A DNA stretch of 64,000 bases, from assembly GCF_017939745.1 (NCBI RefSeq), contig NZ_JAGKQQ010000001.1, positions 4,588,001 through 4,652,000 on the forward strand. The letters run 5' to 3'. This stretch comes from Gemmata palustris (lineage in GTDB: Bacteria > Planctomycetota > Planctomycetia > Gemmatales > Gemmataceae). The translations under genes and the position numbers were made by a program. Each line of letters starts with the position of its first letter. Positions within the stretch are counted from its first letter, which is position 1. The notes beneath the pieces were generated by a model that saw nothing but the letters and a program-made list of their open reading frames with translations, did no database searches and was not told the DNA's origin. Positions 1 to 64,000 of the stretch are shown piece by piece.

Positions 1-1092
1 GATGTTCGCGCCGAGGTGGGTTCTGAATGAATCGAGTACGAAACCTTTAATCAGGTGCTCGCCGACGTAGGCCGCGATCGAGTTCGCGCCGATCACCTTC
101 AGCGGAAACGCCCACCCGCCGGGTAACCCGGTATCGAGAAGGGCCGCGAACAGCGCGAGCAACAGGAAACACCACCCGCCGCTGAGCAGCACCCACGCGG
201 GCGTCCAGATGCGCTTCACGCTCGGGCAAATGCCGGCCGCGTCGAGTGCGTAGCCCGACGCCAGGAGCGCGAGCCCCACCGCGACGAACCGCCCGATCTT
301 CGCGCCGGGTGCCGATGACGCGCGCAGCCACCCGCCGGCAATCAGCCCGAGGATCATTGTCGCGAGCGTCGGGATGAAACTGAGGGTCGCGTAGCCGCCG
401 CGGTTGTGAGTGAACGGCACTTCGCGCGGGAACAGGTTGAGGAACCACACGTCGAACGCCCACGCCGCGTTGGTGTTCTTGTCCCAGTGGGCCGCGAACC
501 CGGTCGGGCGCTCCGCCTCGGGCAGTCCGCTCACGGCGCGGTAGTCGAAGTCCGGTGCGGGGAGCGGGTACAGTGCGAACAAGCCCCAATAGCCCACGAG
601 GATGGCGCCACACGCGCCCCACTGCCACACGGGGCGCACGCGCCCCAGCGCGAACAGGAACACGTACCCGAGGCCGATCTGCGAGAGCGTGTCTTCAAAC
701 GTGAAATTCGTTTGCGCCTTCCCGACCGAGCGCAGGAACACGCCGAGGGCGACGAGCAGGAACGCGCGCCAGAAAGCGTGCAGCCAACTCACCCAGGCCG
801 CTTCCGTGCGGGCCGCGCGCGACGCCAGCGAGAAGGGTAGAGCGACCCCCACCAGAAAGGAGAACGACGGCTGAATCAGATCGTGCAGCGAGCACCCGCG
901 CCACGCGACGTGGTCCTGGTGGTGGGCGAGAAAACTCCAGAACTCGGAATTCGGGAAGCTGTTCTTTAGCTTGTCGAAGTGTAGCACTTCCGCCAGCATC
1001 AGGAACATGACAAAGCCGCGGTACGCATCCACGGACCCGATGCGCGACGGAGCGGGGAGCGACGCGCGAGGTGGTTGTTCAGGCGCGGACAT
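1..1092 (-). CDS. Membrane acyltransferase, HGSNAT/DUF5009-like (3' end outside window)
   Basis: Reading the minus strand from the ATG at 1092 gives 364 codons open to base 1, so the C-terminus lies outside the window. The protein starts [20 protein letters not shown] and then has [12 protein letters not shown], the N-terminal signature of the heparan-alpha-glucosaminide N-acetyltransferase/DUF5009 group of polytopic membrane acyltransferases. Several hydrophobic segments follow, and an [13 protein letters not shown] stretch early on is typical of the family. Members move acyl groups across the membrane onto sugars. The substrate here cannot be told from sequence. It is convergent with nothing visible and lies downstream of the WD40 gene on the same strand, with about 120 bases between them. 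Confidence 0.82.
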
Positions 1093-1210
1093 GGCACCTC
1101 TGGGGGTGAAAAATGAAGAGCGGGGAGCGAGAAGCGAGAGGGCCGGGTACGTTCCCCCGGTTCGCTCTCCGCTCCTCACTCCCCACTCTATTCCCCACCC
1201 CGCGCGCTCG

Positions 1211-3073
1211 TTAGTCCACCCGCTTGTTGTTCCCGCTCGGGAACAGCGGCAGGCGCCACTTGCGGACGGTCTTGTCCCAGCTCGCGGAGAGCACGAACCG
1301 GCTGTCGGGCGTGAAGCACACCCCCTGGACGCCGTCCGCGTGGCCCTCCAGCTTCTTCAGCTCTTTGCCGCTCTCGAAGTCCCAGATGCGGACCGTCTTG
1401 TCGAAGCTCGCGGACGCCACGAGCTTACCGTCGGGGCTGAGGGCGATCTGGTACACCTGCTCGGTGTGCCCCTTGAACCGGCGGAGCTCCTTGCCGGTGG
1501 CGATGTCCCACACGTGAACGTCTTTGCCGCGCGCCCCGGAGATCGCAGTCTTCCCGTCGGCACTGGTGACGATGGTGTAGACCATCATGCCGTCGTGCTT
1601 GTCGAACTTGCTCACAATGTCGCCCGACTTCGCGTCGTACACGGTGACCACGCCCGCGTCGTTGCCGACCAGCACGCTCTTGCCGTCCGGGGTGACGGCG
1701 ACGCTCTCCACGGAATCCTTCCCCTCGCCGTACCGCTTCAGCTCCTTACCCGACTTCAGGTCCCACGCGCGGCACGTCTTGTCGCTCGCACCGGAGATCA
1801 GCGTCTTGCCGTCGGCGGTGAGGGCCAGCCCGCGGATCGCGACCGCGTGCCCCTTCAACTGGGCCACTTCCTTACCCGATTGCAGGTCCCAAACGCGAAT
1901 CGTGTTGTCCCCGCCGGCGGTCACCGCTTGCGCGCTGTCGGGCGTGAGGACCACGCTCCCGACCCAGGACGTGTGCCCCTCGAGCACCTTCTGGAGGCGC
2001 CCCGTCGTGGCGTCCCAGAGGCGGACCGAGTTGTCGTTGCTGACCGAGACGAGGGTCTTGCCGTTGGGCGTGACGGCGATGGCGGCCGTGGCCCCGGTGT
2101 GGCCGGCGAACGTCACGTTGAACAGTTCCGGGTAGTTCTTCTCGATCTCCTTGACCCGCTCGCCGACCTTGAGTTCCTCGTCGCCCGCCGCGATCACGAG
2201 GGCCGCCGAGTACCACTCCCAGGCGCGGTCGATCACGCGCCGGTGCTCCGCGCCCCGGTAGTCCCGCGCGAGCTTGTACCACGCATCGGCGACCGCGGCG
2301 CGTTCCTTCGAGGTCTTGGGGTTCGCGAGGTCCTTCGCCGCGGCCGCCGCGAGATCCTTGTTCGCCGCCTTCTCGAGGTACTTCAACCCCATGTCCCAGC
2401 GCCCGCGGGTGAAGGTCCAGTACTGCCCGAGCGTCTCGTTCGCCGCGGGGTCGTTCGGCTTCGTCTTGATGGTCGCGACCGCGGCCGTGAGCGATTCGGC
2501 CCGGCTCAGCAGCTTGCGCGCTTCCATCGTCGCGTCCGGGTCTTCGGCTTTCTTGGCGGCCGTCGCGAGCAGCTTGCCGAGCACGACCGCGGTCGCAAAG
2601 TCTTCGCGGTCCAGGGCGGACGCGCCGGCCTCGGTCGCGAGCGGGATGAGCCCGGTGTCGTCGGTCGATACCAGTGCCCCGTCGCCGAGCAGCTTGAGCG
2701 TGTCCGGGGCCAGGTTCGGGTCCACGCCCGGGAACTTGGTGCTGAGGGCCACGAGCGCGTCGAGCGTGAGCTTGATGTCACCGGTCCCGGCCGCGAGCTG
2801 CCGGGCCTCGTCGTAGCTCGCGTACTGCATCGCGGGCGTTTTCCGCTTGGGGGCCTCGGTGTACAGCTTCTTGGCGAGGTCCTTCTTCGCCTTGGCGTCG
2901 GTTTCCGCCGCCTTGTAGTGCTTCTCGTAAGCGTCCCGCAGCGCGTCGACGGACTCTTTCACGTCCTTGGGCGTGGGGAGATCCGGTTCGCTCGCTGCGG
3001 TCACCAGCCCGAAGGCCGAGAGCGCGAAGATCGCGGGTACGAGAACGCGGAGCCGGCTGACTCGAATAGACAT
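1211..3073 (-). CDS. Exported WD40-repeat protein
   Basis: 620 residues. The ATG at 3073 is chosen because it starts a clear signal peptide ([20 protein letters not shown]...) and has AGAGGGA about ten bases upstream; the frame stays open 14 codons further up. Residues of about 30-320 are helical and TPR-like, rich in Ala, Lys and Glu. The C-terminal 300 residues hold seven WD repeats, each ending in a VRLWD, IRVWD or VHVWD-type motif, which is enough for one seven-bladed propeller. WD40 propellers bind proteins; no catalytic site is visible. Exported WD40 proteins of this kind are very common in planctomycetes and their partners are unknown. It is divergent from pdxA, with about 150 bases between the starts. 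Confidence 0.85.
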
Positions 3074-3226
3074 GAACGGTCCCTCTGGGGAGCATCGAGT
3101 GGTGGTACCGTACAATTTGGGGGAGGCCGCGGAATAAAAGACCGAATAGTATCCGCAACTTACCTAGTACTCGCATTCTACCCCGGTGTAATTGCCCCGC
3201 AAGCAACAGACCCGCGAGAAGGCACG

Positions 3227-4231
3227 ATGACGCGACTTCCACGAATCGCAATCACTACAGGCGATCCAGCCGGCGTTGGCCCTGAATTGTGCTTAAAGCT
3301 GCTGCGCGACGAGCGGGTACTCGCGCTCTGCACGCCGGTGGTGTTCGGGGACGCTGGCGTTCTCGCGCGCGTCGCCCGGCACCTCGGGTGGCCGGAACCG
3401 GATCTGGTCCTCGACCGGAGCGAGTGGGCGCACCTCGGTGCCCCCGATACGGCGTGCGTTCTCGATCTGAAGGCGATCGATGCCGGCACGGTCGAACCCG
3501 GTGCGGTGTCGGCGGCGTGCGGGAAGGCGGCTTACGATTATGTGAATTTTGCGATCGATGAGGCGCTCGCCGGGCGCGTGGACGCGATCACCACCGGCCC
3601 CCTTCATAAGGAGGCGCTCCACGCGGCCGGCATCCCGTTCCCCGGGCACACGGAGATCCTCGCGAGCCGCACGAACGCGGAGCGCTCCTGCATGATGCTT
3701 ACGGCCGAGGCGATCACGTGCAGCCTCGTCACCGTTCACGTCGGGTACCGCGAAGTGCCCGCCCTACTCACCGCGGAGCGCATCCGGGACACGATCGACC
3801 TCACGGCGGAAGCCATGCGGCGCATCCGCGGGCGCGCGCCGCGCCTGCTCGTGTGCGGGCTGAACCCGCACGCGGGCGAACACGGGCTGTTCGGTGATAG
3901 CGAGGAAGAGCGCATCATTCTGCCCGCGATCGAGGCCGCTCGTGCGCGCGGCATTGATGTGAGTGGCCCGCTCCCGCCGGACACGGCGTTCTTGCCGAAG
4001 TACCGCGCCGGGTGCGACGCTTACGTGTGCATGTACCACGATCAGGGGCTGATCCCGCTGAAGGCGCTCGCGTTCGAGGAGGCGGTCAATATTACACTCG
4101 GGCTCCCCATTGTGCGCACGAGCGTCGATCACGGTACCGCGTTCGACATCGCGTGGAGGGGAGTGGCTGATGTGTCGAGTTTCGTGCAGGCGGTGAAACT
4201 GGCGGCGAAGCTCTGTGGGAGCGCAAAGTGA
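3227..4231 (+). CDS. pdxA: 4-hydroxythreonine-4-phosphate dehydrogenase PdxA
   Basis: 334 residues, the usual family length. The protein oxidises 4-phosphohydroxy-L-threonine with NAD in the DXP-dependent vitamin B6 (pyridoxal 5'-phosphate) pathway, in the cytoplasm. Diagnostic motifs are TTGDPAGVGPE at the N-terminus, TTGPLHKEAL and PFPGHTEIL in the middle, and NPHAGEHGLFG and MYHDQGLIPLK near the C-terminus; the histidines in these last motifs are the metal ligands of the family. The ATG at 3227 is preceded by GAGAAGG. The frame is open far upstream, but that extension overlaps the divergent WD40 gene and is spurious. No pdxJ lies nearby. A bidirectional terminator hairpin follows the stop. 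Confidence 0.96.
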   Translation: MTRLPRIAITTGDPAGVGPELCLKLLRDERVLALCTPVVFGDAGVLARVARHLGWPEPDLVLDRSEWAHLGAPDTACVLDLKAIDAGTVEPGAVSAACGKAAYDYVNFAIDEALAGRVDAITTGPLHKEALHAAGIPFPGHTEILASRTNAERSCMMLTAEAITCSLVTVHVGYREVPALLTAERIRDTIDLTAEAMRRIRGRAPRLLVCGLNPHAGEHGLFGDSEEERIILPAIEAARARGIDVSGPLPPDTAFLPKYRAGCDAYVCMYHDQGLIPLKALAFEEAVNITLGLPIVRTSVDHGTAFDIAWRGVADVSSFVQAVKLAAKLCGSAK

Positions 4232-4245
4232 TGGGCGCCCGTCAC

Positions 4246-4278
4246 GAGGATCAGCAGCCGGGAAAGGCTGCTGACCTC
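4246..4278. terminator. Bidirectional terminator between pdxA and the hydrolase
   Basis: An inverted repeat (4246-4259 with 4266-4278, loop GGGAAA, one bulged base) is followed by TTTT on the plus strand. It lies between two convergent genes, which fits a shared intrinsic terminator. Confidence 0.75.
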
Positions 4279-4290
4279 TTTTGAATCATT

Positions 4291-5166
4291 TCACTTCTTG
4301 GCCGCGAGGCCCTTGAGCACGTCCCGGAGTTTCTCGTTGAACTCCTTCGGCTTCTCCAACATCGGGTAGTGGCCGACGTCCGCGATGGTGACCGCGTCGT
4401 AATCGGCGTACTTCTTGTTCGTCTCGACGGCCGTCGGGGTGAAGAACGGGAACCCGCCGGCCGAGTTGATGCACCGCACCGGCACCCCGGCCTCCTTGAA
4501 CGCCTTCTTCTGGTCGAGGGCGAAGAGATCCTTTATCAGGGCGATCGCAATGGCGGGTTCCCGACTCGCCGCCTTGGTCCCGAGCCACTCCTTCAGTTTG
4601 GCGTCGGACTTCTCGGGGAGCAAACCGCCGGCCATACCGCCCACCGTCTCCTTGAAGTCCTTCTCCAGACCGGCGGTGAGCGCCTTCACCATCTCCTCGG
4701 GCCTCTTCATTTCGGCGTCCTGCAGGGTGTCAACACCCACCACAGCGACGACCGTCCCCGGCAATCGCTTGGCGGCCAACAGCGCGACCGGCCCGCCCAT
4801 CGAGTGGCCGACGAGGATCACCCGATTGAGCTTCAAGTCTTTGACCACCGCCTCGACGTCACCGGCGAGGGCCTCGACCGTCCACGCCTTACGGTCCGTG
4901 CCCGAAGCGCCGTGCCCCGCCTGATCGACGGTGACGACCGTGTATTCCGGGGCGAAAGCGTCGGCCTGGTTCTTCCAGTACTCGCGGTCCCCGCCCCAGC
5001 CGTGCAGGAAGACGAGGGCCGTGTCCCCCTTGCCGCGGACGTCGCAGGCGATGCTCAGCCCGTCGCCGGCCTTGACGGTCTTCTTGACCGGCTCGTCGCC
5101 GGCAGCGGCCGACGCCAAAAACAAGCAGGCGATCGACGACGCAGCTCCGATGAATCGCAGGTTCAC
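4291..5166 (-). CDS. Exported alpha/beta-fold hydrolase
   Basis: About 291 residues with an N-terminal signal peptide (NLRFIGAASSIACLFLASAAA). The fold is clear from FLHGWGGDREYW (oxyanion-hole HG), the nucleophile elbow GHSMGG near residue 122 and a late VGHYP that supplies the catalytic histidine. The start is uncertain: a TTG at 5172 and a GTG at 5166 are both in frame. AGGAG lies six bases before the GTG but directly against the TTG, so the GTG is preferred. The substrate is unknown; such proteins cleave esters, amides or epoxides. It is convergent with pdxA. Confidence 0.85.
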   Translation of the reverse strand: MNLRFIGAASSIACLFLASAAAGDEPVKKTVKAGDGLSIACDVRGKGDTALVFLHGWGGDREYWKNQADAFAPEYTVVTVDQAGHGASGTDRKAWTVEALAGDVEAVVKDLKLNRVILVGHSMGGPVALLAAKRLPGTVVAVVGVDTLQDAEMKRPEEMVKALTAGLEKDFKETVGGMAGGLLPEKSDAKLKEWLGTKAASREPAIAIALIKDLFALDQKKAFKEAGVPVRCINSAGGFPFFTPTAVETNKKYADYDAVTIADVGHYPMLEKPKEFNEKLRDVLKGLAAKK

Positions 5167-5434
5167 AGACAACTCCTCATGGGCGAAAGTGCTTTCGGCC
5201 CGCGTGTCCCACGCAGCCGCTGCTCCGGAGGCGCCACTTGCGCGCCCCCAGAGGAGATCATTTTAGGGCGACCGTACCGCACCCGCAGGCCGGGTTCGGT
5301 GGGCCGCCCTGTCCCCGCTGCAGAATGGGCCGGTTATTGGGGAATTTACCGGCTCGTTACTCGATGATTTGTCGGATCGTTCCTGTCTCGCCCGCGAAAC
5401 ACCGCAGCCCCGACGAACCTCGGCGCCAAGGAGG

Positions 5435-6709
5435 TCACGCCGCGGTTTGCGTGTTTGGGGTGTCGTCTTTCTCCACTGGCTGCCGTTTCCGGAACGGGCT
5501 TCCGGATCGGTCAGTGAAGTACCGACTCAAGCGATCGTCCTCGCTCAGAACGGCCGCCCGGAGTTGCAGGATGGATTCGGCCCCGTCCGGGCGGTTCCAG
5601 TGCTTCTGCTTCCCTTTCACACGAGCGCTGAACTCACCCACCAGCGACTCCACCAGGCTGCTCGTCGTCGGCAACCCCTCACGCCGGTATCTCGGGTAGT
5701 CCATCCGCTTCTCGTTGTTCCTCAGGTAGCACCTCGCCTCGGCCACCAACCGACGTGGGTCACGGCGGTCCTCCGCCGTCCTTGCCTCACCCGCCGGCGA
5801 CTCTCCCAGGCGTTCGTGCCACCCGTCCAACTCCACCAGCACCTCGGCGACCCGGCCCTTCCAACACGAACGCATCCACGCCTCGTACTGTCGCCACCCG
5901 CCCGACTCGTCCCCGCCCACCGCACGCGCCGACGAGTACACGTAGCACAGCACGTGCAACAGGTCCACGACCGGCTCGAAGTCCCGGAAGTACCCCTCGT
6001 GGATCGACCAGTTGTACGCCGCCCCGTCGGCCACGAACGCCCGGCGCCTCGCCTCGTAGAAGTGCCGCTCTTGGGCCTCCGCCGCCACCAACGGGCCGAA
6101 CGAACAACTCGATCCCAGGCTCGCCACACACGTCCGCACCAACTTCTCCGGTGACCACCGCCCGGCCGACCCGGTCGCGATCGGCTCGACTCCGGCCGTG
6201 GTCGATTCGTCCGGGGTTTCTTGGGTATCGTCCCGACCCGAGTGCCCCTTCATCTGGCTCACCAGACGTTGCACCCGGCGGGGGCAGAGGAACGACTCCG
6301 GCGGTTCGGGGCACGGGTCGGCGGCGAACGTCGGACCCTTCAACGTGGCCAGACCGGCGATCTTGTCCTCCTTGTTCTGGGCTTCGTGGACACCAGGGGC
6401 CGCCCCCGCCGCGCGGGTACGGATGCGCCCCCCATCGACCTCCACCACGACGACCTCGGGAACCACCCCCGTCCGCGAGGCCAGTTGCCGGCGGCGGTGC
6501 TCGACCGCCTTCCGGTCCCGTTCGGCGACCAGTTCCGCCCCGACCTTGTGGGCCAGCCGGCGGACCTGGCTCTCGCTGATGCCGACCCGCGACATCTGCA
6601 CGGCGAAGGTGGCATCGCGGAACGACGCGAACCGGGCGGCGGCGGTGACGATACGCTCGAGGACGGAGGAACTGTACCCGTGCTCATCCAGGCCCAGAGC
6701 CGTCCGCAG
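5435..6709 (-). CDS. ISKra4-like transposase, catalytic part (orfB)
   Basis: This is the C-terminal 424 residues of the transposase, read in a frame shifted by one base relative to orfA. It begins LRTALGLDEHGYSSSVLERI at a run of C residues. DDE-type catalytic residues are visible: EVDGGRIR (first Asp), FVADGAAYNW (second Asp) and SSLVESLVGE (Glu). KRMDYPRYRREGLPTTSS and VKGKQKHWNRPDGAESILQL are characteristic of the ISKra4/UPF0236 group. It needs fusion with orfA by frameshifting or slippage at 6709-6719 to make one protein of about 540 residues. Otherwise the copy is inactive. Confidence 0.8.
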   Translation of the reverse strand: MRTALGLDEHGYSSSVLERIVTAAARFASFRDATFAVQMSRVGISESQVRRLAHKVGAELVAERDRKAVEHRRRQLASRTGVVPEVVVVEVDGGRIRTRAAGAAPGVHEAQNKEDKIAGLATLKGPTFAADPCPEPPESFLCPRRVQRLVSQMKGHSGRDDTQETPDESTTAGVEPIATGSAGRWSPEKLVRTCVASLGSSCSFGPLVAAEAQERHFYEARRRAFVADGAAYNWSIHEGYFRDFEPVVDLLHVLCYVYSSARAVGGDESGGWRQYEAWMRSCWKGRVAEVLVELDGWHERLGESPAGEARTAEDRRDPRRLVAEARCYLRNNEKRMDYPRYRREGLPTTSSLVESLVGEFSARVKGKQKHWNRPDGAESILQLRAAVLSEDDRLSRYFTDRSGSPFRKRQPVEKDDTPNTQTAA

Positions 6710-7064
6710 GGGGGAAAAAGTCCCGGCGGCAGTCGGGACAGTGGGCCTTGCGTTCCGTCTGCTCGACCTCGGCTCCGTCCGCGGTGAGCGGTCGGGTGTG
6801 CGGCGTCGTGGGACAGAGCGTGCCGCACGCCGGACACGGCTGTTCGGTGGAGAGCTTGTCGGCCTGCTGTTGGAGCAGCAGTTCGAGTGTGCCCTCGGTG
6901 AGTCCCCGGGCCGCGGCGGTGGCGATCTGCTCCATGGCTCGGAAGTCCACGTCGAGTCCGGGGCCGTCGTCGCCGAAGGCCCGCTTGGAGACGATCTTGG
7001 CCCACTGCCGGGCGAGGTCGTGGAGTTGGCGGAGTTCCTCGGGCGTGAAGCGGGGCGTCGGCAT
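6684..7064 (-). CDS. ISKra4-like transposase, N-terminal part (orfA)
   Basis: About 126 residues from the ATG at 7064 (MPTPRFTPEELRQLHDLARQ). The frame is open a little further upstream. It contains two CxxC pairs (QPCPACGTLCP and AHCPDCRRDFFPP) that form the zinc-binding region of ISKra4 transposases. The frame ends 20 codons after the second pair at a TGA. The family sequence continues in the +1 frame from the FFPP codons, which sit on a T5C6 run (6709-6719). A truncated relative of the same N-terminus occurs at 37980 in this window. Confidence 0.75.
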   Translation of the reverse strand: MPTPRFTPEELRQLHDLARQWAKIVSKRAFGDDGPGLDVDFRAMEQIATAAARGLTEGTLELLLQQQADKLSTEQPCPACGTLCPTTPHTRPLTADGAEVEQTERKAHCPDCRRDFFPPADGSGPG

Positions 7065-7246
7065 GGCTCGTCCTGCCTTGAGGTTGCGTCGACGACGGGT
7101 TGGGGATTTCCTATCCCGCCCTCGAAACACTGCTAGCCCCCAACAAACCGTGAACTGACCTCGGCGCCAAGTTCCGGGCGACTACCGCGCTTGCACCCGG
7201 CGCGGGCACCGCATACCATCCTCTTCACCACACTCGGGAAGTGACG

Positions 7247-9016
7247 ATGGCCCGTGACCGTAAACCTCCACCACCCGCTGGAAACGGCCCCGACTGGGAC
7301 CGCACGGTGCGGCTGTTCCAGGCGGGCGCGCCGGAGTTCGTGGACGCGATCCGCCAGCGCGTGAACGCTCCCGCGCTCGCCACGTTCGCCGAGACGTGGT
7401 GGACGGACCCGCGGATCGAAGCCAAGCGCCTGCTGTTCAACTACCTCGACCTCCCGTTCAACGCCCCCCGGCACGAGCCGCTCGTGAAGCGGCTGTTCAA
7501 GTTCGCGGACACGACCGGCGACGACGCAATCATGGCGCGGTTCCTCGTCGGGTTCGATCGCACCATCCGGCGCCGGCGCAGTACGAAGCAAAAATACAAC
7601 TATCGTTCGCGCAGTTACGAGCAGTACGAAGCCGTCACCACACCCAGCGACACGACGCTCTCGCGCGACGACCGCTCGTACTCGGGGCCGTGGTTCAGCC
7701 AGAACCGCGAACAGTTCACGCAGGGCAAGTTTCTGTTCTCGGTTCCCACCCGGAACTACCTCCGGCGCCGGGCGTGGCGGTACTTCCGCAAGCTCGGGCG
7801 CAAGGAGCCCGCGCGCTACATCCCCGCGGTCTGCGCCGCCCTGAAACTCTACACCGACGCGGACGTTCCCGACGGCCTCGCGCTGCTCGACAATTGGGGC
7901 CTCGTTCACGTCCTGTTTCACCACTCGCCGACCATTGTCTCGAAGCCGGCGGGGTGGCGCGTCGCGGACGGGGGAACGCTGTCGCGGTTGCAGCCGGACC
8001 CGATGTTCCGCAAGTTGTGGCTGCGCAGCCCGGAGCCGATCTTCGACCTGTTGGTGACCGCGAAGTGCCGGCCGGTCGCGATGTGGGCGGTGCAGATGCT
8101 CCGCAAAAACTTCCCGGACCGGCTCGCGCAACTCACGCTCGACGAGATGCTCGCGTGGGTGACGGCACCCAACGGCGCGCTGAACGAACTCGCGCTCGAA
8201 CTGCTCGAAGCGCGCGGCGGACTGGAAGAAGTCAGCGTCGAGCAGTGGTTGCGCATCACGGAAGAAGTGCGCACCGATCTGCTCGACCGAATTTGCACAA
8301 TGGTCGAGCGCAACGTGAAGCCGGAGCAGGTCACGTTCGCGTCCGCGGTGCGGCTCGCGATGCAGCGGCCCGTTCCGCTCGCGCGCCTGGGTTTTGCTTT
8401 CCTCAAAGGTAAGAAGCCGCGCACGCAAGATGAGTTGACTGCGGTGTTTAACTTGCGGAACGCGGAGGCCGAACCGCTCCGCGCCGATCTCGTGAAGTGG
8501 GCGTGCGAGGCGCTGAGCGGCCGAACGGACTTCGACCCGCTGTGGGTGCTGGAGTTCCTCGATAGCCGCTTTGAAGAGGTGCGCGAGATCGGTTGGGAAT
8601 GGCTTCAGATTGAACCGCGTGCGCGCGACGCGATCCAGGTGTGGCAACGGCTATTAGAATCGCCCTACGACAACATTCGGTTGCGACTCGTGGGAATGCT
8701 GGAGGATCGCGCCAAGGAACCCGCGGGGCTGACGAAGTTCTCCCCAGAGCGCGTGCGGTTCCTGTGGGCCACGGTGCTCCTGAACGTTCACCGCGGGAGC
8801 CGCGCGAAACCGTTCGTGGTACGGCAAATTATCGACCGCCTCACGGACCACCCGGACGAAGCCGGTGACCTGCTCCCGATGGTGGCGGTCGCACTCCGCT
8901 CGGTGCGCGGGCCGGAGTTCCGTGTGGGGTTGGCCGGCGTTGCGGGCTTCGTCGCGAAGAACCCGACGCGGAAGCCGCTGGTGGAAGCAGTATTCCCGGA
9001 GTTACAGTGGAACTGA
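7247..9016 (+). CDS. ARM/HEAT-like repeat protein of the retron locus
   Basis: 589 residues from the ATG at 7247, which has GGGAA six bases upstream; an in-frame GTG at 7241 is less well placed. The first half is basic and aromatic (TIRRRRSTKQKYNYRSRSYE, then FSVPTRNYLRRRAWRYFRKL). The second half consists of amphipathic helical repeats such as LAQLTLDEMLAWV, GALNELALELLEARG and FEEVREIGWEWL, which resemble armadillo/HEAT repeats. No signal peptide, membrane segment or catalytic motif is visible. It is the first gene of a co-directional set with a winged-helix-SWIM protein, a small protein and a retron-type RT, and two RNA-like elements lie between it and the next gene. From memory, type XIII retrons are described with an ARM-type partner. 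The assignment rests on that context. Confidence 0.72.
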   Translation: MARDRKPPPPAGNGPDWDRTVRLFQAGAPEFVDAIRQRVNAPALATFAETWWTDPRIEAKRLLFNYLDLPFNAPRHEPLVKRLFKFADTTGDDAIMARFLVGFDRTIRRRRSTKQKYNYRSRSYEQYEAVTTPSDTTLSRDDRSYSGPWFSQNREQFTQGKFLFSVPTRNYLRRRAWRYFRKLGRKEPARYIPAVCAALKLYTDADVPDGLALLDNWGLVHVLFHHSPTIVSKPAGWRVADGGTLSRLQPDPMFRKLWLRSPEPIFDLLVTAKCRPVAMWAVQMLRKNFPDRLAQLTLDEMLAWVTAPNGALNELALELLEARGGLEEVSVEQWLRITEEVRTDLLDRICTMVERNVKPEQVTFASAVRLAMQRPVPLARLGFAFLKGKKPRTQDELTAVFNLRNAEAEPLRADLVKWACEALSGRTDFDPLWVLEFLDSRFEEVREIGWEWLQIEPRARDAIQVWQRLLESPYDNIRLRLVGMLEDRAKEPAGLTKFSPERVRFLWATVLLNVHRGSRAKPFVVRQIIDRLTDHPDEAGDLLPMVAVALRSVRGPEFRVGLAGVAGFVAKNPTRKPLVEAVFPELQWN

Positions 9017-9057
9017 ATCGGGTGCCCCGCTCACGGAGCGGGTCGCACGGAAAGCTA

Positions 9058-9269
9058 CGGTGTCCGTCGCGATCCGAGACCACCATGCTGCGATGTTCCG
9101 TCGCGGTTGAAGTTGCTCGCGATTGCGTCCCCAGGTGCGTTGTTCTTGTTCGCCCGCCCCGGACCGGTCGGGCCGAACTGAATCGACCCGAGTCCTCGGC
9201 CCGACCGGTCCGGGGCGGGCGTCGTGAACGCATCTGGTCCACGATTGAAGTCGGTTGCGGCGGACACCG
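9058..9269 (+). ncRNA. Retron msr-msd-like RNA, copy 1
   Basis: The order matches a retron RNA. The outer stem (a1) at 9058-9070 pairs with a2 at 9257-9269 over 13 bp with one G-U. An inner CCGA (9074-9077) pairs with TCGG (9251-9254). A small hairpin follows at 9088-9106 (GCGATG-TTC-CGTCGC core). A long hairpin then has an 11-bp base CCAGGTGCGTT/AACGCATCTGG (9131-9141 with 9227-9237) and a perfect 25-bp upper stem (9151-9175 with 9197-9221) with a 21-nt loop containing CTGAATCGACC. The conserved G after CCGA (9078) is a candidate branching guanosine. Flanks are nearly identical to copies 2 and 3, while the upper stem is unrelated in sequence. Confidence 0.75.
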
Positions 9270-9281
9270 CGAAACACGGGT

Positions 9282-9388
9282 GAACCCCGCCCGCAAGGGC
9301 GGTGGGTAGCCCAACAACTAATGGCAATGGTGATTGGCGGTCAACCTTTGGTAGTGAGTTTCACCCGCCGCCCTTGCGGGCGGGGTTC
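9282..9388. repeat. 107-nt palindromic repeat between RNA copies 1 and 2
   Basis: Arms 9282-9307 and 9363-9388 are complementary over 26 bases with one G-T, around a 55-nt spacer. The core CCCGCAAGGGCGG resembles the arms of the dispersed family seen at 11359, 23904 and 45256 (ACCGCAAGGGAGCGG). A related short palindrome (ACCGACCGCACGGTCGGGGC) lies just after RNA copy 3 at about 12217. Confidence 0.7.
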
Positions 9389-9406
9389 GCCAAGATTGCC
9401 AAAACT

Positions 9407-9609
9407 TGGGTGGTGGTTCCGAGACCTTCTCTGCGGCGCTCCGCCGCGGGTGCGGTTGCTTGCGATTGCGTTCCCAGGTGCGTTGTTCTTTATCGCCCGG
9501 CCCGGGTGGTCCAGGCCGTACTGAATCGACCGGCGTCTCCGGCCCGGACCACCCGGGCCGGGCGTCGTGAACGCATCTGGTCCACGATAGAAGTCGGTTC
9601 CACCACCCA
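9407..9609 (+). ncRNA. Retron msr-msd-like RNA, copy 2
   Basis: It has the same architecture as copy 1. a1 at 9407-9416 pairs with a2 at 9600-9609 (10 bp), then comes a TT/TT internal loop, then CCGA (9419-9422) with TCGG (9594-9597). The small hairpin at 9431-9449 has a GCGGCG-CTC-CGCCGC core. The 11-bp base of the long hairpin is 9474-9484 with 9570-9580. The upper stem is 9494-9518 with 9540-9564: 25 positions, one A-C mismatch, 21-nt loop. Relative to copy 1 the small hairpin changes on both sides in a pairing-preserving way, and the upper and outer stems are different sequences. It ends 43 bases before the SWIM gene. Confidence 0.75.
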
Positions 9610-9652
9610 TGATTCTCAGGCGCCCGTCATTGGCCGGGCGAGAGGTCGCTGA

Positions 9653-11347
9653 ATGCTGCTGAACACGGCGTATCGCGGGCGGAGCAACGTCGCACAGACC
9701 CCCGTCGGCTTGGCGGTGTCGCTGGCGCCCAACTTGCGCCGCGACCGCGTGAGCTTCGTGGGTGTGCTGCGGCAACCGCTCCGTTTCCGCGAAGCGATGT
9801 CCGCGCTCCACGATGTCGTCATTTCTGATTTGCGCTTCAAACCAAAAGACAAGACCGGCTACGAGGAATGGAAGAAGCAAGAGGCCGCGAAGGAAGCCCG
9901 TATCCGCACCGAGGCCGTGAAACTCACGCGCGCGGAACTCGAGAAAGAGCGCGGGCGCCCGATGCCGCAGGGCCTGGAGCGGCGCTTCCAGAAGTGCCGA
10001 CAGCGGTACTGGGAGGCGCGCACGCGGTACGGCAACTTGCTCTCGCGCGAAGACCCGGAATTGTGGCGCATGCTGATGCCGTGCGACCCGGTCATCACCG
10101 TCAGCCCGGACGTGATGTTCTTCGAGTGCTTCAGTGCGGACGAGAGCAGTTACGGGTGCCTCACGGTCGAGCGCGAGGCGTTTGAAGCCGAAACCGATGT
10201 GGCGCTCGGCACGACAAACGTCGATTATTCGTGGCGCCTTTACGAACACTTTCAAACCATTCGGAGCTACCGCGAAACGCGGTTCACCATCGACCCAATG
10301 GGCTTCGAGGTGCAGACCACGTCGGACGAAGCGGGGTACCGCGAAGAGAAGATTGACCTCCCCCAATCGTGGCTCCGCGGGTTCTCGGCACTGCAATCCG
10401 CGATGAGTTTGCCGATGCGCCGCGTGCCGGTGAGCCGCGAAGGGATTTATGCGCTGGTCGCGTTCCTGAAGCGCCACAAGGCGAAGGCGTCGCCGCGTGC
10501 GGTTCGCTTTGAACTGACGCCCGGGGCACCGGTGAAGATCGTTCTCGAGCCGTGGAACAAGGAGATCGTCCTTCACGATACGCCGTACCCCGGTCCGCGC
10601 AAGGAGGTGATTCGCACCTGGGGCCGCGATCGGCTCCGCGTGTTGGGTCGGCTCCTTCCGCTGCTCGATGGCGTGGACGTGTACCTGCTCGGGACGGGCC
10701 TGCCCAGCTTCTGGGTCGCGAAGATGGGCGAGATGAAGCTGACGCTCGGGCTCTCAGGGTGGACCACGAACGACTGGACCAGTGGCGGCAGCGCGATCGA
10801 TCAACTCGCGCCCCCCGTCGCCCCTTCGACCGAGGTGATGAACGCGATGGCGGCCGCGTTCAAGCAGTCGCCGACATGGACGCTCGACGCGCTCGCGAGC
10901 AAGACGCGCGCTTCGGCGCCGGTGGTGTCGGCCGGGTTGAACAAGCTCGCGCTTCTGGGGCAAGTGATTCACGATTTGCCGCACGGCGTGTACCGGTGGC
11001 GCCAGGTGATGCCGGTCACGCTCTCGGCGGAAGTCATTGGCCCGGAAAACGAAGAGACGGTGGCCGCACGCGACCTGAGCCGGTGGAAGTGCCGCGTCAC
11101 GTCCGACACCGTGGACGCGAAGGGCCAGCGCCGCGTCGTGGGGACGGTCGACGGGCGGGCGGCGTCGGAGGTCACGCTGGACGCGGACGACCGCATTGTG
11201 GCGGGCAAGTGCGCGTGTTCGTACTTCTACACGGGCGGCTTGCGGAAGGGACCGTGCCGGCACCTTCAGGCGCTCCGCAACAAGGCGCTCGATATTGGGA
11301 CGGATGGCGGCACGCTCGATAGCTGGTTCAAGCGGTTCACGAGCTGA
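9653..11347 (+). CDS. Winged-helix and SWIM zinc-finger protein of the retron locus
   Basis: 564 residues, ATG at 9653 with GAGAGG upstream. Residues of about 395-450 look like a winged helix (PTWTLDALASKTRASAPVVS then GLNKLALLGQVIHDL), and near the C-terminus there is a SWIM zinc motif with C520, C522, C535 and H537 (CAC...CRH). The N-terminal 380 residues are not recognised, although a charged helix lies at 75-125. SWIM domains bind DNA or protein, so a nucleic-acid-binding or effector-regulating role is plausible. It sits between RNA copy 2 and the small anchored protein, on the same strand as the RT. Type XIII retrons are, from memory, described with a WH-SWIM protein. Confidence 0.78.
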   Translation: MLLNTAYRGRSNVAQTPVGLAVSLAPNLRRDRVSFVGVLRQPLRFREAMSALHDVVISDLRFKPKDKTGYEEWKKQEAAKEARIRTEAVKLTRAELEKERGRPMPQGLERRFQKCRQRYWEARTRYGNLLSREDPELWRMLMPCDPVITVSPDVMFFECFSADESSYGCLTVEREAFEAETDVALGTTNVDYSWRLYEHFQTIRSYRETRFTIDPMGFEVQTTSDEAGYREEKIDLPQSWLRGFSALQSAMSLPMRRVPVSREGIYALVAFLKRHKAKASPRAVRFELTPGAPVKIVLEPWNKEIVLHDTPYPGPRKEVIRTWGRDRLRVLGRLLPLLDGVDVYLLGTGLPSFWVAKMGEMKLTLGLSGWTTNDWTSGGSAIDQLAPPVAPSTEVMNAMAAAFKQSPTWTLDALASKTRASAPVVSAGLNKLALLGQVIHDLPHGVYRWRQVMPVTLSAEVIGPENEETVAARDLSRWKCRVTSDTVDAKGQRRVVGTVDGRAASEVTLDADDRIVAGKCACSYFYTGGLRKGPCRHLQALRNKALDIGTDGGTLDSWFKRFTS

Positions 11348-11358
11348 CGGCGGATTGA

Positions 11359-11458
11359 ACGAGCCGCGACCGCAAGGGAGCGGTGGCTAGTCGCTTCCTG
11401 AGTGTTGGATCCTGCCGCAAATGGCTGCGCCTTCCGCTCCCTTGCGGTCGCGGCTCGT
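11359..11458. repeat. Dispersed palindromic repeat (REP-like), copy A
   Basis: Perfect 25-base inverted arms (11359-11383 and 11434-11458) surround a 50-nt spacer. Near-identical arms recur at 23904-24004 and 45256-45353 with unrelated spacers. All three lie between genes, so this is a genome-wide intergenic repeat family rather than part of the retron locus. Confidence 0.85.
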
Positions 11459-11499
11459 GACAAAGAAACGGGAACCGGGGTAACTCAAGGGGCATTCTG

Positions 11500-11982
11500 G
11501 TGACGAAGTCGGTTCTGTTCGCGGGCGTGCTCGGGGGATTGCTCGGTGGGTTCGGTGGCTACGCATTGCTACGGACGCTCCCATCGACCTTGAAGTCGGC
11601 ACAGGTTCCCGACGCGCCCCGGAGCGAAGCGCGCGCGCTGGCCGATGAGTTGGTCGCGAAACTGAAGGCCGGCAAGAACGATGAGTTCCTCGCGGTCGTG
11701 CGATCGGGCTTCAACGAATTAACCGACGATCAGTTCGGTCAGCTCGGGCTGCAGATGAAGACCATGCGCTCCAATTTCACGAGGGTGTACGGCGCGCCGA
11801 GCGAGTTCGAGTTCGTTCGCGAGACCACGTTCGGCGGCGACGCCGTGCGGTTCGCGTACACCGAGAAGTTCCCGCACGGGTGCGTGGTGTGGTCCTTCAC
11901 GTATTACGCCAGCCCCAGCGGGTGGCAGGTGTCGGGCTTCCAGTACCGGAAGCTGGATTCCGCGTTTGAATCGGGGTTGTGA
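11500..11982 (+). CDS. Small membrane-anchored protein of the retron locus
   Basis: 160 residues from a GTG at 11500, with AAGGGG about eight bases upstream. Residues 5-28 form one glycine-rich hydrophobic segment (VLFAGVLGGLLGGFGGYALL), a membrane anchor or uncleaved signal. The remainder is a small alpha+beta domain with a helix rich in Lys and Glu (RALADELVAKLKAGKNDEFL) and strands such as VVWSFTYYASPSGWQVSGFQ, which recall NTF2-like or DUF4864-like folds; this is only a resemblance. It lies 20 bases before RNA copy 3 and 270 bases before the RT on the same strand. It may be the third accessory protein of the retron or an unrelated passenger. Confidence 0.7.
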   Translation: MTKSVLFAGVLGGLLGGFGGYALLRTLPSTLKSAQVPDAPRSEARALADELVAKLKAGKNDEFLAVVRSGFNELTDDQFGQLGLQMKTMRSNFTRVYGAPSEFEFVRETTFGGDAVRFAYTEKFPHGCVVWSFTYYASPSGWQVSGFQYRKLDSAFESGL

Positions 11983-12002
11983 TACCGAACCACTGAAGCC
12001 AA

Positions 12003-12205
12003 GCGACCGGCTCCGAGACTTAAACATCCTGCGGCGCTCCGCCGCGGGTGCGGTTGCTTGCGATTGCGTTCCCAGGTGCGTTGTTCTTTATCGCCGGTCG
12101 AATTCGTGGCCTTCCGGCCTGAATCGACCGGCGTCGCCGGAAGGCCACGAATTCGACCGGCGTCGTGAACGCATCTGGTCCACGATTGAAGTCGGAGCCG
12201 GTCGC
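12003..12205 (+). ncRNA. Retron msr-msd-like RNA, copy 3 (adjacent to RT)
   Basis: This copy directly precedes the RT gene, the usual retron position. a1 at 12003-12016 pairs with a2 at 12192-12205 over 14 uninterrupted base pairs that include the CCGA/TCGG core. The small hairpin is at 12029-12047. The 11-bp base of the long hairpin is 12072-12082 with 12168-12178. The upper stem is perfect over 27 bp (12092-12118 with 12136-12162) with a 17-nt loop. Arms plus loop total 71 nt, exactly as in copies 1 and 2. The candidate branching G is at 12017. Outer and upper stem sequences are unrelated to those of the other copies. Confidence 0.8.
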
Positions 12206-12255
12206 CTTGTTTACCCACCGACCGCACGGTCGGGGCTTGCCGTGCGAGCGCTGTC

Positions 12256-13854
12256 ATGAGCATGTTCGACTGGATCTTCCGGCGCAAGCGCGACGTAACC
12301 CCGTCCGCGGAGAGCGCTCCGCCCTCCGTTCCCCCGCCACCCGATCCGCGCCCCCAGCAACAAGCGCCGAAGGCCGAACCGCAAGCCGAAGCGGTCGGCG
12401 ACCCGTACTCCGCGTCGGAATTTTTGCCCATCTCGAGGCAGGAGATCGTGGACGCGGCCCAGAAGCACGGGCGCCTGCTCGCGACCGCGTTCCAGTTCGG
12501 GCGCCAGAGCATCATCCCGCCCGTCAGCGACCCGCGAACCGAGATCATCGACCGCGCACTCGTCACGAACGGTCTCCTTTCGCCGGAAGAACTCAACGAG
12601 ATCCACCGCGTCGGCGAGGAGTACGAGAAGGTCCGCCCGACCGAACAGGGCATGGCCGCGGCCGCAGGATTGGCGGGTAACGCTGCGGTGAAAGCGTACC
12701 GCGAAGCGAAGGAGCGCGCGAAGGCCCGCAAGAAGGCCGAATCCGCCGAACGGAAGAAAGCGCGTGCGGAGGCGGTGCGGCGCCGACGGGCCACGGACGT
12801 CATCTTCCTGGGGCGCGGCGTCTCGGGCCGGCTCCACCTGCGCATGAGCGATGAGGCGAAGCTCACCGCGCTCGGGCTGCCCGTGCTGCACGCGCCCGCG
12901 GACGTCGCGAAGGCACTCGGGCTAACGATCAAGCAACTCCGCTGGCTCAGCTTTCACACCGAAGTGGCTACCCGCACGCACTACGTCAAGTTCCAGGTGC
13001 CGAAGAAGTCCGGCGGGGTGCGCACGCTCGCGGCCCCACACAAGAAGCTCAAGGCCGCGCAGCACTGGATTCTCGGGAACGTCATCAACAAGTTCCCGGT
13101 GACCGAAGCGGCCCACGGTTTCGTTGCCGGGCGCGGGATCGTGACCAACGCAAACCCGCACGTGAACAAGGCCGTGGTCGTGAACCTCGACCTCTCCGAC
13201 TTTTTCCCATCAATCGCGTTCTTCCGCGTGCGCGCGGTCTACGAGCGCTACGGCTACTCCGGCAGCGTCGCGACCGTTCTCGCGCTACTCTGCACCGAGT
13301 GCCCGCGCACCGCCGTTACCTACGCGGGCACGAAATACGAAGCCGCGACCGGCCCGCGCGGGCTCCCGCAAGGCGCGCCGACCAGCCCCGGGCTGTCGAA
13401 CCAGGTCGCGCGCAAGCTCGATAAGCGGCTGCTCGGTGTCGCGGCGAAGCTCGGTCTCACCTACACGCGGTACGCGGACGACCTGACGTTCTCGGGCGGC
13501 GCGGAACTCGCGGGGAAGATCGGCTGGCTGCTCGCGAAGGTGCGGAACATCTGCCGGGAAGAGGGGTTCGCGGTCAACGAGAAGAAGACCCGCGTGATGC
13601 GCCGGAGCGCGGCGCAGGTGGTCACGGGCGTCGTGGTGAACGACAAGCCGTCCGTGAGCCGAGACGAGATTCGCCGACTGCGTGCGATCCTTCACCGCGC
13701 GAAGAGTGAGGGGCTCGACGCCCAGAACCGCGAGGGCCGCGAGAACTTCCGCGAGTGGCTCGCGGGCAAGATCGCGTTCGTGAACATGGTCCGCCCGGAC
13801 GTGGGCGCGAAACTAAAAACCGCCCTGGACTCATTGGGCGAACGGCCGGCGTGA
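12256..13854 (+). CDS. Retron-type reverse transcriptase with long N-terminal extension
   Basis: 532 residues, ATG at 12256 (a second in-frame ATG is at 12262). The RT core spans about 240-510: VKFQVPKKSGGVRTL, the retron NAXXH motif as NANPH (298-302), LDLSDFFPSI (motif A, 311-320), LPQGAPTSPGLSN, the catalytic YADD (406-409) and the retron VTG motif (456-458). The NAXXH and VTG motifs separate retron RTs from group II intron and DGR enzymes. The first 235 residues are unusual: a Pro/Gln-rich linker (about 18-45), an acidic helical segment and a strongly basic Lys/Arg/Ala coil (146-180). It would reverse transcribe the msd part of one or more of the three RNA elements. Its start lies 50 bases after the a2 end of copy 3. 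Confidence 0.93.
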   Translation: MSMFDWIFRRKRDVTPSAESAPPSVPPPPDPRPQQQAPKAEPQAEAVGDPYSASEFLPISRQEIVDAAQKHGRLLATAFQFGRQSIIPPVSDPRTEIIDRALVTNGLLSPEELNEIHRVGEEYEKVRPTEQGMAAAAGLAGNAAVKAYREAKERAKARKKAESAERKKARAEAVRRRRATDVIFLGRGVSGRLHLRMSDEAKLTALGLPVLHAPADVAKALGLTIKQLRWLSFHTEVATRTHYVKFQVPKKSGGVRTLAAPHKKLKAAQHWILGNVINKFPVTEAAHGFVAGRGIVTNANPHVNKAVVVNLDLSDFFPSIAFFRVRAVYERYGYSGSVATVLALLCTECPRTAVTYAGTKYEAATGPRGLPQGAPTSPGLSNQVARKLDKRLLGVAAKLGLTYTRYADDLTFSGGAELAGKIGWLLAKVRNICREEGFAVNEKKTRVMRRSAAQVVTGVVVNDKPSVSRDEIRRLRAILHRAKSEGLDAQNREGRENFREWLAGKIAFVNMVRPDVGAKLKTALDSLGERPA

Positions 13855-14001
13855 GCCGGCTGGTGGTGATGTAACCACGTTTGCCCAGAATTGATTCACC
13901 GGCTACACACTTGTTTGTTTCGGTCCGCTTGCTAACGGCTTATTTACTTGCCCCGATCGCCTTACCAGCCGGTTTACACCGGCCGTTCGCCAGGAGGCTT
14001 C

Positions 14002-14946
14002 ATGCGACTCTTTCTCTCCTTCACGGCGCTCGCGTTCGCGCTGCCCGCGTTCGCGGCGGACGCGCCCAAGCACCCCGGTTACCGCGTGCTCGCGCAGGAC
14101 AAAGGGCACGTGGTGCTCGTCGGGACCGATGGCAAGATCGAGTGGGAGGTGGAGTGCAAACACAACTCCCACGACATCGATCTGCTCCCGAACGGCAACC
14201 TGCTCCTGCACACCGCCCCCGCGACCGTGACCGAGATGACGCCCAAGAAAGAGGTCGTGTGGAAGTACGAGGCGAAGCCGAAGGAGGGGTACAAGGGGCG
14301 CATCGAGGTTCACGCCTTTCAGCGCCTCGCGGACGGTAACACGCTCGTCGCGGAGAGCGGCAACAAGCGCCTCGTGGAGGTCGATAAGGACGGCAAGATC
14401 GTGAAGGAAATCGCGCTCAAGGTGGAGAAGCCGGACCCGCACCGCGACACGCGCATGGTGCGGAAGCTCGATACCGGGAACTACCTCGTGTGTCACGAGG
14501 GCGACGGGTGCGTCCGCGAGTACGATGCGACGGGCAAGGTCGTGTGGGAGTACAAGCTCGACCTCGGCGGGCGCAAGGCCTCGGACGGTCACGGCCCGGA
14601 GGGGCACGGGACCGCGGTGTACGGCGCGCTGCGCCTGGCGAACGGCAACACCGTGATCGCGGGCGGGAACAACAACCGCGTCCTGGAAGTGGACAAAGAC
14701 GGCAAGGTGGTGTGGAGCATCGATCAGAAGGAACTGCCCGGCATCACGCTCGCGTGGGTCACGACGCTCCACGCGCTCCCGAACGGCAACCTCATCGTGG
14801 GCAACTGCCACGCGGGGCCGGACAACCCGCAGCTCTTCGAGGTCACCCGCGACAAGAAGGTGGTGTGGACATTCAAAGACTTCAAGACGTTCGGCAACAG
14901 CATGGCGACGTCCCACGTGCTGGACATCAAAGACGTGAAGCGCTGA
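14002..14946 (+). CDS. Exported PQQ-like beta-propeller protein
   Basis: 314 residues with a short signal peptide (MRLFLSFTALAFALPAFAAD). The ATG at 14002 has AGGAGG five bases upstream, which decides the start. The mature part is a run of propeller blades with motifs such as RVLAQDKGHVVLVGTDGKIE, VDKDGKIVKE and LPNGNLLLH/LANGNTVIA, as in PQQ-like or arylsulfotransferase-type propellers. Catalytic residues are not evident. It is co-directional with the RT, about 150 bases downstream, but has its own ribosome-binding site and a strong terminator, so it is probably a separate unit. Confidence 0.82.
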   Translation: MRLFLSFTALAFALPAFAADAPKHPGYRVLAQDKGHVVLVGTDGKIEWEVECKHNSHDIDLLPNGNLLLHTAPATVTEMTPKKEVVWKYEAKPKEGYKGRIEVHAFQRLADGNTLVAESGNKRLVEVDKDGKIVKEIALKVEKPDPHRDTRMVRKLDTGNYLVCHEGDGCVREYDATGKVVWEYKLDLGGRKASDGHGPEGHGTAVYGALRLANGNTVIAGGNNNRVLEVDKDGKVVWSIDQKELPGITLAWVTTLHALPNGNLIVGNCHAGPDNPQLFEVTRDKKVVWTFKDFKTFGNSMATSHVLDIKDVKR

Positions 14947-14968
14947 GAAATGGGTAGTGATTCGTGGC

Positions 14969-14997
14969 AAAGGCTCCCAGCGATTCTGGGAGCCTTT
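14969..14997. terminator. Intrinsic terminator
   Basis: A 12-bp stem AAAGGCTCCCAG/CTGGGAGCCTTT with a 5-nt loop, followed by CGCGTTTTT. It lies between two convergent genes and can serve both. Confidence 0.85.
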
Positions 14998-15017
14998 CGC
15001 GTTTTTGCGGGCGCGTT

Positions 15018-18000
15018 TTACCGCCCGGAAATCCGGGTCAGGGCCTCTTTCGCCTGAATGGTTTGCAGGCACCCGGGTGAACCGCGGCTGAGGGCTTCGA
15101 GGTGTGCTTTCGCCTCCGGCGTACCAAGGTGTTCGAGCGCGTCCATCGCGCGGCGGAGCCGCAGGGCCGCGGGGGAGGGGCGCTCCGTTCGTCCCAGGAT
15201 CGCTGTGAGACGTTGACGGGCCTCCGCGTCCGTGGCTGCCCCGAGTGCCTCCCGTAACAGCGACGCGATCGACTCTCCCCGCTTCTCCAGTTCGGCCGTC
15301 GCCCGTTCCCGATCCGCGAACTGTTCCGACGAGAGATCCTTGACCCACCCGGCGATCGCCTTCGGGTCGATCGATTCCGGCTCCAGTTTCTGCTTGAGCA
15401 GAGCGATGGCCTCCTTGGGCGACGCGCAAAGCTCACGCACCGCCCGGAACGCCGTCGCGGGTGAAGCGTCTGCCAGGTCGGTCCAGACCCGGTCGGTGTT
15501 GAAAGACGTGGGGGCTCCCGGCCCGTACACATCCCAGACGAAGACCGGGGCCTCGTAGCTCGCCCCCACAATGGCACGGGCGTCCGGCGCGAAGTGGGCG
15601 ATGGTCGGTCCCTTGTGGCCGGAGAACGTGCGGATCACCTGTCCGGTAGCGAATTCCCACACGCGGATCGTGCCCGCCCCGTCGACCGTGAGCAGCTTCC
15701 GCCCGTCGGCCGAGAACTCGCAACTGACGCCCGAGAGGTCGTTGGGCGATGCTTTGGTCGCTTGCCCCTTCAGTGTGTGCATCGCCCGCCCGTCCGACAC
15801 CCGCCAGCACGTCACGTCTTCGGGTCCGCCCGCGACGAACGCACCATCCGGAGAGAACGCGATCCCTTCGATCAGTGGTCGCCCGGGAACTTCCACACGA
15901 GTCACCCGGTTGTGGCGCCGCAGCTCCCAGACGTCGATGGCGGTTCCGTTTTGAGTCAGCGAACAGATTGCCAGCCGGCGGTTTACGGCGTCGAAGTACG
16001 GTACCCCCATCCCTTTGTAGCCGAAGGCCCCGGGACACGCCTCCGACCAAAGTGCTTTCCCGGCCGCGATGTCCCAGACCGTCAGCACATGGTCCTGCGT
16101 GACCGTTACGAGCAGCCGGTCCCGGTCCGCGAACGTCGTGTGCCACGGGTAATCGGACACACCTTCTAATCGGGCGACCACTCGGTCCGTGGCTACTTCC
16201 TTAATCAGAATCGCCAGTGGGAGCCTGGGCTTACTTTTCGGGATATCAAGCTCGACGCGCATCCGCCCGTCCTCGGTTCTGATGTCGTCGTAGTGCGATT
16301 TGGGACGATATGCCTTGTCTTGCAGAAACTTCCCGCTCTGCCGGTCGACCGTGATCGTCCGGTTGGACTGGCGCAGTACGACGTTGCCGCGGGCGTCGAA
16401 GCGGACCGGGAGCACGTACTCGTCCGCCGACTGTGGGTGCCGCGCGTTCTTTTCGAGATCCCACACCGTTACCCGCCCCTCGTAGTTGCGCGTGCTGGCG
16501 AGCAGTCGGGAATCCGGGGAGAACGCCACGAGTGCGGGCCAGGCGAAAGGTATGGACTGGAGCTCCTTGCCGCTTTCCAGGTCGAGCACCCGTATCTCGC
16601 TCGATGACGCTGATTCTGTAGAAACCGCCAGGAGTTTTCCGTTCGGACTGACACTCAGGACGCTGGGCACGGCCGGTACTGAAATGGACCGGAGCACTTT
16701 GCCGGTCGCGATGTCCCTGAAAGTGACCGTGCCGGTGCGGGGCTTCCCCTCTTGCGCGGTGCCAGAGATGGTGATGAACGCTCGCCCGTCGTTCGCGAAC
16801 GCGGCGTTGTGGATGACGTCGTGTTGAGGAACGAGATCCGGCGCGAACGATCGCTTCGGCTCCCCGGTCGCGGTGTCGAATATCGGGATCGGGCGCCCCT
16901 GGATCGGCGCGCACACTTCGGACCCGCTCGGAGTAAACAGGACGCCGGCGTAAAAGTAGAGCCAGTTCTCGGGGACGGTTGTCGTTTTTGCAATGGTCCT
17001 TTTTACCTCGCCGGTCGCGGTGTCGCCGAGCAGCATCTCACTGTTCCGGCGGACGACGGCGAACGTTTTCGCGTCCGGAGAGAAACCCGTACCGATAATG
17101 CTGTTCGGCGGGAAGTGTTGGTTTGGGTCCGCTTCTGTGTACAGAACCTTTTCCAACTCCTGCCGGCCCGTGGCCGCGTTGAACGACCGGAACCCGTTCG
17201 CGTCCAGAACCAACAGTCGCTTGTCGTCTGCTGTGAACGCCACGGCGACTGTCCGGTAACACATGGTGCTCTGGTGCGGATCCACGGCGACCGGGACGCG
17301 GTACACTTCCTTCCCGTTGGCCAGATCCCAGACGCGGACCGACTTGTCCCCGTTCGCGGGCGAGGCCGTTGCCAGCCGGCGCCCGTCGCGGCTGAAGGCC
17401 ATCGCGCCGACCTCTCCCGCGTGCCGCAAGCGCGGCGAGCCGATCCGCGCAACCGCCCCTTCGGGGAGGCTGTCGCGCGTGACCAGGGCATCCGCCTGCG
17501 TATCAACTTTCGCTTCTTCCTTCTTTGGTGCCTGCGTCGGGGGAGAGGTGCTGGCCCCGGAAGAAAGCAGCACGACCGACGCAACGGCTCCCGCGACCAG
17601 AACGCTTACCACCGCAGCGGTAACGGACGAACCGGTCAGGAACCGGGTGACCGCGTTCACGGGGCTGTGGGCTGCCATCGCACCGCGAACGATCGCGTCG
17701 TGTGTGGCACCCGCGGACCCGGTCGTCGAGTCGATTAACAACAGCGACACGGCCACCGACAGTTCCACTCCGCGCCGTCCCAACCGATGGCGCAAGGTCT
17801 CCCGGCCGCGCTGGAGCCACCCTCGGACCGCGCCAGGTGTCGTTCCCAAGCGCCGGGCTGTGTCCTCGACCGTGTTCCCCTCGATGGTACACAACAGAAC
17901 GGCCGATCGATGAGCCGCGGGCAAGCGGGCGAGCTCCTCATCAAAAATGGCCATGACTTCGCGGGCCGAGAGCTGATCCAGGGGCGACGCGGTCGGATCA

Positions 18001-18341
18001 ACGGGTTCGGTGACGGGCGGAACGACCGCAACTGGCCGGGCCGTGACGGACCGCGCCACGCGGTACAGCCAGGAGGGGAGTGCTTCCGCGTGTCGAATGG
18101 TGTGGGCTTTCCGGGCCAGTGTCAGGAAGGTCGCCTGGACCGCGTCGTCGACCGCGTGGCGGTCCCGCGTCAGACGCCGGCTCGCGTCGCGGACGAGCGC
18201 CTCGTACCGCCGCAGGAGCTCCCGGAACGCGCCCTCGTCCCGGTCCCGACAGAAGCGCCGCAGGAGTTCGGCGTCGCCGGTGTCGCACACGGGCGCGCGT
18301 TCGACGGTTCGGACGAGTTGAAGGGCCGCGGTCAGTCTCAT
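15018..18341 (-). CDS. ECF sigma factor fused to a WD40 propeller
   Basis: 1107 residues. Residues of about 15-90 are a sigma-70 region 2 (FRELLRRYEALVRDASRRLT, DDAVQATFLTLARKA) and about 125-190 region 4 (LPAAHRSAVLLCTIEGNTVE, LGTTPGAVRGWLQRGRETL). One transmembrane segment follows near 235-262 (TAAVVSVLVAGAVASVVLLS). The rest carries many WD40 repeats (VRVWDLANGKEV, ISVPAVPSVLSVSPNGKLLA, IRVWEFATGQVIRTF) and a C-terminal helical region. This layout is a known planctomycete ECF type in which the propeller lies across the membrane from the sigma domain and probably senses a signal. How the sigma part is released is unknown. Confidence 0.9.
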   Translation of the reverse strand: MRLTAALQLVRTVERAPVCDTGDAELLRRFCRDRDEGAFRELLRRYEALVRDASRRLTRDRHAVDDAVQATFLTLARKAHTIRHAEALPSWLYRVARSVTARPVAVVPPVTEPVDPTASPLDQLSAREVMAIFDEELARLPAAHRSAVLLCTIEGNTVEDTARRLGTTPGAVRGWLQRGRETLRHRLGRRGVELSVAVSLLLIDSTTGSAGATHDAIVRGAMAAHSPVNAVTRFLTGSSVTAAVVSVLVAGAVASVVLLSSGASTSPPTQAPKKEEAKVDTQADALVTRDSLPEGAVARIGSPRLRHAGEVGAMAFSRDGRRLATASPANGDKSVRVWDLANGKEVYRVPVAVDPHQSTMCYRTVAVAFTADDKRLLVLDANGFRSFNAATGRQELEKVLYTEADPNQHFPPNSIIGTGFSPDAKTFAVVRRNSEMLLGDTATGEVKRTIAKTTTVPENWLYFYAGVLFTPSGSEVCAPIQGRPIPIFDTATGEPKRSFAPDLVPQHDVIHNAAFANDGRAFITISGTAQEGKPRTGTVTFRDIATGKVLRSISVPAVPSVLSVSPNGKLLAVSTESASSSEIRVLDLESGKELQSIPFAWPALVAFSPDSRLLASTRNYEGRVTVWDLEKNARHPQSADEYVLPVRFDARGNVVLRQSNRTITVDRQSGKFLQDKAYRPKSHYDDIRTEDGRMRVELDIPKSKPRLPLAILIKEVATDRVVARLEGVSDYPWHTTFADRDRLLVTVTQDHVLTVWDIAAGKALWSEACPGAFGYKGMGVPYFDAVNRRLAICSLTQNGTAIDVWELRRHNRVTRVEVPGRPLIEGIAFSPDGAFVAGGPEDVTCWRVSDGRAMHTLKGQATKASPNDLSGVSCEFSADGRKLLTVDGAGTIRVWEFATGQVIRTFSGHKGPTIAHFAPDARAIVGASYEAPVFVWDVYGPGAPTSFNTDRVWTDLADASPATAFRAVRELCASPKEAIALLKQKLEPESIDPKAIAGWVKDLSSEQFADRERATAELEKRGESIASLLREALGAATDAEARQRLTAILGRTERPSPAALRLRRAMDALEHLGTPEAKAHLEALSRGSPGCLQTIQAKEALTRISGR

Positions 18342-18449
18342 GGGAGGTCTCCCGGTACCTGTTATCGTGTAAGAGGGTACCCGGAGCCAATCGGCGCGCG
18401 AATTTTCCAGTCGAAGGGGCGTCGGCGCGCGAAACCGGCGCCGCGTCGT

Positions 18450-18906
18450 GTCTCAGTTGCCCACCTCGGAGCCACGGTGGGCAGCCTGCAACTCCAGCGC
18501 CTCGGGGTGCGGGCCACCGCCCGAATCACGGGCCGGCCCAGGTCCTGGGTCCAAAGGTTCGTTAACCAGTTGTACCGGGGCGATACCCCGCGCGATCCCG
18601 GGCCGCCCCCAAAAAGGCCGGCTCGGTCGTAATCGAAGCCGATGAGCTCTGAAGTTTCGTGGGGGCCAAGGGTGACGGGCATTGGGTGCGGGTGAACCAG
18701 GACGCGGGTATCCGGCGGATCCTGGTCCCGGGGACCGGTCCGCGGGCACCGTCCAGCGGTTGTGGGACGCGCTCCCACACGGGTACCGGGCCGGGGCCAA
18801 CGTGTACGCCGACGTCCTCGCCTCGTACCGCGTCGTGGTTCCCAGAGCCTCACGAAGGCGCGTTTCAATTGCTGAGCGGGATTGCTTCGACTTGCGAACA
18901 GCATAG
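18450..18906 (+). pseudogene. Decayed IS1-like transposase
   Basis: Three reading frames together give an IS1-type transposase. An N-terminal helix-turn-helix piece (GATVGSLQLQRLGVRATARI) ends at 18632. A second frame reads VVIEADEL-stop-SFVGAKGDGHW, where the conserved Trp codon of the DELWSFVG motif has become TGA (18650-18652). A third frame from about 18735 reads GDRSAGTVQRLWDALPHGYR and NVYADVLASYRVVVP. With two frameshifts, an internal stop and no normal C-terminus, it is inactive. It fills the gap between the ECF-WD40 gene and truD. Confidence 0.75.
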
Positions 18907-18930
18907 TTCATTCCCAAAGGAGCGCCGTAG

Positions 18931-20004
18931 ATGAACCACCCCGCGATGAGTCCGCCGCTGTTTACCGCCGAACTGCCGGGCATCGGCGGGCGAATTCGCA
19001 CGCACGATGAGGACTTCGAGGTCGAAGAGGTGCCCTCGTATGAACCGTGCGGTACCGGAGATCACCTTTATCTGTGGATCGAAAAGAAGGGCGTTGCGCC
19101 GGAATTCTTCGCTCAGACGATCGCGCGGAAGCTCGGTACGCACCCGGGGAACGTGGGCACCGCGGGCCTGAAGGACCGGCACGCGGTCACCCGACAATGG
19201 GTGTCCGTGCCGAAGGAGTGCGAACCGCGTGTGTCCAAAATTGATGGCGAGGGCGTGCGCGTTCTGAAAACGGGGCTGCACTCGAACAAGCTCAAGCCGG
19301 GGCACTTGCGTGGCAACCGGTTCCGCATTCTCATTCGTGAAGCCGATCGCACCGCCCCCGTTGACGCGATCCTGGATCGCATTCGCGCGCAGGGGATGCC
19401 GAACTATTACGGCCCGCAGCGGTTCGGGCGCGACGGTGGAACCGTGGACCTCGGGTTCCAGTGCCTCGCCGGGAAAGCCCCTCGGCGCATCCGGCCGTTT
19501 CTGTTTCGATTCGCACTCTCGAGCGTGCAATCGCTCCTCTTCAACGACTACCTCGCGCGCCGGATGAAGGACGGGCTGTTCCGCACGGTGCTCGACGGTG
19601 ACGTGATGACGAAGTGGCCGTTCGGCGGCATGTTCGTCGCGAAGGACGTGCCCGCGGAGCAAGCCCGCTTCGACACGCGCGAAACCGTGACCGCCGGCCC
19701 GATGTTCGGCAAGAAGACGTTTCCGGCTGAGGGAATCGCGGCCGAGCGCGAGGCCGTGGTGCTGCGCGACAACGGGCTGTCGATCGCATCATTCGGCGGG
19801 TTCGGCAAACTCGCACTCGGTACCCGGCGCCAGAACTTGGTGTACCTCGACGACCTCACGTCTGCGTGGGAGCCGGACGGCTTGCGGCTCGGTTTCACGC
19901 TACCGGCCGGTAGTTACGCAACCGTCCTGCTCGCCGAGGTCATGAAGGCCAGCATTACAGAAGACGACGCGGCTCCCGACGAAGACGGCGAAGGGGAACA
20001 GTAA
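18931..20004 (+). CDS. truD: tRNA pseudouridine(13) synthase TruD
   Basis: 357 residues, typical for the family. TruD converts U13 of certain tRNAs to pseudouridine. The active-site motif GTAGLKDRHAVTRQW with the catalytic Asp near residue 82 is intact. The N-terminal FEVEEVPSYEPCGTGDHLYL is family-typical, as are YYGPQRFGRDGG and the late LGFTLPAGSYATVLLAEVMK. The ATG at 18931 has AAGGAG upstream. It is downstream of IS1 debris and probably transcribed alone. Confidence 0.95.
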   Translation: MNHPAMSPPLFTAELPGIGGRIRTHDEDFEVEEVPSYEPCGTGDHLYLWIEKKGVAPEFFAQTIARKLGTHPGNVGTAGLKDRHAVTRQWVSVPKECEPRVSKIDGEGVRVLKTGLHSNKLKPGHLRGNRFRILIREADRTAPVDAILDRIRAQGMPNYYGPQRFGRDGGTVDLGFQCLAGKAPRRIRPFLFRFALSSVQSLLFNDYLARRMKDGLFRTVLDGDVMTKWPFGGMFVAKDVPAEQARFDTRETVTAGPMFGKKTFPAEGIAAEREAVVLRDNGLSIASFGGFGKLALGTRRQNLVYLDDLTSAWEPDGLRLGFTLPAGSYATVLLAEVMKASITEDDAAPDEDGEGEQ

Positions 20005-20010
20005 CCGCGG

Positions 20011-20139
20011 ACGAGCTACCTGCGTCACTCGGCAAGCCACAACAGAGAGGCCACCTCGGTCGCCTTCTCCCCGGACGGGCTCACGTGCTCCGTCGGCGGG
20101 AGCAACAAACAGTTCGCGGTCTTTGATGTGGCCGTGTGA
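20011..20139 (+). pseudogene. WD40 repeat remnant
   Basis: An open stretch reads ...SHNREATSVAFSPDGLTCSV and GGSNKQFAVFDVAV before a stop. This is the end of one WD40 blade with no start or preceding blades. It is probably the tail of a deleted WD40 gene. Confidence 0.55.
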
Positions 20140-20295
20140 GGTCACGCGCGAAGCACGTTTTCACGCGGTTTTCACACCGCGCTTCGCGGGGCCTGAATTT
20201 CTGGTGCGTTGAAATGACGTTTTTTTTGACACACGTCGTTCGATTATGGCCTACGGTTGCTTAACGCCCACGAATCCCCATGCGCTGGCACCCCC

Positions 20296-22311
20296 ATGCC
20301 GCCGGTTTCGACCGCAGACAGCGGTACCTATCGCTCCTACACAAAACTAGCCGGCTCCGAGCCGCTGCCCGGTTACAAGCTCCTTTCGCCCCTCGGCCGG
20401 GGCGGGTTCGGTGAGGTGTGGAAGTGCGAGGCCCCCGGCGGGCTGCACAAGGCCATCAAGTTCGTATCGTCGATTTCGGAAGACGGGCGCGGGGACGAAA
20501 GGTTCGATCAGGAACTCGCCGCGTTCGAGCAAATCAAAACGATCCGGCACCCGTTCTTACTTACGCTCGAGCGCGTCGAGCAAATCGACCGCGAACTCGT
20601 GATGGTCATGGAACTCGCCGACCGGCAGCTCCAGGACCGGTTCCGCGAGTGCCGCACCTGCGGGCTGCCCGGCGTTCCGCGCGAAGAGCTGCTGGCTTAC
20701 TTCGCCGACGCCGCCGAAGCCCTGGACGTGATTTCGGCCAAGTTCCACCTCCAGCACCTCGACGTCAAACCGGCCAACTTGTTCCTCGTGTCCGGCCACG
20801 TGAAGGTGGGCGACTACGGGCTCGTCGCGCAACTCGAGGGCGCGGACTCGGGTAACCGCGGGCTGACCCCTCGGTACGTGGCGCCGGAGGTCCTCCACGG
20901 CACGCCGAGTAGCTGTTCGGACCAGTACAGCCTCGCACTCGTCTACCAGGAACTGCTCACCGGCGAGTTCCCGTACCCGGGGCGCACGCCGCAACAGTTG
21001 ATGCTCCAGCACGTCTCCGGGCAACCGGACCTGTCGGGGCTGCCGCCCTCCGACCAGCCGGCCGTGAAGCGCGCGCTGGCCAAGAGGCCGATCGACCGGT
21101 TCCCGTCGTGCCTCGCGTTCGTTCAGGCGCTCATGCTCGCCGAGAACTCGACCGCGATTCCCAACACCGGGATGAGCATTCGGCGCTCGCGCGTGGACCG
21201 GGCCGTCGCCGAGATGCACGCCGCACTCGACCACGACGACGAGTACCCCGGCAACGCCTCGTCGGTCAGCGCCCAGAACGACCTGACCCACCCCGGCCTC
21301 CCCAAGAGCCGCTGCGCGCCGCCGACCCAGAGCTTCACGCTCCCGAAGGCACCACTCACCGTGCCGGGCGTGAAGTACAGTGGGCTGCCGCCCCTCGTGT
21401 CCGGCACGCGCAAGGCTCCGGCCCCGGAACCGATCCCGGCGAGCACCCGCCGGTCCAGTTCCGTCCCCACGCCGCCGCCGCGGATGGTCGAAACGCCTCC
21501 TCCCGCCGACGAAATCGAGCCCGGGCTGGTGGTGCTGGATTCGATTCAGTCCGTCGTTCCGGTGGGGCTGCTGCTCGGCATGACGTCCGACGAGCACGCC
21601 CTGAACCCGCAGACGTTCGCCGAAGCGATCATGCACGCGGCCAGTGGGGGCGGGTACGTCCCGCACATTCCCGGAGACATCGGGCGCCTGATCGACGGCT
21701 CGTGGGTGTGCCAGTTCCCCTCCACCGTTCCCACGCCGGTGGTGCCGCTCAAACTGTCCGTGGTTCGCGAGCGCTGGGGCGTGTCGCTGGAACAGCCGGA
21801 AGCGGGCCTGATCGTGATGCGGCGCACCGCCGGCGGCGGCGGGTTCTTCAGCGGAAAGAAGTTCGGGTTCGAGGCCACGATCGTGCTCCCTCCGGCCGGG
21901 CGCGCGGTGGGGGAGATCACCGCCACGGCACAATTGTTCGGCGCCCCGGACCAGAAGTTCGCACGCGACTCGATGGACCTGATGCCGAAGTTGCTCGTTG
22001 ACGTGCGAACACAACTCGCCAACGTGCAGGACCGGCGGAAGAACCCGCGGATCGCATACGGCGCGCAGGTTACGGTTTACCCCGTTCACAGCGACGGCGG
22101 GATTGACGCGGCTGTACCGGCCCGGTGCCGCGACGTGTCGCTCGGCGGTCTGGGGTTCACCACCACGGTGAAATTGCCGACCAAGTACGCCTACGTCGTC
22201 TTCCCCAGCGTTACGGCGACCGTTGGTCAGGCCGTGTTGGTGCGCCTGATCCGCACGCAGTCCTCCATGCGCGAGTCCGTCTACGGCGCCCAGTTCCGCA
22301 CCGATTTGTAA
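20296..22311 (+). CDS. Serine/threonine kinase with C-terminal PilZ domain
   Basis: 671 residues from the ATG at 20296; an in-frame TTG lies 13 codons upstream. Residues of about 27-290 are a Hanks-type kinase: LGRGGFGEVW (glycine loop), AIKF with Lys55, HLDVKPANLFL in place of HRDxKxxN, and DYG in place of DFG, so the catalytic Asp residues are present. A Pro/Ser-rich linker follows (about 330-410), then a domain of unknown fold, then a C-terminal PilZ domain. That domain has the two c-di-GMP-contacting motifs, RRKNPRIAYG (R-x3-R type) and RDVSLGGLGF (D-x-S-x-x-G). The layout suggests phosphorylation controlled by, or linked to, cyclic di-GMP. No membrane segment is seen. Confidence 0.88.
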   Translation: MPPVSTADSGTYRSYTKLAGSEPLPGYKLLSPLGRGGFGEVWKCEAPGGLHKAIKFVSSISEDGRGDERFDQELAAFEQIKTIRHPFLLTLERVEQIDRELVMVMELADRQLQDRFRECRTCGLPGVPREELLAYFADAAEALDVISAKFHLQHLDVKPANLFLVSGHVKVGDYGLVAQLEGADSGNRGLTPRYVAPEVLHGTPSSCSDQYSLALVYQELLTGEFPYPGRTPQQLMLQHVSGQPDLSGLPPSDQPAVKRALAKRPIDRFPSCLAFVQALMLAENSTAIPNTGMSIRRSRVDRAVAEMHAALDHDDEYPGNASSVSAQNDLTHPGLPKSRCAPPTQSFTLPKAPLTVPGVKYSGLPPLVSGTRKAPAPEPIPASTRRSSSVPTPPPRMVETPPPADEIEPGLVVLDSIQSVVPVGLLLGMTSDEHALNPQTFAEAIMHAASGGGYVPHIPGDIGRLIDGSWVCQFPSTVPTPVVPLKLSVVRERWGVSLEQPEAGLIVMRRTAGGGGFFSGKKFGFEATIVLPPAGRAVGEITATAQLFGAPDQKFARDSMDLMPKLLVDVRTQLANVQDRRKNPRIAYGAQVTVYPVHSDGGIDAAVPARCRDVSLGGLGFTTTVKLPTKYAYVVFPSVTATVGQAVLVRLIRTQSSMRESVYGAQFRTDL

Positions 22312-22327
22312 TGTCGCGCGCCGGTTC

Positions 22328-22789
22328 CTACAGGAGCCAGCGCCCGGGGGCCGCCACCAGTTTTTCAAACAGCCCCGATTCGATCAGCACCTCACCCAAT
22401 CCGAACGAACACAGGTTCGCGAGCGTGATCGCGGCGAAATCGCGCGCGGTGGCGCGGGCATCGGCCGATGGCGGGGACGGTTCTCGGGTTTCGACTCGTT
22501 CCCCGAGCGCGGACGGGCGGATAAACGCGAGCCAAAAAATTGCACATTCCGCAACGGGCGCAAACGTCTCGGCGACCAGGAGGAGTGCCCACCGCTCTTG
22601 GTCCGCGAACAGCGGCGGGAGCACGAGCCACACGACCGGGTACGTACACGCGGTCAGCCACACGCCTGCGAATACCCGCACCCGCCTCGAATGCCTCCGG
22701 GACAAGAGCACGAGCAGCACCGTCGTTTCGATCGAGATGGTGATGAGGTACCCGACGAGCATCGCCAGGAGGTATTCGGTCGCGGGCAT
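22328..22789 (-). CDS. Small integral membrane protein
   Basis: 153 residues with three or four hydrophobic segments: YLLAMLVGYLITISIETTVL, VFAGVWLTACTYPVVWLVL, LLLVAETFAPVAECAIFWLA and a weaker C-terminal one. It lies 30 bases downstream of the next membrane protein on the same strand, so the two are probably one operon and may form a complex. I do not recognise the family. Confidence 0.7.
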   Translation of the reverse strand: MPATEYLLAMLVGYLITISIETTVLLVLLSRRHSRRVRVFAGVWLTACTYPVVWLVLPPLFADQERWALLLVAETFAPVAECAIFWLAFIRPSALGERVETREPSPPSADARATARDFAAITLANLCSFGLGEVLIESGLFEKLVAAPGRWLL

Positions 22790-22819
22790 CGCACGTTTCT
22801 TTCTCGGGAGCCCGGGGGC

Positions 22820-23890
22820 TCACACCATTCGGAGCAGGAACGGCACTTCCGCGAGGACGTGGAGCATCGCCACGGTGAAGTACACGCGGCGCGTCGTTTC
22901 GTAGTCGATGCCAAAGCACACCCACAGTGTCACCACGATCAACAGGCCGAACAGCAGGACTGCACCCACCCCGCGCGACCAACTTCGACCGCGACGCGCG
23001 GCGGGGATCGCCTTCAACTGCCAGGGCCACGATCGCATCCCAACGAGCGGGATGAGCACCACCCACACGCCGTAATGCACCACCTCCAGAAACGTGTGCG
23101 CAGCGACCAGGAAGTGCGGCGATACGGAGGAGAGCGCCCACGCCCCCGCGTGATCGGTGAGCGTTTCCGCGCTCAGGGCGTTGGGCGCGAACGCGAGCGT
23201 GATCTGGTCCGTGCCGGGTAACTCGGGGGAATCGCGGAGCTGCCCCCACAGCGCGAGGAGCAAGAGCGGTACGGACGCCAACGCGCACCAGTACGCCCGG
23301 CGCCACGTGGGGCGCGAGCGCGCGAGTTCGCGGTCGAGTAACCACAGCGCCATGAGCGGGTGCAGATACACCAGCACCATCGGCAGCGCGATCGGGTTCA
23401 GCCACACGCCGGCGCACGCGAGGCACGCGGCCGGCCACACCCAACCGCCGTCGAACCGCGGGTTCGTGCGTGCCCGCATCCACACGAGAAGAGCAACCCA
23501 GAACAGGAACGCGGTGCCCCACCCGGCATACACGCTCGTGCCGAGTTGCGCATCGGAGATTCGTGATACGGCAACCGGCAGTGCCGCGTAACTTGCGCTC
23601 AACCCGACGATGCCGAGCGCGGAAACGAGGAAGAAGCCCCACAACTTTCCGGTACGCGCGGGCAGTCGACCGAGGGCGTACCGGGCTTCAAACCAGTTGT
23701 GCGGCCCGGCGAACAGGAACACCGTCGCGAACGCGAACGCGATCGGTAGCGTGCCCGACAGCACGGCCGCGCAGACGGCCAACCCGACGAACCCGAGTGC
23801 GAACGCGATTCGCGGGCTGCTCAAGGTGACGGGCATGTCGGTAGCGGGGGCGGCAACGGACATGCGCGATTCGTCTCGTTTCGGGATCAT
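22820..23890 (-). CDS. Polytopic membrane protein of unknown function
   Basis: About 356 residues with eight to ten hydrophobic segments. Conserved-looking features are FLFAGPHNWFEARYALGRLP near the N-terminus and a histidine-rich part (SPHFLVAAHTFLEVVHYGVW) that could bind a metal. Starts at 23890 (MIPKRDESR) or 23863 (MSVAAP) are both possible; the first is given. It heads a two-gene operon with the downstream small membrane protein. A dispersed palindromic repeat sits immediately upstream. Resemblance to Brp/Blh-type proteins was considered but not supported. Confidence 0.72.
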   Translation of the reverse strand: MIPKRDESRMSVAAPATDMPVTLSSPRIAFALGFVGLAVCAAVLSGTLPIAFAFATVFLFAGPHNWFEARYALGRLPARTGKLWGFFLVSALGIVGLSASYAALPVAVSRISDAQLGTSVYAGWGTAFLFWVALLVWMRARTNPRFDGGWVWPAACLACAGVWLNPIALPMVLVYLHPLMALWLLDRELARSRPTWRRAYWCALASVPLLLLALWGQLRDSPELPGTDQITLAFAPNALSAETLTDHAGAWALSSVSPHFLVAAHTFLEVVHYGVWVVLIPLVGMRSWPWQLKAIPAARRGRSWSRGVGAVLLFGLLIVVTLWVCFGIDYETTRRVYFTVAMLHVLAEVPFLLRMV

Positions 23891-23903
23891 TGTCACCGAC
23901 CCA

Positions 23904-24004
23904 ACGAGCCGCGACCGCAAGGGAGCGGGGGCAGTGGTTCCCTGTGTAATGAGCGGTGACCACCGAGCCGGTTGCGCCTCCCACTCCCTTACAGTCGCGG
24001 CTCG
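23904..24004. repeat. Dispersed palindromic repeat (REP-like), copy B
   Basis: Arms 23904-23929 and 23980-24004 are imperfectly complementary and match the arms of copies A (11359) and C (45256). The 50-nt spacer is unrelated to theirs. It lies between two genes on the same strand. Confidence 0.8.
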
Positions 24005-24026
24005 CTGTGAGGAACCCGGGACCGGT

Positions 24027-24242
24027 CTAACCCTGCAAGAGTGTTCGGCGCCGCGTGCGCGAGACCCACAGCCCCGCGAGTACCAACCCCACCGCGGCCG
24101 CCACGCCTGCGACCACGGATGGGGTCATCGTTTCGCCCGGCGGTGGAGGAGGTGGTGGGGGCGGGGGCAGGATGACGTCCGCGTGGACGGCGGACGCGCT
24201 GAGTAGCACGACCGCGAGTGCGAGCAGCAGGAGCCGATTCAC
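24027..24242 (-). CDS. Short polyproline membrane protein
   Basis: 71 residues from a GTG at 24242 with GAGG about eight bases upstream. It has an N-terminal signal (VNRLLLLALAVVLLSASAVHA), a run of ten prolines, a second hydrophobic segment (VVAGVAAAVGLVLAGLWV) and a basic tail SRTRRR. The shape (signal, linker, membrane span, arginine tail) resembles surface proteins with C-terminal sorting or anchoring tails. Function unknown. Confidence 0.6.
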   Translation of the reverse strand: MNRLLLLALAVVLLSASAVHADVILPPPPPPPPPPGETMTPSVVAGVAAAVGLVLAGLWVSRTRRRTLLQG

Positions 24243-24372
24243 GAGCGATACCTCGGCGTGAAAGGAAAGGGCTGGGAACCCGCGATTGTCCACACATGTG
24301 ATCGTCGCGTCAATCGAACGCCGGCTGAAGTCAGGGCTGTTTACTGTGTGAATATGGGCCGCATGATTGACT

Positions 24373-24442
24373 CCACCCGCTCGGTGACCGTCGCGGTTCG
24401 CCAAGAGACGCGGGCGAACCGCGACGGTCACCGAGCGGGTGG
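24373..24442. terminator. Perfect 30-bp hairpin
   Basis: Arms 24373-24402 and 24413-24442 are perfectly complementary over 30 bases around a 10-nt loop. There is no T-run on either side, so it may be a Rho-independent-like element, an RNA stabiliser or a member of a repeat family. The inner CGCGGTTCGCC/GGCGAACCGCG recurs in the hairpin at 30575. Confidence 0.6.
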
Positions 24443-24491
24443 ACGTTCCTATCCCCGAGAACTCAACGGCCCTGCGGCTAAAGTAATCGGC

Positions 24492-25577
24492 CTACTTCAG
24501 CCACTTCGTGCAGAACTCGATGGCAGCCTTATGGTCATCGTCGGTGACCTTGTGCCCAACGCCCGCGTTCACGCGGACCACGAGCCGGTCCTTCGTGCCA
24601 GCTTTTGTGTAAGCGTCCTCTGCAGCGCGAATGGCGATCCTCGCTCCCTCGACGGGGCAGTTCGGGTCCAGATCGCCGTTCGCGATGAACAGCGCCCGGG
24701 AACTGGTTGCAAATAGGGGGAGCAGGTTCGGGCAGTCGTAGTCGTCCAGAATGCCGGGAATTATCTTCGACCACAGTTCGCGACAGACCTTCTTGTTCAC
24801 GGCCGGTTCGCCCAGTTCCTTCGCGGCGGCCTCATGCGTTTGCTTGATGGTGTTCGCGCGACCCTGCCACTTGTCATTCTCCAAACTCCACTTGAAACTC
24901 TGCACGCCGATGAGCGGCGCCGCCACGGTAACGCGGTCGTCCACCGACGCCGCGAGCCACGTTTGAATGCCGCCCATGCTGATGCCGAGCATTCCGATGT
25001 GCTTCGGGTCAATGTTGTTGCGCGCTTCCAGCACGTCTACGAGGCGCCACAAGTCCCAAACGGTGTCGTAGTAGAACGGGTGCTCCATCGGTTTGCCGGC
25101 GGGCGTTTGCCACGCTTTTGTAATGGCTGCGACGTAAGCCTCGGAGCCCTTCTTCCCTCCGCTCCGCGCGCCGTGGTAGCGAGCGTCAATCGCGATGCCG
25201 ACAACTCCCTGTTTCGCGAAGTCTTCGAGCCACGATTGAACGCCTTCTTTGTTTCCGCCGGTGCCGTGCAGCACGACCATCACCGGCAACTTCCCTTTCG
25301 CGCCGGCGGGCGCAACCATCAGCACCGGCACACGTTCCATCGCGCCGTCGGCTTTCTTTTCGCTGGCAAACGACCACTGCGAGTACGAGAGCGTGCCCTT
25401 TTCGGCGGGCTTCCCTTCGTCGCGCACGTCCGCGGGCACTTTCGGCCGGTCGAGCGCCTTGAGGAACGCGCTCCTCGCCTTCTCGGGCGGTAGAGCGCGC
25501 GGGGCGTCGGCGCGCGCAGGTCGGGGGTTAAACGAGACGAGGACGATCGCGAGAACGAGTAGCCGGTGGGGGAACAT
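24492..25577 (-). CDS. Exported dienelactone hydrolase-like esterase
   Basis: 361 residues. The ATG at 25577 is chosen because it opens a signal peptide (MFPHRLLVLAIVLVSFNPRP) and has GGAG eight bases upstream. The mature enzyme has an alpha/beta-hydrolase fold: VVLHGTGGNKEG (oxyanion hole), LGISMGG (nucleophile serine), NGDLDPNCPVEG (acid region) and a late GVGHKVTDDD (histidine). It is probably an ester or acetyl-xylan type hydrolase in the periplasm; the substrate is unknown. It is divergent from the AsmA-like gene, with about 190 bases between the starts. Confidence 0.84.
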   Translation of the reverse strand: MFPHRLLVLAIVLVSFNPRPARADAPRALPPEKARSAFLKALDRPKVPADVRDEGKPAEKGTLSYSQWSFASEKKADGAMERVPVLMVAPAGAKGKLPVMVVLHGTGGNKEGVQSWLEDFAKQGVVGIAIDARYHGARSGGKKGSEAYVAAITKAWQTPAGKPMEHPFYYDTVWDLWRLVDVLEARNNIDPKHIGMLGISMGGIQTWLAASVDDRVTVAAPLIGVQSFKWSLENDKWQGRANTIKQTHEAAAKELGEPAVNKKVCRELWSKIIPGILDDYDCPNLLPLFATSSRALFIANGDLDPNCPVEGARIAIRAAEDAYTKAGTKDRLVVRVNAGVGHKVTDDDHKAAIEFCTKWLK

Positions 25578-25765
25578 TGGCAGCTCCAGCGGGAATAGTT
25601 CCCACGATGAATGAACCGCGCGGAAAAGGCAACCCTTATCCGTTCCGCGACTTCCGTCCCCGGCACTCGGAATTGACCAGAGCGTGAACTCTGCGTATTG
25701 TCCCGCCGCATCGCGCCCTCCCGGACCGTTACCGGCGGCGCGGCAACACACCGGGACGGGCACGG

Positions 25766-28700
25766 ATGCGCGTTCGCAGTTGGCTTATCCGCGGGTTGAT
25801 CCTCGCCGGGATCGCGGCTCTCGCCGCGCTCGCGTGGGTCGCCAGTTCGTGGGTCAGCCCGGAACGGGTGCGCGAGAAGGTCATCGCCACACTTTCCGAG
25901 CAGTTCGAGGACGTGGACGTTCACGTCGGCTCCGCCCGCATGCGCATCCTCGGCGGCATCGCCGTGAGCGACTTGCGCCTCACGCGCCGCGGCGACCCGC
26001 CCGGCCAGCCGTTCCTCGTGGTGCCCGACGCGGTCCTGATCCACGACAAGGAGCAGTTGAACCGCGGGCGCCTCGTGATCCGCAAGGTGGAGCTGGAGAA
26101 CCCGACGATCCGCATCGAGCGGTCCGCGGACGGGAAGTGGAACGTCGCCGAGATCCTGAAACCCGGCCCCGCCGACAAGCCGGTTCCGACCTTCCAGGTG
26201 CGGGGCGCGACCGCGATCGTCATCGATCACTCCGCCGCCGGGTTCCCCCCGACCACGTTTACCAACGTGCAAGGGATGCTCCTCAACGACCCGCTCCCGG
26301 CGCTCACCGTGCAGGCCACGGCGACCGCAAAACAGTACGGCCCCGTTACCGTTCGCGGGCGCCTGAACCGGATCAACAACCACCTGGCGCTCTCGGTCGA
26401 ACTGGCCGAGTTCCCGGTCGGCGCCGCGGCCGTTTCGACCGCCCAGCGGTTCGCCCCGGAAGTGGCCCCGCACCTGGCGAAGCTCAGCGCGGTCGCCAAC
26501 GTGAAGGCCGACCTCAATTTCGCGCCGGAATCGTCCCCGCAGTGGCGTCACGACGTGCGGTTCGACGTGAAGGGCGCGCGGTTCGAGCACCCCGATCTGC
26601 CGTGGCCGATCGAGAAGATCGCCGCCACCGTGCGCAGCGTGGACGGGCGCGTGAGGGTCGAGAACGCGACCGCGGAGGTCGGTCCGGCGAAACTCAGCGT
26701 GTCACTCGAAACGCGCGCCGATGCCCCCCCCGTTGCGCTCACGCCGCCCGGACCCAGTGCGACCGCGGGCGACGACCCGATGCGCCGGATCGAGGAGCGG
26801 CTCCAGCGGCTCGACGTGTCGGTAGCCGGCGTGCCGCTCGACGACGCCCTCTTCAACCGGCTCCCGGACAAGCTGAAGAAGGGGCGCCGAATGTTCTCCC
26901 CCACCGGTCAGGTGGACGCGGGGTACAAGTTCGTGCGCGAGGGGGCCGGGTGGAAGCGCGAGCTGGAGGTGCGCCCGAAACAGTCCGGGATGATCTACGA
27001 GAAGTTCCGCTACCCGGTGTCCGAGGTGCGCGGGCTGGTCAAGCGCACGACCACGCACACGGGGACCGAGACCACTGCCATCGATCTCATCGGTGTCGCC
27101 GCGGGCCAGTCGATTTCGGTCAAGGGGCAAATCACCGGGGACGGACCGGACCCCGAGCTCAGCCTGCGCGTCACGGGCACGAACGTTCCGGTGGACGAAA
27201 AACTGTTTGATGCCCTCCCGCCCAAGTACGCCGCGATCGTGCGCGAGTTCCGCGCCACCGGGCGCGGGGACTTCGTCGCCAAGGTCGTTCAGCGCGCGGG
27301 CGTGAACATGACCGAGAACGAGTTCAGCATTGACGTCAAAGACGGGAAGCTGAACTACACCGCCTTCCCGTACCCCCTGGAGAAGCTCAAGGGGCGGCTC
27401 GTGATCCACACCACTTCGACCGAGGACCGCACGCCCCCGGGCGCGCCGCGCCGCCCGCCGCCGGACCGCGACGAGATCATTTTTGACGACTTCACTGCGG
27501 TCCACGCCGGCGCACTGGTGCGGATGCATGGATCGAGGCGCCCGGTCCCGGACACCCCCGACCACAAACTCGTGATCCACGTCGGCGGGACCAACGTGCC
27601 GCTCGACGCCGACCTCCGCACCGCGCTCGGGGCGGTAAAAGCGGACAACGTCTGGGCCACGCTCGCGCCCACCGGGACCCTCACGTTCACGGCCGCCGTG
27701 GACGTGCTGGACCGCGGTCCGACCGCCGCGCGCCCCGATTTCGACCCGCCGCTGGACCCGGCTACCGACGCGAAGGTGACGTTCGCGTTCCGCGGCCCGA
27801 CCGTGACGCCGAAATTCTTCCCCTACGAACTGACCGAGATCGAGGGGTGGCTGGAGTACAAGAACAACCGCCTCGACGTGGCGCGCATGTCCGGGAGCCA
27901 CGGCGCGAGCCGCGTGAAACTCGACGCCGGCGACATCCGGTTCTACCCCGACGGCGCGGTCTGGGCGAACCTCGGCGGGATCGAAATGAAACCGTGCGTC
28001 GTGGACGAGGCGCTCAAGAAGGCGCTGCCCGGCAAGCTCGGCCCCGCGATCGACGAGTTGCAGTTTAGGGGCGGCGCGGAACTGCTGGTCAAGCACCTCG
28101 TGGTGAGCGTTCCGCCGGACGCGCGGGCACCGGGACCGCTCCCCGTCGCGCTCCTCCCCGAAGGGAAACGGCCCGCGCCCGACTCTTCCCTGAAAGTCGG
28201 TTCGAGCGCCAGTGTGGCGGAACCGCCCGACCCCGTTGTGTACTGGGACGCGGAACTGAAGCTGTTCGGCGCGGCGCTCGATACCGGTGTGGCGTGGGAG
28301 GACGCCTTCGGTTCGGTCGCGTGCCGCGGGCGCTACGAGGGTACGCACCTCGGGGCGGTTCGCGGTAACGTGTGGCTGGACCGCGCGCTCGTGGCGCGCC
28401 TGCCGGTCGCGGCGGCCCGGTGCCAGTTGCGCGCCGACCCGCAGGCGCCCGACCCGGCCCGGCCCGGCCAGCACCTGCCCACCACGCTCCAGTTCCTCAA
28501 TGTGTCCAGCGACCTGTTCAGCGGCCGGCTCATCGGCGAGGCCGCGGTCGTGCTCACGGAGGCACCCGGGTACATGGTGTGGCTCGCGGCGACCGACGTG
28601 AACCTGGAAAAAGCGGCCCGCCACTACAATCTCGGCTCCGACGCCGACCTCAAGGGGATCGCACAAGCCCGGCTCCTACTGGGCAACAAACTGGACCCCA

Positions 28701-29176
28701 AGACGGGCCGACTGGTCGTTGACGGAGAGGGCACGCTCGATGTGCCCACCGGTCGCATGTACAACCTGCCGGTCCTGCTCGATTTGATGAAGGTGTTCCG
28801 CGGGTCGGTGCCGGACAAGACCGCCTTCGAGCAGGCGCACGTGTCGTTCCACGTGCGGGGTGATCGGATCCGGGTCGATCAGCTTGACCTGATCGGGAAG
28901 GCCATCTGCCTCGGTGGATCGGGCGAGCTCGACACCAGCGGGGACTACGTGAAGTTCGAGTTCTACGTGATCTGGTCGCAACTGTTGAAGCAGATGATTA
29001 ACACGCCGGTGGGCGAACTGAACAAGTTCCTGAGCAAGAACCTGTTTACGATCAAGATGGTGCGGGAGAACGGCAAACTGAAATACAGCCCGGAACCGGT
29101 GCCGCTCGTGACGGAGCCGACGAAGGCTATTCTCGACCGATTGAAGCGCGGCGCCGGGTGGTTAATGGGAAAGTAG
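25766..29176 (+). CDS. AsmA-like large envelope protein
   Basis: 1136 residues. An N-terminal anchor (VRSWLIRGLILAGIAALAAL) is followed by VREKVIATLSEQFEDVDVHV and ARMRILGGIAVSDLRLTRRG, the start typical of AsmA/YhdP/TamB relatives. The body is a long series of repetitive beta strands, including several internal repeats around NVPVDEKLFDALPPKYAAIV and NVPLDADLRTAL. The C-terminal part (LDVPTGRMYNLPVLLDLMKV, FEQAHVSFHVRGDRIRVDQL) matches AsmA C-terminal domains. Such proteins form hydrophobic grooves that bridge the periplasm and carry lipids. The next gene, 160 bases on, is an LptF/LptG permease, which supports a lipid or glycolipid transport role. Confidence 0.85.
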   Translation: MRVRSWLIRGLILAGIAALAALAWVASSWVSPERVREKVIATLSEQFEDVDVHVGSARMRILGGIAVSDLRLTRRGDPPGQPFLVVPDAVLIHDKEQLNRGRLVIRKVELENPTIRIERSADGKWNVAEILKPGPADKPVPTFQVRGATAIVIDHSAAGFPPTTFTNVQGMLLNDPLPALTVQATATAKQYGPVTVRGRLNRINNHLALSVELAEFPVGAAAVSTAQRFAPEVAPHLAKLSAVANVKADLNFAPESSPQWRHDVRFDVKGARFEHPDLPWPIEKIAATVRSVDGRVRVENATAEVGPAKLSVSLETRADAPPVALTPPGPSATAGDDPMRRIEERLQRLDVSVAGVPLDDALFNRLPDKLKKGRRMFSPTGQVDAGYKFVREGAGWKRELEVRPKQSGMIYEKFRYPVSEVRGLVKRTTTHTGTETTAIDLIGVAAGQSISVKGQITGDGPDPELSLRVTGTNVPVDEKLFDALPPKYAAIVREFRATGRGDFVAKVVQRAGVNMTENEFSIDVKDGKLNYTAFPYPLEKLKGRLVIHTTSTEDRTPPGAPRRPPPDRDEIIFDDFTAVHAGALVRMHGSRRPVPDTPDHKLVIHVGGTNVPLDADLRTALGAVKADNVWATLAPTGTLTFTAAVDVLDRGPTAARPDFDPPLDPATDAKVTFAFRGPTVTPKFFPYELTEIEGWLEYKNNRLDVARMSGSHGASRVKLDAGDIRFYPDGAVWANLGGIEMKPCVVDEALKKALPGKLGPAIDELQFRGGAELLVKHLVVSVPPDARAPGPLPVALLPEGKRPAPDSSLKVGSSASVAEPPDPVVYWDAELKLFGAALDTGVAWEDAFGSVACRGRYEGTHLGAVRGNVWLDRALVARLPVAAARCQLRADPQAPDPARPGQHLPTTLQFLNVSSDLFSGRLIGEAAVVLTEAPGYMVWLAATDVNLEKAARHYNLGSDADLKGIAQARLLLGNKLDPKTGRLVVDGEGTLDVPTGRMYNLPVLLDLMKVFRGSVPDKTAFEQAHVSFHVRGDRIRVDQLDLIGKAICLGGSGELDTSGDYVKFEFYVIWSQLLKQMINTPVGELNKFLSKNLFTIKMVRENGKLKYSPEPVPLVTEPTKAILDRLKRGAGWLMGK

Positions 29177-29223
29177 TTCGAGAAGGTGCGTGCGGGAGCA
29201 CGAGTGAAATACCCAATGCGAGC

Positions 29224-29280
29224 GGCGCGGCGTAAGCCCGCCAGTAATGGCTAAAACCACCGGCGGGCTTGCGCCGCGCC
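29224..29280. terminator. Hairpin between the AsmA-like and LptF/G-like genes
   Basis: A 19-bp stem (29224-29242 with 29262-29280, one G-T) has a 19-nt loop and no T-run. It lies between two co-directional genes, so it may attenuate rather than end transcription. Confidence 0.5.
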
Positions 29281-29338
29281 ACGAGCAGAAAACGCGCGTT
29301 TTCAACGCTGTAACACGGTCACAGTTTGAGGAGGCGGT

Positions 29339-30559
29339 GTGCTAGGCAGTACCCTGAACCGGATGATCTTCTGGGAACTGGTGCGGGTGTTCCTGCTCTC
29401 GCTCGGCTCCCTCACCGGTTTGGTTCTGGTCGTCGTGGCGGTCCAGCAGGCGTCGCAGCTCGGGCTGTCGCTGGCCCAGTTGGTCCGCGCGATGCCGCTC
29501 CTCGTGCCGAGCATCCTGCCGATCGCGATCCCCGCGACGACTCTGTTCGCGGCGTGCGTCGTGTACGGGCGCCTGGCGCACGACAACGAGGTCGTCGCGC
29601 TCAAAGCGGCCGGGGTCCACCTGTTCGGGATCGTGAAGCCGACCGTGGCGCTCGGCGTGCTCACCACCGGCACCACCGCGGCGCTGTACCACACCACGAT
29701 CCCGCGCACCCAGCAGATGTTCTACGGGCAGATCCTCTCGGACCCGGAAGAGGTGCTCTACAACTCGCTCCGCCGGGACCGGTGCCTGCGGCACCCGAGC
29801 CTCCCCTACGTGCTGTACGTGCGCGACGTGCAGGGTCGGCGCCTCATCGACGTGGTCATCAAGCGGCGGGTGAAAGACCCGAGGCCCGGCGCCAGCCCCT
29901 ACGATTTCGTGGCGCGCATGCACGAGGCCCAGCTCCAGGTGGACGCGGACAACGGTACGATGTCGATCGTGCCGGACCGGTTCGTCATCGACGGGAAGAC
30001 CGCGGTCGGGGGCAGCACGAGCAGCGGCGAGTTCAAAATGGACCTGCCCGACTCGGTAAGCGGTAAGGAAGCCCGGCTGCGCATCAGCGCGCTGACGTGG
30101 GACGAGTTGCCGGACCGGATCGCGGGCATGCGGGCCGAGCGCGACGTGCTCGTGGCCCAGCGGGACGCGCACCAAGTCGAGGTCGAGCGCTCCTCCGACA
30201 TCAACGTCCGCACGAACGGGCAGGCCGAACTGCGGGGCTTCAAGTTTGGGATCGACGCGAAGACCCGGCAGGTCCGCAACCTGGAAGCGGAGGTGTACGC
30301 CCGGCCCGCACTGGCGGTGAGCTGCCTCGTGTTCGCGCTCATCGGGTGCCCGGTCGGTATTTGGGCCAACCGGTCCGACTACCTCAGCACGTTCGTCGTG
30401 TGCTTCATCCCCACGCTGCTCGTCTACTACCCGCTGCTCCTGGCCGGGTCCGACATGGGCAAAACGGGGAAAGTACCGCTCTGGCTCGGGTGCTGGGCCG
30501 CCGACATCGTGATGGGGGCCGTCGGCCTGCTGCTGATGTGGCGGTTGCTGAGGAGGTAG
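29339..30559 (+). CDS. LptF/LptG-family permease
   Basis: 406 residues from a GTG at 29339 with GAGGAGG just upstream. It has the YjgP/YjgQ layout: an N-terminal membrane part (MIFWELVRVFLLSLGSLTGL, then PLLVPSILPIAIPATTLFAA with CVVYGRLAHDNEVVALKAAG), a central periplasmic jelly-roll domain, and C-terminal segments (LAVSCLVFALIGCPVGIWAN and others). In Gram-negative bacteria LptF and LptG form a heterodimer with the ATPase LptB and lift LPS from the inner membrane. Only one permease gene is here and no lptB is adjacent, so it may act as a homodimer or with a partner encoded elsewhere. Pairing with the upstream AsmA-like protein suggests a lipid export route. Confidence 0.88.
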   Translation: MLGSTLNRMIFWELVRVFLLSLGSLTGLVLVVVAVQQASQLGLSLAQLVRAMPLLVPSILPIAIPATTLFAACVVYGRLAHDNEVVALKAAGVHLFGIVKPTVALGVLTTGTTAALYHTTIPRTQQMFYGQILSDPEEVLYNSLRRDRCLRHPSLPYVLYVRDVQGRRLIDVVIKRRVKDPRPGASPYDFVARMHEAQLQVDADNGTMSIVPDRFVIDGKTAVGGSTSSGEFKMDLPDSVSGKEARLRISALTWDELPDRIAGMRAERDVLVAQRDAHQVEVERSSDINVRTNGQAELRGFKFGIDAKTRQVRNLEAEVYARPALAVSCLVFALIGCPVGIWANRSDYLSTFVVCFIPTLLVYYPLLLAGSDMGKTGKVPLWLGCWAADIVMGAVGLLLMWRLLRR

Positions 30560-30574
30560 TTGCCAGAGTTCCAA

Positions 30575-30619
30575 AACACTCGCGGTTCGCCTGGAGCCTC
30601 TTGGCGAACCGCAAGTGTT
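30575..30619. terminator. Hairpin after the LptF/G-like gene
   Basis: A 17-bp stem (30575-30591 with 30603-30619, one G-T) with an 11-nt loop lies between convergent genes. Its inner bases match the hairpin at 24373. Confidence 0.6.
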
Positions 30620-30660
30620 AACGAGCGGGTGGAGTTGCACAACGACTGGAACTATCGGAT

Positions 30661-31035
30661 TTATTTCGCCGAGATCAACTCGACCTCGAAGATGAGAACG
30701 GAGTTCGGCGGAATGTCGCGCCCGGCGCCGGCGGCCCCGTAACCGAGTACGGCGGGGATCTTGAGCCGGCGCAGGCCGCCCGGCTTCATTCCGGGAATCC
30801 CTTCCTGCCAACCCTTAATGACCTGGTTGAGCGAGAACGAGATCGTCTGCCCGCGGGCCACGCTGCTGTCGAACATTTTGCCGTTCGTGAGCCACCCGGT
30901 GTAGTGAACGGTGACGGTGGCGCCGGGCTTGACGGCGTCGCCCTCGCCCACCTTCGCGTCCCACACTTCCAACCCGGACGCTTGCTTCGTCCACTCGTCG
31001 GCGTCCACTTGCGGCATCGGGGGTACTTCTGGCAT
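30661..31035 (-). CDS. FKBP-type peptidyl-prolyl isomerase
   Basis: 124 residues, no signal peptide. One complete FKBP domain: GATVTVHYTGWLTNGKMFDS, FSLNQVIKGWQEGIPGMKPG and a late PPNSVLIFEVELISA. These supply the hydrophobic pocket residues of the family (Tyr, Phe-Asp, Trp, Phe). It catalyses cis-trans isomerisation of prolyl bonds and probably assists folding in the cytoplasm. The ATG at 31035 has AGGAGA upstream. It is downstream of mfd on the same strand but separate (about 155 bases). Confidence 0.94.
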   Translation of the reverse strand: MPEVPPMPQVDADEWTKQASGLEVWDAKVGEGDAVKPGATVTVHYTGWLTNGKMFDSSVARGQTISFSLNQVIKGWQEGIPGMKPGGLRRLKIPAVLGYGAAGAGRDIPPNSVLIFEVELISAK

Positions 31036-31191
31036 CGGTGTTCTCCTGGGGAGGGCGCGGGTTCCCGCGAAACGGGCGGGAGATAACTTACGTAGCCCGG
31101 TTGCTCCGACGAGGGTTCGGACCCTCTTAAATCGTTTCTGTGAAGCACTTTTGGTGCCTGTTCTGCGTCACACAATCCAAGGAATCTGGTC

Positions 31192-34100
31192 TCACGCCCC
31201 GGCGGTTTGTGTCGGCTTCAGCACGCTCAACAGCAGCTTGTACAACCCTTCGGGATTATCCGCGTCGCCCGCGGTGAGACGCAGGTAGATGCTTTTCTCA
31301 TCCACAATTTTGAGCCGCCCCTTGCTGGCGGCAACGAGCTGCTTGGCGCGGTCCGCGTTGCGGTACGTGAACACCAGATTGTGATCGTGGCGGTGAACGC
31401 TCGCGACCTGCCATTTCACGCACAGGAGCCGAATTTCGGTCGTGCGGAGTAGCCACTCGACCGGGTCCGGGTGGGGGCCGTAGCGGTCGCGGAGTTCCTG
31501 CCGGAAGTCCGCGAGCTTCGCCGGGTCGCGGAGCCGCGCGAGCCGCCGGTACACCTCGATGCGCAACTTCTGCCCCGGAACGTAGTCGCGCGGCAAGTAC
31601 GCGGGCCACGGCAAATCGACCGTGACTTCTACCGAGACCTTTGGCGCCTGTTGCTTGAGCGCCCGCACCGCGTTCTCGAGGAGCTGGCAGTACAGTTCGT
31701 AGCCGATGGCCGCGATGTGCCCGCTCTGCTCCGCCCCCAGAATGTTCCCGGCCCCGCGGATCTCTAAGTCGCGCATCGCGATCTTGAAGCCCGCGCCCAA
31801 CTCGGTGAACTCTTCGATCGCCTTCAACCGGCGCTGGGCCGTCGGGTTCAGCAGCTTCAGCGGGTTCACAATGAGGTACGCATACGAGCGGTGCTTCGAC
31901 CGCCCGACGCGGCCGCGCAGTTGGTGCAGGTCCGCAAGCCCGTGCATGTCCGCGTCGTTGATGAAGATGGTGTTCGCGTTGGGGATGTCGAGCCCGCTCT
32001 CGATGATCGTGGTCGCGACCAGGATGTCGGCGTCCTTGCGCACGAAGCCCACCATCGCTTTTTCGAGGTCGTGCGCGTCCATCTGCCCGTGCCCGACGGT
32101 CACCTTCGCTTCCGGGACCAAGATCCGCACTTTCGTCGCGATGTCGAAGATGTCCTGCACGCGGTTGTGAACGAAGTACACCTGTCCGCCGCGGTTCATT
32201 TCTCGCAGGATCGCGTTGCGAATGAGCTTGTCGTCCCAGCGCGTGATGTGCGTTTCCACGGGTTGGCGGTCCGCGGGGGGCGTTTCGAGGTTGCTGATTT
32301 CGCGGATGCCGAGCAGCGAGGCGTGCAGCGTGCGCGGAATGGGCGTCGCGGTCATTGTGAGCACGTCCACCATCGCGCGCAGGTGCTTGAGGCGCTCCTT
32401 GTGTTCGACCCCGAACCGCTGCTCCTCATCAATCACGACCAGACCCAAGTCTTTGAATTTCACGTCCTTCGAGAGCAACCGGTGCGTGCCGACGATCACG
32501 TCCACCTCGCCGGTCGCGAGCTTCTTCAGCGTCTCTTTCTGTTTGGCCCCACCCCTAAAACGATTCACCACATCGACGATGAACGGGTACTCGGCGAACC
32601 GCTGCGTGAACGTGCGGTAGTGCTGCTCCGCGAGTACCGTTGTGGGTACGAGGATCGCGACCTGCTTGCCGCTATCGACCGTCTTGAACGCGGCCCGGAT
32701 CGCGACCTCGGTTTTGCCGTACCCGACGTCGCCGCAAATGAGCCGGTCCATTGGCTTCGTTTTTTCCAGGTCGCCTTTCACCTCGGAGATGGCGGAAAGT
32801 TGGTCCGGCGTTTCCTGGTACGGGAACGCGGCCTCGAACTCCTTCTGCCAGTCGGAATCGGGCGGGAACTGGTGCCCCGGAACGGCTTGCCGGACGGCCT
32901 GGATGTTAATCATCTCGGCCGCCATGTCGCGCACGGCTTCGGCGACTTTTTCCTTCTTGCGCCCCCACGCCGTCCCGCCGGGCTTGCTCAGCGCCGGTTC
33001 CGTCTGCGACCCGCCCACGTACTTCTGCACGAGGTCGATGCGCGTGGCCGGAACATAGAGGAACATCCCGTCGCGGAACTCGAGCACGAGGTGCTCTTCC
33101 GTCGCGGGACCGGCTCGGGACTCGGCCCTTCGGGACGAACTTAGCTCGGCGCTCTCTTCACCGAACTCGGTGTCCTGCCCCCGGGCCTTTTCGAGCATGT
33201 GCATCCCACGGAACCGGGCGATCCCGTGGGCGACGTGGACGACGTAATCCCCGTCGTTGAGGTCGAGGAACGAGTCGATCGCGCGCGACTCGATTTGTCG
33301 GCTGGAGCGCGTTTGAGCCTTCACGCCGGGCGGTAGCAGATCCTTGTGGAAGATCTCGTGGCTACCGAGAACGATGGTCCCGCTCTCGACCAGACGGAAC
33401 CCGCCGCGGACGTGGCCCGTCACGAGCTGGAGCCGGTGCGACTCCGCGAGCTTGCCCGCCTTCAGCACCTCCGTGAGCCGGTGGACCTCCGCCTCGCTCT
33501 GGCACGCGATCAGCACGCGCGCGGACGAGTTGTGGGCGATCGAATCGAGTTCGTCGCGCACCCGATGCACGCTACCACTGAATCGGTTCACCGACTCGAC
33601 GCGCAGGTGAACGGACGCCTCCACACTGGGCCGCGGCAGCGCAGAGAGAACTACACTGGGCAGCTTCATCAACTGTGCGAACGCCTGTTCCGGCGAGTGC
33701 AGCCCATCCGTCGTTGCGACGCGCTCGTGGAAGTGCTTGGCCTGCTCCTTCAGTTCACGCGGTTCGACGAGTACGACCCACGAATCGGGCGGGAGGTAGT
33801 CCGCAAGGTGCCCGCGGGGACGGCTCCGGGAAGAACCTAACCCCCCAACCCCCTTCCCTAAGAAGGAAGGGGGAGCAGAACCGTCTTCGGTTTTAAGCCC
33901 CTCTCCGCTTAGGGGAGGGGTTGGGGAGGGGTCGTTTTCTATTCCCAACAGTACGACGCTGTTCTTCTTCTCCAGGCTCCGCTGCGAACCGGCCGCGAAG
34001 CTGCGGATCGATTCTACTTCGTCGCCGAAGAACTCGAACCGGTACGGGTCGGGCGCATCCGGCGGGTAGACGTCGCAGATCCCCCCGCGGCGGCTGAACT

Positions 34101-34653
34101 CGCCCGGGTACTCGACCGCGTCCACGCGCTTGTAGCCGCTCGTGACCAGCCACTCCGCCAGTTCGCTCGGCTCCACGATCTCGTTTACGGTGATCGTGCG
34201 CCCCCGCGCGGCCAGGTCCGCACGTTCGGGCGCCGGCTGGCACACCGACGCGACGCCGCAGACGACGATTTTGGGCGCGCTCGACATGAGTTGTTGGAGC
34301 AACCGCAAGCGCGAAGTCGTGGTTGGGTCGAGCTTCCCCTTGTTGGAAGCCACCGGCCACGATTCCCACGCCTCGAACACCGCGGGCCGCGTGCCCGTGA
34401 ACGACGCGATGTCTTCCCGCCAGGGTTCGACGTCGGTAGGGTTGGGAACCACCACGAGCAGTGTGCCGGGCGCTTCGGTCGCGAGGGTGGCGGCCGCGAG
34501 CGCCGCGGACGACCCCCAGGCGCCGTCCACGGTTCCGCTCCGTCCCGAGACGAGCGCGGCGCGCAGTTCAGCCCACCCCTCCGTCTTTTCCAGGAGGCCG
34601 GGTAGAGCGCGTAAACCGGCATCCGCCGGCGCTGCGGGGGCCGCCGTCGTCAT
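31192..34653 (-). CDS. mfd: Transcription-repair coupling factor Mfd
   Basis: 1153 residues, the full family length. Mfd removes RNA polymerase stalled at DNA lesions and recruits UvrA. Visible parts are the N-terminal UvrB-like region (GTLLVVVPNPTDVEPWREDI, then a degenerate helicase), the RNA-polymerase-interacting domain (LNDGDYVVHVAHGIARFRGM), and the RecG-like translocase with CGDVGYGKTEVAIRAAFKTV (Walker A), VIDEEQRFGVEHKERLKHLR (DEEQ box), TATPIPRTLH and RVGRSKHRSYAYL. A C-terminal UvrA-binding-type domain follows. Two low-complexity insertions interrupt conserved parts (about 33838-33945 and 33100-33160), in frame. The gene is otherwise intact. Confidence 0.96.
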   Translation of the reverse strand: MTTAAPAAPADAGLRALPGLLEKTEGWAELRAALVSGRSGTVDGAWGSSAALAAATLATEAPGTLLVVVPNPTDVEPWREDIASFTGTRPAVFEAWESWPVASNKGKLDPTTTSRLRLLQQLMSSAPKIVVCGVASVCQPAPERADLAARGRTITVNEIVEPSELAEWLVTSGYKRVDAVEYPGEFSRRGGICDVYPPDAPDPYRFEFFGDEVESIRSFAAGSQRSLEKKNSVVLLGIENDPSPTPPLSGEGLKTEDGSAPPSFLGKGVGGLGSSRSRPRGHLADYLPPDSWVVLVEPRELKEQAKHFHERVATTDGLHSPEQAFAQLMKLPSVVLSALPRPSVEASVHLRVESVNRFSGSVHRVRDELDSIAHNSSARVLIACQSEAEVHRLTEVLKAGKLAESHRLQLVTGHVRGGFRLVESGTIVLGSHEIFHKDLLPPGVKAQTRSSRQIESRAIDSFLDLNDGDYVVHVAHGIARFRGMHMLEKARGQDTEFGEESAELSSSRRAESRAGPATEEHLVLEFRDGMFLYVPATRIDLVQKYVGGSQTEPALSKPGGTAWGRKKEKVAEAVRDMAAEMINIQAVRQAVPGHQFPPDSDWQKEFEAAFPYQETPDQLSAISEVKGDLEKTKPMDRLICGDVGYGKTEVAIRAAFKTVDSGKQVAILVPTTVLAEQHYRTFTQRFAEYPFIVDVVNRFRGGAKQKETLKKLATGEVDVIVGTHRLLSKDVKFKDLGLVVIDEEQRFGVEHKERLKHLRAMVDVLTMTATPIPRTLHASLLGIREISNLETPPADRQPVETHITRWDDKLIRNAILREMNRGGQVYFVHNRVQDIFDIATKVRILVPEAKVTVGHGQMDAHDLEKAMVGFVRKDADILVATTIIESGLDIPNANTIFINDADMHGLADLHQLRGRVGRSKHRSYAYLIVNPLKLLNPTAQRRLKAIEEFTELGAGFKIAMRDLEIRGAGNILGAEQSGHIAAIGYELYCQLLENAVRALKQQAPKVSVEVTVDLPWPAYLPRDYVPGQKLRIEVYRRLARLRDPAKLADFRQELRDRYGPHPDPVEWLLRTTEIRLLCVKWQVASVHRHDHNLVFTYRNADRAKQLVAASKGRLKIVDEKSIYLRLTAGDADNPEGLYKLLLSVLKPTQTAGA
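33838..33945. repeat. In-frame palindromic repeat inside mfd
   Basis: The stretch has C/G-run repeats on both strands (CCCCCAACCCC, GAAGGAAGGGGG, CCCCTCTCC and GGGGAGGGGTTGGGG) and encodes a Pro/Gly/Ser-rich insert (NDPSPTPPLSGEGLKTEDG then APPSFLGKGVGGLGSS) within the N-terminal domain. This type of self-complementary repeat is usually intergenic. Here it keeps the reading frame. Confidence 0.7.
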
Positions 34654-35112
34654 GAAATTCTCCTTGAACCGCCCATTCTATTACCGCACGGCAGCGACCC
34701 GTGAACAGCCCGACACCCCCGCCCGATTTCATGTGCGTAAGTGAAGGCTATCACCGTACTTGAAGGCAGTGGGCTTCAGTGGACGAAACACGCCCATTCC
34801 GCCAGAATTGCCGCAATTGGGCCGGGGAGTAATGTCGGTTAAATAGGGTTAATGGGTTGCCAAGAGTCGTTTCGAGTTGCATAAAAGTCCTGATCGCTGC
34901 CACCCTCCGAATGAGCCGAAAACTCGATCTCGGATCGATTCGCCCCAATCCGCGTGACTTAACGCGAGACGCGCGGGCCGGAATGCCGATCCCACTGACC
35001 ATCGAAAGGAGTTCGAGCACCTCTCCTCCTTGAACCGGCGCGTATCGCCGGCTTCAACCTACCCGCCCCACCACATTAGCTAATCCACACACGACACAAG
35101 GATGATGCCGCG
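34654..35112. other. Intergenic region upstream of mfd and the ABC ATPase
   Basis: About 460 bases between divergent genes, lower in GC than its surroundings. I see no convincing gene, RNA or repeat. Promoters for both neighbours presumably lie here. Confidence 0.5.
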
Positions 35113-36012
35113 ATGATTCCACTTTCCCGATACCTGGGGCGCTTGTTTCGAGGGGAAGCGGACGGAGGGGGCCTTTCGCTCGTTCAAGACGCGCCCGCGG
35201 TGATCTGCCGGCGCGAACCGGCCCTCGCGGGTGTGGACCTGTTCCGGTCCTTCGGGTCCGGCGAAACGCGCTCTTACGCACTCAAGGGTGTGTCCGCCGA
35301 CTTCCAACCCGGGGAACTCAACCTTCTGATGGGGCCGTCCGGGAGCGGGAAGTCCACGCTGCTCGCGGTGCTGTCGGGGTTGCTGCGCCCGGACACGGGA
35401 ACGGTGGGAGCGCTCGGGCGGGACGTGTGGCGGATGGGCGAAGACGAAATGGAGCGGTTCCGCCTCCGGCACTGCTCGTACATCTTCCAGGGGTACAACC
35501 TGTTCCCGGCGCTGACCGCGCGCGAACAACTGGAAATCGTGCTGAAGTGGGGCGAGGGGTGCCCGGCGCGCGAGGCCCGCTGTCGCGCGGATCGGGTGCT
35601 CGGGCAACTCGGGCTGTCGAAAAAAGCGCACCTGCGCCCCGCCGAAATGAGTGGTGGAGAAAAGCAGCGCGTTGCCATCGGCCGCGCGCTCGTGAAGAAC
35701 CCGTCGTTCGTGTTCGCCGACGAGCCGACCAGCGCGCTCGATTGGGAGAACGGCGAACAGGTCATCAACCTGCTCACCGAAACGGCGCGCGAAAACGGTG
35801 CGATGGTCCTCGTGGTCACGCACGACCCGCGCCTCACGCCCTTCGCGGACCGCGTGTTCGAGCTGGCCGACGGGCAACTACAGTCCGAAACGGAAATTGA
35901 AACGGAATCGTTCGAGGCCGAGGCGTGCGTGTCCGGGCTACCGAGCGCGTATGAGCACACCCCGTTGCGGAACAACTCGCTCCGCGTGCGGTTGTACGAT
36001 CCGCAAGAGTAA
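35113..36012 (+). CDS. ABC transporter ATP-binding protein, LolD/MacB type
   Basis: 299 residues. Walker A GPSGSGKSTLLAVLSGLLRP (about 74-93), Q-loop IFQGYNLFPALTA, signature MSGGEKQRVAIGRALVKNPS, Walker B FVFADEPTSALDW and the switch histidine VVTHDPRLTPFADRVFELAD are all intact. It belongs to the LolD/MacB/FtsE-like branch that powers membrane-integrated export or lipoprotein release. Two oddities: an N-terminal extension of about 40 residues, and no adjacent permease gene. The C-terminal 50 residues are also extra. Confidence 0.9.
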   Translation: MIPLSRYLGRLFRGEADGGGLSLVQDAPAVICRREPALAGVDLFRSFGSGETRSYALKGVSADFQPGELNLLMGPSGSGKSTLLAVLSGLLRPDTGTVGALGRDVWRMGEDEMERFRLRHCSYIFQGYNLFPALTAREQLEIVLKWGEGCPAREARCRADRVLGQLGLSKKAHLRPAEMSGGEKQRVAIGRALVKNPSFVFADEPTSALDWENGEQVINLLTETARENGAMVLVVTHDPRLTPFADRVFELADGQLQSETEIETESFEAEACVSGLPSAYEHTPLRNNSLRVRLYDPQE

Positions 36013-36029
36013 CGCGGGGTCCCGGTCGT

Positions 36030-37787
36030 TTAACGCCGATTGACCACCTTGAGGAGCTGCTCGACCATCGGGCGGTAGCCCTCGGGCACTTTCTTGACGT
36101 CGTCGGCCTCGACCGTCTTCTTCCCGTCCTCAATGACGATCTTCAGCGCACCGGTCGCGTCGGTGGTGCCCGTGATGGCGTAGGCCACGTCGTTTTGCTT
36201 CGCCTTGATGGTGAAGTTGCCGTTCGTAACGGTGACAATCGTGTTGGTAACGATGACCCCGCGCCCGAACCCGTCGCCACGCGGGGGGAACGGGCGCACG
36301 GGTTCGCGCCGCGGCGTTGGGGGCTTCGGCCGCTCGTAGGCGCGCCCGGTCAGTGTCTTTTCGACGAGCGCGAGTTCCCGCGCAATCGCCTCGACGTTCT
36401 CGCCCTTCTTGGCGGCTTGTTCTACGGTCTCGCGCAACTCGATCAGTTCTGCTGGGGCGTCGCCCGGTTTGACCGCACCCTTCGCCAGTGCTTTTTCGAG
36501 TGCGGTCAAGGCGGCGAGGATCGTATCGACGTTCTCTCCCCGCTTGTTCGCGGCCGCCACCACCGCGCGCAATTCACCGAGATCCGGCTTCGTGGTTTTA
36601 GGTTCATCCGCGGCCCGAATGTCGACGAGTGCTCCGTCAATCACGGGCTTGGCCGGTGGCGGTGTGAGTGATTCCAGTTTTGGCAGCGGGGCGATCGGCG
36701 CGAGCGGCTGCAGGTTCTGAAACTTCTGTTCTAGCTTCGGTACCGGGAGCGGTTGAAGCTTGGGTGCAACCGGGAGCAGTCCGGGCACCGGCACGGGGAG
36801 GCGCGGGGGGACCGGTTGGCGCCCGACATCCGGTAGCACGACGCCCTTCACCTCCACCTTCTTTCCGCGACGCATTACAACGAGATCGACTTTCTCACCG
36901 GCCCTCACCGCGCTCACTTGGCGGACGAAGTCGTCGGTGTTGTCGCTCACGACTTTGCCCGCGAACTCGAGAATGATGTCGTGAACCCTCAATCCGGCTT
37001 TCTCCGCGGCCGAGTCAGGCACGACCGCGGCGACCGCGACCCCGACGTTCGGTTCGATCCCGAGTTGCTCGGTGGTGATCGCGGTGAGCTTCTCCATGCG
37101 GATGCCGAACCGGGCACGATCCGGTACCCGGCCGGCGTCCGGGAACGCGGGGAACAGAGGCACCGCGGCCCCGTCGCCGTTCCGCATCGCCTTCAGCATC
37201 AGTTCGTTCGCTTCCATGAACAGCTTCATGGCTTCGGGCGCCTCCGGGTTCGCCTTCAGCATTTCGAGCGCTTTCATGCGCAGGTCCATCGCCTTTTGGA
37301 CCGCATCCCGGTCGATCCGGCCCGGATCGGGGAACGGGACGACCGGGAGGGGGAGGTCGAGGGCCGGGGGATTATTGAACGGGTTCGGCGGCAGCTCGGG
37401 GCGCGGTTCCGGCCTCGGCTTCGCGAGCGACCGCCCGGTGATCGCGACTTCGACCGCAGCGAGTTCCTTCAGCACCGCCTCGACGTTCTCGCCCTTTTTC
37501 GCAGCGGCATCGACCGCATCGCGGAGCGCTTGCAGTTCCGGGGACACCCGGCCCGACTTGATGGTCGGGAGTGCTTTCTCAAAGGCTTCGAGCGCCTTGC
37601 GGACCTCGTCCACGTTTTCGCCGCGCTTAGTGGCAGCGGTGACCACGTCCCGTAGTGCGGTCAGGTCGGTGCCCTTCGCGTCCGCGGTCGGGGTCGGCTT
37701 CAGTTCTTGTGCGGTGAGCGAGAACCCGAGCCACACCGCGGCCCCCACGAACCCGACAACAGCGGCCCATTTCCCGGCACGGAACAT
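36030..37787 (-). CDS. Exported PDZ-domain protein with four internal repeats
   Basis: 585 residues. The ATG at 37787 opens a signal peptide or anchor (FRAGKWAAVVGFVGAAVWLG) and has GGAG upstream. Four copies of a helical repeat with the core AA(N/K)KRGENVD or AAKKGENVE are present, two N-terminal and two C-terminal, flanking a PDZ domain at roughly 230-325 (GVAVAAVVPDSAAEKAGLRV, HDIILEFAGKVV). There is no protease domain. The C-terminal end has a glycine-rich tail and a small beta domain. It probably acts as a periplasmic scaffold; its partner is unknown. It is convergent with the ABC ATPase gene (17 bases apart). Confidence 0.8.
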   Translation of the reverse strand: MFRAGKWAAVVGFVGAAVWLGFSLTAQELKPTPTADAKGTDLTALRDVVTAATKRGENVDEVRKALEAFEKALPTIKSGRVSPELQALRDAVDAAAKKGENVEAVLKELAAVEVAITGRSLAKPRPEPRPELPPNPFNNPPALDLPLPVVPFPDPGRIDRDAVQKAMDLRMKALEMLKANPEAPEAMKLFMEANELMLKAMRNGDGAAVPLFPAFPDAGRVPDRARFGIRMEKLTAITTEQLGIEPNVGVAVAAVVPDSAAEKAGLRVHDIILEFAGKVVSDNTDDFVRQVSAVRAGEKVDLVVMRRGKKVEVKGVVLPDVGRQPVPPRLPVPVPGLLPVAPKLQPLPVPKLEQKFQNLQPLAPIAPLPKLESLTPPPAKPVIDGALVDIRAADEPKTTKPDLGELRAVVAAANKRGENVDTILAALTALEKALAKGAVKPGDAPAELIELRETVEQAAKKGENVEAIARELALVEKTLTGRAYERPKPPTPRREPVRPFPPRGDGFGRGVIVTNTIVTVTNGNFTIKAKQNDVAYAITGTTDATGALKIVIEDGKKTVEADDVKKVPEGYRPMVEQLLKVVNRR

Positions 37788-37979
37788 GATGGGACTCCTG
37801 AATGCACGCGCGGATGCACTCTTTAGTTCAACACGGCGCGGCCGGAGAAGCAAGGGCTGGCGTGCATTCGTTACGAACGGAAATGCAGGACCTATCTTTC
37901 ACATTATCATGCGACAACATATCTTTATCGGTATAAAATTAGTCCAAAAATTCGCCCCAATTTCAAGACGGGAAAGCCG

Positions 37980-38139
37980 ATGACGAAACGCGAACTAGCG
38001 CCTGCGCAACTGGCGGGCGTGAAGGAACTCGCCAAGCAGTGGGACGAAATCGGCACCCGCCGAGCCTACGGCGCGGGCGCCCCTCCCTGTCGACTGTGAT
38101 CAGATGGAGCCGATCGCGGCCGGCGCCCGGGCGTGCAAC
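37980..38139 (+). pseudogene. ISKra4-like transposase N-terminal remnant
   Basis: Starts MTKRELAPAQLAGVKELAKQ followed by WDEIGTRRAYG, which lines up with the N-terminus of the transposase at 7064 (FTPEELRQLHDLARQWAKIV). After a frame change it continues DQMEPIAAGARACN, matching the RAMEQIATAAARG region. It then stops. A truncated copy. Confidence 0.6.
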
Positions 38140-38179
38140 GGGGCGATTCAGGCGCGCTGGCTCGCGGGGTACACCGGTG

Positions 38180-38242
38180 GTGGACTTCGTCCACGTGCCC
38201 TACTTCCACGTCGTGCCGGGCACGTTTGCATTCACAGAGTGA
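38180..38242 (+). pseudogene. Short IS91-like transposase fragment
   Basis: Twenty codons, VDFVHVPYFHVVPGTFAFTE, then a stop. The piece HVPYFHVV resembles the LPVPYFHVVFTLPH motif of IS91-type transposases. Too short to be certain. Confidence 0.35.
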
Positions 38243-38310
38243 CGATCGCGCCCCGAGACTCTAACCTGGTCCAAACCATACTCAGTTCAGGACACGCACG
38301 CGAGGGTTAG

Positions 38311-38826
38311 ATGGCGCGGATACGCATTTTCAGGGACGAGGCCCACGGCGAATACTTCCCGCGCCTGTGCATGCGGTGCGGGCGACCGGCCGATCACGAC
38401 GTGCCGCAAACGTTCGCGTGGATGCCGGTCTGGGTCACGTTCCTGATCCTCCTCGGCCTCGGACCGTGGATCATCATGGCCCTCGTCATGCGCAGGACGA
38501 TGCGGGTCGTTGCACCGATGTGCGGGAAGCACCGCGGGCACTGGCGCGCCCGGAAACTGTTCGTGTGGCTCGGCCTGCTCTGGTGGATCGCGGTCGCCGT
38601 CGCACTCGGAGTGTTCTGGGACGCGCTACCGAAGGCCGCGACCGGTCCGCTGTTCATCGGCGCACTCTTCGGCGCCCTCATCTGGGTGATCGTCGGGATG
38701 CTGCTGGCCAACGGCGCGATCAAGGCGCTCGAGATCCGGGACCGGGGAATCGAGTTGGGGAACGTGAACAAAGTGTTCGCGGAGGCCTGGAGAGAACAAA
38801 TCAAGCAACTCAAGAACTCCCGCTGA
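38311..38826 (+). CDS. Membrane protein with N-terminal Cys pair
   Basis: 171 residues from the ATG at 38311. A CMRCG motif near the start and a later CGKHRGH could bind a metal together. Two pairs of hydrophobic segments follow (WVTFLILLGLGPWIIMALVM; LFVWLGLLWWIAVAVALGVF; GPLFIGALFGALIWVIVGML). The C-terminus (LGNVNKVFAEAWREQIKQL) is helical and charged. Not recognised as a named family. It stands alone between mobile-element debris on both sides. Confidence 0.7.
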   Translation: MARIRIFRDEAHGEYFPRLCMRCGRPADHDVPQTFAWMPVWVTFLILLGLGPWIIMALVMRRTMRVVAPMCGKHRGHWRARKLFVWLGLLWWIAVAVALGVFWDALPKAATGPLFIGALFGALIWVIVGMLLANGAIKALEIRDRGIELGNVNKVFAEAWREQIKQLKNSR

Positions 38827-39051
38827 CCGAACCGAATGCGCCCGATACGTCCACTCGAGATCGGCCAGCTAATCGAGTCGGGAAAAGCCGTCTGTGGTTC
38901 GGTACGACATTGCCAAACGATCGAGTCGAACCACGCAGAATTTGGCAGAATTCATCGTGGACAAGCCAGAACATGTGCGCGGGTGGTTGTCGCCGGACGA
39001 CTTAAAGCGCGACCCACCCGGACACGAACGGCGTGACGCGCACGCTGCGCG

Positions 39052-39330
39052 GCCGACGGGTACCAGACGTTGCTCGACCACAGCCCGCCACTGATCGCGC
39101 CGGCCGCGTCCCGCTACCGGCCGGCGACCCAGTACGGCGCGATACAGAGCGTGACGATCGAACTGACGGCCGGCGGCGAACCCGCGGCCGTGCCGGAGAG
39201 CGCCAAGGCCGCGATCCTGCTATGCCTGGCCTACTGGTACGAGAACCGCGGCGACATGCCGGCCGCGGTGGGGATGCCGTCGGGGGCCAAGCTGTTGCTC
39301 GACCTGCTGAGCACCGGTGCCTACTGGTGA
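39052..39330 (+). pseudogene. Phage head-tail connector (gp6-like) fragment
   Basis: The reading frame gives DGYQTLLDHSPPLIAPAASR and, at the end, VPESAKAAILLCLAYWYENR then SGAKLLLDLLSTGAYW. That C-terminus (Ala-Ile-Leu-Leu...His/Tyr-Trp-Tyr-Glu-Asn-Arg) is typical of HK97 gp6-like head-tail connector proteins of phages. The N-terminal part is missing, with a stop just upstream, so this is a prophage leftover or a short relic. Confidence 0.5.
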
Positions 39331-39390
39331 TTCGCCAGCGAGCCGCCCCTCGCGCGAGGGACGGCCCGATTCGTTTCCGGGAGGCCGCCC

Positions 39391-39468
39391 GTGGCACCAC
39401 TGCTCACCCTGCTGACCGTCCTCGCGGCCGTACACCTGTTCCGCCGGGCGAACCCCGGCCCGTTCTGA
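39391..39468 (+). CDS. Possible 25-residue hydrophobic peptide
   Basis: A GTG at 39391 with GGGAGG six bases upstream opens 25 codons (VAPLLTLLTVLAAVHLFRRA...). One membrane-length hydrophobic stretch and an arginine pair. It sits among phage-like fragments. The ribosome-binding site is the main support. Confidence 0.3.
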   Translation: MAPLLTLLTVLAAVHLFRRANPGPF

Positions 39469-39767
39469 GGTGGTGACGTGATCCCCGCCACACAGCGCGT
39501 CGTCTCCGCCACCTGCGACACCTGGACGCGATGAGCGGCGAGTACCTGGGGCCGGGGTGGTTCCGCTGCGCCCGGACCCTCCGCCGCTCCCGCGTCATCG
39601 ACAAGGACACCGGCAACACCGAACTGCACCCGTCGCCCGGGTGCGGATCACCGCGGACGACATCTACGCCCCGCCCGGCGAGGTGGGCGGGTGGTGGACG
39701 GAGGTGGGCGCGGAACGCGGTGCCGGCGGCGCGCGCGGTCGGAGCGGCGAAGGGGGTGCTGCGAGCC
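39469..39767. other. Fragmented region without an intact gene
   Basis: About 300 bases following the phage-like fragment. Short frames exist, for example MSGEYLGPGWFRCARTLRRS from 39531, but none resembles a complete protein. The stretch from 38827 to 39051 is equally empty. Confidence 0.4.
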
Positions 39768-40424
39768 TCAGATTTTCAGCGCGAAGGCCAGGGACGTGGA
39801 TTTGATCAGCGTAATGGGCGAGCCCAATTTGGAATCAGCGACCGCCCGATGGACCGTAGGCCAATCGTAGTCGTGCCACGCGAGCGCGCCCCCGGGACGC
39901 AGACAGGCCCATGCCGTCGCCGTGTCCGTCTTGGCCGCGGCGTACTCGTGTGATCCGTCCACGAAAAACAGGTCGCACGCGCCGCGATACGGACCGAAGT
40001 CGAACGCCGCAGAGTTTCCGAACAACTGCTCGATCCGCCCGGGGCCGGCGTACCCCGCGAATGCGATCCCGACTCGCCGCTCGGCCCCGGCGGCGGCCAT
40101 CCGTGCGAACCCGTTGGCGGGGTCAATGTAGTGCCCGGCGGCGATCTCGGCGGGCGTCAATGAGGGGGGAAGGTCAAGCGTATGCACGACTCCGTCAGAC
40201 TCACCGTTAGCGGCCATCGTCAGTGCCGTGACGCCCCGGAATGTGCCGATCTCGAACACCCGCTTTGCTCCGTGCCGGATGACGAGGGCGGCCAAAGCTA
40301 CCCGTTCCGGGATCGAGGCCGCGTACAGGTCGGGGTCACCCATCGGTCCGGCAGCCGGCGCCGGAAGACGAGGCAGGATCACATCCCGCGCCAAGCCGAC
40401 GAGTAATGATTCGGCGGTCACCAT
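39768..40424 (-). CDS. Class I SAM-dependent methyltransferase (Methyltransf_24-like)
   Basis: 218 residues. KRVFEIGTFRGVTALTMAAN is the SAM-binding motif I, VHTLDLPPSL is motif II (acidic residue), and DLFFVDGSHEYAAAKTDTAT followed by LRPGGALAWHDYDW are motifs of the CmcI/Methyltransf_24 group, which methylate small molecules or sugars. No other domain or signal is visible. The substrate is unknown and no biosynthetic neighbours are present. The ATG lies in a region of low conservation, so the start is not certain. Confidence 0.85.
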   Translation of the reverse strand: MVTAESLLVGLARDVILPRLPAPAAGPMGDPDLYAASIPERVALAALVIRHGAKRVFEIGTFRGVTALTMAANGESDGVVHTLDLPPSLTPAEIAAGHYIDPANGFARMAAAGAERRVGIAFAGYAGPGRIEQLFGNSAAFDFGPYRGACDLFFVDGSHEYAAAKTDTATAWACLRPGGALAWHDYDWPTVHRAVADSKLGSPITLIKSTSLAFALKI

Positions 40425-40790
40425 CGTATCATGCGGCGGGAGCGATTGCGCCTAATGGCCAAGTACCCGACGAACGACGGAGCGGAGGGCTATGGGCACG
40501 GGCGGGCTCCAGGTGATGTTAGGCCGGAAGTGATCTTAGCCGATCTTTCCCAGACGAACGCCTTTGGGAACACGAATCGGCATTGAGGTCACACATTACG
40601 TCCGTGAATGGTCGCCTGCAACACGATTCGTGTCCGAATGATGGCCCGGCTCCGGTCGAACGGTCCCCGAAACTACCGCCCGGGCGTTTTTCGGCCAGAT
40701 CGTCGAAAGCGGCTCAACAGGCGCACCGCAGCCCCTTGGCGACGTTGGTCAACCCCGAGGGGCGGATCGGTTTCGCGAGCGGAGCCAACC
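40425..40790. other. Intergenic region without recognised features
   Basis: About 365 bases between the methyltransferase start and the broken membrane-protein gene. No gene, RNA or repeat is recognisable to me. Confidence 0.4.
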
Positions 40791-41229
40791 TCACCCCGTG
40801 TCGAACGCCTTCCCGAACCCGACCTCGAAGCCGATCAGGATCACCCCGTTCGCTCGGGAGTCGCGGTAGTCGTTGTTGGCGAACAGCACACCGACCGGGG
40901 GCGTCTCGCGCCAGCCGCCGAACAGGAGAATTGCCCCGGTCACGCCGATGAGGAGCGTACCAACCGTCACCGCGACGCCCCCCCCCATCAGGAAGGGGGA
41001 GATGGCTCTGCGGGTCGCGTGAGCGCGACCCGCAGAGCGGCGAACCGGTCGATGAAGTGCTCAATTTGGCGACCCCCATACCAGCGAGACACATACCGAT
41101 CAGGCACGCGCACCCGGCGAACACGATCACGGCGATCTGACTGACCCCATAAACTCCGGGGGCCAACGGTAGCATCAGGCCGTATATCGTTGCGGCCCCG
41201 CCCCAGAGCGCGAGCAGTGGGCCTACCAC
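40791..41229 (-). pseudogene. Membrane protein gene interrupted by a hairpin and a G9 tract
   Basis: The first frame (41229 downwards) reads VGPLLALWGGAATIYGLMLP and then VYGVSQIAVIVFAGCACLIG, two hydrophobic segments, then runs through a hairpin (41005-41036) into non-membrane residues. A second frame starts at the G9 run (40978-40986) and reads MGGGVAVTVGTLLIGVTGAI then LLFGGWRETPPVGVLFANND, ending at 40791. Together they look like one small membrane protein split by an insertion plus a frameshift at the homopolymer. The G9 tract could also be phase-variable. No family recognised. Confidence 0.45.
41005..41036. repeat. 14-bp hairpin within the broken gene
   Basis: Arms CTCTGCGGGTCGCG and CGCGACCCGCAGAG around a TGAG loop form a perfect stem. 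No T-run follows. It falls where the membrane-protein reading frame loses sense, as if inserted. Confidence 0.7.
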
Positions 41230-41441
41230 TCATGCGCCACATTCAGTTTCTCCCGTGCTTCGCACGCGATCGGTCCTGTGACCGTCTGCGTATCACTCGC
41301 GAGACGTAAAATCGACCCGACCCCGCGCCGCACGTCGGTCGGACGCGGGCTACATAAGTTGGAGAGCAAAGCGGGCCGGCTTCCTGATGGTAAATACCTT
41401 ACAATACTGGTAAGGCCTCTTCCATTTGGGAGTTTACCGCG

Positions 41442-42746
41442 ATGTCCGCGATGACGATGACCGAGAAAATCCTGGCCCGCTCGAGCGGCAAGGGCAGCGT
41501 CGCGCCCGGCGAAAACGTCTGGACCAACGTCGACGTACTCATGACGCACGACGTGTGCGGCCCGGGCACGTTCGGCGTCTTCAAGAAAGAGTTCGGGCCG
41601 AACGCGAAGGTGTGGGACAAGGAAAAGCTCGTCCTCATCCCGGACCACTACATCTTCACCCAGGACGCGATGGCGAACCGCAACGTCGACGTGTTGCGGC
41701 AGTTCGCGAAAGAGCACGACATCAAGTATTTCTACGACGTGGGTACGGACAAGTATAAGGGCGTGTGCCACATCGCCCTGCCCGAAGAGGGCCACACCCG
41801 CCCCGGCGAAGTGCTGCTCGGGACCGACAGCCACACCTGCACCGCGGGCGCGTTCGGCGAGTTCGCCACTGGCATCGGTAACACTGACGCGGGGTTCGTC
41901 CTGGGCACCGGTAAGCTGTGGCTCAAAGTGCCGCCCACCATGCGGTTCGTCTTCCACGGCAACCTCCCGCCGTATCTGATGGCCAAAGACCTGATCCTCG
42001 CGGTCATCGGCGACATCGGCGTGGACGGCGCGACCTACCGCGCGATGGAGTTCGACGGCGACGGCGTTTACGCGCTCAACATCGAGGAGCGGATGACGCT
42101 GTGCAATATGGCGATCGAGGCCGGCGGGAAGAACGGCATCATCGCGGCGGACCAGGTGACGTTTGATTACGTCAACAAGCGGAACGCCGGGCAGAAGCCG
42201 TACCAGGCGGTGAAGAGCGACCCCGGGGCGCAGTTCGTGTTCGAGAAGGTGTACGACGTGACGAAGATGGAGCCGGTGATCGCGAAGCCGCACTCGCCGG
42301 ACAACAAGGCGACCGTGACCGAGGTGAAGGGCACGAAACTCGACCGCGCGTACATCGGTAGCTGCACCGGTGGGAAGCTCACCGACTTCCGCGCCGCGGC
42401 CGAGTTGCTGAACGGCAAGAGCGTGAAGATCGACACGTTCGTGGTCCCCGCGACGACCGAAGTCGCGCGCGGCTTGGACACCGAGAAGATCGGCGGAAAA
42501 TCGCTCCGCGACATCTTCCTGGCGTCCGGCGCGAAGATCGGCGAGGCGAGCTGTGCCGCGTGCCTCGGCGGGCCGAGCGACACCTTCGGCCGGCTGAACA
42601 CCCCCATCAGTTGCATCAGCACGACGAACCGCAATTTCCCTGGTCGAATGGGGCACAAGGAAGCAAAAGTGTTCCTCGCCAGCCCGCTGACCGTGGCCGC
42701 CAGCGCCCTCGCGGGCACCATCGCGGATTGCCGCGACCTGATATGA
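41442..42746 (+). CDS. leuC: 3-isopropylmalate dehydratase large subunit family protein
   Basis: 434 residues. LeuC with LeuD isomerises 2- to 3-isopropylmalate in leucine biosynthesis; close relatives are homoaconitases, so leucine versus lysine-type use is not settled by sequence alone. The [4Fe-4S] cysteines are present: YIGSCTGGKLTDF (C308) and CAACLGGP (C371, C374). Other aconitase-family motifs are LLGTDSHTCTAGAFGEFATG and the N-terminal VLMTHDVCGPG. The ATG at 41442 has GGGAG upstream. The small subunit gene is not adjacent. The following toxin-antitoxin-like pair starts 29 bases after the stop. Confidence 0.9.
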   Translation: MSAMTMTEKILARSSGKGSVAPGENVWTNVDVLMTHDVCGPGTFGVFKKEFGPNAKVWDKEKLVLIPDHYIFTQDAMANRNVDVLRQFAKEHDIKYFYDVGTDKYKGVCHIALPEEGHTRPGEVLLGTDSHTCTAGAFGEFATGIGNTDAGFVLGTGKLWLKVPPTMRFVFHGNLPPYLMAKDLILAVIGDIGVDGATYRAMEFDGDGVYALNIEERMTLCNMAIEAGGKNGIIAADQVTFDYVNKRNAGQKPYQAVKSDPGAQFVFEKVYDVTKMEPVIAKPHSPDNKATVTEVKGTKLDRAYIGSCTGGKLTDFRAAAELLNGKSVKIDTFVVPATTEVARGLDTEKIGGKSLRDIFLASGAKIGEASCAACLGGPSDTFGRLNTPISCISTTNRNFPGRMGHKEAKVFLASPLTVAASALAGTIADCRDLI

Positions 42747-42775
42747 TGGGGCGAGCTTCACTGGAGGAATGAGCC

Positions 42776-43021
42776 GTGAGTCAGATTTTGGCCGACGCGG
42801 AGATGGCGAAGCAGATCGAAGCGGCCGACGGGCCGGTGAACATCGTTGATGCAACCGGCACGGTCATCGCCGTCTGCACACCGGTCAAATTCCCGCACTC
42901 ACCGTACACCCGTGAGGAGGTGGAGGAGCGGCGCGAAGAGGCCCGAAAGAACCCGGGGGGCGGGAAATCGCTCGCCGAGATCATGACCCGGTTGAACCAA
43001 CTCGGCGGGGGCAGGGTGTGA
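42776..43021 (+). CDS. Antitoxin-like small protein
   Basis: 81 residues from a GTG at 42776, with GGAGG upstream. It begins SQILADAEMAKQIEAADGPV, contains a charged helix (YTREEVEERREEARKNPGGG) and ends KSLAEIMTRLNQLGG, as many small antitoxins of RelE/ParE pairs do. Its last bases overlap the next gene by four (GTGA), so the two are translationally coupled. Assignment as an antitoxin comes from this arrangement. Confidence 0.65.
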   Translation: MSQILADAEMAKQIEAADGPVNIVDATGTVIAVCTPVKFPHSPYTREEVEERREEARKNPGGGKSLAEIMTRLNQLGGGRV

Positions 43022-43299
43022 CGTTCATGGTCGATTGGCGCCCCGCCGCCGAACAAGAACTGGCCGCGATCTGGTTGGCGTCCGCGAACCGCGCCGCGGT
43101 CACGGACGCTTCGCACGCCATCGACCAATCGCTCGCCATTGATGCCGATACCGTCGGTCGGGTCGTGTTCGACACCGTTCGCGAATACACGTACACCCCA
43201 TTAGGTGTCGAGTTTGAAGTGATTGCAGCCGATTGTCGCGTCTTCGTGCTGACCGTTTGGGATACGGCGACGGGGCGCCCGACGTTAGCCGGCAACTGA
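43018..43299 (+). CDS. RelE/ParE-family toxin-like protein
   Basis: 93 residues from the GTG at 43018 (an ATG at 43027 is an alternative). VDWRPAAEQELAAIWLASAN is a typical ParE/RelE start. The core ends REYTYTPLGVEFEVIAADCR and VFVLTVWDTA, matching the usual strands. RelE toxins cut mRNA on the ribosome and ParE toxins poison gyrase; which applies here is not visible. Coupled to the upstream small protein. Confidence 0.75.
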   Translation: MTFMVDWRPAAEQELAAIWLASANRAAVTDASHAIDQSLAIDADTVGRVVFDTVREYTYTPLGVEFEVIAADCRVFVLTVWDTATGRPTLAGN

Positions 43300-43315
43300 T
43301 TGACGAGGGCTCTTC

Positions 43316-44143
43316 ATGGGGCGTCCGTTCTCTGCCGCGGCCGCGTTGCTCTTCCCCGCCCTCGCGGTCTTCACACCCGCCGCCCCGGACGCTCCCAAAC
43401 CCGCGGACTTCGTGAGCGTGCAAAAGGGCACGCTGCCCGTCATCATCTCGGCGCCGCACGGCGGGCGCAAAAAAATCCCCGACGTCCCCGAGCGCGTCGC
43501 GACCGGACTCACCAATTTTCAGACCGTGCGCGACGAGAACACGGCCGAGTTGGTCGAGAAACTCGTCGCCGAGATCGAGAAGTCACTGAACGCCAAACCG
43601 TGGGTCGTCGTCGCGCGGTTCGAGCGCAAGCACCTCGACGTAAACCGCTCGCGCGAGCAGGCTTACGAGAGCGATAAGGCGAAGCCGTACTACGATGCGT
43701 ACCACGACCCGCTCGCGGCGGCGTGCAAGGCCGTCAAGGAAAAGTACGGGCGCGGGATTCTGCTCGATATCCACGGCCAGAGCGTGCATCAGGGGTCGAT
43801 TTGCCGCGGCACGCAGAACCTCAAAACGGTGAAGTTGCTCAAGGACCGCGAGGGCATGGCCGCGATCCGCGGGAAGAACAGCGTGCTCGGCCGCATGGAG
43901 AAGCTCGGCTACAAGATCCTCCCGCCGGGCGACTCGGAGGAAACCGCGAAGGAAGAAGCGCAGTTCACCGGCGGGCACATCGTCGCCACCTACGGCAGCC
44001 ACACCGCGTTCGCAATCGACGCGATCCAAGTCGAACTCGGCACCGAGCTGCGAGCACGCGAGCAGTACGCGACCACCGCAAAAGACCTCGCGGAATCGGT
44101 TCGCGTGTTTTACGATGCTTATCTGAAGGACGAAAAGAAGTAG
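43316..44143 (+). CDS. Exported N-formylglutamate amidohydrolase-like protein
   Basis: 275 residues with a signal peptide (GRPFSAAAALLFPALAVFTP). IISAPHGG near residue 45, RDENTAELVEKLVAEI, VVARFERKHLDVNRSREQAY and GILLDIHGQSVH are the family's metal-binding and catalytic stretches. Known relatives hydrolyse N-formylglutamate in histidine breakdown, but an exported form probably acts on another N-acyl amino acid. GAGGG lies upstream of the ATG. It starts 17 bases after the toxin-like gene and is followed 34 bases on by a TPR protein. Confidence 0.82.
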   Translation: MGRPFSAAAALLFPALAVFTPAAPDAPKPADFVSVQKGTLPVIISAPHGGRKKIPDVPERVATGLTNFQTVRDENTAELVEKLVAEIEKSLNAKPWVVVARFERKHLDVNRSREQAYESDKAKPYYDAYHDPLAAACKAVKEKYGRGILLDIHGQSVHQGSICRGTQNLKTVKLLKDREGMAAIRGKNSVLGRMEKLGYKILPPGDSEETAKEEAQFTGGHIVATYGSHTAFAIDAIQVELGTELRAREQYATTAKDLAESVRVFYDAYLKDEKK

Positions 44144-44176
44144 TACCGCGTGTGAACCGAACCCGGGAGCAAGCCC

Positions 44177-45181
44177 GTGACCGCACCCGTTTCGCGCCGC
44201 GAGGCCCTCGCCACCGGAGTGGCCGTTACCACCGGGGCACTCGGCGCGTTTGCCGCGCCGGTACCCAAGAGCGATGACAAGTCGTGGGTCGGTAAGACGG
44301 TCCTGCCCAAAAAGGCGGACCCGATCGGTGCCTATTATGAGCCCGCCCGCCCCGGTTCGTCCGAACCGACGAAGCTGTTCCGCACGCTTTACGCGGCGGC
44401 GTGGGACGTGAAAGCCGAGAAGGACACCAGCGTCCAGGTACTCGACACGGACGGGACCGTGTGCTGGGTCGAGAAAGAGCGCCTCGTGCCACTCGCGGAC
44501 GCGATCGACTTCTTCACGAAGGCGCTCAAGGACGATGAAAAGGACGCCTACGCCTACAACTTCCGCGGTTGGGCGAAGTACCTCCTCGGCAAGCCCAACG
44601 ACGCGGTGAAGGACTTTGACGAGTTCCTGAAGTTGGCCCCGGTCGGCCCCGGCCCCGGCCCCAATCCCAACCGCGCCGTCGGGCTCAGCAACCGCGGGTT
44701 GGTGCTCGCGGAGTTGGGCAAGTTCGGTGGGGCCATCAAGGATCTCGACGAGGCCGTGAAGCTCGGCCACCCCCCGGCGCAACTCAACCGCGGCTGGGCT
44801 TACGAGATGAAAGGCGAGTACAAACGCGCGGACGCGGACTATGCCGCGGTCCTCGCGGGCACCCCGGACGACGCGCTGGCACTGAACAACTCCGCGTGGT
44901 TGCGCGCGACGTGCCCGAGTGCCGAATTTCGAGACGGTAAGGCGGCCGTGAAATTCGCGAAACGCGCGTGCGAGCTAACGGGCAACCGCGAGGGCGGGTT
45001 TCTCGATACGCTCGCGGCGGCACACGCCGAAGTCGATGATTTCAGCGCTGCGGTGAAGGCGCAGGAACTCGCGCTAACGGACCGCGGGTACGCGAAGAAG
45101 TGCGACGAGGACGCGCAAAAGCGACTGCAACTCTACAAAGCCCGAAAACCGTTCCGCACAGAACCACCGAAGGCGCAATAA
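44177..45181 (+). CDS. Tat-exported TPR protein
   Basis: 334 residues from a GTG at 44177. The N-terminus has a twin-arginine pattern (VSRREALATGVAVTTGALGA), so export by Tat is likely. Residues of about 60-95 form a small SH3-like region (VQVLDTDGTVCWVEKERLVP). Several TPR motifs follow (AIDFFTKALKDDEKDAYAYN, AIKDLDEAVKLG, ADADYAAVLAGTPDDALALN). TPRs mediate protein contacts. Function unknown; it follows the amidohydrolase-like gene in a probable operon. Confidence 0.8.
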   Translation: MTAPVSRREALATGVAVTTGALGAFAAPVPKSDDKSWVGKTVLPKKADPIGAYYEPARPGSSEPTKLFRTLYAAAWDVKAEKDTSVQVLDTDGTVCWVEKERLVPLADAIDFFTKALKDDEKDAYAYNFRGWAKYLLGKPNDAVKDFDEFLKLAPVGPGPGPNPNRAVGLSNRGLVLAELGKFGGAIKDLDEAVKLGHPPAQLNRGWAYEMKGEYKRADADYAAVLAGTPDDALALNNSAWLRATCPSAEFRDGKAAVKFAKRACELTGNREGGFLDTLAAAHAEVDDFSAAVKAQELALTDRGYAKKCDEDAQKRLQLYKARKPFRTEPPKAQ

Positions 45182-45255
45182 GCCTGGGATCGCGGACGTC
45201 CCGTCCACTGCATTCCACCGGCCACTCTCGCTGCGTAATCGTCGCAGCACGTCAA

Positions 45256-45353
45256 ACGAGCCGCGACCGCAAGGGAGCGGGCAGAGGCTTCCCGATGTTG
45301 GCTGAGCGGTAAATGGCGGTAGTGCCTCCCGCTCCCTTGCGATCGCGGCTCGT
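45256..45353. repeat. Dispersed palindromic repeat (REP-like), copy C
   Basis: Arms 45256-45281 and 45328-45353 are complementary over 26 positions with one mismatch and match copies A and B. The spacer is unrelated to theirs. Confidence 0.85.
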
Positions 45354-45450
45354 TCCGACCCGGTTGACGGAACCGCACTCACCGACCGGTAGCGCCTTCC
45401 GCTTCCTCGCGACTCGTTAGCTGAAACCCAAAACCGGAGTGGATACGAGA

Positions 45451-45479
45451 AAAGTCGCGGGCCGAATGCCCGCGACTTT
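45451..45479. terminator. Intrinsic terminator
   Basis: A perfect 12-bp stem AAAGTCGCGGGC/GCCCGCGACTTT with loop CGAAT, followed by CGTTTCG. It lies between convergent genes. Confidence 0.8.
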
Positions 45480-45542
45480 CGTTTCGGTTGAAGCACAAAG
45501 TGTCGCGCTTGAATACGGGACGTCCGCGGTCCCGGGTGCGAG

Positions 45543-45851
45543 CTATACCCCGCGCTCGATCTTCGTGTTTTCGTCGAGGCTGATCGAGGTCAGTTCGCCG
45601 TTGGGCTTGGTGAAGCGGACCACGGGCACCACCAGATCGTCCTCTTTGACGCGCTCCGTGGTGACGCCGGTTTGCAGGTACGCGAGGCCGCGGAATTCGC
45701 CCGTGGCCTCCGCGTTCCACTTCTTGGCGCCCACGCGGACCGCCTGCGTGATCTTGATCTTGTCGCCGGGCTTCAGCGCCCGGAGCAACTCCACGATCGC
45801 CGGATCGAGCCGGCGCGTCGGCAGGATGATCTTTTGGGCTGCGGTGTCCAC
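45543..45851 (-). CDS. Conserved small protein downstream of ilvH
   Basis: 102 residues from a GTG at 45851, two bases after the ilvH stop, with GGAGGG about nine bases upstream inside ilvH. It reads MDTAAQKIILPTRRLDPAIV, then LLRALKPGDKIKITQAVRVG and a beta-rich second half (VPVVRFTKPNGELTSISLDE). It looks like a small beta-barrel. I do not recognise the family. Tight coupling suggests co-expression with ilvH. Confidence 0.72.
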   Translation of the reverse strand: MDTAAQKIILPTRRLDPAIVELLRALKPGDKIKITQAVRVGAKKWNAEATGEFRGLAYLQTGVTTERVKEDDLVVPVVRFTKPNGELTSISLDENTKIERGV

Positions 45852-45853
45852 GT

Positions 45854-46360
45854 TCAGGTGCCCTCCGCCGCGACCGCGGGCTTCGCTTCCCCGCGCACCA
45901 GCGCGATGCGCCCGGTGCGGGCCAGTTCCAGGATGCCGTAGGGCCGCATCAGTTCGATGAACGCCTCGACCTTCCCTTCCGTACCACTGATCTCGATCAG
46001 CACGTTGTTGTGCTGGATGTCCACCACCCGGCCGCGGAAGCTCTCGGACAGTTGGAACACTTCCGGGCGCTGGGCCGAGGTACACGTCACCTTGATGAGC
46101 ATCAGGTCGCGCTCGACGAAATCCTCGGAACTGATGTCGTCCACGCGCACGACGGTGACGATCTTGTCGAGCTGCTTCCGCACCTGGTCGAGTACGTTGT
46201 CGTCACCGTTAACGACGAACGTCATGCGCGAGAGGTTGTGCGCCTCGGTCTCGCCGACCGCGAGGCTGTCGATGTTGAACCCGCGCGAGTGGAGCATCCC
46301 GGCGACGGTCGCCAGAACCCCCGGTTGATTCTGCACCAGAGCGGAAAGCACGTGCCGCAT
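45854..46360 (-). CDS. ilvH: Acetolactate synthase small (regulatory) subunit
   Basis: 168 residues. It starts MRHVLSALVQNQPGVLATVA with an ACT domain (GMLHSRGFNIDSLAVGETEA) and has the usual C-terminal half (KVTCTSAQRPEVFQLSESFR, GKVEAFIELMRPYGILELAR). The ACT domain binds valine and controls the catalytic subunit IlvB in branched-chain amino-acid synthesis. No ilvB is adjacent. Coupled to the small downstream gene. Confidence 0.95.
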   Translation of the reverse strand: MRHVLSALVQNQPGVLATVAGMLHSRGFNIDSLAVGETEAHNLSRMTFVVNGDDNVLDQVRKQLDKIVTVVRVDDISSEDFVERDLMLIKVTCTSAQRPEVFQLSESFRGRVVDIQHNNVLIEISGTEGKVEAFIELMRPYGILELARTGRIALVRGEAKPAVAAEGT

Positions 46361-46535
46361 TGGGGAAACGCCCCCTCGTGGAAGAGAAAGTACCGGTAGT
46401 TGATGATAGAGAGACGCGAAAGGGCTTCAACGCCGGGCGCTGACAACCCCCACTTCTCGAATTGAGAATAGCGAGAAAAGCGGTGACGGCCTGCGAATGT
46501 TGACGGCACCGGGCAGAAGACTGGTGCAAATGCGC

Positions 46536-46617
46536 CGGCCCCTCCGCGGCAGAAGATGGTTCCCCGTCTTCGCCCCGGAGGGGCCGGCTTTCGTAGCACA
46601 GGGCTTCCGCCCTGTGC
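46536..46617. repeat. Two adjacent hairpins between ilvH and the FG-GAP gene
   Basis: A 12-base pair of arms (46536-46547 with 46576-46587) is followed by GCACAGGGC-TTCC-GCCCTGTGC (46596-46617). Either could end transcription of the FG-GAP gene. The rest of the 270-base gap shows nothing else. Confidence 0.6.
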
Positions 46618-46633
46618 GTCCCTCGCGCAACAT

Positions 46634-47926
46634 TTACTTCCGCTGCTGGATGATGACCCGGACGCCCTTCTTGTTCGACGAAATCACGTCGAGCAGGCCG
46701 TCGCCGTTGATGTCCGCGACCTCGAACTGCGTGCCGATGCCCGAGTCTTCGTCGATGGTCATCTTGGTGAAATGGACGATGCCGTCCGCGCCCTTCGTGT
46801 TCTTGAACCAGTAGATCGCGGCCGGGCCGTCGGAGCCGGGTTCGGCCTTGCCGTGGCTCCACCAGCGCTTGCCGGTAATGAGGTCCGGGCGCCCGTCGCC
46901 GTCGATGTCCTTGAAGTGCGCCGCGTGCGTTTCGCTCACGAGCTTCGGGAACAGGTCCACCTTCTCGAACGCCGGGTTCCCGCTCTTGTCGGTGGCGCGC
47001 TGCTTGTACCACCAGATGCCGAACTGGTGCGCGGACGAGCTGATGACGTCGGCCTTACCGTCGCCGTCCATGTCGAACGTGTACATGTCCGCGCACGCGG
47101 CGCCGAGGTTGGCCGGGTGGAACGTCCACGCGGTCTTGCCGTCGGTCTTCTCCGGTTGCTCCCACCAGCCGCCCGTGCAGATCACGTCCGCCCGCTTGTC
47201 GCCGTTGATGTCGCCGACGCCCAGCCCGTGGCTGAACTTCCGCGTGCCGGGCATTTCTTTACCGGTGTTAGCGACCGGCTTACCGTCCTTCACGTCCGGC
47301 GGAACGCTCGCTTCGCTGATCGGGTGCATGACCCACAGCGCCGTCGGGTCTTTCGGGTCCGGGGTGAAGTACGCCATCTGCCCGTCGGTCTCTTTGCCCT
47401 TCGGCTGCCAGCCCATCACCAGCACGCGCTTGCCCTTCTCGACGAGCTCCGTGTAGAGCGGCGTTTCGTTGCAGGCGGAGTGCCAGATGGTGTGTTTCTT
47501 CCAGTGCAGCGGCTTGCCGTCGGCGCCGGTGGCCTTGCCCTGGGGGTTCTCCATCCAGTAGCACGGCGCGCCCGGGAAATCGATCACGATGAGGTCCTGC
47601 CACCCGTCGCCGTTGATGTCCTCGGTCCAGCACGCGAACACGCGGCTGTAGTTGCCCAGACCGGTACCGTGGTCCTTGTACGGCTGCAACTCGTGCGGGG
47701 TCCAGTCCGGCGCCTCGTACCAGTATTCGCCGTTGAGCACGTCAATTTTGCCGTCCTTGTTCACGTCCGCGACGGCCACGCCTTCGGAGCGGAACTTCGC
47801 GTCCAGCACGGTCTTCTTCCAGGTGATCTTCGCGTCCTCGGCCTTGGGCGCCGCGACCGTTGAGGGCGCGAGCGCGAGGGCCAAGCCGAATGCGACGAGG
47901 GGCAGTACGGGTAGGAGCCGGCGCAT
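46634..47926 (-). CDS. Exported FG-GAP/VCBS-repeat protein
   Basis: 430 residues with a signal peptide (RRLLPVLPLVAFGLALALAP). FG-GAP-type repeats recur as DVNKDGKIDVLNGEYW, DINGDGWQDLIVIDF, DINGDKRADVICTGGWWEQP, DMDGDGKADVISSSAHQ, DIDGDGRPDLITGKRWW and DINGDGLLDVISSNKKG. Each DxDxDGxxD loop can bind calcium, and together they make a seven-bladed integrin-like propeller. Such exported proteins are abundant in planctomycetes; ligand unknown. Confidence 0.87.
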   Translation of the reverse strand: MRRLLPVLPLVAFGLALALAPSTVAAPKAEDAKITWKKTVLDAKFRSEGVAVADVNKDGKIDVLNGEYWYEAPDWTPHELQPYKDHGTGLGNYSRVFACWTEDINGDGWQDLIVIDFPGAPCYWMENPQGKATGADGKPLHWKKHTIWHSACNETPLYTELVEKGKRVLVMGWQPKGKETDGQMAYFTPDPKDPTALWVMHPISEASVPPDVKDGKPVANTGKEMPGTRKFSHGLGVGDINGDKRADVICTGGWWEQPEKTDGKTAWTFHPANLGAACADMYTFDMDGDGKADVISSSAHQFGIWWYKQRATDKSGNPAFEKVDLFPKLVSETHAAHFKDIDGDGRPDLITGKRWWSHGKAEPGSDGPAAIYWFKNTKGADGIVHFTKMTIDEDSGIGTQFEVADINGDGLLDVISSNKKGVRVIIQQRK

Positions 47927-48022
47927 GGGTGAGAGGTTCCTGACGAGGGAGGAGGGAGGGCAGTGATGTGGATTATGCGGTGATCGACGTGCGGAAGCAA
48001 CGGGTAGCTGAAATGTCGCGCA

Positions 48023-48838
48023 TCAGCCCCCTCGCAGATCCCACCGCTGGTCGCTCGCGTGCGAAATTGGCCGCGGGCGCGTCGCGCGCTGGAGCACCGG
48101 CAGAACGGCTCGTGCGTCCGCGTTCAATAAGCCGGCAGACCACACCGGGTTGAACTCCACCACGGCCCACCCGCGGTCGTCAATCCGCCCGACATCCACC
48201 ACGAACGCGGGCGGTAGTTCGCCCTCCATCGCGGCACAGAGCCCCTCAACGACGTGCAAACCCGCAGTCGGTATCGGCGATGCCGTTGCACTCCAGCGCC
48301 ACGCCGGGCGCCCATACGCGAGATAGGGCGAACCCGCGACCGCCTTTCCTTCGAGCACGAAGTAACGAAACTCCACCGACCACTCGACCGGCTCGCTGAG
48401 CAGAATCGGTGCCTCGGGCCGCGAGCGCCCGCACGTGCGGATGTCGCGCACGTCGGAATACAGCCCCGCGTCGAACCACTTGTCGAGCGGGTCGGCCGGC
48501 TTCACGAACGTCCGGCCGTCGAGCCGGTCGAGATCACCGAACGTCGCGGATTCGACGTGCCGACGCAGAAAGCGCTCCGGCACGCGCGTGAGCAAATCGA
48601 AGGACGGCTCGAGCAGCGCGAGATCCAGTGAACAGGCAGTTGACATCGCGAGCTCGGTGGTGACGTACACCACGGGATCGGGCACATCATCCGAGATCCA
48701 ATCATCGGCCGCGCCGAGCACGGACCAGCCGATGCTTTCGGCCGCGGCAATCACGCGCTGATCGTACACAGCGGAAAGCGGCGGTGTTCCCCCAACGGAA
48801 CACACAAACGACCGCGCCGCCACGATTAACGTGGGCAT
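48023..48838 (-). CDS. ATP-grasp domain protein
   Basis: 271 residues from the ATG at 48838 with GGAG eight bases upstream; a frame extension of four codons has no better start. FVKPADPLDKWFDAG (nucleotide-binding Lys), SEPVEWSVEFRYFVLEGKAV and FVVDVGRIDDRGWAVVEFNP (metal-binding Asp/Glu-x-Asn) are ATP-grasp features. The enzyme would join an acid to an amine or thiol; the substrate is unknown. No biosynthetic neighbours. Confidence 0.75.
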   Translation of the reverse strand: MPTLIVAARSFVCSVGGTPPLSAVYDQRVIAAAESIGWSVLGAADDWISDDVPDPVVYVTTELAMSTACSLDLALLEPSFDLLTRVPERFLRRHVESATFGDLDRLDGRTFVKPADPLDKWFDAGLYSDVRDIRTCGRSRPEAPILLSEPVEWSVEFRYFVLEGKAVAGSPYLAYGRPAWRWSATASPIPTAGLHVVEGLCAAMEGELPPAFVVDVGRIDDRGWAVVEFNPVWSAGLLNADARAVLPVLQRATRPRPISHASDQRWDLRGG

Positions 48839-49373
48839 GGGAAACTCCAAAGTAACGAGGGATTAACAGCGAGAAGTGTCAGCAAGAAGGGAGCGAAACC
48901 AAAAGCAAAGACGGGCCAAGACGAAAGCGAATCTCAGGTGCGGGTGTCGTGTTTGCTGCGGCCGGAGAGGTGGGTGTAGTTAGGCCGGCTTGCTACTCGG
49001 CAGGAAGAATTCGGTGAGCTCTGATGGGTACACCACCTCCATACCGGCCTCGCATTCCACATGCGACTAAAACCGCCAACCACAAGTTGCAGATTTGACC
49101 AACTGGTTTGGTGAGGAGCAGTTATTTTGACCGGAGCGCCGGCGTAAAGCAAGAGGAACGTGACGACGATCGAGGTGGTGGGCGTAGGATCGCATTTACA
49201 GAGTGTCGGAGAGCGGCGCGAACTGTTGAAAACTCCCCTAACAAAGGGGAAGGGATGTTTTTGCACCCCCTACCGTTCTACCATTGGGCTACGGGACCGC
49301 CCGCTCCCGCCCGAGTACCGGGCACTGGGAGCCGACCGCGGTCCACCCGCCCTCAAACGAATCGGGACGCGAA
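48839..49373. other. Intergenic region containing a tRNA-like fragment
   Basis: About 530 bases without a convincing gene. The minus strand at 49245-49300 reads GCGGTCCCGTAGCCCAATGG then TAGAACGG, like the acceptor and D-arm of a tRNA, and then a GGGTG-CAAAAA-CATCC stem-loop. No proper T-arm or matching acceptor end follows, so it is at most half a tRNA. Confidence 0.35.
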
Positions 49374-50612
49374 TTACCCGAGCTTGATGGCCTCGTTGTC
49401 GTTGTCCCCGTAACTGTCGACCGTGTGCGGGAGGGCGTACTCGCTCACCCCCCAGTACGGGTCGTTGTAGTTCCCGTAAGCGTTGTTCACTCGGATGAAA
49501 TCGTTCCCGGCTCCGCCGTCCAGCGAATCCGACCCGTCGCCGCCGAACAGGTAGTCCCGCTCGGTCCCGCCCTTCAGGGTGTCGTTGCCGATCCCGCCGA
49601 ACAGCCAGTCGCTGCCCGCCCCGCCCTCGAGCGTGTCGTTCCCGTACCCGCCGATCAGGGTGTCGTTCCCCGCGTCCCCGTACAGCACATCGTCCCCCGC
49701 GGTCCCGGTGCCGTCACCGGACAGGCTCTCCCAGCACCACTGCGTGCCCACCTTCACCTGATGCCCCTGGTCCCCCCACAACTGGTCGTCACCCGACCCG
49801 CCGTGCAGCACGTCCGCGCCCCACCCACCGAGCAGCATGTCGTTGTTCGTCTCGCCGGTCTTGGTGACCACCTCGACGTACACCCCGTTGACCAGATCCC
49901 GGTCGCCCCAGAGCGTGTCGCTCCCGGACCCGCCGAACAGTTGGTCCGCGCCCGACCCGCCGTTCAGGACCGAGTTGAACCGGGTGAAGTTCCGCACGAT
50001 GTCGTTGCCCGCCTTCGCGTTCACCACGATCGTGATCTGGCTCCCGGCCGCGAACGACGGGCCGCCCTGGGACTCGCTGTCGTTGGCGTTGAGGATGTTG
50101 ACCCCGACCGGGCGGTTGTCCCCGTACCCGGGCTCGCCCACCTGGGCGTTGTTGTACGCTTCTTGGAGGTCGATCCGGTCGGCACCGCTGGTGCCGTTCA
50201 CGGTCAGCGTCCCGACGCGACTGATCGGGTTGTAGTCGAACGCCCAGGTGATGCCCCCGCTGACCGTGCCCGTCTCGTGGCGCACCGTCGCGAGCCCCGA
50301 GGTGTTGGCCAGGGTGTCGCCCGACCCGCGGTTGACGAAATCGAGGGCCGTGACCCCGGCAGCGGGCACGTTCGCGACGATGGTGCTGTTGTCGAACACG
50401 AGGTATCGACCGCCGTTGAAGTTCGAGTGCGTGACCTCGACCCGGTTGATCGCGGCGTCGCCGGTGATGGTAAGCACCCCGCCCGCGACCGACGCGGTGG
50501 CGGACATCATGGCCCGCTCCCCGAGTGCTTCGAGCCCGAGCGTGGTGGCGCGACGGGTGACGGGAGAGGTGGCCGGGGCGAACAGCTTGCGGACCCAGGT
50601 TTTCGGCGACAT
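49374..50612 (-). CDS. Haemolysin-type calcium-binding repeat protein
   Basis: 412 residues. The N-terminus carries TLGLEALGERAMMSA, close to the LExRxxLS-type motif of planctomycete surface proteins. Residues of about 50-190 are beta-rich. The C-terminal half holds RTX nonapeptides (GGxGxDxLx): LNGGSGADQLFGGSGSDTLW, GYGNDTLEGGAGSDWLFGGI and others, forming calcium-bound beta rolls. RTX proteins are usually secreted by type I systems; no such genes are nearby. It is followed on the same strand by nothing and preceded by an ECF sigma gene. Confidence 0.85.
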   Translation of the reverse strand: MSPKTWVRKLFAPATSPVTRRATTLGLEALGERAMMSATASVAGGVLTITGDAAINRVEVTHSNFNGGRYLVFDNSTIVANVPAAGVTALDFVNRGSGDTLANTSGLATVRHETGTVSGGITWAFDYNPISRVGTLTVNGTSGADRIDLQEAYNNAQVGEPGYGDNRPVGVNILNANDSESQGGPSFAAGSQITIVVNAKAGNDIVRNFTRFNSVLNGGSGADQLFGGSGSDTLWGDRDLVNGVYVEVVTKTGETNNDMLLGGWGADVLHGGSGDDQLWGDQGHQVKVGTQWCWESLSGDGTGTAGDDVLYGDAGNDTLIGGYGNDTLEGGAGSDWLFGGIGNDTLKGGTERDYLFGGDGSDSLDGGAGNDFIRVNNAYGNYNDPYWGVSEYALPHTVDSYGDNDNEAIKLG

Positions 50613-50710
50613 TTTCGTGCTCCGTTGATGGCCCCGAGGGGCCGGGTGAGGCCGGGGTTCGTTCCCCGGTGCTCACTAATCGCGGGAGTGTGACAGGAAA
50701 ATATTCGCCG

Positions 50711-51316
50711 TCAGTCGATTAAGTCACCGACCTCTTCCTTGAGGCGCCGCAGCACCCGACTCTTGGCCTGGCGCACCGCCGCCGTACTCACTCCCAGTTC
50801 GGCCGCTACTTCCGCCGGAGGTCGGCCGTCCACGGTGGTCGCCCAGAACATGTTCCACGTCTTCCCCTCGAACTCCCCGCGCACCAACTCCAGTGCCCGG
50901 TGGTACAGGGCGTGCGTCTCGGGGGCCGGGTCGTCGGCGTCCGGTTCGCTCACCGGGTCGGCCACTTCGTTCAGCGCGGCCAGGGCCGCGGTACCGCCGC
51001 TCCCGTGCGGCTGCTGGCTCCGGCGCCGGGCGTGGCGCAGCAAAACCATCCGGGTGATCCCGCGCAGCCAGCCCCGGAACGTGTCCCCCGGGCGGTCCCG
51101 GCGAAACCGCTCGAGCCCACCGGCGGCCTCCCGGAACACCTCTTGGGCCACGTCCTCGGCGTCCGCCCCGGTCGCGCCGCCGCGCCCGGCCCAGTATTCG
51201 ACCAGCGGCCCGTAGAGGCGCACCGTCCTGGTCCAGGCGTCCGGCTGGTCGGCCCGGAGCTTGTCCAAGAGCGTCATCGAGGTCGCGGCGCGGCCCGAAT
51301 CGTGGGTATCAGACAT
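50711..51316 (-). CDS. ECF RNA polymerase sigma factor
   Basis: 201 residues. Region 2 reads WTRTVRLYGPLVEYWAGRGG and DAEDVAQEVFREAAGGLERF; region 4 reads MFWATTVDGRPPAEVAAELG and VSTAAVRQAKSRVLRRLKEE. This resembles planctomycete ECF groups associated with serine/threonine kinases. It is transcribed divergently from a kinase that has its own zinc-binding anti-sigma-like motif; the two starts are 100 bases apart. This suggests the kinase controls the sigma factor. Confidence 0.92.
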   Translation of the reverse strand: MSDTHDSGRAATSMTLLDKLRADQPDAWTRTVRLYGPLVEYWAGRGGATGADAEDVAQEVFREAAGGLERFRRDRPGDTFRGWLRGITRMVLLRHARRRSQQPHGSGGTAALAALNEVADPVSEPDADDPAPETHALYHRALELVRGEFEGKTWNMFWATTVDGRPPAEVAAELGVSTAAVRQAKSRVLRRLKEEVGDLID

Positions 51317-51416
51317 GGGGCACCGGGGGCGGGATTCGCGGAGAGCGTGTCACAGCAACCGGATGTGTGTTATAACGCGACCGCCCCGGTCTTCTACCCC
51401 TCCGCGGACCCCGCTC

Positions 51417-54365
51417 ATGACTTCCGACGCCCGCCCGACGCCCGGCGATTGCCCGACCGACGCGGCCCTGACCTCATTTCTTCGCGGCGACCTGCCCCCG
51501 GACGAAATCGATCAAGTCGCCCGTCACGTCGAGGGGTGCGCCCGGTGCGAGGGCGCGCTCCAGCGCCTCGAGGCGGGCACAGATGGTGACCCGGTCGCGG
51601 CCGCGCTCCGTGGAGCGCCCGCGTCGGCCGCCGGGCCGGGGCTCGGGGTCGGGGCCGTGGTCGGCGGTCGATACGTACTCGAGGAACCGATCGGCCAGGG
51701 CGGGATGGGCACCGTGTACCGGGCGCGCCAGACCGAGCCCGTGCGGCGCGACGTCGCGGTGAAACTGATCCGCCCGGGGATGGGGTCCGAGCAGGTGCTG
51801 GCCCGGTTCGAGGCCGAGCGCCAGGCGCTCGCGGTCATGGACCACCCGAATATCGCCAAAGTGTTCGACGCCGGGGCTCTCGGCGACGGGCGCCCGTACT
51901 TCGTCATGGAACTGGTCCGCGGGGTCCCGATCACGGCGTACTGCGACGACAAGCACCTCCCCCTGCGGGAGCGGCTCGAATTGTTCGTCCCGGTGTGCCG
52001 GGCGATCCAGCACGCGCACCAGAAGGGCGTCATCCACCGCGACATCAAGCCGAGCAACGTCCTCGTGTCCGAGGTCGACGGGCGGGCGGTCCCCAAGGTG
52101 ATCGACTTCGGGATCGCGAAGGCCACCCACGGCCCGCTCACCGAGCGCACGCTGGTGACCGGCCTCGGGGCCATCGTCGGCACCCCCGAGTACATGGCCC
52201 CGGAACAGGCCGCGGCCGACGGCCTCGACGTGGACACGCGGGCCGACGTGTACGCGCTCGGGGTGCTCCTGTACGAGTTGCTGACCGGTTCGACCCCGCT
52301 CACCCGACAGCGCGTCGGCCGCGCGGCACTGCTCGAGGTTCTGCGATTGGTGCGCGAGGAGGAGCCGCCCACCCCGAGTAGCCGGCTGGCCGGGGCCGAG
52401 ACACTCCCGTCGATCGCCGCGAACCGGCGCGTCGAACCGCGGCGCCTGGCCGCCATGATCCGCGGGGAACTGGATTGGGTGGTGATGAAGGCGCTGGAGA
52501 AAGACCGCGCCCGGCGCTACGAGTCGGCGTCCGGGCTAGCCGGAGACGTGGAACGGTACCTGGCCGACGAGGTGGTCGAAGCACGGCCCCCGTCGCGCCG
52601 GTACCGGGTCGAGAAGTTCGTCCGGCGCAACCGCGGGGCCGTGTCCGTGGCGGTCGGGTTCGTGCTCCTCCTGGCCACCGCAACGGGCGTGAGCACGTGG
52701 CTCGCGGTCCGCGCGATCGCGGCCGAGAAAAAAGCCGTCGAGAACTTCGAGGATGCAAAGGAGCAGCGCGCGAGGGCCGAGGGTCTGCTGGAGCTCGCCC
52801 GCGGTGCGATCGACCAGTTCGGTCGGAGGACCGCCAACGACAACCGGCTCCGGGGGCTGCCCGGGGTGCAGCGCGCGCTGCTCGCGGACACCGACGAGTA
52901 CCACGAGCAACTGAACGCGACCTACCCGGGCGACCCGCGGTTGGCCGGGGACCGCGCCCGCACCCGCGCGTACCTCGGGTACATCGAGACCGAAGGGGGC
53001 TCGCGGTCGGCGGCCCGGGAACACCTGGGCGCGGCCCGGGCCGCGCAGGAGGAGTTGCTCGCCAAAGAGCCCGGGAACCGCACGTACCGGAACGATCTGG
53101 TGGCGACACGGACGTACCTCGGGCGACTCGCCACGGTCTCGAAAGACCCGGCCGGCGCGTTCGAGCACTTTGACCGGGCGATCGCGCTCGGCGAAGAATT
53201 GCTCCGCGAGGTACCGGCGAATACGTCGGTGCGAATGGAACTGTCGGGGGCGTACCAGATGGCCGGTGCCGCCCGGTTCGACGCCCAGCAACACTCGGCG
53301 GCGCGGGCACTCTACGAGCGGTCGCGGGAGCTGGAAAGCGACCTGATCCGGACGGACGGCGCGAGCCGGGAGCACCGTGAGGGGTTCGCCGTGGCGCTGA
53401 ACGGGTTGGGGCTGGCGTGCTTCCGACAATCGCCCCGGGACCTCCCGGCCGCGCGGCGGGCACTGGAACAGGCACGAGCGATTTACACCGAACTCGCGGC
53501 CGCCGAACCGGATGCGTTCGAGTACCAGTACCGGGCGGCCGCGGCCCTGAACAACTTGGTCATCGTCGCGCGAGCGGAAGGAACCGTCCCGGCGGACAAA
53601 ATCCGCCTGCAGTTCTTCGAGGTGATCGGAACCTACGAGCGCCTGACGGCCCGGTCGGGGGCGCATCGGTACCGGCAGGCACTCGCCGGGGCATACGACG
53701 AACTGGCGAGCGAGGGGCGCGTCGCGGGCGATCCCGCCGGGGCACTGAAGTGGGCGAATAAGGCGTGGGCCGTGGTCGAGGGGTTGCGGACCGGTGATCC
53801 AGCGTCCCCGGACCTCCAGAACCTGATCCGGAACGTACAGTGGAACCGGGCGGAGGTGTTGGCCGCGCTCGGGCGCTCGAACGAAGCGCTGCCCGTGTGG
53901 GACGAATTGCTCGCGATGCAGCACACCGAGGGCACGCGGAACGAGCTCCGGTCCCAGCACGCGGTGAGCCTCGCGGCGGTCGGACAGCGGGCGGACGCGA
54001 GCACCGAGGTCACCGCTCTGACGGCGCCACCGGAGGCCGCCCGACTGCTGTTCTTCCGGGGGGCCGAGGCCCTGGCCGAAGCGTCCGCTACAGCCCGCCG
54101 GGATGCCACAATCCCTGCGCTCGCTCGGAGCTTTTGGGCCGAAGTGTACGCGGCCCGAGCGATCGAGCTCCTGACCCGCTCCCGGGACATGGGCTACCTC
54201 GTGACCCGGGGCGGGAAGCGGGAGTTGGCGACGAGCCCGTACCTGGCTCCGCTCCGCGAGCGCCCGGGGTTCAAGCGCATTGCCGCGGCGCCTGCGCCTC
54301 TCCCGGTTCCAAAATTAGAAGTCGCACCGCCCCCGAGGGAACGTCCCTTGATGGGCGGGAGTTGA
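51417..54365 (+). CDS. Transmembrane serine/threonine kinase with zinc-finger and TPR region
   Basis: 982 residues from the ATG at 51417. Residues 37-44 form an HxxxCxxC zinc motif (RHVEGCARC), as in anti-sigma factors. The kinase domain runs from about 84 to 350: IGQGGMGTVYRA, Lys116, VIHRDIKPSNVLV (catalytic Asp209), DFGIAKA (230) and GTPEYMAPEQA are intact. One transmembrane segment lies near 455-475 (VSVAVGFVLLLATATGVSTW). The remaining 500 residues are helical and TPR-like. Divergent from an ECF sigma gene. Expected to phosphorylate or sequester the sigma factor in response to an external signal. Confidence 0.92.
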   Translation: MTSDARPTPGDCPTDAALTSFLRGDLPPDEIDQVARHVEGCARCEGALQRLEAGTDGDPVAAALRGAPASAAGPGLGVGAVVGGRYVLEEPIGQGGMGTVYRARQTEPVRRDVAVKLIRPGMGSEQVLARFEAERQALAVMDHPNIAKVFDAGALGDGRPYFVMELVRGVPITAYCDDKHLPLRERLELFVPVCRAIQHAHQKGVIHRDIKPSNVLVSEVDGRAVPKVIDFGIAKATHGPLTERTLVTGLGAIVGTPEYMAPEQAAADGLDVDTRADVYALGVLLYELLTGSTPLTRQRVGRAALLEVLRLVREEEPPTPSSRLAGAETLPSIAANRRVEPRRLAAMIRGELDWVVMKALEKDRARRYESASGLAGDVERYLADEVVEARPPSRRYRVEKFVRRNRGAVSVAVGFVLLLATATGVSTWLAVRAIAAEKKAVENFEDAKEQRARAEGLLELARGAIDQFGRRTANDNRLRGLPGVQRALLADTDEYHEQLNATYPGDPRLAGDRARTRAYLGYIETEGGSRSAAREHLGAARAAQEELLAKEPGNRTYRNDLVATRTYLGRLATVSKDPAGAFEHFDRAIALGEELLREVPANTSVRMELSGAYQMAGAARFDAQQHSAARALYERSRELESDLIRTDGASREHREGFAVALNGLGLACFRQSPRDLPAARRALEQARAIYTELAAAEPDAFEYQYRAAAALNNLVIVARAEGTVPADKIRLQFFEVIGTYERLTARSGAHRYRQALAGAYDELASEGRVAGDPAGALKWANKAWAVVEGLRTGDPASPDLQNLIRNVQWNRAEVLAALGRSNEALPVWDELLAMQHTEGTRNELRSQHAVSLAAVGQRADASTEVTALTAPPEAARLLFFRGAEALAEASATARRDATIPALARSFWAEVYAARAIELLTRSRDMGYLVTRGGKRELATSPYLAPLRERPGFKRIAAAPAPLPVPKLEVAPPPRERPLMGGS

Positions 54366-54480
54366 GAGCGGACGACACGGAATTGGTGCCGCCGACCGAG
54401 TTCAACCGGCCGCCCGAGCGGGCGCGGTGGGAGTGACGAAGGCGACCTCGACGGATGCGGTCACCCCGGCGCGCCCGCCG

Positions 54481-54954
54481 TCATTCCGCCAACTTCTTCA
54501 AGAGCGCGATCTGCCCGGCGTGGTAGGCGTAGTGCTGGGCGGTGCCGTGCAGCATGACTGTGACCGGGTACGTCTTCCCCGGCACGGTCTCGTCGAGTTG
54601 GGCAGCGTTCAGCCCGACGATCACGTCGAGCAGCCTTCGGTGCTGCCGATCGAGGTTGTCGAGCGCGGCCGCCCACGCCGCCTCCGAAGTGTCGGGCACG
54701 GGCGGGAAGTTGCCCGCCTCCGGTTCGCCAATCGCCCGCCACTCGGTGATCCGCTGGGCGACCACCTCGGTCCACGCGGCAAGGTGATTCACCAGTACCC
54801 AAACGGAGTGCGCGAGCCGCGGGTGCTGCGCCGCGGCTCGCGCGCCCGTCGCACCCTTCAGCACCTCGCGCAGCGGCGGCCCGTGCCAGGCGTCGCCGTC
54901 GTAAGCGCGGCGGAGTTCGTCGTAGATCCGAGCGCGTTCTCCAGACAGCGGCAT
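54481..54954 (-). CDS. DinB-family protein
   Basis: 157 residues. DinB/YfiT-type four-helix bundle with the metal histidines in VNHLAAWTEVVAQRI and HGTAQHYAYHAGQIALLKKL. Such proteins are thiol-dependent transferases or have unknown roles. It starts 23 bases after the end of the broken VOC gene and may be in the same transcription unit. Confidence 0.88.
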   Translation of the reverse strand: MPLSGERARIYDELRRAYDGDAWHGPPLREVLKGATGARAAAQHPRLAHSVWVLVNHLAAWTEVVAQRITEWRAIGEPEAGNFPPVPDTSEAAWAAALDNLDRQHRRLLDVIVGLNAAQLDETVPGKTYPVTVMLHGTAQHYAYHAGQIALLKKLAE

Positions 54955-54976
54955 GATTCACTCCCGTCTATCGTGG

Positions 54977-55284
54977 TCAGGCCAGCACTTCGATGGTGAA
55001 CCCGCCCGGGGCGGTTAAGTAGAACGTCCACGATCCGTGTTGCTTGCTCGGCTCACGGCGTCCGCGTTCGGTTGGCCGAACCCGATGTGGAAGTTGGGCG
55101 GGTACTTCACCTCGTCCACCCCGCCGAGTTTCATGCTGGTGAGCGTCAGGATCATCCCGTTCGCGTCCGTCAGGAACGCGATGTTGTTATTCGCGCTCGT
55201 CCCCCGCATCCCGAAGTACGTCTCCAAGAACCGGTACGTCTCCGGCACGTCGGTAACGGTCAGGTTCAGGTGGTTCAGGTTCAC
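54977..55284 (-). pseudogene. VOC-family (glyoxalase-like) gene with internal deletion
   Basis: The first part is a good VOC domain (MNLNHLNLTVTDVPETYRFL, FLTDANGMILTLTSMKLGG, NFHIGFGQPNADAV). The frame then runs into SRASNTDRGRST and stops at 55015. One frame over, HGSWTFYLTAPGGFTIEVLA follows directly, which is the normal C-terminus. About 25-30 codons are missing between the parts and the frame is shifted, so the copy is probably dead. The GTG start overlaps the DUF6194 gene by four bases. Confidence 0.75.
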
Positions 55285-55703
55285 GGCTGCCCCTCCCGCT
55301 TGGCGCGCTTTCCGACGGCCGTCTGATACGCTTCGGCGAGCAGTGGCTCGACGCGCTCGAACGTCTCGGCGCTCGGGTTGAGCACGCACACCCAGTACAT
55401 CATTCCGTACACCGGGTGGGGCATGATCGTATCAAGTGCGGTGAAGTCGTGGTCGTTGGTCTGGAACAGCGACTGGAAGGTCTGCTTGGAAGCGCCGACG
55501 TTCAGCCGGAACACGCCCGGGCGGTTCAGGTTCGAGAACTGATCGTGCTCGTCGCCGGTGACGAGCGTGGCGAACGGGAACATGTGATCCTTCGGGGCGC
55601 CGTCCTCGGGGTTGTAGAAGAAGAACGTCGCGCCGAGCGCCACGACGGTGTCGACTCCCGGGTACGTCTCGGTGATGTGCCTCGTGATCGCGGCCTCGTC
55701 CAT
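55281..55703 (-). CDS. DUF6194-family protein
   Basis: 140 residues. It begins MDEAAITRHITETYPGVDTV and contains FFYNPEDGAPKDHMFPFATL, NLNRPGVFRLNVGASKQTFQ and DTIMPHPVYGMMYWVCVLNP, all typical of DUF6194. The family's function is unknown. It is coupled by a four-base overlap to the broken VOC gene. Confidence 0.85.
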   Translation of the reverse strand: MDEAAITRHITETYPGVDTVVALGATFFFYNPEDGAPKDHMFPFATLVTGDEHDQFSNLNRPGVFRLNVGASKQTFQSLFQTNDHDFTALDTIMPHPVYGMMYWVCVLNPSAETFERVEPLLAEAYQTAVGKRAKREGQP

Positions 55704-55858
55704 CGGTTCCGCCCTCGGGTGTCGGGTGTCGAGCGTCTCACGGACCGAGCGCCCAGCGCTCCGGCGTCACCGTCCGCGCCTGTGGCCGGTCGCCCGGCAC
55801 CACGTCACACGGTGCCGGAGAGGGCAGACACGCGAACCCCACGAGAGGTTCGCGCCGG

Positions 55859-56332
55859 TTACGTTTTGCGCCGGTAGTGAGCGGTCATGAAGTGGTGCCA
55901 CGTCCCGTCCTCGGCCTGGAACCGGGACGACAGCGTCCGGTGGTTTGGGGAGAGAATCTCGATCGTGTCCTTGTACTTCGCGGTCTTGGTCGCGTCGGTA
56001 AAGCTCGGCCCCTCGGCGTCGAGCGTCAGCATCTTCCCGCTCGCGTCCAACTCCCCCTCGTACACCCACAGGTTGGTCATCATGGACCCGATGAAGGTGC
56101 CCACGAACTTCTTCTTGGTCGGGTCGTAGCCGAGCGTCATCACGGTCTTCATCGGCACGTCGCCGGGCATCTGCCCCTCGCACTGCACCCACACGGTGAG
56201 CGAGCGGACGGTTTCCGTGCCGGTGTGCTTCACCGGCGGTTGATCGGGGCCGCCGCTCCCCTCCATTTCGGTGACCCACTCGCCGACGAGTTGCTCCAGC
56301 CACTTGTGCTCTTTCTGTGGTTCCGCTTGCAT
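55859..56332 (-). CDS. DUF1579-family protein
   Basis: 157 residues from the ATG at 56332. It starts MQAEPQKEHKWLEQLVGEWV, with GTETVRSLTVWVQCEGQMPG, VMTLGYDPTKKKFVGTFIGS and RFQAEDGTWHHFMTAHYRR, the pattern of DUF1579 beta-barrel proteins. The function is unknown; they resemble small-ligand-binding barrels. The spacing to the DUF6194 gene is 155 bases on the same strand. Confidence 0.85.
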   Translation of the reverse strand: MQAEPQKEHKWLEQLVGEWVTEMEGSGGPDQPPVKHTGTETVRSLTVWVQCEGQMPGDVPMKTVMTLGYDPTKKKFVGTFIGSMMTNLWVYEGELDASGKMLTLDAEGPSFTDATKTAKYKDTIEILSPNHRTLSSRFQAEDGTWHHFMTAHYRRKT

Positions 56333-56523
56333 GTCTACCTCCGTGAGTCGGGCGAAGTGGGTGAATTTAAACGGGCCGCGGTAGCGAGTCGATGTCAGCA
56401 TTAGAACCCGGGTGACTGAAAATTGAATTTGTAGGCTCTTGTGCGATAGGGGCTACGACGGGCCACCGAGCCGGGGGGCCGAGCCGCGCCGTACTCTGAG
56501 CGGAACGACCCCGGAGAATTCCC

Positions 56524-57609
56524 GTGACAATAGCCGCCGACCTGTATCCGGTCCTCGACACGCCTCAAGCCCTGATCGACCTCGACGTGGTGGACCGAAA
56601 CGCGGCCGCCATGTTCGCCCTGGGCCGGGCCAACGGGGTGGACGTCCGGGTTCACTTCAAGTCCCTCAAGTGCGGTGGATTGGCGCGCCACCTGATGGCG
56701 GCCGGGGCGGACAAGTTCCTGTGCGCGAAGCTGAACGAGGCCGAGGTGCTGGTCGGCGCCGGGGTCCGGGACGTGCTGGTGGCGAACCAGATCGTCGGCC
56801 CGGTGAAGGCCCGCCGGCTGGCGGCACTGGCCGCCCGGGCCGACGTGTCCGTGTGCGTGGACGACGCGGAAAACGTGGACGAACTGGCCGCGGCCGCTCG
56901 CGCCGCCGGGGTGTCGCTCGGGGTACTGGTCGAGGTGGACGTGGGGCAGCACCGGTGCGGCGTCGATCCCGGTGCCCCGGCCGTGGCTCTCGCGCGACGA
57001 GTGCTCGGTCACGCCCCGGCACTGCAATTCCGCGGGCTACAAGGGTACGCCGGGCACATCCAGATGATTCCCGATGCGGCCGATCGGGGCCAACAGTGCC
57101 GGGCCGGGCTCCAGTTGTTGGTCGGTACCCGCCGGGAGCTCGAGGCGGCCGGAATCGCGGTCCCGGTGGTCACCGGTGCGGGGACCGGAACCGCCGACAC
57201 CGCCGCCGGGTTCCCGGGGCTGACCGAGATTCAGCCGGGGTCGTTCGCGGTCATGGACGCGGCGTACCACGCCGTCTGCCCGGAGTACGGGTGCGCCCTG
57301 TCGGTCCTCACGACGGTGGTCAGTCGGCGGGACGGGCGGTACGTGCTCGACGCCGGGAGCAAAGCGATCTCGCGAGACTTCGGCACCCCGGTAGTCAAGG
57401 ACCGACCGGCCGACCGCGTGACAGCGGTCAACGAGGAACACACGATCGTGGCCCCGGGTGACGGCGAGGCGGTACGAGTCGGGGACCGGCGAGAGGTGCT
57501 GCCGGCCCACTGCTGCGCGACGATGAACTTGCACCGATCGTGTGCGGCCGTCCGCGGTGGGCGGGTAGAGGCCGTGTGGCCGATTGAGGCCAGCGGGCGG
57601 TACGATTGA
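56524..57609 (+). CDS. DSD1-family PLP-dependent enzyme (D-threonine aldolase-like)
   Basis: 361 residues from a GTG at 56524 with GGAG upstream. It starts with LDTPQALIDLDVVDRNAAAM, then VRVHFKSLKCGGLARHLMAA, where a lysine binds PLP. The C-terminal motif LPAHCCATMNLH supplies metal ligands as in D-threonine aldolase and D-serine dehydratase. The fold is alanine-racemase-like with a beta domain. The substrate is probably a D-hydroxyamino acid. Confidence 0.86.
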   Translation: MTIAADLYPVLDTPQALIDLDVVDRNAAAMFALGRANGVDVRVHFKSLKCGGLARHLMAAGADKFLCAKLNEAEVLVGAGVRDVLVANQIVGPVKARRLAALAARADVSVCVDDAENVDELAAAARAAGVSLGVLVEVDVGQHRCGVDPGAPAVALARRVLGHAPALQFRGLQGYAGHIQMIPDAADRGQQCRAGLQLLVGTRRELEAAGIAVPVVTGAGTGTADTAAGFPGLTEIQPGSFAVMDAAYHAVCPEYGCALSVLTTVVSRRDGRYVLDAGSKAISRDFGTPVVKDRPADRVTAVNEEHTIVAPGDGEAVRVGDRREVLPAHCCATMNLHRSCAAVRGGRVEAVWPIEASGRYD

Positions 57610-57702
57610 GGTGACGCCCGCTGCGACGCGCGGAACTTCGAGTATACGTTCTCGTGCGCCCCTCGTTCCCCCGGTCGCGTCAATGATACTTTGCGTGCAG
57701 AA

Positions 57703-57909
57703 GTGACGACACCGAGCCTTTGCGAATCGTGCGAGCGGATGCGCGAGGTCCGCACGCCGCGGTCGCGCTTTTTGCTGTGCGAGTTGTCGGTCACAAGGGC
57801 CGATTTCCCAAAGTACCCGGCGCAACCGGTGGTGCGGTGTGATGGGTACCAACCCGGGACCGAGGCGAATCAAAACGAATCGTCCGATCCGCCGACCCGG
57901 GACACGTGA
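57703..57909 (+). CDS. Small cysteine-rich protein
   Basis: 68 residues from a GTG at 57703; a TTG at 57691 is an alternative. SLCESCERMREVRTPRSRFL followed by LCELSVTRADFPKYPAQPVV and RCDGYQP has four cysteines in a pattern (CxxC...C...C) that suits a small zinc ribbon. I recall similar short planctomycete proteins, so this is probably real, but the family has no known function. No strong ribosome-binding site is visible. Convergent with the next VOC gene. Confidence 0.6.
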   Translation: MTTPSLCESCERMREVRTPRSRFLLCELSVTRADFPKYPAQPVVRCDGYQPGTEANQNESSDPPTRDT

Positions 57910-57923
57910 CCGCCCGAGTGTGG

Positions 57924-58310
57924 TCACCGCTCGTACAGTTCCAGAGGCAGGCCGTCTGGATCTCGGAAAAACGTGAACCGCTTGCCAGTGTATTCGTCCA
58001 CCCGCACCGGCTCGGCCGCTACCCCGTGCCGCCCCAGGTCCGCGACTGCCGCGTCCACGTCTCCAACCTCGAACGCCAAATGCCGGAGCCCGCACGCCTC
58101 CGGGTAGCTGGGGCGCGCGGGCGGGTTCGGGAACGAGAACAGTTCGATCTGGGTGCCGTCGGGGAGCCGCAGGTCGAGTTTGTACGAAGAGCGCTCGGCC
58201 CGATGTACCTCGGAAACCACCTCCAGACCGAGGACGGTGGTGTAGAAGTGCTTCGACCGCGCGTAGTCGGAGCAGATGATCGCGACGTGGTGGGTGCGGA
58301 GCAGCTTCAT
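57924..58310 (-). CDS. VOC-family metalloenzyme (GloA2/YaeR-like)
   Basis: 128 residues, one VOC fold. LLRTHHVAIICSDYARSKHF gives the first metal His, LRLPDGTQIELFSFPNPPAR an acidic ligand, ACGLRHLAFEVGD the second His and RDPDGLPLELYE the C-terminal Glu. It is closest to the SMU1112c/YaeR group, whose activity is not well defined. Complete, unlike the VOC gene at 54977. Confidence 0.9.
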   Translation of the reverse strand: MKLLRTHHVAIICSDYARSKHFYTTVLGLEVVSEVHRAERSSYKLDLRLPDGTQIELFSFPNPPARPSYPEACGLRHLAFEVGDVDAAVADLGRHGVAAEPVRVDEYTGKRFTFFRDPDGLPLELYER

Positions 58311-58381
58311 TCGTGAGGGTACCGCGGGGTCGAGAAACTTGGGAACCGTGCAACGACTTCGGCTTCCCGCACGAGCAAATG

Positions 58382-59737
58382 TTACGGTTTACTCCGGGAG
58401 CCCGGAAACGGCCCATCGTTCCAGGACCAGACCGGCCACCGGGTGTTCGCCGTGCGCATCGTCCGCTCCCCGTTCGTGAACCCCGCCAGGGCCACGATCA
58501 CCCCCAAGGTGGCAGCAGTTCCAAGAATCAATCGCCCCCACCGAACCGGGCGTTCGGGCTCCACGAGAGCGCGCTCCCGCGGGCGGGCGAGTATCGGGTA
58601 CGCGAGCACGAACGCGAACAAAATCCAGAAACCCGTCTGCGTGTCCAGGTAGCCGGGCCGGGCCGGGCGCCAGAAGTACAGGGCCGTCAAGTTCTGGAAC
58701 ACGAGCATCGCAACGGACAGCCCAATGACCGGCAGTGCGGCCGGCCACCGCCACCCACGAGCCAGGGCGAGCGCCCACAAGACCGCGCCGGCCCCGGCCG
58801 CGACGCACACGGCGTCCGTACCACGCAGCACCGTCCCGGCCAGCCCGTCCGCGTGCCCCAACTCGCGCAGGGTCGCACCCCACCCGGCCACCTTTTCCGG
58901 CACCCGGGTCAACCGGTGCCAGGCAGGGATCACGCCGAGTACGAACACCGCCCCGAGGACCGCCGGGAGACGAAACTCGTCGGGCTCCCCGGCCGGATCG
59001 ACCCGGCCGAGCCCCAGCATCCCGTAAGTGAACACCCCGCCCCCGACGAACCCGCAGGTGATCTCCATCACGTTCCAGTGGTTGATGGTGTACCCCCAGA
59101 CCTCCAGGTGTACGGCCGCGTTCCCCAGCAGGCGCCCGCCGGCCATACCCAGGCCAAACCCGACGAACCCGTAGAGCGCGCCTCGAAGCCCGGCCGCGCG
59201 CCTGGTCCACGCGAGCCACGCGAACTGCCCGAGCGCGGCCCCGAGAAACGCCACAGCGATGTTGTTCCGGGGCGGGTTGATGTGAAAGCCGATCGCATCC
59301 ACGAGAAGCGCGGGCGCGAGCCACCCGCCGAGGACCACGCTCGCGAGGAGCCCGACCCAGTCCCCCGTGCGCACGGCGCGGCGCTCGGCCAGGAGCCCGG
59401 CCAGCCCGCCGCCGAACGTGCCCCAGCACCCGCCCTGGAGGAATAGGGCGGCAAACCCGTAGGCGTAGTTCGGTAGGGTGTCGGCTTGCGCGTACCCGTG
59501 GAGTACGCCGTAGCTCATCTGCCCGCCGGCCCCGATCCCGGCCGCGGTCAGGGCGGCGATCACGGACATCCGGGAGCGCAGGGTCGAGGAGCCGGCGACG
59601 AACACCCAGGCGAGCCCGAGGACGGCGCCCGGGTACATCGCCCCGATGACGTGGCCGTAGTCCCCGCGGATGCCCCAGGCCATCCCGACCGCACAGGCGA
59701 CGAACGCACTCCGCCCGACTCGGTCCCAAACCCTCAT
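58382..59737 (-). CDS. Polytopic membrane protein
   Basis: 451 residues from the ATG at 59737 (MRVWDRVGRSAFVACAVGMA). About 11 or 12 hydrophobic segments are visible, for example MYPGAVLGLAWVFVAGSSTL, WVGLLASVVLGGWLAPALLV and LGAVFVLGVIPAWHRL. The N-terminal GMAWGIRGDYGHVIGAMYPG and the central NHWNVMEITCGFVGG recur in planctomycete proteins of unknown function. A transporter-like layout, no known motif. It follows the PQQ-like gene on the same strand (about 125 bases). Confidence 0.75.
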   Translation of the reverse strand: MRVWDRVGRSAFVACAVGMAWGIRGDYGHVIGAMYPGAVLGLAWVFVAGSSTLRSRMSVIAALTAAGIGAGGQMSYGVLHGYAQADTLPNYAYGFAALFLQGGCWGTFGGGLAGLLAERRAVRTGDWVGLLASVVLGGWLAPALLVDAIGFHINPPRNNIAVAFLGAALGQFAWLAWTRRAAGLRGALYGFVGFGLGMAGGRLLGNAAVHLEVWGYTINHWNVMEITCGFVGGGVFTYGMLGLGRVDPAGEPDEFRLPAVLGAVFVLGVIPAWHRLTRVPEKVAGWGATLRELGHADGLAGTVLRGTDAVCVAAGAGAVLWALALARGWRWPAALPVIGLSVAMLVFQNLTALYFWRPARPGYLDTQTGFWILFAFVLAYPILARPRERALVEPERPVRWGRLILGTAATLGVIVALAGFTNGERTMRTANTRWPVWSWNDGPFPGSRSKP

Positions 59738-59863
59738 CGCGATTCTCCGAACTTCAAGTCGTGTTTGTAGGTGCCCGGACCCGGGACCGATCTCCCGCCC
59801 CACACGGAAGCGGTGGCGAGAGCGCATTTCTCATCGATTATGTCGTCCCGTTCCCACCCGCGG

Positions 59864-61204
59864 TCACGGCTTCTTCGCATCCGAGCTAGCCGGTTTCTGG
59901 ATGCAATACAGGCTCGTTGCAGTGCGAACGAAGAGCCGACCGTCGGCGACCGCCGGGGTCGCGAGCGCGACGTCGCCCAGCACGTTCTTGCCCAGCAACT
60001 CGAACTCCGCACCGGCCTTCACAACGTAAGTCGTTCCTTCCTCGCTGAGGCAGAAGATTTTGCCGTCGTAGGTCCACGGGGATGCAGTGAAGCTGCCGCC
60101 GAGCCGCTCCCGTTCGTAAACCGGCTTGCCGGTTTTCGCCTCGAAGCAGGAGATGAGGCCGGTCGAGTACAGGACGTACAGGTGATCGCCGAGCACGAGC
60201 GGGGTCGGGTGGTACGCCCCGGCCGGCTCCTTGTACCACGCGATGAACTCGTTGCTCGTCTCGCCCTTCTTCAGGGAGATGTCGCCGGACGCGCCGGGTT
60301 TGACCGCGAACACCGGGCGCGGGCGGCCGAACTCGTACCCCGAACTGACGTACAACAGCCCGTGTGCGGCGACCGGGCACGGCACGCAGATCGACGACAT
60401 GCCGCCGAACTCCCAGAGCAGTTTGCCATCAAGGTCGTAGGACCGCACCTTACCCTTGCCACAAGTGACGATCTCGGTCCGCTTGCCGCTCTCCCAGATA
60501 AACGGCGTGGCCCAGTTGCTCTTCTCGTCCCGTGCGACCTTCCACACCTCCTTACCGGTGTTCTTGTCCAGCGCCACGATGAAGGAACTCTTCTCGTTGT
60601 CGTTGACGACGTACACGCGGTCGCGGTGAAGCACCGGCGACGCCCCGGTCCCCCAATCCAGTTGCGTCGGCACCACGTCCCACGACTTCGACCAGAGCTG
60701 TTTCCCGGCGAGGTCGTAGCAGAACATGCCGACGTTGCCGAAGTACGCGTACACCCGCTCGCCGTCGGTGACCGGCGTTTCGGGCGCGTAACTGGCTTTC
60801 ACGTGGATCGGGTGTTTGGGTTCTCCCTTGTGCGCCACCCGTTCCCACAGAACGCGGCCCGTGGGCGCGTCCAGGCAGAAGAGCGTCCAGCGGTGCTCGC
60901 CGGTCAGCGTTTTCGTGTCCTTCGGGGCGTAATACCCGGTCTTCGGCACCGCGACCTTCGCGTCGCTCACGCAACTGGTGACGAACACCTTTCCGCCGGT
61001 AACGATCGGGCACGACCAACCCTGGCCGGGAACATCCAGCTTCCACGCCACGTTGTCCTTCGTCGTCCAGTTGTTGGGAGGAAGGTTCTTCCCGGTCACG
61101 ACCCCGGTCCCGCCCGTTCCGCGGAACTGGGGCCAGTCCGCCGCGAGGCCTGATACGGGAGCGAGAGCGAAGCCGACAGCCAACGCAAGAAGACGAATAG
61201 ACAT
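59864..61204 (-). CDS. Exported PQQ-like beta-propeller protein (BamB-like)
   Basis: 446 residues from the ATG at 61204 with a signal peptide (MSIRLLALAVGFALAPVSGL) and ADWPQFRG just after cleavage, the usual start of exported PQQ-like planctomycete proteins. Blades follow the pattern DAPTGRVLWERVAHKGEPKH, DLAGKQLWSKSWD, DKNTGKEVWKVARDEKSNWA and EAKTGKPVYERERLGGSFTA. It resembles BamB or PQQ-dependent dehydrogenase propellers without the active-site residues I would expect. Role unknown. Confidence 0.85.
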   Translation of the reverse strand: MSIRLLALAVGFALAPVSGLAADWPQFRGTGGTGVVTGKNLPPNNWTTKDNVAWKLDVPGQGWSCPIVTGGKVFVTSCVSDAKVAVPKTGYYAPKDTKTLTGEHRWTLFCLDAPTGRVLWERVAHKGEPKHPIHVKASYAPETPVTDGERVYAYFGNVGMFCYDLAGKQLWSKSWDVVPTQLDWGTGASPVLHRDRVYVVNDNEKSSFIVALDKNTGKEVWKVARDEKSNWATPFIWESGKRTEIVTCGKGKVRSYDLDGKLLWEFGGMSSICVPCPVAAHGLLYVSSGYEFGRPRPVFAVKPGASGDISLKKGETSNEFIAWYKEPAGAYHPTPLVLGDHLYVLYSTGLISCFEAKTGKPVYERERLGGSFTASPWTYDGKIFCLSEEGTTYVVKAGAEFELLGKNVLGDVALATPAVADGRLFVRTATSLYCIQKPASSDAKKP

Positions 61205-61530
61205 GGCGGGTACTCCAGAACCGGCCGGGCACATCATGACTTCACTGGGCCTTACGATAGGTCAGTTGCGCGTCGAGTACGAGACATAATTCGCCGATAG
61301 CACCTTCCCGTCCTGACGAATTACCGACGAAGGCACTGCGGCAATGGAAACTGGAAACGGGCCGAACCGAAGGGCGTCGGCGGGACATCGCGCTCCTGGC
61401 GCCCCGCTCGCTCACTTCCGCCAAATCCAAAAAAATCTCCCCGTCTGTCACAAAACCACCCCGCCCGATCGTCCTTGCTACCGAACGCGGGATGTCGCCC
61501 AGTCACAGCACACACGATGGAGGGGAAGCA
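61205..61530. other. Intergenic region upstream of the ECF41 operon
   Basis: About 325 bases between divergent genes. No gene or strong hairpin is seen. It should hold the promoter of the cupin-sigma-reductase operon. Confidence 0.45.
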
Positions 61531-61953
61531 ATGATTCGCGGAGCACTACTGTTGGCGGCTGGGATCGGCCTCGGGGCGGGCGGGATGACGGCCGCCCGAC
61601 ACGACGAGAAGCACGGGTCGGTCAAGGTGTTGGCCGCGCGGGACATTGCCGAGAAATTGGACGGCAAGGAAGCGAAAGCGACGACCGTGGAGGTGACACT
61701 CGAGGCCGGAAAAGCGGGTGAACCGCACCGCCACCCCGGACCGACGTTCGGGTACGTGCTGGAGGGGGAGTACGAGTGGGCCATCAACGACCAACCCGCC
61801 AAGGTACTCAAGACCGGGGAAACCTTCTACGAGCCGGCCGGTTGCTTGCACCGGGTGTCAAAGAACCCGGGTAAAGTAAAGACGCGCGTGCTCGCGTGGG
61901 TACTGCACCCGCGCGACGCCGCTCAGCTCGTCATACCCGAGCCGAAGAAGTGA
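61531..61953 (+). CDS. Cupin-domain protein with N-terminal anchor or signal
   Basis: 140 residues from the ATG at 61531 with GAGGGGAAG upstream. A hydrophobic start (MIRGALLLAAGIGLGAGGMT) suggests export. The cupin motifs are GEPHRHPGPTFGYVLEGEYE (His ligands and Glu) and FYEPAGCLHRVSKNPG (third His). Cupins bind metals and small ligands. It is the first gene of a three-gene set with an ECF41 sigma factor (20 bases on) and an NAD(P)-binding protein. Confidence 0.85.
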   Translation: MIRGALLLAAGIGLGAGGMTAARHDEKHGSVKVLAARDIAEKLDGKEAKATTVEVTLEAGKAGEPHRHPGPTFGYVLEGEYEWAINDQPAKVLKTGETFYEPAGCLHRVSKNPGKVKTRVLAWVLHPRDAAQLVIPEPKK

Positions 61954-61972
61954 GCGGCCCCGTGAGGGTGTC

Positions 61973-62821
61973 ATGACCGAAGAAGCGTGTGGCCTGCGGC
62001 CGCGGATGATGTCCGTCGCGTACCGGATGCTCGGCAGCGTGGCGGACGCCGAGGACGCCGTGCAGGACGCATTCGTGCGGTACCAGACCGCCGGCGGGGT
62101 GTCCTCGCCGGAAGGGTTCCTGGTCCGCACCACCACCCGCCTCTGCATCGACCGGCTCCGGGCGCGACAGCGCGCGGGGTACGTCGGCCCGTGGGTGCCC
62201 GAACCGGTCGACACGCGGGGGGCGGCCCGCGATACCGCGCTGGCCGAGTCCCTGACGCAAGCGTTCCTACTGCTCCTGGAGCGCCTGACCCCGGACGAGC
62301 GGGCGGCGTTCCTGCTCCGCACCGTGTTCGACTACGAGTACGGCGAGCTTGCCGAGGCGCTGGGCAAATCCGAGGTCCACGCCCGGCAGATCGTCAGCCG
62401 GGCGCGACAGCGCTTGGGACTGGACGGGGAGCGGCGGTTCCGGGCGACACGGGAGCGGGCGGACGGGCTGGCCGAGCGGTTCGTCGCGGCCTGCCGGGAG
62501 GGAGACGTGAGGGCCGTTGAGCGGATGCTCGCCGAAGACGTCGAGATCCACTCGGACGGCGGGGGTAGAGTTTCGGCGGCGCGGGTCGTGATCCGCGGGC
62601 GCGAGCGGGCGGCCCGGTTCCTGACGGGCGTGTTCAGCAAGAAGCGGCGCAACTGCGACATGCGCGCGACGACAGTAAACGGCGCGCCGGGCGTGGTGTT
62701 CTCGTCCGGCGGGGTCGTCGTCCAGGTCACGGCACTGTCCCTGGGGACGGACGTGCGGGCGGTGTACATCAGCGTGAACCCGGACAAGCTGGCCCGGTGG
62801 TCGGCGGCCGCGGTCGAATAG
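61973..62821 (+). CDS. ECF41-type sigma factor with SnoaL-like C-terminus
   Basis: 282 residues. Region 2 is RMMSVAYRMLGSVADAEDAV, then QDAFVRYQ; region 4 reads LTPDERAAFLLRTVFDYEYG and SEVHARQIVSRARQRLGLDG. A SnoaL-like domain follows, with the group's DGGG motif (HSDGGGRVSAARV) and NPDKL near the end. ECF41 factors lack a separate anti-sigma factor; the C-terminal domain controls activity. They typically sit with COE-type genes (carboxymuconolactone decarboxylase, oxidoreductase, epimerase), which fits the NAD(P)-binding neighbour. Confidence 0.94.
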   Translation: MTEEACGLRPRMMSVAYRMLGSVADAEDAVQDAFVRYQTAGGVSSPEGFLVRTTTRLCIDRLRARQRAGYVGPWVPEPVDTRGAARDTALAESLTQAFLLLLERLTPDERAAFLLRTVFDYEYGELAEALGKSEVHARQIVSRARQRLGLDGERRFRATRERADGLAERFVAACREGDVRAVERMLAEDVEIHSDGGGRVSAARVVIRGRERAARFLTGVFSKKRRNCDMRATTVNGAPGVVFSSGGVVVQVTALSLGTDVRAVYISVNPDKLARWSAAAVE

Positions 62822-62846
62822 AGCAATCCGCAATGAGGGTTCAACC

Positions 62847-63599
62847 ATGAAGATCGTTGTAATCGGCGGTAGCGGGCTGATCGGGAAACAGCTCGTGCCC
62901 ATTCTCCAGAAGCGGGGGCACGAGGCTGTGGCCGCGTCCCCGTCCACGGGCGTCAACGCTCTCACCGGCGCGGGGCTGGCCGGCGCGCTCGCGGGCGCGA
63001 GCGTCGTGGTGGACGTATCGAACGCGCCGTCCTGGGAGGATGCGGCGGTAATGGAGTTCTTCGACAAGTCTACCCGTAATCTCTTGACCGCGGAATCGGC
63101 CGCGGGGGTGAAGCACCACATCGCCCTGTCGGTGGTGGGTGCCGATCTCTTGCCGGACAGCGGGTACATGCGGGCGAAGGTCGCCCAGGAAGGACTGATC
63201 CGGGCGGGCAAGGTGCCGTACACGATCGTCCGCGCCACGCAGTTCTTCGAGTTCCTCGGTGGCATCGCCGAATCGGGAGTAGTCGGCGACACGATTCGCC
63301 TACCAACCGCCCCCTTCCAACCGCTCGCGTCCGCCGACGTAGCCGGCGCGCTCGCCGCGATCGTCGAGGACGCGCCGGCGAACGGGACCGTCGAACTGGC
63401 CGGCCCCGAAGCGTCGTCCGTCGCCGAATTCGTGGGGCGGTTCCTGGCCGCGACCGGGGACAAGCGGACCGTCATTGCCGACCCACAGGCCCGTTACTTC
63501 GGCGCGCCGCTGGACGACCGGGGCCTCGCACCGGTGGGCAAAAATCCGCGCCTCGGGCCGACGCGGTTTGAAGCATGGGTCGGGCAACGAAAAGCGTGA
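62847..63599 (+). CDS. NAD(P)-binding NmrA-like/SDR protein
   Basis: 250 residues. MKIVVIGGSGLIGKQLVPIL contains the GxxGxxG Rossmann motif. GVKHHIALSVVGADLLPDSG and KVPYTIVRATQFFEFLGGIA match atypical SDR/NmrA-like proteins. The classic YxxxK pair is not evident. As the last gene of the ECF41 operon it is the probable regulated target: an oxidoreductase or epimerase of unknown substrate. A strong terminator follows. Confidence 0.88.
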   Translation: MKIVVIGGSGLIGKQLVPILQKRGHEAVAASPSTGVNALTGAGLAGALAGASVVVDVSNAPSWEDAAVMEFFDKSTRNLLTAESAAGVKHHIALSVVGADLLPDSGYMRAKVAQEGLIRAGKVPYTIVRATQFFEFLGGIAESGVVGDTIRLPTAPFQPLASADVAGALAAIVEDAPANGTVELAGPEASSVAEFVGRFLAATGDKRTVIADPQARYFGAPLDDRGLAPVGKNPRLGPTRFEAWVGQRKA

Positions 63600-63630
63600 A
63601 ATTCGGCCGTGTGAGCCCACAGGAAATGAG

Positions 63631-63658
63631 AAAGCCGGCGACTTCAGTCGCCGGCTTT
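63631..63658. terminator. Intrinsic terminator of the ECF41 operon
   Basis: A perfect 13-bp stem AAAGCCGGCGACT/AGTCGCCGGCTTT with a two-base loop, followed by CGTTAC. It lies between convergent genes and can act in both directions. Confidence 0.85.
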
Positions 63659-63686
63659 CGTTACTCTGGCCACCTGCCCGCGAGAG

Positions 63687-64000
63687 TTACTTCTTGCGGA
63701 CCAGTTTCATGCCGCCGCAGTGGTCGTCGGCCGGCTTGCCGTTCACCCACGCGACCCCGGTGATCTCGATGTGGTCCGCGTCGATGAACGTGAGCGTCGC
63801 TTCGTGCATGTGCATGTCCTTCGCGGGGTCCAGGTTCGTTCCGCCCGCGAACAGGAACTTGATCTGGTTGGACGGGGACTTCGGGTCCGCCTTCATCCGC
63901 GGCTGGTTGCCGAGGACGCAGTAGTGCGTCATCACCAGGTCGCCCTTGTCCAGGTGGTAGACCGACGCCATCTCCTGCTGCTGGCCGGGGAACAGCGTCT
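63687..64000 (-). CDS. Uncharacterised protein (5' end outside window)
   Basis: The C-terminal 103 residues, open to the window edge. It reads TLFPGQQQEMASVYHLDKGD, LVMTHYCVLGNQPRMKADPK, NLDPAKDMHMHEATLTFIDA and ends ADDHCGGMKLVRKK. This beta-barrel-like tail resembles uncharacterised planctomycete exported proteins. Function unknown. Confidence 0.7.
   Translation of the reverse strand, partial: TLFPGQQQEMASVYHLDKGDLVMTHYCVLGNQPRMKADPKSPSNQIKFLFAGGTNLDPAKDMHMHEATLTFIDADHIEITGVAWVNGKPADDHCGGMKLVRKK

What the first reader, a model, noticed from the sequence alone, without database searches (positions are those of the whole stretch)
9058..12205. Three retron msr-msd-like RNAs with exchanged stems around one reverse transcriptase
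Elements at 9058-9269, 9407-9609 and 12003-12205 share near-identical flanks: the CTGC...CTC/TTC...GCGG hairpin, CCAGGTGCGTT, loop CTGAATCGACC, AACGCATCTGG and GAAGTCGG. Their 25-27 bp upper stems are unrelated between copies yet complementary within each copy (perfect, one mismatch, perfect). In all three, arms plus loop total exactly 71 nt. Selection is therefore on pairing and size, not sequence. Retrons normally have one msr-msd per RT, so this looks like a multi-template retron with a diversified stem region. Repeated msDNA-like sequences have, to my memory, been reported in Nannocystis, but without this arrangement.
Basis: partly seen in the sequence, partly recalled or inferred. Interest (0 to 1): 0.94.

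Follow-up and report, generated by a model that had tools for sequence, protein, structure and literature searches.

The report
Retron with several swapped-stem RNA templates
A bacterial reverse-transcriptase system of the retron kind carries several copies of its RNA template, some far away on the chromosome, that are alike except for one hairpin stem that keeps its length and pairing but changes its sequence, which points to a set of interchangeable DNA hairpins rather than the usual single one.

Summary
In detail: three msr-msd-like RNAs sit at about 9058-9270, 9402-9614 and 11996-12212, each with a 25-27 bp upper stem, arms plus loop 71 nt. Copies 2 and 3 differ at 31 of 54 arm positions and 1 of 113 others. 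By PADLOC models the locus is a type XIII retron (HEAT, SWIM, RT). The same layout recurs in genus-mates, and copies also lie far from any RT, most at two recurrent gene neighbourhoods. Among 95 genomes of the family the RNA is in all 26 with this RT clade and in 2 of 69 others. Between close species arms can differ wholesale (23-36% identity, preceding 60 nt 98-100%) or be kept over deep divergence; pairing and length hold. A second type XIII clade behaves alike with a 93-nt hairpin. The SWIM protein's predicted structure contains a sliding-clamp fold (Z 18.9), which could read duplex length without sequence. Repeated msr-msd without a nearby RT is reported for Nannocystis; arm-limited exchange, conserved distant copies and the clamp fold I did not see in the papers listed. 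There is no RNA or cDNA evidence here; what the varied arms do is inference.

The parts
7241..9016 (+). HEAT-repeat protein of the retron operon (591 aa)
   Evidence: PADLOC HEAT-ARM_XIII E 5.5e-180; AlphaFold model mostly helical, pLDDT 89.6
9058..9270 (+). ncRNA copy 1 (P1) with its outer stem
   Evidence: fold z -10.2; model R1 162.4 bits at 9088-9254 (R1 was built with this copy); orthologues in genus-mates
9151..9221 (+). copy 1 variable hairpin: arms 9151-9176 and 9196-9221, 71 nt in all; basal stem 9131-9141/9227-9237
9402..9614 (+). ncRNA copy 2 (P2) with its outer stem 9402-9422/9594-9614
   Evidence: R1 158.6 bits at 9431-9597 (R1 was built with this copy)
9494..9564 (+). copy 2 variable hairpin: arms 9494-9518 and 9540-9564 (one mismatch), 71 nt in all
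9653..11347 (+). SWIM zinc-finger protein (564 aa); residues 34-372 predicted to have a sliding-clamp fold
   Evidence: PADLOC SWIM_XIII E 5.3e-182; model pLDDT 78.2, VIA Z 18.9, rmsd 3.0, 233 aligned to 3aix_A, Foldseek best E 1.3e-09; C520, C522, C535, H537 invariant in 24 homologues (reading them as the SWIM ligands is recalled)
11500..11982 (+). small ORF (160 aa) between SWIM and copy 3; role unknown, membership of the system unproven
   Evidence: no PADLOC or NCBIfam match, no Pfam match above cut-off; 36-51% identity in 9 other loci
11996..12212 (+). ncRNA copy 3 (P3) with its outer stem 11996-12016/12192-12212
   Evidence: R1 166.4 bits at 12029-12195 (R1 was built with this copy)
12092..12162 (+). 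copy 3 variable hairpin: arms 12092-12118 and 12136-12162, 71 nt in all
12256..13854 (+). retron reverse transcriptase, type XIII (532 aa)
   Evidence: PADLOC RT_XIII E 1.3e-155; Pfam RVT_1; YADD, NAxPH and VTG invariant in 8 homologues (the reading of the last two as retron signatures is recalled)

Best explanation
This is a type XIII retron (HEAT protein, SWIM/clamp-fold protein, RT) whose one RT is served by several template RNAs: three beside it and, in many members of the genus, one more elsewhere on the chromosome. Each RNA has constant parts (msr hairpin, basal msd stem, apical loop) that the RT and its partners most likely bind, a site-specific outer stem, and a 25-27 bp upper stem whose pairing and length are kept but whose sequence is exchanged. 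The cell would hold a small set of branched msDNAs alike at the ends and different in the duplex. I propose that the SWIM protein, which has a predicted sliding-clamp fold, grips or encircles that duplex, so that length and not sequence is read, and that varied duplexes serve as different baits or resist different phage enzymes. Shown: copies, pairing, near-fixed length, change concentrated in the arms, distant copies at recurrent places, co-occurrence with the RT clade, clamp-like predicted fold. Inferred: that each copy is reverse transcribed, the clamp-duplex contact, the exchange mechanism and the defence role.
For: Type XIII proteins. HEAT - RNA - SWIM - RNA - RT order in orthologous loci. 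RNA in 26 of 26 genomes of the family with this RT clade and 2 of 69 without (cut E<1e-160 set after seeing the list; Fisher 2.5e-21); 20 of those 26 have two or more R1 matches. In 68 of 68 within-genome pairs of copies given (52, 9 before it stopped, 7; 21 genomes, both RT clades) differences are denser in the arms than in the rest; medians 0.46 and 0.11 for the 52. The rest is conserved RNA, so this shows where change is tolerated, not by itself exchange. 47 parsed elements: 96.7% of arm positions paired within an element, 37.5% across elements; arms plus loop 71 or 72 nt in 37 of 47. Distant copies beside the same WD40/PSCyt1 gene in six genus members and one genome of another genus, and at an NfeD/FloA site in four. 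Clamp fold. In Retron-Eco1 breaking P4-stem pairing hurt msDNA yield only at base and tip, and re-pairing with other letters restored it (passages of PMC11754653).
Against: No RNA, cDNA or phage data. One copy is commonest more widely: of 40 genomes I gave (out of those of 79 loci), 31 have one R1 match; in a phylum sample 8 of 9 matching genomes have one. The distant copy of this very genome is split by an insertion and its stem has a bulge; that of G002 lacks its 3' end. G001 keeps a distant copy with 24 of 25 arm pairs without this RT clade. Paludisphaera soli has two copies with almost the same arms (2 of 54 differences), so difference is not required. Arm identity is not cleanly bimodal. 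The clamp fold rests on one monomer prediction; no clamp is found by sequence.
Confidence: 0.7

Rival explanations
1. Only one copy is the working template; the others are relics of duplication that keep folding because quasi-palindrome correction (one arm copied from the other) preserves pairing without selection.
For: Single copy is commonest outside the genus; two distant copies are broken.
Against: Constant parts and length are kept in copies at recurrent distant places; 13 of 14 parsed distant copies have at most two unpaired arm positions. Such correction explains pairing but not why the arms alone change so much.
Confidence: 0.15
2. The upper stem is a purely structural spacer: sequence is irrelevant, and arms change only because rare events put in a whole new palindrome.
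For: Arms at different positions are no more alike than orthologous ones (means near 35%); near-fixed length in both RT clades (71 and 93 nt); Eco1 P4 tolerates re-pairing.
Against: The 26-nt 3' arm shared with G002 despite 57.5-61.1% fourfold-site identity. This could still reflect the cost of one-sided changes, so the evidence is weak either way.
Confidence: 0.4
3. The extra copies are retrotransposed msDNA, as proposed for Nannocystis exedens.
For: Repeated msr-msd without an RT within a kilobase is reported for retron Nex1 (passage of PMC6868368 citing Lampson and Rice 1997).
Against: Distant copies carry the msr and their own outer stem, which an msDNA copy would lack. At site A two genomes without the copy (G011, G018) have the flanking genes roughly 70-110 bp apart against about 1.57 kb in G008, so there a larger segment differs, not one element.
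Confidence: 0.08
4. Not a retron part but generic palindromes (REP-like sequences or terminators) of a GC-rich genome.
For: The locus has other palindromes, some beside these elements (9279-9391, 11359-11458).
Against: R1 finds the family almost only with the RT clade and in 9 of 392 genomes of a phylum sample (strict filters); the conserved msr-like hairpin and linkers are not REP features.
Confidence: 0.02
5. Arms differ only so that co-expressed hairpins do not anneal to one another.
For: Arms within one genome are mostly dissimilar.
Against: It does not explain replacement at the same position between close species, nor the near-identical pair in Paludisphaera soli.
Confidence: 0.1

Closest known systems
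Type XIII retrons as modelled in PADLOC-DB 2.0.0 (RT_XIII, SWIM_XIII, HEAT-ARM_XIII)
   Same: All three proteins hit these models strongly.
   Different: I saw no text describing several templates per RT, distant template copies or a clamp fold in this type (searches; several lists were capped, for example 20 of 76 papers and 20 of 43). The classification paper (doi 10.1093/nar/gkaa1149) is not held, so its account of type XIII RNAs was not seen.
Nannocystis exedens repeated msDNA-like sequences and retron Nex1 (Lampson and Rice 1997; Lampson et al. 2002)
   Same: Several msr-msd repeats without an RT within a kilobase (one passage in the review PMC6868368; of the original papers only titles in its reference list were seen).
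   Different: Read there as possible retrotransposition. Whether stems are exchanged with pairing kept, and whether that retron is type XIII, was not tested here.
Retron-Eco1 P4 stem (PMC11754653)
   Same: An msd stem whose sequence can be changed if it can still pair (passages).
   Different: Engineered variants of one template; here natural variation among coexisting templates with near-fixed length.
DNA sliding clamps (PCNA and the 9-1-1 clamp)
   Same: The SWIM protein model aligns over the PCNA fold, 233 residues, rmsd 3.0, Z 18.9.
   Different: Helical insertion, a further C-terminal region and a SWIM zinc finger; no sequence similarity found; ring formation unknown.

Membership tests
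Type XIII retron | RT of the type XIII clade | tested here: met
   RT_XIII E 1.3e-155, best of 64 PADLOC families
Type XIII retron | Associated SWIM and HEAT/ARM proteins in one operon | tested here: met
   SWIM_XIII E 5.3e-182, HEAT-ARM_XIII E 5.5e-180; same order in other loci. Operon by gene order only, no transcript data
Type XIII retron | msr-msd type RNA with outer inverted repeats beside the RT | tested here: met
   R1 matches beside RTs
Retron in general | msDNA (2'-5' branched cDNA) is made | not testable with these tools
   needs msDNA isolation
Retron in general | Anti-phage activity | not testable with these tools
   needs infection assays
Retron in general | One template RNA per RT (usual, not strictly defining) | tested here: not met
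   three beside the RT, two halves of a fourth elsewhere; filed as a variant
DNA sliding clamp | Two-domain clamp fold | tested here: met
   predicted model only, Z 18.9
DNA sliding clamp | Recognisable sequence similarity | tested here: inconclusive
   profile of 24 homologues against PDB sequences: 3 hits at E up to 10, none a clamp
DNA sliding clamp | Ring around duplex DNA | not testable with these tools
   monomer model only
Nannocystis-type msDNA repeats | msr-msd copies without a neighbouring RT | tested here: met
   13 fetched stretches (2-19 kb) with distant copies hold no RT, SWIM or HEAT gene at E<=1e-3; two more, 6.6 and 12 kb, none at 1e-4
Nannocystis-type msDNA repeats | Belongs to the same RNA family | not tested

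The most novel reading that the evidence does not exclude
A retron that works as a multi-bait sensor: one RT makes a repertoire of msDNAs from templates beside it and from dispersed satellite templates; a clamp-fold protein reads the length of each duplex, and the duplex sequence is an exchangeable allele, swapped on both arms at once while loop and frame stay, in answer to phage enzymes.
Probability: 0.3. Interest if true: 0.95.

Novelty: new variant of a known kind. Interest (0 to 1): 0.82.

Why it matters
Retrons are mostly studied, and engineered, as one RT with one template (recalled). A natural set of templates for one RT, including copies far from it, would show that a retron RT can act in trans on a repertoire. 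The arm exchange is a natural experiment on which part of msDNA carries specificity, an open question for retron sensing. A clamp-fold partner, if real, would link retrons to sliding clamps; I know of no earlier report and saw none among the 20 of 43 papers listed. It gives a direct test: does duplex length set activity?

Tried and rejected
Source of the arms: copy-1 and copy-3 arm patterns (22 and 24 nt, 2 and 3 mismatches) in 21 genomes occur only in their own or orthologous elements; the copy-2 arm was not searched there. Exact arm patterns in viral contigs gave 0 (copy 3), 1 (copy 1) and 9 (copy 2) stretches; I treat these as chance because the patterns are very GC-rich, but the contigs were not read. 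A BLAST of the arms against 1.9 Mb of fetched DNA showed no other full-length match in the rows I saw; its output was cut. Rfam: no family reached its gathering score in 7000-15000. RT relatives in viral contigs: seven, 29-41% identity, not followed. The HEAT model gave only generic helical-repeat matches (Z up to 9.6). Clean bimodality of arm identity was expected and not found: of 155 orthologous pairs 6 have 80% or more, 34 have 50-80%, 115 less than 50%.

Rows dropped: 12 duplicate loci and 4 matches without a recognised msr hairpin, two of which R1 later scored over 100 bits; A3 used 59 of 61 elements (a copy of L032 whose arms equal one of L031, and the long L107 element, left out); 10 of 47 parsed elements (G026, G053, G022) were left out, where four position labels were set by hand from their place. 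The parser misses the truncated G002 distant copy. The pair counts leave out the broken copies of G000 and G002, the N-containing copy of L059 (which stopped), and G494 and G496, where a second copy was not fetched. Structure models used 24 and 22 of the homologues found.
Full report
What is there. The window carries HEAT (7241-9016), SWIM (9653-11347), a small ORF (11500-11982) and RT (12256-13854), all on the plus strand, with two RNA elements between HEAT and SWIM and one between the small ORF and RT. PADLOC models name the three large proteins HEAT-ARM_XIII, SWIM_XIII and RT_XIII. The small ORF has no accepted match. The window lies at C1:4588001-4652000 of a 9.2-Mb genome. Its genus-mate G010 shares contig length and places with Gemmata sp. 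IIL30, so I call the genus Gemmata and the family Gemmataceae; that is inference from record titles.

The three elements fold far better than shuffles (z -10.2, -8.1, -9.4) into an outer stem, an msr-like hairpin, an 11-bp basal stem, a 25-27 bp upper stem and a loop. Arms plus loop is 71 nt each time. Copies 2 and 3, 167 nt each from the msr hairpin on, differ at 32 positions: 31 among the 54 arm positions and 1 among the other 113 (Fisher 6e-18). The loop between the arms is identical.

Elsewhere. RT orthologues (78-94% identity) occur in 12 genus-mates with the same gene order as far as their contigs reach (HEAT is off the contig in G005) and one to three elements each. A GTDB scan gave 79 loci (best 80 of 413 relatives kept) in planctomycetes, Verrucomicrobia, Myxococcota and others. 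From these and the genus I took 61 elements, aligned 59 (A3) and built model R1, so matches to those 59 are by construction. R1 finds the RNA in 28 of 95 genomes of the family. The RT clade (E<1e-160, cut chosen after seeing the list) is in 26 of the 95, and all 26 have the RNA; the two others are G001 (a distant copy) and G446 (a weak tandem pair belonging to a second type XIII clade). In a sample of 392 genomes of the phylum 9 match, eight of them with one copy (strict filters, few candidates scored). Of 40 genomes that I picked from those of the 79 loci, all match, 31 once and 9 two to four times.

Distant copies. R1 matched places away from the RT in G002, G005, G008, G009, G010, G013, G014, G015, G026 and G000, and one place in G001, which lacks this RT clade; later also in G460 and G497. 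No RT, SWIM or HEAT gene lies in the fetched surroundings; the contigs of G001, G015 and G460 are short. Site A: the copy follows a WD40/PSCyt1 gene in G000, G001, G002, G008, G010 (Pfam) and G015 (DNA alignment), and the same gene (76-81% by tblastx) lies 1.6 kb before the copy in G497, of another genus. Downstream there is an alpha/beta-hydrolase gene in G008 (Pfam) and its aligned counterpart in G000 and G010, but in G001 and G015 the DNA after the copy aligns beyond that gene, and G002 is truncated, so the neighbourhood is not uniform. Site B: between NfeD and FloA genes in G005 (Pfam) and in aligned DNA of G009, G013, G014. G026 has seven copies, five distant, three of these in tandem. 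Outer stems are alike within a position across species and differ between positions. In G000 the site A copy is split by about 1.2 kb with a repeated 12-mer at both ends and an ORF that reads like an ISAs1-type transposase (by eye); G002's lacks its 3' end. In G011 and G018, without a copy, the WD40 and hydrolase genes are roughly 70-110 bp apart; G016 has the hydrolase side but no copy and no WD40 gene in the stretch.

How the arms change. Over 155 orthologous pairs of 37 elements the median arm identity is 36%; 511 non-orthologous pairs have a mean of 35.4% (sd 12.3). The 60 nt before the basal stem have a median of 85%. In the closest trio (G000, G010, G008; one clade at 100/100, G010 and G008 sisters at 94/96) arm identities for G000-G010, G000-G008, G010-G008 are 100, 32, 32% at position 1, 50, 50, 100% at position 2 and 36, 32, 23% at position 3, with 95-100% in the preceding 60 nt; the basal stem is 100% except at position 2 against G000, 68%. 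G010 and G008 share 90.6% of RT fourfold sites yet have unrelated arms at positions 1 and 3. In contrast the 3' arm of copy 3 matches G002 over 26 of 26 nt, with one extra base in G002's 5' arm, at 57.5% (RT) and 61.1% (SWIM) fourfold-site identity. Intermediate values also occur (34 of 155 pairs at 50-80%). In 68 of 68 within-genome pairs given, from both RT clades, differences are denser in the arms; gapped alignment understates arm change, and the rest is conserved RNA. Some arms recur at another position: G002 position 1 resembles position 2 of G010 and G008 at 77%, so msd modules may move between sites.

Second clade. The other type XIII clade (RT 42-49% identical; RT_XIII 550.6 bits in G446) shows the same: a tandem pair in G446 with 31 differences, 27 of them at 78-91 and 133-148, and one change at 64 matched at 159, and two copies in G464 (Limnoglobus roseus by contig places) with one loop and different arms. 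By my palindrome scan its hairpin measures 93 nt in G000, G002 and G464, 22 nt more than 71, about one helical turn per arm. The stretches fetched for G008 and G010 lay on the wrong side of the RT, so they say nothing.

Protein side. The SWIM protein model (pLDDT 78.2, 24 sequences) contains a sliding-clamp fold within residues 34-372: Z 18.9, rmsd 3.0, 233 residues aligned to 3aix_A; the 50 entries shown are all clamps or clamp complexes; best Foldseek E 1.3e-09. Sequence search finds no clamp. The HEAT model gives no specific match.

Reading. A sequence-blind duplex grip by a clamp would explain near-fixed length and free sequence; that link is inference. How both arms change while the loop stays is unexplained: one-sided recombination followed by hairpin-templated correction of the other arm is my guess. 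What the variety is for is open: baits for different phage enzymes, or no function beyond structure.

Prior work. In the held library I saw one passage on repeated msr-msd in Nannocystis (PMC6868368) and passages on Eco1 stem tolerance (PMC11754653). The passages shown of PMC12548924, PMC8867640 (12 of 19 places) and PMC12887533 say nothing on several templates. The paper that classified the types is not held, so I cannot say it is silent on this. Novelty claims rest on the searches, several with capped lists (20 of 76, 40 of 65, 20 of 58, 20 of 43).

Noticed in passing
G000:C1:1124149-1125309 (L047) and L188:5010-5102 (reverse-complement coordinates): The same genome has a second type XIII-like operon with a 2302-aa ORF and, about 1 kb upstream of its first ORF, one 93-nt hairpin element.
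   Followed up: partly
L130:8636-10040: The distant copy in the window's own genome is split by a 1.2-kb insertion with an ISAs1-like ORF (by eye) and a repeated 12-mer.
   Followed up: partly
window 9279-9391, 11359-11458, 13837-13991: Long palindromes unrelated to the retron RNAs, perhaps REP-like repeats of this genome.
   Followed up: no
window 5435-7130: ORFs on the minus strand that look like a broken transposase upstream of the operon; not searched.
   Followed up: no
window 11500-11982: Small ORF with a hydrophobic N-terminus, 36-51% identical in 9 genus-mates while its neighbours are 76-98%; fast evolving.
   Followed up: partly
L134:9686-10225, L130:10193-10717: A ricin-B-type lectin-like ORF next to the distant copy at site A in G008 and G000.
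   Followed up: partly
L173 and L184 (G459, C216 and C49); L174 and L175 (G442, C1 and C7): Type XIII operons that look split: SWIM (and HEAT) with RNA on one contig, RT on another; assembly error not excluded.
   Followed up: no
L032:8845-8861: The loop of copy 1 in G008 has a mismatched mini-stem AAC...GTC, as if the left half came with the new arm and the right half stayed.
   Followed up: no

What the first reader, a model, noticed from the sequence alone, without database searches (positions are those of the whole stretch)
9058..9269. Compensatory changes in the outer (a1/a2) and small hairpins
The outer arms also differ between copies but pair within each (13 bp with a G-U in copy 1; 10 bp in copy 2; 14 bp in copy 3), always next to a conserved CCGA/TCGG. 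The small hairpin changes from GCGGCG/CGCCGC (copies 2, 3) to GCGATG/CGTCGC (copy 1), preserving every pair. The order a1, small hairpin, long hairpin, a2 on the RT strand is the retron order. A conserved G follows CCGA (9078, 9423, 12017), where the 2'-5' branch would be expected.
Basis: seen in the sequence. Interest (0 to 1): 0.8.

Follow-up and report, generated by a model that had tools for sequence, protein, structure and literature searches.

The report
Three msr-msd RNAs, type XIII retron
A Gemmata-like bacterium carries three copies of the RNA that a retron (a reverse-transcriptase phage-defence system) copies into DNA; all three keep the same folded shape while the sequence of their long hairpin differs completely, and near relatives of the species show the same kind of wholesale hairpin swap.

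Summary
Window copies at ~9058-9269, 9407-9609 and 12003-12205 each have a closing stem (a1/a2), a G directly after a1 (9078, 9423, 12017), a small hairpin, a base stem and a perfect 25-27-bp hairpin. They sit in a HEAT-SWIM-RT operon that PADLOC profiles call type XIII retron; the RT has NAxxH, YADD and VTG. The "would refute" test was run. In 102 copies from several phyla, a phylogeny-preserving covariation test found 24/24 long-hairpin pairs, 5/12 base-stem, 2/16 a1/a2 and 1/10 small-hairpin pairs significant, and none of the other ~18,000 column pairs. Arms pair with their own partner (mean -34 kcal/mol), not with other copies' (-19). 72 of 80 named type XIII loci carry this RNA, most as one copy; Gemmata has two or three, plus extra copies far from the RT that persist at the same sites across species. 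In multi-copy systems the long hairpin is swapped wholesale (scaffold 95-100% identical, stem 7-44%) while staying perfectly paired and ~71 nt long. G-U pairs are 0.6% there, against 7-19% in the a1/a2 and small-hairpin helices, as expected if it works as DNA. Reverse transcription, branch site and defence role are inferred.

The parts
7241..9016 (+). HEAT/ARM-repeat protein of the type XIII retron
   Evidence: PADLOC HEAT-ARM_XIII E 5.5e-180; all-helical model, pLDDT 87
9058..9077 (+). a1 arm, copy 1 (ends CCGA)
   Evidence: pairs with 9251-9269, -35.8 kcal/mol
9078..9078 (+). predicted branch G, copy 1
   Evidence: G immediately after a1; AGAC in 50 of 51 copies
9090..9104 (+). small msr hairpin GCGATG-ttc-CGTCGC, copy 1
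   Evidence: sequence; helix 2 paired in 99.3% of cells
9131..9141 (+). base stem 5' side, copy 1 (pairs with 9227-9237)
   Evidence: fold; 5 of 12 base pairs significant
9151..9221 (+). long msd hairpin, copy 1 (26-bp perfect stem)
9251..9269 (+). a2 arm, copy 1
9407..9422 (+). a1 arm, copy 2
   Evidence: pairs with 9594-9609, -28.2 kcal/mol
9423..9423 (+). predicted branch G, copy 2
9433..9447 (+). small msr hairpin GCGGCG-ctc-CGCCGC, copy 2
   Evidence: sequence
9474..9484 (+). base stem 5' side, copy 2 (pairs with 9570-9580)
   Evidence: fold
9494..9564 (+). long msd hairpin, copy 2
9594..9609 (+). a2 arm, copy 2
9653..11347 (+). SWIM protein of the type XIII retron; predicted PCNA-like clamp fold in its middle part and a C-terminal CxC...CxH motif
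   Evidence: PADLOC SWIM_XIII E 5.3e-182; AlphaFold plus Foldseek
11500..11982 (+). small ORF of unknown function in the operon (Gemmata-type loci only)
   Evidence: no family match; conserved in position but only 51% identical where neighbours are 93-98%
12003..12016 (+). a1 arm, copy 3 (weaker pairing extends to 11996)
   Evidence: pairs with 12192-12205, -33.4 kcal/mol
12017..12017 (+). predicted branch G, copy 3
12031..12045 (+). small msr hairpin, copy 3
   Evidence: sequence
12072..12082 (+). base stem 5' side, copy 3 (pairs with 12168-12178)
   Evidence: fold
12092..12162 (+). long msd hairpin, copy 3 (27-bp perfect stem)
12192..12205 (+). a2 arm, copy 3
12256..13854 (+). retron reverse transcriptase, type XIII
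   Evidence: PADLOC RT_XIII E 1.3e-155; NAxxH, YADD and VTG conserved; best PDB match retron Ec86 RT, E 1.7e-42

Best explanation
The three elements are full-length msr-msd genes of one type XIII retron operon (HEAT - ncRNA1 - ncRNA2 - SWIM - ORF - ncRNA3 - RT). In each transcript a1 and a2 close the RNA (shown by covariation) and present the G right after a1 to the RT, which primes from its 2'-OH and copies the msd leftwards from just before a2 (inferred from known retrons). The product would be an RNA-linked single-stranded DNA that snaps into a perfect ~26-bp DNA hairpin of fixed length (~71 nt). The RT-msDNA particles hold the HEAT and SWIM proteins inactive, and phage damage to or modification of the DNA hairpin releases them (inferred by analogy with Ec86, Ec83 and Eco8). 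The several copies present different hairpin sequences on one shared scaffold, as a set of alternative baits. Shown here: the anatomy, conservation, covariation, Watson-Crick-only stem, multiplicity and wholesale stem swapping. Inferred: expression, reverse transcription, branch site, effector control and defence.
For: Type XIII gene set. Retron RT motifs and retron RTs as best PDB matches. Same RNA at 72 of 80 named type XIII loci in Planctomycetota, Verrucomicrobiota, Myxococcota and others. Covariation in 102 copies: 24/24, 5/12, 2/16 and 1/10 pairs significant, none off-structure; 96.1% of cells paired against 34-47% when slid. Arm swap test: between arm classes mean penalty 31 kcal/mol, 0 of 1028 comparisons neutral or favourable. 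Long-stem core: 1185 Watson-Crick, 7 G-U, 32 mismatches, against 6.7% G-U in a1/a2 and 18.8% in the small hairpin. Hairpin length 71.2 +/- 1.1 nt. In the genus, all 13 genomes with an intact SWIM gene have the RNA; of 6 without, only the two with operon remnants keep one, and both copies look decayed. a1 ending directly before the G, and GAGC/CAGA contexts, match known retrons (PMC6868368).
Against: No transcript, msDNA or phage data. GAGA context is not the commonest TAGC. In 51 copies alone the small hairpin and CCGA/TCGG are not individually significant. The bait idea has no direct support: no phage matches to the stems and no enrichment of palindromic sites in them.
Confidence: 0.88

Rival explanations
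1. Only one copy (position 3, next to the RT) works; copies 1 and 2 are recent duplicates on the way to decay.
For: Most type XIII systems outside Gemmata have one copy, and outside the Gemmata/Isosphaera relatives it lies between SWIM and RT; two orphan copies are broken by IS elements.
Against: Copies 1 and 2 are fully paired in every helix and have orthologues at the same positions in related genomes with compensatory differences. G400 has no copy at position 3 and keeps position 1 in the operon; many Isosphaeraceae and related loci have only a HEAT-SWIM copy.
Confidence: 0.1
2. The long hairpins are perfect because DNA-level processes (template switching at palindromes, gene conversion) keep correcting them, not because the DNA hairpin is selected.
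For: Wholesale stem replacement with both arms changing together; near absence of G-U.
Against: Constant 71-nt length and position, conserved apical motif and dependence on the retron genes point to selection; the genome's other palindromes (I1) are unrelated. The two ideas can both be true (mechanism of change versus reason for keeping).
Confidence: 0.2
3. Not a retron: a structured RNA or dispersed palindromic element that happens to sit beside an RT gene.
For: Copies exist far from the RT; the genome has many dispersed palindromes.
Against: Strict association with type XIII genes across phyla; retron order and motifs; no Rfam family reaches threshold.
Confidence: 0.02

Closest known systems
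Type XIII retron (HEAT-ARM / SWIM / RT; PADLOC models after Mestre et al. 2020)
   Same: All three protein families match with E below 1e-150; same gene order; homologous ncRNA in nearly all relatives.
   Different: Two or three ncRNAs per operon instead of one, plus copies elsewhere in the genome; an extra small ORF. Whether the type XIII ncRNA has already been modelled (e.g. in PADLOC's covariance models) could not be checked; the 2020 paper is not held.
Retron-Eco1 (Ec86)
   Same: Closest RT in the PDB by sequence (1.7e-42); a1 ends directly before the priming G (own knowledge of Ec86); long DNA stem-loop reported to engage the effector and be the target of a phage Dcm-like methyltransferase (PMC13158370).
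   Different: Different effectors, one ncRNA, no ~200-residue N-terminal extension on the RT.
Retron-Mxa2 (Mx65) and Retron-Eco2 (Ec67) priming contexts
   Same: GAGC and CAGA are reported priming-G contexts (PMC6868368), close to the GAGA/GAGC seen here.
   Different: No sequence comparison was made; Mx65 lacks the N of NAxxH, which is present here.

Membership tests
Retron | RT with NAxxH (region X) and VTG (region Y) and an intact YxDD | tested here: met
   N298-A-N-P-H302, V456-T-G458 and YADD; A299, H302 and VTG invariant in 13 orthologues
Retron | Inverted repeats a1/a2 closing the msr-msd | tested here: met
   cognate duplex -34.4 against -18.9 kcal/mol; 2 of 16 unfitted column pairs significant
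Retron | Conserved G directly 3' of a1 | tested here: met
   AGAC in 50 of 51 copies; AGAC or AGCC in 58 of 62 further copies, where AG was imposed by the anchoring
Retron | msd able to form a DNA stem-loop | tested here: met
   predicted cDNA of copy 1 folds at -51.1 kcal/mol, z -9.2; stem core 97% Watson-Crick
Retron | Production of msDNA with a 2'-5' linkage | not testable with these tools
   needs RT-DNA sequencing
Type XIII retron | HEAT-ARM and SWIM partner genes next to a type XIII RT | tested here: met
Type XIII retron | ncRNA homologous to that of other type XIII loci | tested here: met
   72 of 80 loci
Type XIII retron | Anti-phage activity | not testable with these tools
   no phage assay
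Known Rfam RNA family | match above gathering score | tested here: not met
   no match; only sub-threshold hits, mostly miRNA-like hairpins

The most novel reading that the evidence does not exclude
One RT serves a family of msr-msd genes, in the operon and at conserved distant sites, whose DNA hairpins are exchanged wholesale under diversifying selection, so that a single defence system displays several different DNA baits; a clamp-like (PCNA-fold) SWIM protein recognises the hairpin by duplex shape and length rather than sequence, which would leave the sequence free to vary.
Probability: 0.3. Interest if true: 0.85.

Novelty: new variant of a known kind. Interest (0 to 1): 0.66.

Why it matters
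Retrons are usually described with one ncRNA. A retron with several ncRNAs whose DNA stems differ completely on an unchanged scaffold makes an open question testable: does the msDNA sequence decide which phage trigger is sensed? A recent commentary states that this relationship is still unclear (PMC13158370). The alignment gives type XIII retrons a covariation-supported RNA family spanning several phyla, useful for annotation and as a new scaffold for making ssDNA in cells. Copies far from the RT that persist at fixed sites suggest ncRNAs used in trans, which genome scans restricted to RT neighbourhoods would miss.

Tried and rejected
Stems as CRISPR-like phage-derived sequence: blastn of 40 of the distinct arms against 50,697 phage records found nothing; a 20-mer gave 0 and an 18-mer 1 match in viral contigs, the latter not extending, about what chance gives; a whole-ncRNA pattern gave no match in viral contigs. 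Stems matching the own chromosome: only the copies themselves plus one 93% match. Stems as carriers of palindromic (restriction/methylation-like) sites: not enriched over shuffles. The first arm-class assignment mixed three B2 copies into position 1 and was redone. A first G-U count for the long stem was inflated by flanking T-runs and was replaced by the in-register 24-bp core. Mestre et al. 2020 is not held. Literature searches found nothing on type XIII ncRNAs or multi-ncRNA retrons, but the library is open-access only. No full covariance model was built: at about 240 positions it would probably exceed the calibration limit, so nhmmer plus structural checks were used.

Full report
CHECKING THE OBSERVATION. 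The sequence is as described. Three related ~200-nt elements lie at 9058-9269, 9407-9609 and 12003-12205; copies 2 and 3 are 82% and 73% identical to copy 1 in their common part, all on the + strand with the RT. Arms, small hairpins and the G after CCGA are at the stated coordinates. Two details need correcting: the 14 bp of copy 3 include CCGA/TCGG while the 13 and 10 bp of copies 1 and 2 do not; and the small-hairpin difference is one compensatory pair plus one wobble. Each copy folds far better than dinucleotide shuffles (z -10.2, -8.8, -9.4).

WHAT SURROUNDS IT. The genes are 7241-9016, 9653-11347 and 12256-13854, which PADLOC profiles name HEAT-ARM_XIII, SWIM_XIII and RT_XIII, with an unassigned ORF at 11500-11982. 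The RT has the retron motifs NAxxH and VTG and an intact YADD; its best solved matches are retron RTs, Ec86 first. Copies 1 and 2 lie between HEAT and SWIM, copy 3 between the small ORF and the RT. The nearest named relative is Gemmata sp. IIL30 (98% in SWIM).

RELATED SEQUENCES. Iterative nhmmer on Planctomycetota loci gave 51 complete copies. A scan of named genomes with a SWIM profile gave 80 type XIII loci; 72 carry the same RNA, usually once, between SWIM and RT or between HEAT and SWIM. They include Verrucomicrobiota (Chthoniobacter), Myxococcota (Myxococcus, Polyangium) and other phyla. Two or more copies occur in Gemmata and relatives, Paludisphaera soli, Limnoglobus roseus, a Phycisphaeraceae MAG and Planctomycetales bacterium 10988.

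I wrote an R-scape-like test: G-statistic with average-product correction, null alignments made by redistributing the inferred substitutions of each branch over columns on a FastTree tree. With 51 copies, 22 of 24 long-stem and 2 of 11 base-stem pairs were significant and nothing else. With 102 copies, 24/24 long-stem, 5/12 base-stem, 2/16 a1/a2 and 1/10 small-hairpin pairs were significant among 18,145 pairs tested, and no pair outside the structure. RNAalifold found two-sided changes in 36 of 46 pairs. Counting the outer pairs, small hairpin and base stem gives 96.1% paired cells against 34-47% when partners are slid by 1-3 columns. Because arms evolve by position, I also tested swaps: cognate a1/a2 -34.4 against non-cognate -18.9 kcal/mol; within one position class swapping costs 5-8 kcal/mol except for the orphan class (1.1), and between classes 31 with no neutral case in 1028. 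Caveats: the a1/a2 columns were not gap-fitted, which costs power; the long-stem arms were put in register by their own pairing, which favours that helix; recombination between copies means one tree is an approximation.

THE LONG HAIRPIN IS HYPERVARIABLE BUT PERFECT. Over 51 copies the 24-bp core gives 1185 Watson-Crick, 7 G-U and 32 mismatched cells; over 113 copies 2555, 25 and 132. G-U pairs are 6.7% in a1/a2, 18.8% in the small hairpin and 2.9% in the base stem. A helix that only had to work as RNA would tolerate G-U; one that works as DNA would not, since the cDNA then has C-A. Length is nearly fixed, 71.2 +/- 1.1 nt, and the apical CTGAATC-RAC-CTGC-GTY motif is conserved in Gemmata. Yet copy 3 of the window and its orthologues in two close species are 95-98% identical on both sides of the stem and 30-44% (5' arm) and 7-37% (3' arm) within it. 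In multi-copy systems pairs with scaffold identity of 97% or more have median stem identity 0.42; in single-copy systems 1.00 (few independent pairs). Stem types are also shared between more distant species (window copy 3 with G393 and G398).

COPIES AWAY FROM THE RT. The own genome has a fourth copy 0.75 Mb away, split by a transposase-bearing insertion with a 12-nt duplication. The same kind of site, beside a planctomycete-cytochrome/WD40 gene, holds a copy or remnant in seven genomes. Another site, between nfeD and floA genes, holds one in four. All 13 genus genomes with an intact SWIM gene have the RNA; of the 6 without, only two have it, and both keep remnants of the HEAT-SWIM-ORF-RT operon and a weakened (G392, a1/a2 -22.9 kcal/mol) or gutted (G395) copy. 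This fits function that depends on the RT in trans, but the loss cases number only two, and two orphan copies are interrupted in genomes with an intact operon.

HOW IT MOST LIKELY WORKS. Step 1, folding with a1/a2 closed: supported by covariation. Step 2, priming from G9078, G9423 or G12017 and copying from just upstream of a2: inferred; the literature places the priming G within or immediately after the a1 stem and reports GAGC and CAGA contexts (PMC6868368). Step 3, a DNA hairpin: inferred; supported by the lack of G-U and by the DNA fold. Step 4, control of the HEAT and SWIM proteins and release on infection: analogy only, from Ec86 (methylation of the stem-loop), Ec83 (msDNA degradation) and Eco8 (SSB binding) (PMC13158370). 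An unexpected structural hint: the SWIM protein's AlphaFold model (pLDDT 77) matches PCNA clamps (503 matches with E <= 1e-3, best 1.4e-9, TM by target 0.56-0.73 among the best 50), without any sequence match. A clamp could read a duplex of set length regardless of sequence, which would explain fixed length with free sequence. This is a hypothesis.

NOVELTY. A member of type XIII retrons by every feature tested, with a variant organisation: several ncRNAs per RT, distant copies, and wholesale swapping of the DNA-coding stem. I found no description of this in the open-access library, but key subscription papers and covariance-model files could not be consulted.

Noticed in passing
window 9653-11347 (SWIM_XIII protein): AlphaFold model matches PCNA sliding clamps in the PDB (503 Foldseek matches with E <= 1e-3, best 1.4e-9) though no sequence similarity is detectable; the pattern of strands and helices at about residues 147-367 fits a clamp fold.
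   Followed up: partly
L007 8611-10060 (own genome C1:5346610-5348059): A fourth, orphan ncRNA copy without an RT within the fetched 14 kb, split by an insertion whose protein matches DDE_Tnp_1 families, with a 12-nt duplication GATTGCGTCCCC; the orthologous orphan in G393 is also interrupted by a transposase gene.
   Followed up: partly
window 11500-11982: The small ORF is only 51% identical to its orthologues in two species where HEAT, SWIM and RT are 93-98% identical, so it too changes fast or is replaced.
   Followed up: no
L046 (own genome C1:1124149-1127372): A second SWIM + RT system, with relatives in most genomes of the genus checked, has its own inverted repeat between SWIM and RT, unrelated in sequence to the RNA studied here.
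   Followed up: partly
window 9279-9391 and 11359-11458: Large inverted repeats next to the ncRNAs; the core CCCGCCCGCAAGGGCGG of the first occurs 87 times (at most 1 mismatch) in the genome, a REP-like dispersed palindrome.
   Followed up: partly
L135 6203-6872 (G417): An array of three ncRNA copies in tandem at least 2.3 Mb from the RT operon in another genus of the family; their arms differ from each other.
   Followed up: no
L148 and L149 (G392, G395): Decayed type XIII operons: N-terminal HEAT, C-terminal SWIM, small ORF and C-terminal RT remnants remain.
   Followed up: partly
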